22,113 nt of DNA from a virus: positions 1 through 22,113 of IMG/VR virus record IMGVR_UViG_3300031840_000789; one strand, written 5' to 3'. Position 1 is the stretch's first letter, and each line of letters opens with the position of its first letter. Shown piece after piece: positions 1-22,113 of the stretch. The position numbers and the translations under genes were made by a program. The notes beneath the pieces are model-generated. The model saw only the letters and a program-made list of their open reading frames with translations, was not told the origin of the DNA and did not search any database.

Positions 1-47
1 GGCCATAGGACATTCCTCTTACTTGCCGGAAGTGATAGCCTCGACCG

Positions 48-137
48 CGCTGTGTGCACGCAGCGGCGGGCCTTGCTTGGCAAGCGAGGGACTGCTCGCT
101 TGTCGGGGATCATCAGGTGCTGCAACACCTGATGGTC
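48..137 (+). promoter_or_regulatory. Structured leader with three successive hairpins upstream of the plus-strand gene
   Basis: Three inverted repeats sit one after another. The first is CGCTG at 48-52 with CAGCG at 61-65. The second is CAAGCGAG at 81-88 with CTCGCTTG at 95-102, perfect over 8 bp with loop GGACTG. The third is CATCAGGTG at 111-119 with CACCTGATG at 126-134, and it extends to 108-119/126-137 with one G-T wobble. A smaller alternative stem, CTTGC 72-76 with GCAAG 80-84, is mutually exclusive with the second hairpin. The last hairpin ends 26 bases before the ATG at 164. No T-run follows any stem, so these are not simple terminators. No convincing promoter was found in 1-163. Whether the structures act in RNA (leader, attenuator) or in DNA (operator) cannot be told from sequence. 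Confidence 0.5.
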
Positions 138-163
138 GCCCGTCTCTTCTACGAGGGAAGAAA

Positions 164-643
164 ATGGAATACTTGAGTCGTTTTGAAAAAAACCTGCTTC
201 AGGGCTTGTACTGCTTTGATTTGGTTTGGGGGGCGCCTGGAATCAAGCACCGCTTTCATTACACTCAGCTAAGGTTTTTACATGACTGCTGGTTCTGGCG
301 GTCCGTCCGACGGTGGCCCGCTGATCGCGCAATAAAAGCAACCGAGCCCTCCATGACCCGGACGGACGGAAAACGTGTCGCAGACAGAGCAGTCAACCGG
401 ATGACCGCCCAATCTGTGCAGTTACTGATCGAACGAGGACTTCTAGAGAACAACACAGCTAACCTGAGATATTTCGAGCTTCAACTCACCGGAGCTGGGA
501 TCGCTATGGCCCGCCGATGCAACACCTTTTGGGGTCGAGTCGGACTCTTTTACGAAGAACACCACGATGGAATTCTGGGCTTGTTCCTCACGGTTGCCGT
601 TTCCGCTTTAACCAGCTTAATCACCACCTATTTTCGCACCTAA
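164..643 (+). CDS. Small C-terminally membrane-anchored protein with a possible winged-helix segment; candidate phage cargo (moron) gene
   Basis: The predicted product has 159 residues and I do not recognise the family. The ATG at 164 is chosen because GAGGGAAG lies just upstream at a usable spacing; the frame is open further upstream, but that part lacks a good ribosome site. Residues 1-60 are rich in aromatic residues and arginine. Residues about 65-120 read like a winged helix: two helices, then a beta pair ending in LTGAGIAMAR. Residues about 136-156 form one hydrophobic helix ending in TTYFRT, so the protein is probably anchored in the inner membrane with its bulk in the cytoplasm. It is the only gene on this strand, it is visibly less GC-rich than the tail genes, and its stop is 4 bases from the stop of the convergent tail operon. 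These traits fit an independently expressed lysogeny gene. The function is unknown. Confidence 0.72.
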   Translation: MEYLSRFEKNLLQGLYCFDLVWGAPGIKHRFHYTQLRFLHDCWFWRSVRRWPADRAIKATEPSMTRTDGKRVADRAVNRMTAQSVQLLIERGLLENNTANLRYFELQLTGAGIAMARRCNTFWGRVGLFYEEHHDGILGLFLTVAVSALTSLITTYFRT

Positions 644-647
644 CTTC

Positions 648-881
648 TCAAACCTGCACCGTATACGCCGGCAGGTCCGGCGCCTCGCCCTGGATCTGCC
701 CATTCACGATGAACGCCTTGTTGCCGATGGCGACGCTGTCGCCGCGCACGCGGGTGCGGGTGCCGTCGCGCAGGGTGACGACGCTGGTGCCGTTGGGGCC
801 GATGTCGTAGACGGTGGCGACCACGCGGGACTGGTAGTTGGTGAGCTGCTGGAAGCGGCGCCAGGGGTTGACGGTGGCCAT
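648..881 (-). CDS. Small beta-rich tail-tip-associated protein, last gene of the tail operon
   Basis: The product has 77 residues. After a short N-terminal helix (NPWRRFQQLTNY) it alternates short beta strands and turns, with the pattern GTSVVTLRDGTRTRVRGD around residues 31-48 and a C-terminal segment ending APDLPAYTVQV. The look is that of a small OB-like or barrel fold. No enzyme motif is visible. The ATG overlaps the stop of the preceding hub-like gene as TGATG, so translation is probably coupled and the two products may work together at the tail tip. It is the final gene of the late operon, its stop facing that of the convergent plus-strand gene with 4 bases between them. Similar small proteins next to hub genes are familiar from phage genomes, but I cannot give a precise family name. 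Confidence 0.75.
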   Translation of the reverse strand: MATVNPWRRFQQLTNYQSRVVATVYDIGPNGTSVVTLRDGTRTRVRGDSVAIGNKAFIVNGQIQGEAPDLPAYTVQV

Positions 882-2695
882 CAGTGGATCTCCATGTCGC
901 TTCGGCGTTCGACGGCGAGGCGCTGGTTGATGCGCGGGGCGCCGTTGCCGGGGGCGCTGATGCTGTTGCTGAGCACCAGGCCGCGCCAGGTTTCCTGGCC
1001 CTGCACTTCGATGATGTAGCCGGGCAGGATGAGGCCGGGGCTCGCCTGTTCGTCCGTGATCTGGACGGTGAGGTTTTCCAGGGTGTGGGGGCCGCTGGCG
1101 GCGATCTCCTGCTTGCCCCGGGCGGCGCCGACGGCCTGATCGGTGATCAGGTCGTGGAGGATGTCCTGGCCAAGTTCGTCGCCGGCGGTGCCGGCGCGCA
1201 CCACTTCGACCTGCACGCCGGCGTTGATGCCGCTGACCCAGATGCCGTTGATGGGGGTGCCGGGAACGTGCTCGCCGTCCTGGTCCTCAATCATGGCGTC
1301 GTGGACCACGGCGTCGACGATGGTGCTGGCCCACTCCCAGGGGGCGTCGTAGTAGCGCGGCTGGATGTGGAGCGTGTCGGCGGCCGGGTCGGGCACGATC
1401 ACGGCGCCAGCGGCTTCACAGATGGCGCTGATGGCTTCGATCGGCGTTTTCTCGGTGTAGCTCCAGACGCCGCCGGGGATAGACCAGTCGGTGAAGCTGG
1501 GGTGCCAGACGATGGTGAAGCCCGTGTTCTGCAGTTCCGCTTCGGCGGACTGCTTGGCGTTCACCGGGCCTTCGTCGATGTGGCTGCGGCGCGGGGCATA
1601 GGGCGCGGCCAAGTAGCGGGTGCGGCTGCTGGCGTTGATGCGGTAGCGGTGGCCCACCGCGCGGACGCGGGACCACTTCTCGACCATGAACACCCAGTCG
1701 TGGCCGTTGATGGTGATGCGCAGCTCCCCCGGGTCCGGGTTGGGTTTCAGCAGGGCCATGGCCTCGGCGGTGAGCACGTCGCAGGTGAGGGACCAGGCGA
1801 ACGCATCGAGATCCAGGCCGAGCTGAATGTTGGCCACGTCGATGGGGGTTTCGCTGGGCAGCGCGACCACGTTGATCAGGTTCACGATCTGGTAGCTCTC
1901 TCTGATGTCCGGTTCGGGGGGCGGCGCTTTGATGGGGCCGTCGTAGTCCGGGTATTCGACGCCCACGTCCACCGGCCGCAGGCGCCGGCCTTCGCCCCAG
2001 GGGATCACGTTCTCGGCGCGCAGGGTGGTGCCCCAGCCCCAAGGGTGCCCGCTGGTGCGGTCTCGGGGGATGGGCGGCCGCGCCGGCGGCACGCGGGAGA
2101 ATTGGAAACTGGTGCTGGGGCGGTAGGCCTCGCCGGCGTCAAAACGGAAATCCGTTGGGCCGTACTGGTAAGCGACGCTGGCCGCCTCACGCCGCTGGCG
2201 CACGGTGCTCTGCCATTCGTCCACCACGGCGCGGTCGACCTTGAGCAGGCGGTTCCAGGAACCCAGCCAGGCGGCGTCCAGCCACAGCGACGCCGCGATG
2301 GCGCCGAAGCGGCCGGCCCGGCGATCGGTAGGCACCGGGCGCTCCCAGGGCAGCACCGCGCGCGGGTCCAGCGCCACGCCCCAGGCGTGCGCCAGGCCCA
2401 CCGCCCGGTCGGTGGCCACCGGCCAGCCCCACCGCTGCCAGCTCGCCGCGTCCACCGGCCGCGCCCGGGCCGCGCCGAAGCGCGCCGGCGCCGGATCCCG
2501 CGCCGGCAGCCAGCCCCACGCCGGTTCCGCCGCGGCGTCCACCGGCCGCCCGGGCGTCGCCGCGATCGCGCGGCGCACCTGCAGCGCGGGCACCGGCTGG
2601 TACGGCACGGCCGGCGCATAGCGGAACAGGAACGCCGACGACGGCACATAGGCGCCGCCGCCCAGTTCGAAGGCCGTGGACGGGATGTAAGGCAT
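881..2695 (-). CDS. Tail-tip / baseplate hub-like protein with a Trp-Pro-rich repetitive N-terminal region
   Basis: The product has 604 residues in two parts. Residues 1 to about 250 are low in complexity and hold 14 tryptophans, repeated WGW or PW motifs, and recurring short pieces such as YIPSTAF, YVPSSAF and YRPSTSF. Residues about 265-604 look like a regular globular domain: ESYQIVNLINVVAL, a W-rich beta stretch, GDWVF-like hydrophobic strands, and TPIEAISAICEAAGAVIVPD around the middle, as seen in gp27-like or gpD-like hub proteins that form the ring at the tail end. The gene starts 9 bases after the stop of the upstream gene, without a strong ribosome site, and ends in a TGATG overlap with the next gene. 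The hub role is inferred from position and from the second half; the function of the first half is unknown. Confidence 0.7.
   Translation of the reverse strand: MPYIPSTAFELGGGAYVPSSAFLFRYAPAVPYQPVPALQVRRAIAATPGRPVDAAAEPAWGWLPARDPAPARFGAARARPVDAASWQRWGWPVATDRAVGLAHAWGVALDPRAVLPWERPVPTDRRAGRFGAIAASLWLDAAWLGSWNRLLKVDRAVVDEWQSTVRQRREAASVAYQYGPTDFRFDAGEAYRPSTSFQFSRVPPARPPIPRDRTSGHPWGWGTTLRAENVIPWGEGRRLRPVDVGVEYPDYDGPIKAPPPEPDIRESYQIVNLINVVALPSETPIDVANIQLGLDLDAFAWSLTCDVLTAEAMALLKPNPDPGELRITINGHDWVFMVEKWSRVRAVGHRYRINASSRTRYLAAPYAPRRSHIDEGPVNAKQSAEAELQNTGFTIVWHPSFTDWSIPGGVWSYTEKTPIEAISAICEAAGAVIVPDPAADTLHIQPRYYDAPWEWASTIVDAVVHDAMIEDQDGEHVPGTPINGIWVSGINAGVQVEVVRAGTAGDELGQDILHDLITDQAVGAARGKQEIAASGPHTLENLTVQITDEQASPGLILPGYIIEVQGQETWRGLVLSNSISAPGNGAPRINQRLAVERRSDMEIH
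1961..2695 (-). repeat. Degenerate Trp-Pro peptide repeats in the hub-like protein
   Basis: This covers codons 1-245 of the 604-residue protein. The clearest pair is RPVDAA followed four residues later by WGW, at residues 50-62 and again at 79-91, 29 residues apart. A second pair is AWGVALDPRAVLPWERP (about 104-120) against PWGWGTTLRAENVIPWGEG (about 218-236), followed by RPVD at 240-243. The motif Y-x-PS-[TS]-x-F occurs at residues 3-9, 17-22 and 191-197. The repeats are at protein level; I did not find long exact DNA repeats. Confidence 0.6.
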
Positions 2696-2704
2696 GGTCG
2701 CAGC

Positions 2705-3445
2705 TTATAAGAAGGTGACGTCCACCGGCCCATGGGCCAGCGGGCGGAGGTACTCCCGGGCTTCCAGCGTGGCGGTGCCCACCTGCTGCTGGCCGGTGGT
2801 CCACCAGTCGGGCTCGGTGGCGGGCAGCTCGCCGCCGGTGACGACGCGGTAGACGTAGCCGTTGGGGGTGGTGGGCCGAATCAGATCGTCGACGACTACG
2901 TCAGACCCAGCTTCGAAGGTTTCACCGAGATCATCGGGGCACATCAGGTATACATCGGCGTCGGCTTCCACCAGCCCGGATATTGTGTAGCTTCCATCCG
3001 CAGCATCACTGACTGTCGAGCCAACAACTCGCCACTCGGAACCCTTCTTCTGCAAAGCAACCACCGCGCGGCTGATTGGCCCTACCGAACCGTCCGCGGA
3101 ACGCATCGAAATTACATCGCTCAGTTGTGCTGGGTCACCTTCGGGACCAGTGGCTCCGCCATCAAAACTGATCGTGACTGACGCTACCGGATCGCCAGAC
3201 GGCACCGCCTTAACTCCAGAACGCTCTCCGAGCCATGCGACGACGTTCGAGTTGGCCGCCGGGACATGAATACGGAAAAGAGGGAGACCAGCGAATCGCA
3301 AGCTGACCGCCCCAGTGGGCGTCAGTGCCACACCCCATACTGGCTCAGAAACCGATAAGCCGCCTTCGCGAACATCGATCTCAGCGATCTGAACAACCGA
3401 CCCTCTGTAGCCAAAGGTCGCCATATCGACGGACAGATCAATCAT
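2705..3445 (-). CDS. Tail-tip protein with a carboxypeptidase-regulatory/Ig-like domain; possible receptor-binding component
   Basis: The product has 246 residues. Residues 1-100 are beta-rich (SEPVWGVALTPTGAVSLRF, then VASVTISFDGG). Residues about 105-175 contain PISRAVVALQKKGSEW followed by DGSYTISGL, the signature of small transthyretin-like or CarboxypepD-regulatory beta sandwiches, which appear as adhesion or spacer modules in phage tails. The C-terminal part (NGYVYRVVTGGELPATEPDWWTT) resembles short modules found repeatedly in tail proteins. The start overlaps the upstream gene's stop as ATGA. Base composition changes inside the gene: the last 55-60 codons match the GC-rich neighbours, while the rest is clearly lower in GC. 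This suggests a recombination junction near 2885. A receptor-binding role is plausible but unproven. Confidence 0.65.
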   Translation of the reverse strand: MIDLSVDMATFGYRGSVVQIAEIDVREGGLSVSEPVWGVALTPTGAVSLRFAGLPLFRIHVPAANSNVVAWLGERSGVKAVPSGDPVASVTISFDGGATGPEGDPAQLSDVISMRSADGSVGPISRAVVALQKKGSEWRVVGSTVSDAADGSYTISGLVEADADVYLMCPDDLGETFEAGSDVVVDDLIRPTTPNGYVYRVVTGGELPATEPDWWTTGQQQVGTATLEAREYLRPLAHGPVDVTFL

Positions 3446-4385
3446 GGCCAGTCCTCAGGCTCCAAACTGATATAACCAAAGTGGTACTGGTTAGCGATCA
3501 GAACAACGGAGCGGCCATTCATGGATGTCTGGTCGCCAGTCCAGAGATTGTCTTGGTCCCGCAGATCGATCAATGCACCCGGCTCTACGGTTCCGATCGC
3601 GGAATACCACCCGGGCACCCGCGCGAAAAAGCGAGAATTTCGAGATAAAGCCACGGGATACAAAGGGAGCTGTGGCGTGCCTTCCAGTATCTGCGCATCC
3701 ACCACACGGTTAAAAAGACCAGGGTGCATTGTGAAGTCACCACTGGTTTGTCCGGTATTCACGGAGCCATCCGGCTCAATTAGCGAGATCAGTCCTTGGG
3801 AATCCTGGAAACTATTATCATTCGCTGCATCGACGTAGTACGCAGTATAGATAACAAAGTTTGGAACGGCTCTGGGGTCGATACCGGAACCCCACGGCAA
3901 CACCGAGCCCATGGCAAGACACAAGCAATTGTCCTCGCTCAGACCATCGCCGGTGAGCCCATCCGGCGGCGGCCAAATCAGCAATACGGCTGAAGCGTCA
4001 TTTGCTATAACGCACCAGCGCATCGATTGAATATCGTCGGTGTAGCGGAATGAGTTAGCGTAAACACCAACGTCACCCACCAGCTCACCAGACTCCCATC
4101 CTGTACCCAAGCGGGATTCCCTGAAGCTATAGTAAGTATGGTTAAGGGAAAGCTGGGCAACCCCCAGCTGCTCGCTGTTGGTTAGGACCAATTGCCCGTA
4201 GGTTCCACCCGCCGCCGGCGAGTAGTGCAGTTCGGCCCACCCGGCCGCGCTCTTCGACCCGTATCCATTCACCAGACAAGCGCGCAGGACTTCTGCGATG
4301 TAATTGATTTTGTCGTAGCCAGTATTGCCACCTGGGCGGCCCGGCACCCCAGCATCGTCCCAGCGGTATACAGTCGGCACAGCAC
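2885..4385. other. Lower-GC mosaic segment inside the tail-tip genes
   Basis: By eye, 60-base lines in this stretch have roughly 50-55% GC, whereas lines on either side (for example around 2400 or 5640) reach about 70%. The change is abrupt at the right edge, next to the start of the 315-residue gene, and lies inside the 246-residue gene at the left edge. Both genes remain open and overlap normally, so this is in-frame replacement rather than decay. No insertion-sequence ends or direct repeats were seen at the borders. Confidence 0.6.
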
Positions 4386-4389
4386 CCAT
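3442..4389 (-). CDS. Tail-tip structural protein of unknown family
   Basis: The product has 315 residues. It opens with VPTVYRWDDAGVPGRPG and a YDKINYIAEVLRACLVNGYG segment, a type of N-terminus known from phage proteins encoded after the tape measure gene. The body is beta-rich and aromatic-rich (SLNHTYYSFRESR, GYWYS-like patches) with no enzyme motif and no membrane helix. The ATG overlaps the stop of the 1164-residue gene as TGATG, and its own stop overlaps the next start as ATGA, so it is embedded in the coupled tail-tip operon. The whole gene is lower in GC than its upstream neighbour, which fits exchange by recombination. It may be a distal tail or receptor-facing protein; position is the only support for that. 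Confidence 0.65.
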   Translation of the reverse strand: MGAVPTVYRWDDAGVPGRPGGNTGYDKINYIAEVLRACLVNGYGSKSAAGWAELHYSPAAGGTYGQLVLTNSEQLGVAQLSLNHTYYSFRESRLGTGWESGELVGDVGVYANSFRYTDDIQSMRWCVIANDASAVLLIWPPPDGLTGDGLSEDNCLCLAMGSVLPWGSGIDPRAVPNFVIYTAYYVDAANDNSFQDSQGLISLIEPDGSVNTGQTSGDFTMHPGLFNRVVDAQILEGTPQLPLYPVALSRNSRFFARVPGWYSAIGTVEPGALIDLRDQDNLWTGDQTSMNGRSVVLIANQYHFGYISLEPEDWP

Positions 4390-7300
4390 CAGTCCGCATC
4401 CCCTCTGATCTGAAGTTCAAAGCTGTCGTTCTCCACCGTGCCCTGCCCGGGCACGACGGTGCGGGCAATCCACAGCGGCGCCAGGGCGCCCTGGGTATCG
4501 AAGCGCACGGCGTTGCCGGTGGCCCAGCCGCTGCCCCAGCCCTCGCCATCCAGCACGAAGTACGGCGTGTCGGTCATGGGGTTGATGGGCGCGGTATCAC
4601 CACTGGTGGAGCCCTGCCCGATTACACCGAGGCTTTCGCCCACGATGCTGAACGTGCTGGCGCCGGTGAACACCAGCGCCCACTTCTCGGTAACGGTGCC
4701 GTAGTTGGCGGTTTGCACCGGGTAGGCGATGTCGTTGTACTCGGCGTCGGTTTCGCCGGATTCGTCCGGCTCGCTGCCCCAGTTGGGGCTGTTGCTCTGC
4801 CAGGTGCGCTGGGTGAACAGGTTCACGGCGCGCGCCTGCAGGGTGCCGTAGAGCACCGCGCTGGAGACCACGGTCTCGGTGATCGGGAACTCGTGGGGCG
4901 TGGGCGCCTGCAGCTCGACCAGGCCGGAGAGCTGCACGTCGGTGACCAGGCTCATGTGCTCGATGCGATCGCGCGCCAGCCAGGGCCCGCTGATCAGGTT
5001 GGCGTCGGCGTCCTGCAGGGTGAGCGGGTCGGCAAAGGTCAGCGTACCGGCGTCCAGGTCGGTGGTGTACTGGGCCGGGTCCAGCTCGGTGTCGCCGTCG
5101 GCGCCGTAGACGATGATCTCGGCCTGGTGGTCGCGGTCGAGCGCGATGGTCTCGCCGGCGGTGGGCGTGGTGAGGCTGGTCTCAGCGGTGTGGTTCAGCA
5201 CCGCCACGTCGCCGGGCCGGAAGATGGGCACGCGGCCATCTTGCGGCAGGCGCACCGGGTCGAGGCCGACGATCTCCGGGTCCAGCGGCAGGGTGCGCAG
5301 GCCCACGGCGTTGTAGCGGATGTCGCCCAGCAGGCTGGCGAACTCGGCGTCGAGGGTGACGAAGCCGCTCTGGCTGTCCACCTCGCCGGTGAGCTGGTTG
5401 CCGCTGCTGTCCTCGCCGGTGATCACGCCGTTGGCGTCCGCTTCGGCAGTGACCAGCTCGCCGTTGCTGAGGTTGTTCAAGGTGAGCTGCAGCGAGCCGG
5501 CGCGGATGGGCGCGATCTCGGTGCGGAATTGCACTTTCTCCGTGCCCTGGGGCCGGTCGCCCACCAAGCAGGCGCGCACGGTGACGGTACCCCCGGGCGG
5601 GTCGTCAAACACCGCCGAGGCGTTGGCGTAGTCGATGCTGCCGACGGCAACGCCGGCGCCGGTGGCCGGGTCCAGGTTGTTGAACAGGGTGCCGTCGCGG
5701 TCGATGAAGGTCTGGCCGCCGGCTTCCAGCAGCACGGAGCCGGGGAACACCATTTCAGCGGCGCCGACGTTGGCGAGCTGCAGCTCGGCGGCGTCCACGG
5801 CCAGTTCCTGGCTGGTGCTTTGAAACCCGCTGATGTCGTTGAGGGCCGCCACGGTGACGTCGCCGCGAAGCTCTTCGCGCCGTAGTTCGGTGCGGGATTG
5901 CTCGCCACCGATGGCCAGGTAGCGCACGTCGATCTCGTAGCTGGCTTCCAGGTCCGGGATGCTGACGTCGCCGCTGGTGTAGTCGATGGTCCCGGCGGCG
6001 CCGACAAACCCGCCGGCGCCGTCGTCCTGCAGGGTGCGCTTGATCAGACGCTCGCGCTCGCCGTCGTTCCAGCCGCTGTGCCAGCGCCGCGCCACGTACC
6101 AGGTGAGCCGCACGGTGCCCGGCTCCAGCGGCGCGTCCGGGATGGTGAAGGTGCCGGCGCCGCCGCTGATCTGCGGGGTGACCTGGGCGGTGACGCCCTC
6201 GCCGGTGTCGCCGGCGGCGGTGAGCGTGCCGACGGTGACGCCGCTGCCGGGCTTGAGCCGGATCTCGCCGGTGGCGTAGTTCACGGTGCCGGTGGCGCCG
6301 GTACCGGTGAGGTTGCCGACGCCGTCGTCGGTGACGTTGATGGTGCCGCCGCCGTTGGACACGGTGAGGGTGTCCGGCGCCACCGCGGCGCCCAGGCTCA
6401 GGGTGAGCTCCGGGTCCGGGTCGGCGAACTGGGCAGTGCCGGCGCGCACGGCAAATTCACTGCCGGCCTGGCTGGCGTAGCGGTAAACCAACGGGGTGTC
6501 CACGTCCGGTTGCCGGCTCAGGGTGACCAGCACGGTGCCGGTCTGGAAATTGATCGTGCCGGTACCGATGCCGGTAAGCACGCCGTCGCCGCGGTCGCGC
6601 AGTTCGTTCCAGCGGCCCAGCGCGCGGTAGGCGATCACGAAGGTGCCCGGGCGCGGCGGTAGCGCGGCTAGGTTGAGCGTGTAGTTCAGGCCCCGGTTGG
6701 TGGCGTCGATCATCAGGGAGCCGGTGTCGCAGGCCATCTGCACGGGGGCGCCCGGTTCGTACGTCCAGGAGGCGCTGCCGGTGAGGCTGTTGGCCAGCGT
6801 GATGCGGCCGCTCAGGTAGTCGACGATGCTGTCTTGCTGGCCGCCGGCGCCGGACACCAGCGTCAGCCCGCCGGCGTTGTCATCACGGTAGGTGCTCCCG
6901 GCGATGTTGAGCACCAGGGTGCCGGGTACGATGGCGCGGCGGGTGAACAGGCTGGCTTGGTCATCCAAGCCGCTGGCGTTCTCGGTGACGGTGCCCTGCC
7001 CCGCACGGATCACGGTGGTGTTGTTGCCGCCGGCGAGCCGGTCCACCAGCGGGATCTCGTTGGTGGCCACCGGCACCAGTTGGGAGAAGACCGTGTCCAC
7101 GGTGATTTCCCGGTCGCCGATGGCCGGCGCGCTGGCAAGGCGGGCGACGCCGTAGTACTGGGCGACGTCCGCCACGTCGGTGGCGAACACTTCGCTGATC
7201 TGCCGGCTGCCGCCACCGGTCAGCAAGGTGTTGCTGGTGACCACCACGCCCCCCGGGCGCGCTTCGCCGCTGGGGAAATCGAACAGCAACGGGGTGTCCA

Positions 7301-7883
7301 GGCCCATTTCCAGGCGCCAGCCTTTGAATGTCTCGTAGGCGTTGCCGCTCTGGTAGATGAACACGGACTCGGTGACCGTGACTTCATTCAGGCGGACGTA
7401 CTGCTCGTTGCCGGTTTGCGGGTCGCGCAGCACGAAGGTCTCGCCGACGCGCGGGGTGTCGCTGATCACCAGGGGTTGGAAGCCGACCAGTGAGCGCGAG
7501 CCGGCGAGCTGGTTGCCCAGCAGCTGCCAGGTGGCGGTGCCGGCGGGCACCAGGTAGCTTTCCAGGAAGTCGCGGGCATCGCGGCGTTCGTCGGTTTCGC
7601 TGTCGGTGTCGAACAGGGTGACGGAGACGTTGGGGTCTTGCGGCGCCTTGGTGAGTACAACGTGGGCTCCCAGATAGGGGGCGTTGTCGTTAGTGCCCAG
7701 GCCCGTAAACACCTTGCGCATGCTGGTGTTGCCGGTGGCGCGGTCGAGACGGCTGATGTCCTCGAAGACGTTGTTGACCTGGCCGGGCTGCACTTCGTTG
7801 CCGGTGGCGCGGCCGCCGCCGTCTTCGGTGTCGGTGAGCCGCTCGCTTTGGAACAGCTTGACGTCGCTGGCACTGAGACTCAT
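4389..7883 (-). CDS. Large repeat-containing tail protein (1164 residues)
   Basis: The frame is open further upstream, but the ATG at 7883 (MSLSASDVKLF) is chosen because it overlaps the previous stop as ATGA. The N-terminal 310 residues are mixed alpha/beta. Residues about 319-861 hold about six degenerate beta modules, each starting near [PA]-G-[TS]-[LVF] and containing G-[TS]-[IV]-[ND]-[YF]-x-[ST]-G. The C-terminal 200 residues are rich in G, T and W (DGEGWGSGWATG). There are no catalytic or membrane signatures. The gene sits two places after the tape measure gene, where siphophages encode the tail-tip complex, and its size equals that of central tip proteins such as lambda gpJ, although I see no gpJ similarity. 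It probably forms an extended multi-domain part of the tip; this is inferred from architecture and position. Confidence 0.75.
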   Translation of the reverse strand: MSLSASDVKLFQSERLTDTEDGGGRATGNEVQPGQVNNVFEDISRLDRATGNTSMRKVFTGLGTNDNAPYLGAHVVLTKAPQDPNVSVTLFDTDSETDERRDARDFLESYLVPAGTATWQLLGNQLAGSRSLVGFQPLVISDTPRVGETFVLRDPQTGNEQYVRLNEVTVTESVFIYQSGNAYETFKGWRLEMGLDTPLLFDFPSGEARPGGVVVTSNTLLTGGGSRQISEVFATDVADVAQYYGVARLASAPAIGDREITVDTVFSQLVPVATNEIPLVDRLAGGNNTTVIRAGQGTVTENASGLDDQASLFTRRAIVPGTLVLNIAGSTYRDDNAGGLTLVSGAGGQQDSIVDYLSGRITLANSLTGSASWTYEPGAPVQMACDTGSLMIDATNRGLNYTLNLAALPPRPGTFVIAYRALGRWNELRDRGDGVLTGIGTGTINFQTGTVLVTLSRQPDVDTPLVYRYASQAGSEFAVRAGTAQFADPDPELTLSLGAAVAPDTLTVSNGGGTINVTDDGVGNLTGTGATGTVNYATGEIRLKPGSGVTVGTLTAAGDTGEGVTAQVTPQISGGAGTFTIPDAPLEPGTVRLTWYVARRWHSGWNDGERERLIKRTLQDDGAGGFVGAAGTIDYTSGDVSIPDLEASYEIDVRYLAIGGEQSRTELRREELRGDVTVAALNDISGFQSTSQELAVDAAELQLANVGAAEMVFPGSVLLEAGGQTFIDRDGTLFNNLDPATGAGVAVGSIDYANASAVFDDPPGGTVTVRACLVGDRPQGTEKVQFRTEIAPIRAGSLQLTLNNLSNGELVTAEADANGVITGEDSSGNQLTGEVDSQSGFVTLDAEFASLLGDIRYNAVGLRTLPLDPEIVGLDPVRLPQDGRVPIFRPGDVAVLNHTAETSLTTPTAGETIALDRDHQAEIIVYGADGDTELDPAQYTTDLDAGTLTFADPLTLQDADANLISGPWLARDRIEHMSLVTDVQLSGLVELQAPTPHEFPITETVVSSAVLYGTLQARAVNLFTQRTWQSNSPNWGSEPDESGETDAEYNDIAYPVQTANYGTVTEKWALVFTGASTFSIVGESLGVIGQGSTSGDTAPINPMTDTPYFVLDGEGWGSGWATGNAVRFDTQGALAPLWIARTVVPGQGTVENDSFELQIRGDAD
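5301..6929 (-). repeat. Six degenerate beta-module repeats within the 1164-residue tail protein
   Basis: Approximate module starts are residues 319, 412, 503, 588, 714 and 794. Matching pieces are SIVDYLSGRITL, GTINFQTGTVLVTL, GTVNYATGEIRL, GTIDYTSGDVSI, GSIDYANASAVF and GEVDSQSGFVTL, each preceded by [PA]-G-[TS] or PDT and a hydrophobic strand 25-55 residues upstream. Modules are about 45-75 residues long. The similarity is at protein level and degenerate, so these are old duplications or repeated domains of one family, not recent DNA repeats. Confidence 0.65.
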
Positions 7884-8260
7884 GCGTTGTTGTCCTCGAG
7901 AATAATCAGGTTGAGGGCCAGTTCGTAGGGGTGGGTGGCGGCGTATTGGGTGCGCTCGCCCACGGGAATCAGCTCCACGGCGACGCCGTTGCGGCGGTCG
8001 AACGCCACGCTGTAGGTGCGCCCGTCGTCGAGGGTGACGGGCCACGTGGCACCGGCCTGCGCCGCCTTGGCGCGCAGGGCCTGGCCGGTCTGGCGGTCCA
8101 CCCAGGCGCCGGTGAGGCGCATGGGGGTGCCGAGCGGCTGGGCCTGTTCGTAAAGAATCGGGTTGCCGGTGACGCCCCGGACCAGTTCCTGCGCGACCTG
8201 GGCCTCGCCGAATTCGTTGACCCAGACCATGTTTTCGATGGTGATGTCGTCGAGGGTCAT
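7880..8260 (-). CDS. Small tail-tip protein encoded directly after the tape measure gene
   Basis: The product has 126 residues with no recognised family. It begins MTLDDITIENMVWVNEFGEA and is mostly beta with a mid-region WVDRQTGQALRAKAAQAGATWPVTLDDGRTYSVAFDRRNG, ending with ELALNLIILEDNNA. The strand-turn pattern is typical of small tail barrel proteins. The position just after the tape measure gene is where the distal tail protein or a tail-tip adaptor is usually encoded. It overlaps both neighbours by ATGA (8257-8260 and 7880-7883), so it should be made in step with them. A distal-tail or adaptor role is inferred from position and size alone. Confidence 0.7.
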   Translation of the reverse strand: MTLDDITIENMVWVNEFGEAQVAQELVRGVTGNPILYEQAQPLGTPMRLTGAWVDRQTGQALRAKAAQAGATWPVTLDDGRTYSVAFDRRNGVAVELIPVGERTQYAATHPYELALNLIILEDNNA

Positions 8261-11200
8261 GATTGGGTGCTCCGCAGGCCGGCTTCGGACAGCAGCTTCA
8301 GAAAGGCGGCGTCTTCGCCTTCTGCGGCGGTGACGGTGACGCGGTCGCCCCGGTCGTTTTTCAGGGTGACTTCGGTTTTGCGCACGGGGCGCTGGGCCTG
8401 TTCTTGCTGCTGCTGGAGCTGCTCGTTGCGCTGCTGGTCGCGGCGCGCCTGATAGACCTCACGGTTCAGCCGCAGGGCATCGCGGTACTGCGCCACGGCG
8501 TCCCCGGCGCCCTGCTCGCTGGCCTGGCGCAGCTGCTCGCGCAGATCCTGCTCGCGCCGCTCGAACTGCCGCCGCTGGATCTCTTCCTGGGTGCCGGTGA
8601 GCTGCAGCAGTTCGTCGCGCAGCCCCTCGACGGTGTCGCGGGCGCTGTCGGCGAGGCCGTCCATCTGAGCCTTGGCGCTGGCCAGGGCGCTGCGCAGGCC
8701 GCTGAGCTTCTGCTCGCCGAGGGTGCGGCCGCTGGCGATGGCGCTTTCCGCGAGGCGGATGAACTGGCCGGTGTCTTCGTTTTGCGCCGCCATGGCGCGC
8801 TGGTAGAGCTGCTGGGCCCGGCCCACCCGTTCGTTCACCTCCGTGGCCACGTCGCCCACGGCGTTCAGGTAGCTGCGGGTGGAGAGCAGGCCCCGGGTTT
8901 GTTCCTTGAGCAGGGTGTCGTACAGCTGGCCGGCTTCGTCGCTGACGTTGAAGAACGCCCGCCGGATGTTCTCGGCGGCCTCGGTGATGCCGGCACCGGC
9001 CACCACCGCGCGACGCCCGCTTTCCTCCATGGAGGCGCCGGCCTCTTCCGCCGCGGCGGCCTGTTCGTCCAGGGCCTGGTTGGTTTCCTTGGCGGCCGCC
9101 GCTTTGTCTTTCTCGGCGCCGGTGGCGAGCTCGGTGGTTTCCTTGTAGATCTGGATGGCGCGCTGGAGGCGTTCCAGGGTTTCGGAGGCCTGGACGCCGG
9201 TTTCCTCAAGCGCGGCGTTGTAATCCTTCTGGGTGATCAGGCCTTCGGAGAGGGCACGGTTGAGCTGCTCTTGCACCTGCAGGCGCCCGGCGCGGGATTC
9301 GATTTCTTCAAACGCCGCCAGATACGACTCGGTGATGATGCGGGACTGGACCTTCGCTTCCTCACCGCTCTTCTGGACCTGCTCGACCACCTGGCCAAAG
9401 CTGTTGATGGCCTTCCGTTCGACGACGCCGGCGAGCTTGTCGTATTCCAGGCCGAGATCGTCCAGGGAGTCACGCAATGCGTTGTTGGCCCGCTGCTGCT
9501 CTTCGGCGGCTTCACGCGCTGCCGCCGCTTCCAGCTCACGGTCCGCGATGATGCGCTTGGCGCGGTTGCGGGAGAACACGATCTGGGCGAGGTATAGCCG
9601 CCGATCAATCCGCTCGATCTCTTCGGCGGACTCCGCCGCGTCGCGGGCTTCCTGCAACCGCTGAACCCGCTTTTCGGTGCGGGTTTCCTGGGCAATAACC
9701 TGCTCTTGATTGGCCAGCGCCTGGGCCTGGGTGAGTATCTTGTCGGACGCTTCCTGCTGCGCGTTGACCTGGCGCTGGGCCCCCTCTTCGGCGGCCTCTG
9801 CGCCGCTGGTGAAGATGTCCTCAAAGGCGCTGACGATATCGCGCCCGTCCTGCTTGACACCTTCCAGCATGCTGCCGGAGATGGCGCCGGCCTTTTCGCT
9901 GAGTTCATCAAGCCGGCCACTGAGGCCCTCAGCGCCTACCAGATCGGTCAGCTCGGCCAGCGCTTTGCTGACCAGACTCGCGGAGCCGGTGATGGCGGCA
10001 GCGCCCGTCCTCCACACAGCCGTGACCGCGTTGATACCCACGCGCGCGGCGGCCACCACACGACTGGTGACGTCCGCCGCGATTTCCAGCGAGCGGACCA
10101 GGTTCTGGGCCCAGCGCCGGCTGCTGCCGTCTTCCTCGGCTTGGCGCAGGGTGTCCAGCAGCTCGCGGAGTTTGCTGCGGAAAACGTCCAGGGCGCCGCT
10201 CTCTGCCGCGGTGCGCAGCAGATCCCGGAACTCTTTACGCAGGGCGTTGAGCAAGCCATTCAGCGTGTTGATCCGGGCAGCACCGGCGCCTTCGGCCATG
10301 TTGCCGAACTCGGCAATGAGCTCGCGCATGACGTCGCGGCCCAGCTCGCCGGCGCTGGCCATTTCTCGAATGGTACCCCCGGCGCGGCCGGTGACCTTCT
10401 CCAGGGCGCTGAGGATGGGAATGCCGGCGTCGGTGATGCTGTTCAGCTCTTCGAGCTGTAGCCGCTGGCTCGCCCAGCCCTGACCCAACTGGGTGGTCAG
10501 GGTGTCCAGCGTCTGGGCGCCCTGGCCATAGCGGGCGTTGACATCGATCAGGCTTTGCAGGGCGCCCGAGAGCGGATCGATACCGAACGACTTGAGCCGG
10601 AGCGCCGCTTCAGCGGTGGCGTCCAGGCTTTGGGCATTGCGCTCAGCGATCTGGTCGATGATGCCCAGGGCGCGCCCGCCCTCTTCCACCGAGCCGAACA
10701 CGCCGTCCAGCCGCAGGCGGAGGTCTTCCAGGCCGCCGGCCGCACCGACCAAGGCGGTGAACCCGCGACGCAGGCCTTCGATCACGCTGATGCCGGCCAC
10801 AAGGCCAAGCAACCGGGCGCGCAGCCCTGTGAGCACACCGGAGAAGCCCGCGCCGCTTTGGCTGGCCGCGTCCAACTGCGCCGCATGGGTCGCCGCTTCT
10901 TTGTTCACCCGGTCGAACGCTTCCCGGGTTTCGGCCAGCTCACGCTGGACGCGCGTTTCAGCGCGGGTCAGGTCGTCGGTTTCGATGCCCGCACGGTTGA
11001 GCGTTTGCACGTGCCGCCCGAGTTCGCGTTGGGCCTTACGGTACTCGGTGTTGGCGATACTTTGGGCGGTGCGTGCCTGCTTTACCGCGAGGGCGTATTC
11101 GGCCTGGGTCTGGCCGGCTTGCCGGCCTTCCGTGCGCAACCGCTCGTACTCGGTGACGGTTCTGCCGAGTTCCTTTGTCGCGTCGTCGGCGGCGCGCTTG

Positions 11201-11376
11201 GTGTCGTCGAAGCCCTTGATGGCCGCTTCCTGGCGGCCCAGTTCGTTGAGCTTCTTGTCGAGTTTCTCCCCTTCGTCCCGCAGCGCAGTGAGGCTTTCAC
11301 TGGCGTTGTCGGCGTTTTTTGACATGAGGTCGCGCAGACGCAGGACCAGATTAACAACGCCGTCACGCAGGGCCAT
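8257..11376 (-). CDS. Tail tape measure protein
   Basis: The product has 1039 residues, the second-largest in the window. Residues 20-175 are almost entirely charged coiled coil. Residues about 205-360 match the tape-measure core domain: GLEDLRLRLDGVFGS, then LDATAEAALRLKSFGIDPL, LTTQLGQGWASQRLQLEEL, ITDAGIPILSALEKVTG and GELGRDVMRELIAEFGNM. A weakly hydrophobic, alanine-rich stretch follows at about 435-480, then coiled coil to the end with a glutamine-rich tail (EQLQQQQEQAQ). Known tape measure proteins set tail length at about 0.15 nm per residue, which would predict a tail near 150 nm. The gene follows the tube gene after 56 bases containing a hairpin; the SD is weak. It overlaps the next gene as ATGA. 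No separate assembly chaperone gene lies upstream. Confidence 0.92.
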   Translation of the reverse strand: MALRDGVVNLVLRLRDLMSKNADNASESLTALRDEGEKLDKKLNELGRQEAAIKGFDDTKRAADDATKELGRTVTEYERLRTEGRQAGQTQAEYALAVKQARTAQSIANTEYRKAQRELGRHVQTLNRAGIETDDLTRAETRVQRELAETREAFDRVNKEAATHAAQLDAASQSGAGFSGVLTGLRARLLGLVAGISVIEGLRRGFTALVGAAGGLEDLRLRLDGVFGSVEEGGRALGIIDQIAERNAQSLDATAEAALRLKSFGIDPLSGALQSLIDVNARYGQGAQTLDTLTTQLGQGWASQRLQLEELNSITDAGIPILSALEKVTGRAGGTIREMASAGELGRDVMRELIAEFGNMAEGAGAARINTLNGLLNALRKEFRDLLRTAAESGALDVFRSKLRELLDTLRQAEEDGSSRRWAQNLVRSLEIAADVTSRVVAAARVGINAVTAVWRTGAAAITGSASLVSKALAELTDLVGAEGLSGRLDELSEKAGAISGSMLEGVKQDGRDIVSAFEDIFTSGAEAAEEGAQRQVNAQQEASDKILTQAQALANQEQVIAQETRTEKRVQRLQEARDAAESAEEIERIDRRLYLAQIVFSRNRAKRIIADRELEAAAAREAAEEQQRANNALRDSLDDLGLEYDKLAGVVERKAINSFGQVVEQVQKSGEEAKVQSRIITESYLAAFEEIESRAGRLQVQEQLNRALSEGLITQKDYNAALEETGVQASETLERLQRAIQIYKETTELATGAEKDKAAAAKETNQALDEQAAAAEEAGASMEESGRRAVVAGAGITEAAENIRRAFFNVSDEAGQLYDTLLKEQTRGLLSTRSYLNAVGDVATEVNERVGRAQQLYQRAMAAQNEDTGQFIRLAESAIASGRTLGEQKLSGLRSALASAKAQMDGLADSARDTVEGLRDELLQLTGTQEEIQRRQFERREQDLREQLRQASEQGAGDAVAQYRDALRLNREVYQARRDQQRNEQLQQQQEQAQRPVRKTEVTLKNDRGDRVTVTAAEGEDAAFLKLLSEAGLRSTQS

Positions 11377-11403
11377 GGGGAGCGACTCCGAGAATCAGGG
11401 GCA

Positions 11404-11422
11404 GCCCCGCGCTGGGCGGGGC
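11404..11422 (-). promoter_or_regulatory. GC-only hairpin between the tail tube and tape measure genes
   Basis: GCCCCGC at 11404-11410 pairs with GCGGGGC at 11416-11422 around a 5-base loop. On the transcribed (minus) strand the element begins 10 bases after the tube gene's TAA and ends about 28 bases before the tape measure ATG. No T-run follows, so it is not a standard intrinsic terminator. It could stabilise the 3' end of the tube message or reduce read-through to the tape measure gene, whose product is needed in few copies. The same gap carries the strings TAACCAC and CCCTGATTC shared with the gap after the capsid gene. Confidence 0.6.
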
Positions 11423-11432
11423 GGGTTTGTGG

Positions 11433-12191
11433 TTAGTCGAGTTCGATGAACTCGAACGGGCTGGTTTTGCCGGGGGGGGTGCGCAGCTGGCCACCGAGCT
11501 GACCGGTGACGAATTCGTTCTGCATCATGTCCATCGCCTGGTTGGCGTTGAGCCGACCTTCCCAGATATAGAGACGCCCGCGCTTGCCGGTGGCGAGGTT
11601 CTTGCCGAGCAGCTCGATGTAACGCGGTTTTTCGATCTCGGTACCGCCGAGGATCTTCTGGCCCGCTTCAGCGAGATAGGTGTATTCGGCGGTGACTTCC
11701 ACCGCGGCGTCTTGCTTGAGCGCCTTGATCAGGCCGCCGGCGGCGTGGATTTCGTAGTCGGTACCCGCGACCAGTTCCGTGGTGGTGTCGGTGTTGGTGA
11801 TCACCGGCGCGTTCGGCGCTTCCATGTCGATGTTGGCGTGCGCCAGCTTCACCCACTTGCCATGCTCCAGGGTCAGCGTTTCACCGGTGACGCTATCGCC
11901 GGCCACGGTGTGGGATTCCATGGTGCCGCCGAGGGCCTCAGCGAGCAGCTCCGCCGGCAGCGAGTCGAACTGCAGGGTGACCTGGGTGGGGTCTGCCGGC
12001 ACGTTCACCACGTCCAGCGCCTGACCGTAGTTCTCCGGCTGGAAGCTGGGGCGGTTGCGCACTTCGGTGGTGGGCGGGGTGATCTGCAGCGAGGGCACGT
12101 TGATGGGGCCGTTCAGCGCGCCGGGGACACCGTTGGTGCTTTTGGCCATGAACAGCTCGCCGGCGAAGATCAGGCCGGTGTCTTTATACAT
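11433..12191 (-). CDS. Major tail tube protein
   Basis: The product has 252 residues, within the usual size range of siphophage tube proteins. It starts MYKDTGLIFAGELFMAK, followed by a proline-rich stretch (NGPINVPSLQITPPTTE), and the rest alternates beta strands: VTLQFDSLPAELLAEALGG, AAVEVTAEYTYL, RYIELLGKNLATGKRGRLYIWEGRL. This fits the tube-fold monomers that stack as hexameric rings. The ATG at 12191 has AAGGAG 6 bases upstream, one of the better ribosome sites in the operon, consistent with a protein made in many copies. A later methionine at residue 15 is less well placed. Hairpins flank the gene on both sides. The gene order tail terminator, tube, tape measure supports the call, and no sheath gene precedes it. 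Confidence 0.82.
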   Translation of the reverse strand: MYKDTGLIFAGELFMAKSTNGVPGALNGPINVPSLQITPPTTEVRNRPSFQPENYGQALDVVNVPADPTQVTLQFDSLPAELLAEALGGTMESHTVAGDSVTGETLTLEHGKWVKLAHANIDMEAPNAPVITNTDTTTELVAGTDYEIHAAGGLIKALKQDAAVEVTAEYTYLAEAGQKILGGTEIEKPRYIELLGKNLATGKRGRLYIWEGRLNANQAMDMMQNEFVTGQLGGQLRTPPGKTSPFEFIELD

Positions 12192-12203
12192 GATGGTCTC
12201 CTT

Positions 12204-12218
12204 CGGCGCGGTGCGCCG
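12204..12218 (-). promoter_or_regulatory. Short GC hairpin upstream of the tail tube gene
   Basis: CGGCGC at 12204-12209 and GCGCCG at 12213-12218 form a 6-bp stem with a 3-base loop. It lies 6 bases after the TAA of the preceding gene on the transcribed strand and directly before the AAGGAG ribosome site of the tube gene. The gap again begins TAACCAC. Without a T-run it is unlikely to terminate; it may protect the 5' end of a processed tube message. Confidence 0.5.
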
Positions 12219-12224
12219 GGGTGG

Positions 12225-12692
12225 TTAGGGCTTCAGAATCAGTTGGTAATCGGCGGTGATGGGGATAGCCGCCCAGGCCACGCCCCCACCGCCTTCGGGA
12301 ATGTTGTATTCGATGTCACCGACCTCAGAATCGAGGGCCAAATCATCGACGTAGTCCAGGTTGTTACGGTCAGCCACGGCGTGGATGACATCATTGCTGT
12401 GCTGCAGCAACTCAGTGGTAATGCCGTCATCGACCCGGTCGACCACGACGACGTGCAGTTCCAATTGCCGCCTCAGCCGGCCGCCGGAGGATTTGCTCAG
12501 GCGGCGATCGACACCGGGCTGGAGGGCGATGAACGGGTAATTGCTGCGCGCGTCGTCTGTGATGGCGTCCGCGAGCCAGCCTTCGTACAGTTCGGCGCCG
12601 GCGTCCGAGTGGTACCCATTCGCTTTGGTGATCGACGCCAGCCGGCTTTTGTAGGTGTCCAGTATCTGCACCGTCAGGATCGGATCGCTCAT
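12225..12692 (-). CDS. Probable tail terminator (gpU-like) protein
   Basis: The product has 155 residues, close to the size of lambda gpU and related tail terminators, which cap the tube and join it to the head. It begins SDPILTVQILDTYKSRLASI with an amphipathic first helix. It contains NYPFIALQPGVD, then RRQLELHVVVVDR, then ELLQHSNDVIHAVADRNN, and ends in beta strands (IPITADYQLIL). This alpha/beta pattern with an edge strand pair is typical of the family. The gene lies just before the tube gene and just after a gp10-like completion gene, the standard place for it. GAGGT, overlapping the upstream stop, provides the ribosome site. The family assignment rests on pattern and synteny, not on an alignment. 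Confidence 0.68.
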   Translation of the reverse strand: MSDPILTVQILDTYKSRLASITKANGYHSDAGAELYEGWLADAITDDARSNYPFIALQPGVDRRLSKSSGGRLRRQLELHVVVVDRVDDGITTELLQHSNDVIHAVADRNNLDYVDDLALDSEVGDIEYNIPEGGGGVAWAAIPITADYQLILKP

Positions 12693-12695
12693 GGG

Positions 12696-13304
12696 TTACC
12701 TCAGGAACGTGGTTTCCGGGTCGTCGCCGGCGGTGTTGCTGTAGATCGAGCGGACCTTTTCCGTGTAGCGGGCAGTTAGCGTGCGCATCAGCCCTTCGGA
12801 CAGGTCGCTGCGGTGCTGCTGAAAGGCTTGGCTGACACTCGGGGCGTGAATGATCAGGTAGTCATCACGCGCGTCACCAGTGCGCACGGCGATGCCGGTG
12901 GCGTTGCTGCCGCGCAGCTTCGGGATGTAGAAGAACTTTGGCTGCGTGTAGCTGCGACCGGGCACCACGGTGCCGGTGATGCCGGCGTGCTTGGTGCCGG
13001 GCTTACTCCGGTTCGGCTTTCGCAGCTGCCGGTGCGGGAAGCGGGTGAGCAGCGTGCCGCGCCGGGTGGCCTGCACGCTGGCTTCCCAGACGGCCCCCTT
13101 CTGTACGGGCCGGGTCACGCGCAGATGGCGGCCGATGTAACTGTCGGTGAGCGCCAGGCTCTTGCCGATCACGCGAATAGCTTCCCGGCGCCCTTCTTTG
13201 GCGCCTTGCTCGAGCAGTTCGCGGCTGCCTTGGCGGGCGAAGCCGGCGAGCTGCTGCAGGGCGTCCAGCTGGATCTGGATGTCGCGGCTCATTCCCCGTG
13301 CCAT
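12696..13304 (-). CDS. HK97 gp10-like / minor tail completion protein
   Basis: The product has about 202 residues. The ATG at 13304 (MARGMSRDI) is chosen because GGAGG lies 7 bases upstream; the ATG at 13292 (MSRDIQIQL) would overlap the previous stop as ATGA but has poor spacing to its GGGG, so it remains an alternative. The open frame upstream of 13304 is arginine-rich shadow sequence. The first helix (LDALQQLAGFARQGSREL) and a following lysine/arginine-rich stretch are typical of gp10-like or lambda gpZ-like proteins that complete the head-tail joint. The C-terminal half has YTQPKFFYIPKLRG and a region of polar helices. Placement between the head-tail adaptor and the tail terminator gene matches this role. 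Confidence 0.68.
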   Translation of the reverse strand: MARGMSRDIQIQLDALQQLAGFARQGSRELLEQGAKEGRREAIRVIGKSLALTDSYIGRHLRVTRPVQKGAVWEASVQATRRGTLLTRFPHRQLRKPNRSKPGTKHAGITGTVVPGRSYTQPKFFYIPKLRGSNATGIAVRTGDARDDYLIIHAPSVSQAFQQHRSDLSEGLMRTLTARYTEKVRSIYSNTAGDDPETTFLR

Positions 13305-13618
13305 TCGGTGACCTCCACGATCAGATCGGTGCCGGTGTCGCGGTGCAGGCGGTCGATCACCCACACGCGGTTGTTCAGGGTGATGCGGTCGCCCCGGCGG
13401 TAGTGAGGCCAGGCCGACTTGGGGTATTCGATGCGGGTGACGGTCTGAACGACTACCCCCAGGTCGTCGCGGACATCCTCGTGATCGAGGATGGCGAACT
13501 CGGTGTCCGCCGGCGCGCGATCCGACAGCAGCGGGCCCGGCTCGAAGTGGGCCGGGTCGCCGTAGTGCCGGAAGTTGGCGTCGTCGTTGAGCGACTGGAG
13601 GTGGTCGAATTGGCTCAT
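13289..13618 (-). CDS. Head-tail adaptor / completion protein (gpFII-like)
   Basis: The product has 109 residues, about the length of lambda gpFII (117) and similar stoppers. The first 50 residues are irregular (HYGDPAHFEPGPLLSDRAPADTEF). The rest is a compact beta barrel pattern: FAILDHEDVRDDLGVVVQTVTRIEYPKS, RRGDRITLNNRVWVIDRL, then DLIVEVTEW. The RRGD-x-I-T-x-NN-x-VW-x-I-D strand pair is common in this family. The gene starts 2 bases past the stop of the cement gene with no clear SD, so it likely depends on translational coupling. It overlaps the next gene by 16 bases (or 4 if the alternative start is used). Confidence 0.7.
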   Translation of the reverse strand: MSQFDHLQSLNDDANFRHYGDPAHFEPGPLLSDRAPADTEFAILDHEDVRDDLGVVVQTVTRIEYPKSAWPHYRRGDRITLNNRVWVIDRLHRDTGTDLIVEVTEWHGE

Positions 13619-13620
13619 CG

Positions 13621-13971
13621 TTAGAAGCTGGCGTTGAGCCGCACCTCGCAGGTGGTGTCGCCGTCGGCAGCGGCCTGGGCGAACACGCCCACCTTCAGGT
13701 ATTCGGTGGCCGGCGAGCCGCCGTCGTCTGCGGCGGTGGTCATCTCGGTGCCGTTCCAGTAGGCGGGCGCGTACTGGGCCGGTTCATCGGCCGATGCTTT
13801 CGGCAGGCCGTCGAAGACGCCGCCGGTGCGCAGGGTGTATTCCTCGCCGGCAACGGCGTCGGTGAGCGCGACGCCGAACACGCCTTCGACAACCTGGAAG
13901 GAGCCGCTGGCCACGGTGGCGGTGGCCAGCACCGTCAGGTTCTGGCCTTGGGCCCGGAAGTTCTTAGCCAT
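13621..13971 (-). CDS. DUF2190-type capsid cement / decoration protein
   Basis: The product has 116 residues. The pattern MAKNF, then NLTVLATATVASGSFQVVEGVFGVALTDAVAGEEYTLRTGGVFDGLPK matches DUF2190 proteins, short beta proteins encoded next to the major capsid gene in many siphophages and thought to decorate or stabilise the capsid. The middle holds YAPAYWN and the end CEVRLNASF. A good ribosome site, GAGGTAA, lies 5 bases before the ATG. The gene is separated from the capsid gene by a 77-base gap containing a large hairpin and lies directly upstream of the head-tail adaptor. The family call is by pattern recognition; the role in cementing is known for homologues and inferred here. Confidence 0.75.
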   Translation of the reverse strand: MAKNFRAQGQNLTVLATATVASGSFQVVEGVFGVALTDAVAGEEYTLRTGGVFDGLPKASADEPAQYAPAYWNGTEMTTAADDGGSPATEYLKVGVFAQAAADGDTTCEVRLNASF

Positions 13972-14001
13972 GATTGTTACCTCGTTTTCAGGGAATCAGG
14001 G

Positions 14002-14033
14002 TTGGTGCCGCCCTTCCGTGGGCGACGCACCAA
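14002..14033 (-). promoter_or_regulatory. Large hairpin between capsid and cement genes
   Basis: TTGGTGC at 14002-14008 pairs with GCACCAA at 14027-14033, and inside it CGCCC at 14009-14013 pairs with GGGCG at 14020-14024 around a 6-base loop, leaving a 2-base bulge. The element lies 15 bases after the capsid gene's TAA on the transcribed strand. It is followed by CCCTGATTC, the same nine bases that follow, after 3 bases, the tube/tape-measure hairpin. There is no T-run. It may separate or stabilise the highly expressed capsid message. Confidence 0.6.
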
Positions 14034-14048
14034 ACGGGGTGCCGGTGG

Positions 14049-16286
14049 TTACTGCCCGACGTTGCGCACGAAGCCGCGGTGGTCGATGACACCGGCGCCA
14101 AAATCCTGGCGCGCTTTGATCTTGATGCCGTCGACCTCGAAGCCCTGCTGGGTTTCGATGTAGACGCCTTCCTCACCAGTGAGGTAGGCGTATTCGATGG
14201 TGTCGATGCGCGACGGCGCGGCCGCCACGTACCAGGTGGTTTCGCTGATGTCATCGAGGCGGGGCTCGACGATGAGCTGCAGGGTGTTGGCGAACGGGTT
14301 CACGTCGGCGGATTTGGCGCTGAGCACCTCGGACAGAATCTTCTGACCTTCGGTCTCCAGCGCCGCCGGCACGATCAGGTACTCACCGGCGAGGTTGAGC
14401 GGACGCTTGGAGTTGATGCCCTTCTGACGGCGCATCAGCTTCCGCGCCTCGGTGAGCGTCTCCACGGAGATCGGCCCGGCAGTGGCGACGTTGTTGTGGT
14501 CGCTGTGGAACAGCGCTTTATTGTCCGCCATCTTGACGTTGCTGGTAAGCAGCCCCCAGATGATGTTGCTTTCCAGCTCGGCGGCGCTGGCGCCGAACGC
14601 CATCGGGATCCGGCTGAAGGCGTCCAGGTCATCGTTGATGATGGTCTGGCGGGTCAGCGCGATGATCTTGCCGTAGGTTTCCAGGCGGTAGCGCTGGTTG
14701 TCTTCGCCCATGGTGCCGTAGCGGAATTCGCCATTCTCTTTGACTTTTTCCAGCTCCGGCGCTTCGCCCAACTGGGCCCGGTTGATGTACTTGAAGTCAC
14801 TGGCCGTGGTCTGGCGGCAGAACGGCTGGAAGGTGCGGGGGGCCGCTTCGTACCCCTGGCGCAGGGTCTTGTTGGCGACGTCGGCCAGGATGGCCGGGAA
14901 GTCGCTGGTGGAGTGCATGGCTTCGGCGGCGATCGCCATGGGCGTCATGCCCCGGGTGGATTTGCCACCGTAGTTGAGCACTTCCTTGGCCATGTCCAGC
15001 AGGTTCATGCCGCGGTAGTTGACGGCGTCGTCGGCCAGTTTGTGCTGGCGCGGGTCAACGCGGTTCATCAGGGCGGCCACCATACCGGCGCGCAGGGCTT
15101 CGCCGTCGTGGGCGACGGACACATGGCCACCGGGCAGGTTGTTCATCTGGCGCTTGGCCAAGGCGTCGAGCGCCTGGTTGCGCGCCTCGGCTACGGTGGC
15201 GCCGCTGTCGATCAGGGTCTCCACCAGGCTGTCGTCGAGGCGGTGGATTTTGCCGAGGTTGCGGATGTCCTTGCAGCGGGTGCGCTCGGCGGCGATCGCT
15301 GCAGTGGCGGCACTGCCGGCGTTCTCCGCTTTGCTTGCCGCCGCGGCAGGGATTTCTTCTTCCTCTTCCTCGCCGCCAGCGGCAGGGTCACGGCGCGACC
15401 CGCCGCGATTCTCGGCGTCGGCTGCATCGCCACCGGCGTTGTCGCCGCCTTCCCCGCCGGACTTGGCTTTGGCTTCGGCAGCGACGACCCGGGCCTTGAG
15501 CTGGGCGTCTGTTTCACCATCGAGGCGGCACAGGCCCACCGCCTTGGCGCGTTGGTCAAGATTCATATCATCACCTTTCGGTTTGGGGTTTTTCGCGGCG
15601 GTGGCCGCTGTGGGGTTGCCCGCCTGGGGCGGGCGGTGGAACAGGTTCACGGCCGCTTGCGGGGCCTTGTCGAATTGGCTCAGGTCCGCCTGGGCGACGG
15701 CCTGGATGGGGGCCACGAGTTCGTCGGCGAAGCCCAACTCGACGGCTTGCTCGCCGTTGAGCCAGGTTTCGGCGGCCATCATGGCTTTGATGGTTTCTTT
15801 ATCTATCCCGGTTTTGGCGGCGTAGATATCGGCGACGGTGTCTTCGAACTGGTCGTAGACATCGGCAGTGCGCCGGTGGTCGTCGGATTCGCCGTAGCTG
15901 GGCCCGTTGGGCTTGTGGATCATGATGAAAGCGTTGGGTGGGATCCGTACGGTGTCGCCGGCCATGGCGATGACGCTGGCCATGCTGAGTGCTATGCCGT
16001 CGATGGTCACCTCAACCGGGCGCTCGTTGTATTTGAGCCGGTTGTAGATCGCCAGACCCTCGACGATGTTGCCGCCTTCACTGTGGATCCGTACCGGCAG
16101 TGGGCCAGTGCCGTTGCTCAGCGATTCGAGTTCGTGGACGATGGTTTCCGCGTCGAGGCCGTCGAACCAGTCACCGATCACGCCGTAGAGCAGCAGCTCG
16201 CCCTGGGCGTTGATTCGGTTTGTTGCGGACAAAGCGAGGCCCTGGGCGGTGGCCTTGGCCAGCGCCTTCTTCTTGAACTTTCGCAT
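14049..16286 (-). CDS. ClpP-like prohead protease / scaffold / major capsid fusion protein
   Basis: The product has 745 residues in three parts. Residues about 30-195 are a ClpP-like serine protease: LLLYGVIGDWFDG, then IDGIALSMAS with probable nucleophile Ser101, FIMIHKP with His124, and AAETWLNGEQAVELGFAD, whose Glu173 is where ClpP has its acid residue. Residues about 240-385 are an acidic, alanine- and glycine-rich linker with a run of six glutamates and then helices, like a scaffold or delta domain. Residues about 390-745 are a capsid domain of the type seen in protease-capsid fusions (TSDFPAILADVANKTL, FRYGTMGEDNQRYRLETYG, IINDDLDAFSRIP). The ATG has GGAG 5 bases upstream. Self-cleavage between protease, scaffold and capsid parts is expected from related fusions. 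An internal start could also yield a protease-free product. Confidence 0.9.
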   Translation of the reverse strand: MRKFKKKALAKATAQGLALSATNRINAQGELLLYGVIGDWFDGLDAETIVHELESLSNGTGPLPVRIHSEGGNIVEGLAIYNRLKYNERPVEVTIDGIALSMASVIAMAGDTVRIPPNAFIMIHKPNGPSYGESDDHRRTADVYDQFEDTVADIYAAKTGIDKETIKAMMAAETWLNGEQAVELGFADELVAPIQAVAQADLSQFDKAPQAAVNLFHRPPQAGNPTAATAAKNPKPKGDDMNLDQRAKAVGLCRLDGETDAQLKARVVAAEAKAKSGGEGGDNAGGDAADAENRGGSRRDPAAGGEEEEEEIPAAAASKAENAGSAATAAIAAERTRCKDIRNLGKIHRLDDSLVETLIDSGATVAEARNQALDALAKRQMNNLPGGHVSVAHDGEALRAGMVAALMNRVDPRQHKLADDAVNYRGMNLLDMAKEVLNYGGKSTRGMTPMAIAAEAMHSTSDFPAILADVANKTLRQGYEAAPRTFQPFCRQTTASDFKYINRAQLGEAPELEKVKENGEFRYGTMGEDNQRYRLETYGKIIALTRQTIINDDLDAFSRIPMAFGASAAELESNIIWGLLTSNVKMADNKALFHSDHNNVATAGPISVETLTEARKLMRRQKGINSKRPLNLAGEYLIVPAALETEGQKILSEVLSAKSADVNPFANTLQLIVEPRLDDISETTWYVAAAPSRIDTIEYAYLTGEEGVYIETQQGFEVDGIKIKARQDFGAGVIDHRGFVRNVGQ
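15564..15578 (-). promoter_or_regulatory. Internal ribosome site and ATG within the protease-capsid fusion gene
   Basis: On the transcribed strand the sequence reads AAAGGTGATGATATG. The ATG at 15566 (codon 241, MNLDQRAKAVG) is preceded by AAAGGTGA, six bases of which (AGGTGA) match the anti-SD complement, at a 4-base spacing. It sits exactly at the border between the protease part and the scaffold-like linker. Initiation here would give a 505-residue scaffold-capsid protein lacking the protease, in the way lambda makes Nu3 from inside gene C. This is a sequence-based prediction. Confidence 0.55.
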
Positions 16287-16298
16287 GGGAACTCCGGG

Positions 16299-17792
16299 TT
16301 ATTCGGTGACGGGGTCGTTGGCCGGATCGGGAAAGCCGGTGTCGCCCTGGCGGGCCTGGGTGACGCCGGCGTTGCTGACCAGGCCGGCGTCGGTGATGAG
16401 CGTCAGGCCGCGCGAACGCAGGCTCTTGATGTCTTGCTCGAGTTCATCCAGTACGTCGTCGGACTCGTAGCCTGTCTCGCGAATCATCTGGCTCTGTGAC
16501 TTGAAGCCGGCCCGGACCATCTGAACCATCGGCCCGACTTCGCGGGACGGGTCGAGCAGCTCGCGTTGCGGCGGCGCCCACTCCCACGTAACGCCGGTGA
16601 GTGGGTCACTGCTCAGCGCCATGGCAGCGTTGAACCAGCGGGCCAATCCATCGCACAACGTCGGGATCAGGGTGTTCCAGCGGTAGCTGTCGACCTCGCG
16701 GAGGAACTGCAGCATGCCGGCGCGGAACGACGAATAGTTGACTTCGCTCAGGTTGCCGGTGAGCAGCTCGAACGGAATGCCGTAGGCAATAGCGATGGCG
16801 TGCTGTTCGACGCTGACGAATTCACCGTGCCCGCTGACACTGGGCGGTGTGTTGAACTCGACAGATTCGCCGGGGCCCAGCCGGGGAAACATGCCCGGTT
16901 CCAGACGCTCCGGCAGCACGTCACCTTTTCGATCGCCTTCGCCGTCCGGTTCCGTTACGACGCCGACAAGGCAGGCGGCGCTTTTCTGCGCTTCGATGCG
17001 GGCGTCCTGGTAGTCATCCAGGTTCTGCATGCGCATCAGCGCCGCGGTGCCACGGGGCACGCCGCGCACCTGGCCGGGCCGCAGCATTTCGTACAGGTGA
17101 ATCACGTCCTCCGCCGGCGTGAGCTTGCTGCCGGTGATCGGTGAGAGACTCGCCATGGCATCACCGGGGTGGTTCTGGTGGAGCCAGTAGCCCACCCGCT
17201 TGTGCCGCATGTCGAACTGCACGCCCTGGACGGCGTAGCCGCTGTTCATGGGCCCGTTCTTTGTGTGGTCCAGGTAGTCGCCTTCCAATAGCCGCACCTT
17301 CAGCGGCACCGGAGTGCTCGGGTCGCGCTCGGTGATTCGAACGATCAAGGCGTCGCCGGATTCCATGGCGGTGCGCACGGCGGCGGATTGCAGGCCGTAG
17401 CCGTTGAGCCGACCGTCGTAGTCGATGGCCGTGGTCTCAATCCAGCCGAGCATGCGCTGGCGGGCGTCTTCGCGGACGCGCTCCACCCCGCCCTTGGCGC
17501 GCGGGCGGATGCCAGCGCCGACGATGTTCGTGGTCAGCCCCCGCATTGCGCTGGCCGCGTAGGGATTGTTGCGCACCATTTCACGGTGCCGGGCGCGCAG
17601 CAGCGGCAAGGCTGCCCGGCTCTCAGCGTTGGCGCTGGTGTCTCGGCCTCGCGTCCAGGTGTTGCGCCGGCCCTTGCCGGCGCCGTCGTAGCCGTTCACG
17701 GCACGCAGGCGCTCAGTAACGACTCGGGCCCGGGTACGCCGGGCTTCGGCCTCAGGGGAAAACCAGCCAATGGTGCGGTCCAGCCAGGTCAT
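16299..17792 (-). CDS. Portal protein, lambda gpB family
   Basis: The product has 497 residues, a little shorter than lambda gpB (533). It begins MTWLDRTIGWFSPEAEARRTRAR and carries NTWTRGRDTSANAE, LLRARHREMVRNNPYAASAMRGLTTNIVG, a central RLLEGDYLD segment and, near residue 340, the diagnostic YGIPFELLTGNLSEVNYSSFRAGMLQF stretch that lambda-type portals share. The C-terminal part (KSLRSRGLTLITDAG) is helical. Portals form the dodecameric ring at one capsid vertex through which DNA is packaged and to which the head-tail joiner binds. The ATG overlaps the gpW-like gene's stop as ATGA, and the capsid fusion gene follows after 12 bases, an order typical of lambda-like head modules. Confidence 0.93.
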   Translation of the reverse strand: MTWLDRTIGWFSPEAEARRTRARVVTERLRAVNGYDGAGKGRRNTWTRGRDTSANAESRAALPLLRARHREMVRNNPYAASAMRGLTTNIVGAGIRPRAKGGVERVREDARQRMLGWIETTAIDYDGRLNGYGLQSAAVRTAMESGDALIVRITERDPSTPVPLKVRLLEGDYLDHTKNGPMNSGYAVQGVQFDMRHKRVGYWLHQNHPGDAMASLSPITGSKLTPAEDVIHLYEMLRPGQVRGVPRGTAALMRMQNLDDYQDARIEAQKSAACLVGVVTEPDGEGDRKGDVLPERLEPGMFPRLGPGESVEFNTPPSVSGHGEFVSVEQHAIAIAYGIPFELLTGNLSEVNYSSFRAGMLQFLREVDSYRWNTLIPTLCDGLARWFNAAMALSSDPLTGVTWEWAPPQRELLDPSREVGPMVQMVRAGFKSQSQMIRETGYESDDVLDELEQDIKSLRSRGLTLITDAGLVSNAGVTQARQGDTGFPDPANDPVTE

Positions 17793-17995
17793 TGGTACCC
17801 CCGATCAAACGTGGGCGCGTAGACGGCCTGCCGCTTGCGAGTGGGGCTGGCTAGCCGGCGCTCGATCATGTTGCGGATACGGATCATGTCGTCGAGGCTG
17901 CGGAACTCCGTGGTCTTCCCGTTGTGGGTCACACGGAGGGTGCCCGACGCGATCGCTGTATCGAGCCGGTCCAGGTCCTGTTGCGTGTACGCCAT
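17789..17995 (-). CDS. gpW-like head-tail joining protein
   Basis: The product has 68 residues, the same length as lambda gpW. It reads as two helices with a beta hairpin between them: TQQDLDRLDTAIASG, then LRVTHNGKTTEFRS, then DDMIRIRNMIERRLAS, which is the gpW fold. The tail end (VYAPTFDRGY) is disordered-looking, as in gpW. In lambda this protein enters the portal channel after packaging and provides the platform for gpFII and the tail. It lies between the large terminase and portal genes, as in lambda, with GGAAC upstream of the ATG and an ATGA overlap with the portal start. Confidence 0.88.
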   Translation of the reverse strand: MAYTQQDLDRLDTAIASGTLRVTHNGKTTEFRSLDDMIRIRNMIERRLASPTRKRQAVYAPTFDRGYQ

Positions 17996-17998
17996 GGG

Positions 17999-20020
17999 TT
18001 AGTTCCAGTAAGAGGATTTGCGGCGCCGTGGCGGCGCGGCGGCGGCGGGCTCTTTGCCGCCGAACATGTCGCCTTGCTTCAGCTGGGATTCGTATTCATC
18101 CCAGCGGTCGTCTTTCCATGTGTGCAGCCGCAGGCTGTAGGCCGCGTGCAGCGCGTAGATCTCGCAGTCGGCGGCTTCCACGGGCTGACCGGGCTTGTCG
18201 TGCCAGATCAGCTTGCCGCTGAAGCGCGCGCTGGGCGCTTTGATCACGCCGGTCAGCTGCTCGTAATAGTCGTCGCGGACGTCCTGGTACCAGTGCATGC
18301 GGCCGGGCCCGGAGCCGCGGAGGCTGAGCCGGCCGCCTTCGCCAAACAGCAGGTCTTTAGCTTTGTGCGTGCCCACCTGGTAAACCAGCAGGCCGAACTT
18401 GCTGGCCTTGGTTTGGCGCTTGCCCTTGTAGTCGGTCTTCTTCGGGGCGCTGAAAATCTCGCGGCGGCCGTAGTCGTTGGAGCTGCCCTTGATGGCCCGG
18501 ACGCCTCGGCTTTGCCGGGTGCGGACGAATTCGTAGACCTGCTCAGTGGAGTGGCCGCCGCTGTCGATGCTGACGGCGCGCGGCAGCAACCGGTGGCCGG
18601 CCTCGCTCTGGATCGGCGTGGCCAGAAGGTCGTCCAGTTCTTTCCAGACCGGGTCGCTGGAATCCGTGGTGCTCACCTTGGCGTACAGTTCGCCCCAGTA
18701 GAGCAGCCAGCTCTCCATGCCCCGCCCCCAGGCGCGCATCACTACCGCCAGGCGGTCGCGCTGCACGTCGACGCCGACGGTGATGATCAGCCCACCGAGA
18801 GGCACCCAGAATTCCCGGTAATCCTCGGCGCGCTCGCGCAGCACCTCCGCGTCCGGGGTCGCGGTTTCGTAGGCGTAGGTGCGGCCCAGCTTCTGGTTGG
18901 TGAACGTGATCTTGCCGCTCAGGTCGCCCTTGGTGGCTTGGTACTCGGCGGTCAGGTGATCGCGCACTACGTCGGCCAGGGTGGTCCCGGGCACGCAGGC
19001 GTACAGCTCACTGAGTTCCATGAACCCGGCGCTGCCGTGGAACGGCTGCGTGGGCGTCCAGCCGCAGAGCGGGTCGCCGGCGGCGACGGCGTTAAACACC
19101 GTGTCGCGGACGTTGCGCTGGCGCTGGTCGTCGTCCCAGGCGGCACCGCAGTGCGGGCAGCCGTACACTGCGGTGTCCGGCAGCGCCCGCCCGAACACTT
19201 CGTGCTCGGGCTGGTCGTCGTCGGCGTCGAGCCAGCTCACGTTTTCCCAGGCCAGAACGTGGGCATCGCCGCATTCGTGGCAGACCACCGGGAGCACCCG
19301 GCAATCCGATTGCTTGATGCGGTGCTCGGTTTTGCTCAGGTCGCGGATGGTCGGGGTGCCGCCGACGATGAGCTTGCTGCCCAGGTAGCGCTTGAGCCGC
19401 TCTTCCAGCAGGCCGATCGCGGTGCCCTGCTGCTTCACGTCGTCGCTGGTGTCGTCCGGTTCCTCGATGACGCCGACGCCCACCGAGCTGGTGGACTTCA
19501 CGTTGCCCGGGCTGTTGGACCCGACCAGCTTGAGGAAGCCGCCCGGGTAGCTTTTCAGATCCCAGCGGTTGCCAGCCTTGCGGCTGGTGCTCACGTCGAT
19601 CAGGCCCCGCAGGATGGGCGAGGCTTCGAACGCGGGGCACAGTTTTTCATCGTGGAACGCTTTGCCGTCCTTCTCTTTGGCGAACAGCACCATGATCGGC
19701 GCCGGGTGGGCCTCCACCCGCTTAGCCAAGTAGCCGATCAGGAAGTAGGTCCAGCCGATCTGGGCGGCCTTCATCAGGTCGACCTCGCCCACCGCCGGAT
19801 CGTCCAGCGCCGCAGCAACGCCGAGAAAGTACGGCGCGTAGTGGAAGTCGTAGGTGCCGGCCAGGTCGCCGATGGCTTCCGGCAGGTGGTAGTGCTCAGT
19901 AAGCCACTGCGCCGTCGCTACCGATTTGCGGGGCCGGAACTTCGCCGCCGCCTGATTCAAGATCCCCCGCAGCGTGCTCCGCAAAGCCACCAATTCGCTC
20001 GATTGCAGGTTCAATGACAT
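17999..20020 (-). CDS. Terminase large subunit, lambda gpA family
   Basis: The product has 673 residues (lambda gpA has 641). It contains an N-terminal LFRP-like segment (FRPRKSVATAQWLTEHYHLPE), a degenerate Walker A region LMKAAQIGWT with Lys84, a Walker B/catalytic region GVIEEPDD with Glu186-Glu187, and a probable zinc site with CHEC (247-250) and CPHC (288-291). The C-terminal nuclease includes GVDVQRDR with Asp418 and SIDSGGHSTEQVYEFVR. ETATPDAEVLRERAEDY before the nuclease is typical of the family. It packages DNA into the prohead and cuts it. The ATG at 20020 keeps the conserved N-terminus but makes the gene overlap the small subunit gene by 125 bases; no later start preserves that N-terminus, and the SD is weak. 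Confidence 0.94.
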   Translation of the reverse strand: MSLNLQSSELVALRSTLRGILNQAAAKFRPRKSVATAQWLTEHYHLPEAIGDLAGTYDFHYAPYFLGVAAALDDPAVGEVDLMKAAQIGWTYFLIGYLAKRVEAHPAPIMVLFAKEKDGKAFHDEKLCPAFEASPILRGLIDVSTSRKAGNRWDLKSYPGGFLKLVGSNSPGNVKSTSSVGVGVIEEPDDTSDDVKQQGTAIGLLEERLKRYLGSKLIVGGTPTIRDLSKTEHRIKQSDCRVLPVVCHECGDAHVLAWENVSWLDADDDQPEHEVFGRALPDTAVYGCPHCGAAWDDDQRQRNVRDTVFNAVAAGDPLCGWTPTQPFHGSAGFMELSELYACVPGTTLADVVRDHLTAEYQATKGDLSGKITFTNQKLGRTYAYETATPDAEVLRERAEDYREFWVPLGGLIITVGVDVQRDRLAVVMRAWGRGMESWLLYWGELYAKVSTTDSSDPVWKELDDLLATPIQSEAGHRLLPRAVSIDSGGHSTEQVYEFVRTRQSRGVRAIKGSSNDYGRREIFSAPKKTDYKGKRQTKASKFGLLVYQVGTHKAKDLLFGEGGRLSLRGSGPGRMHWYQDVRDDYYEQLTGVIKAPSARFSGKLIWHDKPGQPVEAADCEIYALHAAYSLRLHTWKDDRWDEYESQLKQGDMFGGKEPAAAAPPRRRKSSYWN

Positions 20021-20432
20021 CGGTCAGGGTCTCGGGGGCGATCGTGATTCCGTGCTCGCTTTCCAGGGCCTGGCGCAGCTTCTCCACCGCCGCGCGGATT
20101 TCCCTGTTGGTATGGCCGGCCCAGTCGACGACGATGCGGGCGGCGTCGTCGGCGGGCACCAGTTTGCCGAGGCGCTCGGCGTAGTTGAGGCGCATCATCG
20201 CGGTTTTGGCTTGGGCTTCCTCCACCCGGGCGGTGGTCAGGGCGCCCTGGTTGTCGCCACCGCGCCCGGCGGCGTAGCTGCGCAGGTGGTCGCAGTAGGC
20301 GCGCAGCCATTCACCCATGGATCCGTCCCGCGGCAGGTGGCCGTCGTTGAGGTGTTTGCTCACCGCCGGCTGGCTGATCCCGACCAAGCGCGCAAACGCG
20401 CTGGCCGTCGCGCGATCATCAAGTGAAGTCAT
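19896..20432 (-). CDS. Terminase small subunit, Nu1-like
   Basis: The product has 178 residues (lambda gpNu1 has 181). Residues about 9-35 form a helix-turn-helix (SAFARLVGISQPAVSKHLNDG), the DNA-binding winged-helix part that recognises the packaging site. LPRDGSMGEWLRAYCDHLR follows, then a helical oligomerisation region around 65-125 with TARVEEAQAKTAMMRLNYAERLGKLVP, a run common in Nu1-type proteins. The last 40 residues are glycine- and alanine-rich and are translated from DNA that also encodes the large subunit's N-terminus in another frame. The start has GGTGG upstream. The gap before it is a candidate cos region, which agrees with lambda, where Nu1 binds just upstream of its own gene. 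Confidence 0.9.
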   Translation of the reverse strand: MTSLDDRATASAFARLVGISQPAVSKHLNDGHLPRDGSMGEWLRAYCDHLRSYAAGRGGDNQGALTTARVEEAQAKTAMMRLNYAERLGKLVPADDAARIVVDWAGHTNREIRAAVEKLRQALESEHGITIAPETLTDVIEPAIERIGGFAEHAAGDLESGGGEVPAPQIGSDGAVAY

Positions 20433-20564
20433 CCGGAAACCACCGTATAGCTATAACCCCCTATGCCGCGCCAAATCTGCAAACAGATCGCGCTCTACGC
20501 ACCCTTGAGCGGTCTGGCCCGGGAAGGACCCGCGGCCATGGGGTGCCCCAAAAGGGTGCATAGG
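20433..20564. other. Non-coding gap between lysis and terminase genes; candidate cos/packaging region
   Basis: No gene fits here. The gap holds several symmetrical elements. TATAGCTATA is a 10-bp palindrome at 20446-20455. A two-part hairpin pairs GCGC 20468-20471 with 20490-20493 and ATCTG 20475-20479 with CAGAT 20484-20488. A 20-bp hyphenated dyad lies at 20511-20530, and GCACCCTT at 20499-20506 is inverted as AAGGGTGC at 20552-20559. In lambda the cos site with its Nu1-binding sites occupies exactly this position, between the lysis genes and nu1. The cut site itself cannot be proven from sequence. Confidence 0.5.
20511..20530. other. 20-bp hyphenated dyad, candidate terminase nicking site
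   Basis: GGTC-TGG-CCC is mirrored by GGG-AAG-GACC: the outer 4 bases and the central 6 bases (CCCGGG) are perfectly symmetrical with 3-base spacers on each side. Lambda's cosN is a 22-bp interval with partial dyad symmetry, cut by two staggered nicks. The resemblance is one of layout, not of sequence. Confidence 0.35.
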
Positions 20565-20858
20565 TCAGGGTTTCGAGACGCCAGCAGCATCGGGTCGTTG
20601 TTGGTTGGCTTCCCGCGCCGCGTCAATCGTTGCGTTGTGTTTGCGGGCCCGTTCCTCTGTCCGCTCGATGTAATCCACGAACGCCTCGTTGCCACCGCCT
20701 GGGTACCAGACCGGCATGACGAAGTGCGGCAGCAGGTCGTCAGGAATCGTTTGGTGAATCACCTTCGTCTGCACTGGGGGCGCAGGGCACAAGCTCGCAC
20801 AGCCGCTGATCAACAGGCTCAGGGATATCAGTAGCCATCCAGTCGCCCGCCTCGGCAT
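20565..20858 (-). CDS. Rz1: Rz1-like outer-membrane spanin lipoprotein
   Basis: The product has 97 residues. The open frame starts further upstream, but the ATG at 20858 is chosen because it gives a lipoprotein signal: MPRRATGWLLISLSLLISGC, with Arg3-Arg4, a hydrophobic core and the lipobox LISG-Cys20. After cleavage, 78 residues remain, starting CASLCPAPP with a modest proline content and ending in a charged helix (DYIERTEERARKHN). It overlaps the Rz gene by 119 bases in another frame and runs 175 bases past its end. The mature part is longer than that of lambda Rz1 (40 residues). It should pair with Rz in the periplasm to disrupt the outer membrane in the last step of lysis. Strong positional and signal evidence supports the call. 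Confidence 0.88.
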   Translation of the reverse strand: MPRRATGWLLISLSLLISGCASLCPAPPVQTKVIHQTIPDDLLPHFVMPVWYPGGGNEAFVDYIERTEERARKHNATIDAAREANQQRPDAAGVSKP

Positions 20859-21144
20859 CGAGCCGGCGACGCCATGCGCGCCGCTCGGCTTCCATTTGCT
20901 CGCCGATCTGGCGTATCTCGCGATCACGTTTCTCACGGATGGCCGCCTCATGGTCTCGTTGCTCAGTGAGCGTGCGCACCTGGTCACGCTCGGTTTTCAG
21001 GCTCTCGGCAAGCTGGGCGTTCTGCTGCTTCAGACCGCCGAGGTCCGCATTGAGCATCTGGATTTGACGATACTGGTAGTAGTTAGCCCCGATCAGGGCG
21101 GCCATAACCAGTGCGATCACCAGCCAGACTTTCCAGCTAAGCAT
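20740..21144 (-). CDS. Rz: Rz-like inner-membrane spanin
   Basis: The product has 134 residues. The ATG at 21144 overlaps the lysozyme stop as TGATG; the few codons upstream are out of context. Residues 3-22 (SWKVWLVIALVMAALIGANY) are one membrane helix with the short N-terminus inside. Residues about 25-98 are a charged coiled coil in the periplasm (QMLNADLGGLKQQNAQLAESL onward). The C-terminus carries WMATDIPEPVDQRLCEL, the usual Rz ending that contacts Rz1, and two cysteines (116 and 121) that could form intermolecular disulfides. The gene follows the lysozyme gene and contains the start of Rz1, the standard Gram-negative lysis arrangement. Confidence 0.9.
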   Translation of the reverse strand: MLSWKVWLVIALVMAALIGANYYQYRQIQMLNADLGGLKQQNAQLAESLKTERDQVRTLTEQRDHEAAIREKRDREIRQIGEQMEAERRAWRRRLDAEAGDWMATDIPEPVDQRLCELVPCAPSADEGDSPNDS

Positions 21145-21662
21145 CACTGCTGACCGCCCAGGCACATGGCCATTTCATCGAGTCGCCGATTGTGAAGGCC
21201 TTGGTAGAACTGGCCGTCGCTATAGGCCCAGGCAGGGCGACCATCCGGGTGCCACGCTAAAGCGCGACATCCAGCGTCGACGCGCCCGGCATTGATAAGC
21301 CGCACGGCGCGACTGCCGCAGGTCGCAGGCCAACCAAAGTTATGAGCGTGTGAACTCAGCGCGTCGAATACATACTGCGGGATCGGTTGATCAATGCAGC
21401 GCGCCAAAGACCGCTGCGTCTGGATGACCACGCGCCGCTCTTCCGCCTCGCACTCTTCGGCAGTCCAGGTATCACCAACGACCAGCGGCCGGCTGGACGT
21501 GTAGGGTGTAATGCCCTTGCAAACCGTGGGCAGTCCGCCGGCAAGCTGATCGGCATAGACCGTGTACTCGCCCTCGCCTTCCCATAATCCCAGGAAGGCC
21601 AGCAGACCGGCTGAGGCCAAGGCGACGCCACCGGCCGCAATGACGGAGCGTTTACGGGCCAT
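21144..21662 (-). CDS. SAR-type endolysin (lysozyme, GH24-like)
   Basis: The product has 172 residues. Residues about 8-26 (IAAGGVALASAGLLAFLGL) are an alanine/glycine-rich, weakly hydrophobic N-terminal segment, typical of signal-anchor-release endolysins that are exported by Sec, held in the membrane and later released. The muramidase site follows: WEGEGE with Glu28, YADQLAGG with Asp38, and PTVCKGIT with Thr46. It then has TWTAEECEAEE, FDALSSHAHNFG and the C-terminal RRLDEMAMCLGGQQ found in P21-type lysozymes. Several cysteines (48, 70 and others) could support the disulfide switch known in SAR endolysins. The Glu-to-Asp spacing is 10 residues, against 9 in T4 and P21 lysozymes. The gene overlaps the holin gene by 11 bases, with AGGA upstream of the ATG. 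Confidence 0.9.
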   Translation of the reverse strand: MARKRSVIAAGGVALASAGLLAFLGLWEGEGEYTVYADQLAGGLPTVCKGITPYTSSRPLVVGDTWTAEECEAEERRVVIQTQRSLARCIDQPIPQYVFDALSSHAHNFGWPATCGSRAVRLINAGRVDAGCRALAWHPDGRPAWAYSDGQFYQGLHNRRLDEMAMCLGGQQ

Positions 21663-21903
21663 CGTTATCGTCCTGGCTGAGTTTGGCCTCTTGCAGTTCG
21701 AACAGCCGCTGCTGACGGCGGTCCTTCCGGCGCTGGTAGTAGATGTTGAACAACAGGGTCAGCACAGCGGTCACGATACCGACGACAATGCCAAGGTCGG
21801 TCAACGTAAGGCCTGCAATGATCGACGCGCCGGCCCCACCGTAGCTGGTGGCCGACATCACGGCATCAGTCTTCGGGGTCATCCCGCGACTCCTGTTTTC
21901 CAT
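21652..21903 (-). CDS. Class II holin, probable pinholin, with two start codons
   Basis: The longest form has 83 residues (MENRSRGMTPK). A second ATG at 21882 gives a 76-residue form starting MTPKTDAVM. The first hydrophobic stretch (residues about 15-34, ATSYGGAGASIIAGLTL) is rich in glycine, alanine and serine. The second (38-56, LGIVVGIVTAVLTLLFNIY) is strongly hydrophobic and is followed by QRRKDRRQQR, a cytoplasmic basic tail. A weak first helix plus a strong second helix matches the S21 pinholin, which pairs with SAR endolysins such as the one encoded next. Holins set the time of lysis. The two starts may give holin and antiholin forms. The gene is first in the lysis cassette. Confidence 0.85.
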   Translation of the reverse strand: MENRSRGMTPKTDAVMSATSYGGAGASIIAGLTLTDLGIVVGIVTAVLTLLFNIYYQRRKDRRQQRLFELQEAKLSQDDNDGP

Positions 21904-21914
21904 AGGGACCTCCT
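21880..21914 (-). promoter_or_regulatory. Dual translation start of the holin gene
   Basis: AGGAGG at 21909-21914 lies 5 bases before the ATG at 21903. CAGGAG at 21890-21895 lies 7 bases before the in-frame ATG at 21882. Both are strong ribosome sites. The seven extra residues of the long form carry two arginines and one glutamate. Lambda S and P21 S use such dual starts to make a holin and an antiholin whose longer N-terminus bears extra positive charge. Confidence 0.65.
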
Positions 21915-21949
21915 AGAGGTTCCCCCCAGGTGAATTCGAAGCCCGTAGG

Positions 21950-21961
21950 TGGGCTAGCCCA
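21950..21961. repeat. 12-bp perfect palindrome upstream of the lysis cassette
   Basis: TGGGCTAGCCCA is a perfect palindrome. It overlaps a second small stem (GCCC 21941-21944 with GGGC 21951-21954). It lies in the 120-base stretch between the terminator and the holin gene, where the late promoter or leader would be expected. It could be a regulator site or a hairpin in the leader RNA. No convincing -35/-10 pair was found in this stretch. Confidence 0.35.
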
Positions 21962-22021
21962 GCCTGTTAGATATTTGTGGGTGTGCTGGGCCAAGTGCCG
22001 GCGCCCGCTATCAACGTGGTG

Positions 22022-22050
22022 CAAATAGAAAGGCCCGCCGAAGCGGGCCT
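22022..22050 (-). terminator. Intrinsic terminator upstream of the lysis genes, minus strand
   Basis: AGGCCCGC at 22031-22038 and GCGGGCCT at 22043-22050 form a perfect 8-bp GC-rich stem. On the minus strand the loop reads TTCG, an extra-stable tetraloop, and the stem is followed by TTTCTATTTG. It would stop transcription coming from the right before it enters the holin gene. It may close an upstream unit or act like lambda tR', which is overridden by an antiterminator during late expression. Confidence 0.75.
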
Positions 22051-22054
22051 GGGT

Positions 22055-22071
22055 GGCCGCTGGGAACGGCC
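22055..22071 (-). repeat. Small hairpin next to the right-edge terminators
   Basis: GGCCG at 22055-22059 pairs with CGGCC at 22067-22071 around a 7-base loop. It lies 4 bases from the strong terminator stem and has no T-run of its own. It may be part of a tandem terminator group or be incidental in GC-rich DNA. Confidence 0.3.
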
Positions 22072-22088
22072 GGGGGAGATCGTGCGGG

Positions 22089-22113
22089 CACAAAAAAACC
22101 CGCCAAGACTTTC
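22089..22113 (-). terminator. Probable second terminator cut by the window edge
   Basis: On the minus strand the sequence reads TTGGCGGGTTTTTTTG, a GC-rich half-stem followed by seven Ts. The plus strand AAAAAAACCCGCCAAG is the mirror, so the missing part beyond 22113 probably completes the stem with CCCGCC. This would be a bidirectional or minus-strand terminator of the gene lying outside the window. An alternative weak pairing with GCGGG at 22084-22088 exists. Confidence 0.5.

What the first reader, a model, noticed from the sequence alone, without database searches (positions are those of the whole stretch)
1..643. Convergent lower-GC membrane-anchored gene at the end of the tail operon
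The single plus-strand gene (164-643) is less GC-rich than the phage genes, has its own ribosome site, and ends 4 bases from the facing tail operon stop. Its product combines a possible winged-helix segment with one C-terminal membrane helix. Genes added at the tail end of prophages are often expressed in the lysogen and act in exclusion, defence or host change. Because the two convergent units leave no room for a terminator, late transcription should run antisense through this gene and could switch it off during lytic growth.
Basis: partly seen in the sequence, partly recalled or inferred. Interest (0 to 1): 0.55.

Follow-up and report, generated by a model that had tools for sequence, protein, structure and literature searches.

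The report
Prophage cargo gene behind conserved RNA
A small added gene at the tail end of a bacterial prophage encodes a probable membrane-anchored protein and sits directly behind a conserved folded-RNA element that lies next to DNA methyltransferase genes in many phages and that we could not find in the public RNA-family library.

Summary
The gene is real: window 164-643 (+), 159 aa, dN/dS 0.12, 52% GC against 66% for the window, its stop 4 bases from the facing tail stop. It is cargo between the last tail gene and a Dam-type methyltransferase near a tRNA-Thr. Related phages carry at this spot the same version, a second version at ~22% identity in an otherwise ~94% identical stretch (segment 111-649 exchanged), a different membrane gene, or nothing. 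Both versions model as winged helix plus C-terminal hydrophobic helix, at low confidence. No Pfam, PHROG or PADLOC family fits.

Unexpected: window 28-145, just upstream, is a structured-RNA element conserved beside DNA methyltransferase genes in many proteobacterial phages (27 of 29 pairs change on both sides in 92 distinct sequences), with no Rfam match. Four signals put the RNA on the strand opposite Dam, which is the cargo gene's strand: mismatch types, folding energy, a T-rich 3' flank and an extended -10 motif; model bit scores do not discriminate. Best reading: a phage small-RNA unit whose promoter and leader now drive the cargo gene in the lysogen. What the protein and the RNA do is inference.

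The parts
164..643 (+). cargo gene, 159 aa (P0001): predicted winged-helix domain (about 1-134) and C-terminal hydrophobic helix (about 136-157)
153..160 (+). ribosome-binding site (GAGGGAAG)
   Evidence: read directly from the sequence
28..145 (+). conserved structured-RNA element; strand inferred from four signals (Dam-sense reading is the minus strand)
33..41 (+). extended -10 promoter-like motif TGATAGCCT (TGnTAnnnT), near-invariant at this place in the family
48..65 (+). hairpin P4 of the element
   Evidence: coordinates read from the sequence
81..102 (+). hairpin P3 of the element (arms 81-88 and 95-102)
108..137 (+). hairpin P2 of the element; differs in sequence between the two cargo versions, pairing largely kept
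138..150 (+). 3' strand of stem P1 (about 138-144, partner about 65-71) and weak T-rich tract after it
   Evidence: coordinates approximate
111..649 (.). segment exchanged as a block between the two cargo versions
648..881 (-). last gene of the tail operon (phrog_5076)
881..2695 (-). tail protein (phrog_6079)
1..6 (-). start of the divergent Dam-type methyltransferase gene, cut by the contig end; whole in L002-L004

Best explanation
The gene is lysogen-type cargo (a moron) set into a fixed slot of a tRNA-Thr-linked temperate phage: between the last tail gene and a small conserved RNA unit that lies head-to-head with a Dam-type methyltransferase. Shown by sequence: the slot, its turnover, coding selection, and an RNA element with strong covariation that ends 18 nt before the start codon. 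Inferred: the RNA is made on the gene's strand from the extended -10 motif at 33-41, starting near 48; in phages without cargo it ends at the P2/P1 stem plus a T-rich tract as a ~100-nt small RNA; here read-through (the T tract is weak) makes it the 5' leader of the cargo mRNA and gives expression in the lysogen. The protein would be held in the inner membrane by its C-terminal helix with the winged-helix domain in the cytoplasm, acting most likely in exclusion of or defence against other phages (exchange of whole versions at one site fits specificity), less likely as a membrane-tethered regulator. During lytic growth, late transcription from the tail operon toward Dam would run antisense through gene and RNA.
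For: Slot: related contigs run to tRNA-Thr; in nine distant loci (L029, L030, L031, L032, L040, L045, L072, L074, L085) the last tail gene is followed within about 225 nt by Dam; L122 and L125 differ by a 643-bp insert with a zinc-ribbon/membrane gene exactly between tail stop and RNA element. Two versions at ~22% identity: local alignment beats all of 2,000 shuffles, also without the membrane part; same order of structural elements. Selection. RNA: 27 of 29 pairs change on both sides, 84.0% of cells paired against 63.8% shuffled and 26-46% slid; on the structure-blind MAFFT alignment of 16, 22 of 29 pairs against 10.4 shuffled. Strand: A-C/C-A 231 against G-U/U-G 57, energy lower on the strand opposite Dam in 87 of 92; T-rich 3' flank in 54 of 92 against 14 of 92 further out and 14 of 92 on the other side; TGnTAnnnT in 67 of 92 against 0 of 92 in a control stretch. 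In the window clade and in L122 the cargo gene lies downstream of the RNA on that strand.
Against: No expression data. Bit scores of models built on either strand are similar, so the covariance models do not decide the strand; the Dam-sense strand is A/C-rich, which by itself raises A-C mismatches, and P1 is imperfectly aligned in the window's clade. The -35 region is poor (3.05 of 6 on average, 2.7 in the control), and a plain sigma-70 scan of window 1-900 found no promoter. The window's T tract is weak. The structure models are low confidence and the second version's membrane helix is marginal (1.55). The gene is known from only 3 other contigs of this version and 3 of the other. Purifying selection within each version gives no sign of diversifying selection. 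Three loci with other convergent cargo (L107, L114, L132) have no RNA element match, so cargo at this spot does not need it.
Confidence: 0.5

Rival explanations
1. The RNA element is a cis-acting leader of the methyltransferase mRNA (Dam sense), for example one that hides the ribosome site, and the cargo gene merely lies beside it with a promoter of its own.
For: The element lies on the methyltransferase's 5' side in 23 of 25 distinct matches of the two genome draws. A conserved AGCCTA segment is complementary to the ribosome-site region (run of 6 or more in 51 of 91; mean 5.43 against 3.78 shuffled).
Against: A site's own ribosome region pairs hardly better than those of other loci (5.43 against 5.25) and flanking-base covariation is weak (42 paired of 59, 37.5 expected). 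The window's own clade lacks the complementarity. Mismatch types, energy, T-rich flank and -10 motif point to the other strand.
Confidence: 0.25
2. The protein is a membrane-tethered transcription regulator: its winged helix binds DNA near the 28-163 region and sets the balance of cargo, RNA and Dam expression.
For: Winged-helix topology in both models; it adjoins a divergent intergenic region with strong palindromes.
Against: The palindromes are stems of an RNA element that also exists in phages without the gene; the fold is low confidence and winged helices also bind proteins.
Confidence: 0.2
3. The element is mainly a DNA site (paired operators or a recombination site) rather than an RNA.
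For: Stems are near-perfect palindromes in DNA, P4 above all; one boundary of the exchanged cassette falls in P2.
Against: P1 joins distant segments about 65 nt apart with compensatory changes; mismatch asymmetry between strands is not expected of a DNA site.
Confidence: 0.1

Closest known systems
Prophage morons / lysogenic conversion cargo at the tail end
   Same: extra gene between late genes and the attachment end, lower GC, opposite strand, replaced or absent in relatives
   Different: sits behind a conserved structured RNA element; two versions ~22% identical at one site
Winged-helix proteins (MarR-type regulators, STIV/SSV F93, MukF/MukE)
   Same: winged-helix order of elements; best Z 8.5, rmsd 3.2, 87 residues aligned
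   Different: no sequence family match; C-terminal hydrophobic helix; such Z values are common by the tool's own note
Phage Mu com-mom region
   Same: some loci have a Com-like zinc-ribbon ORF (PF10122) between element and Dam
   Different: no element match in Mu 33500-36717; Mom is annotated as an adenine modification enzyme of another kind
Small antisense RNAs of temperate phages such as P22 sar and P1 c4 (recalled, no call)
   Same: short structured RNA made against a neighbouring phage transcript
   Different: no Rfam match for this element; it lies beside methyltransferases

Membership tests
moron / lysogenic cargo gene | present, absent or replaced at one site in otherwise collinear phages | tested here: met
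moron / lysogenic cargo gene | own transcription signals and expression in the lysogen | not testable with these tools
   extended -10-like motif only; no expression data
superinfection-exclusion protein | membrane location and block of phage entry | not testable with these tools
   hydropathy peak 2.02; no functional test; no PADLOC match for P0001
winged-helix (MarR-like) fold | winged-helix topology | tested here: inconclusive
   models at pLDDT about 60 with that order of elements; Z up to 8.5; best Foldseek E 0.016
ToxR/CadC-type membrane regulators (features recalled) | one membrane helix followed by a periplasmic C-terminal domain | tested here: not met
   the hydrophobic helix lies at the very C terminus, nothing follows it
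any Rfam 15 family | score at or above the family's gathering threshold | tested here: not met
   gathering scans of 11 and 14 sources found only tRNA and tmRNA; E-value scans of three elements gave only sub-threshold matches
structured RNA (general) | compensatory changes beyond shuffled and slid controls | tested here: met

The most novel reading that the evidence does not exclude
Window 28-145 belongs to an undescribed family of phage small RNAs, encoded head-to-head with DNA methyltransferase genes of two enzyme families across proteobacterial prophages; it ties DNA modification to prophage state by acting on the methyltransferase leader, and its promoter and leader have been captured to express exchangeable membrane cargo in the lysogen.
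Probability: 0.35. Interest if true: 0.8.

Novelty: new variant of a known kind. Interest (0 to 1): 0.62.

Why it matters
A structured RNA tied to phage DNA methyltransferases of unrelated families would give a handle on an open question: how temperate phages time DNA modification and keep it in check in the lysogen. It occurs beside dam genes in E. coli prophages, so it can be tested in laboratory strains. It would also explain how cargo pointing against the tail operon is expressed here: from the RNA unit's promoter.

Tried and rejected
Allele-specific operator: the differing palindromes at 108-137 first looked like co-varying binding sites; they are the variable P2 stem of an RNA family also found without the gene. 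Dam-leader switch with a hidden ribosome site: kept as a rival, weakened. Homologous genes beside Dam in L039, L167 and L168: E 0.33, and the frames read as spurious translations across the element region. Deciding the strand by model bit scores: inconclusive. PDB profile search: best E 0.039, a zinc-dependent transcription regulator, not significant. BFVD search: best E 0.01, unnamed. Genome, phage and plasmid searches for the protein found no relative, nor did the alignment-based search of 12 distant records. Regulation by methylation of GATC sites near the palindromes was considered and not pursued. L267 has the element without a methyltransferase within 1.5 kb and is counted as an exception. 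Literature: nothing on this RNA in the listings, and the one paper sought by title was not found; passages of PMC10085705 were read. The library lacks most subscription papers, so this does not show that the RNA is unpublished. Moron literature: listing only, nothing used.

Full report
What is there. The window is a 22,113-base IMG/VR contig and its left end is the contig end. ORF 164-643 (+) encodes 159 residues and faces the tail operon across 4 bases. It has no match in Pfam, PHROGs or PADLOC and only a meaningless one (E 0.12) in NCBIfam. Three other IMG/VR contigs carry the same version at 94-100% identity. They run on leftwards to a Dam-type methyltransferase (PF02086), a 76-aa ORF, an SRAP-family gene (PF02586) and a tRNA-Thr. 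A tRNA near the contig ends suggests an attachment site; no second att copy was sought. dN/dS is 0.116, so the protein is in use.

A slot with turnover. Searching with the last tail gene brought L013, L014 and L017. At the same place these carry a 154-aa protein only ~22% identical to P0001. The similarity exceeds every one of 2,000 shuffles, with or without the membrane part, and the two models share one order of elements. L002 and L013 are 94-95% identical on both sides, and the alignment breaks off at the equivalents of window 110 and 650, so a whole cassette was exchanged. L003 and L004 have a further 1.28 kb after the gene, with another membrane gene and a 187-bp duplicate of DNA from the other side of Dam. 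In nine distant loci Dam follows the last tail gene directly. L122 and L125 show another clean case: 643 bp with a zinc-ribbon/membrane gene present or absent between tail stop and RNA element. Marinobacter phage AS1 has a lipoprotein and a second exported-looking protein there, and Pseudomonas phage Lodos has a lysozyme-like gene and two others on the tail strand.

The protein. Both models (pLDDT 61.4 and 59.7) give helix, strand, two helices, two strands, two helices and a C-terminal hydrophobic helix. The structural second look lists mainly winged-helix proteins, up to Z 8.5 for P0001 and 7.2 for the second version. The tool warns that such values are common, so this is support, not proof. 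Function is inferred: a membrane-anchored lysogen protein, exclusion or defence first, regulation second.

The leader. The 1-163 region was expected to be a plain promoter. Comparing 136 distinct stretches upstream of Dam showed a recurring element. A covariance model from 16 members (R1) matched 56 of 69 and 65 of 71 sources at E below 0.01 (the 16 training loci are among them). 95 sources, picked from those that matched, were aligned (A7; 92 distinct). 27 of 29 pairs change on both sides; 84.0% of cells pair against 63.8% after shuffling and 26-46% when slid. A7 was fitted to the structure. The MAFFT-only alignment A6 of 16 still gives 22 of 29 pairs with both-side changes against 10.4 in shuffles, and RNAalifold run on A7 finds the same helices. 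The window copy is 28-145 (R2: 83.8 bits; the near-identical L002 and L003 copies are in that model). Its own lowest-energy fold forms P2 and P3 clearly, z -4.1 and -4.3 on the two strands. Rfam 15 has no match.

Where it occurs. In an even draw of the class, 8 of 229 genomes matched, and of the phylum, 14 of 398. The centre genome G023, chosen because it has the element, is in both, and only 9-15 candidates per genome were scored there, so these are lower bounds. The 25 distinct matches lie beside a D12 methyltransferase in 22, an N6_N4 methyltransferase in 1 (L246), a contig end in 1 (L265) and no recognised methyltransferase within 1.5 kb in 1 (L267). A further copy met in another genome (L252) precedes an N6_N4 methyltransferase. 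In E. coli, 531 of 5,426 genomes have DNA similar to a stretch with a Citrobacter copy and the start of its dam gene; for some rows the match covers only dam. The two regions opened carry the element before dam with no annotated RNA.

Which strand. In the Dam-sense reading of A7, A-C/C-A mismatches number 231 and G-U/U-G 57. In P4 the only departures from Watson-Crick pairs are 18 A-C/C-A and 2 U-G. On the other strand those A-C cells are G-U wobbles. Folding energy is lower on the other strand in 87 of 92, the z-score in 67 of 92. The other strand's 3' flank is T-rich in 54 of 92 against 14 of 92 further out. Its 5' end carries TGnTAnnnT in 67 of 92 against 0 of 92 in a control stretch. A/C richness of the Dam-sense strand, imperfect P1 alignment in the window's clade, a poor -35 region, and nearly equal bit scores of models from the two strands count against certainty. 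I put about two in three on the strand opposite Dam, which in this window is the cargo gene's strand.

Reading. The cargo gene starts 18 nt behind an RNA unit that has its own promoter-like motif and, in most relatives, a terminator-like end. The simplest account is that the cargo is transcribed by read-through from that unit. What the RNA does, in trans or against the dam leader, and what the protein does, are not shown.

Noticed in passing
L003 1088-1274 and 2945-3131: A 187-bp segment is duplicated (90% identical) on both sides of the dam/cargo region, the second copy near the start of the 1.28-kb insert that carries another membrane gene (L003 3208-4080).
   Followed up: partly
L037 4865-5074, L189 5799-6050: Com-like zinc-ribbon ORFs (PF10122) lie between the RNA element and Dam in some loci; phage Mu's own com-mom region has no element.
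   Followed up: partly
L002-L004 left ends; L045, L050, L160, L170, L234 downstream of Dam: tRNA or tmRNA genes lie near the Dam end, which suggests that the unit sits beside attachment sites.
   Followed up: no
L014 8096-9397: This close relative has a different membrane gene and an unlike SRAP-family gene in place of the usual one, so the stretch beyond Dam also turns over.
   Followed up: no
window 2705-4389: Two tail-region genes are also low in GC (0.556-0.609) and may be an exchanged part.
   Followed up: no
L267 1501-1617 (-): An RNA element without a methyltransferase within 1.5 kb downstream in Dam sense.
   Followed up: partly
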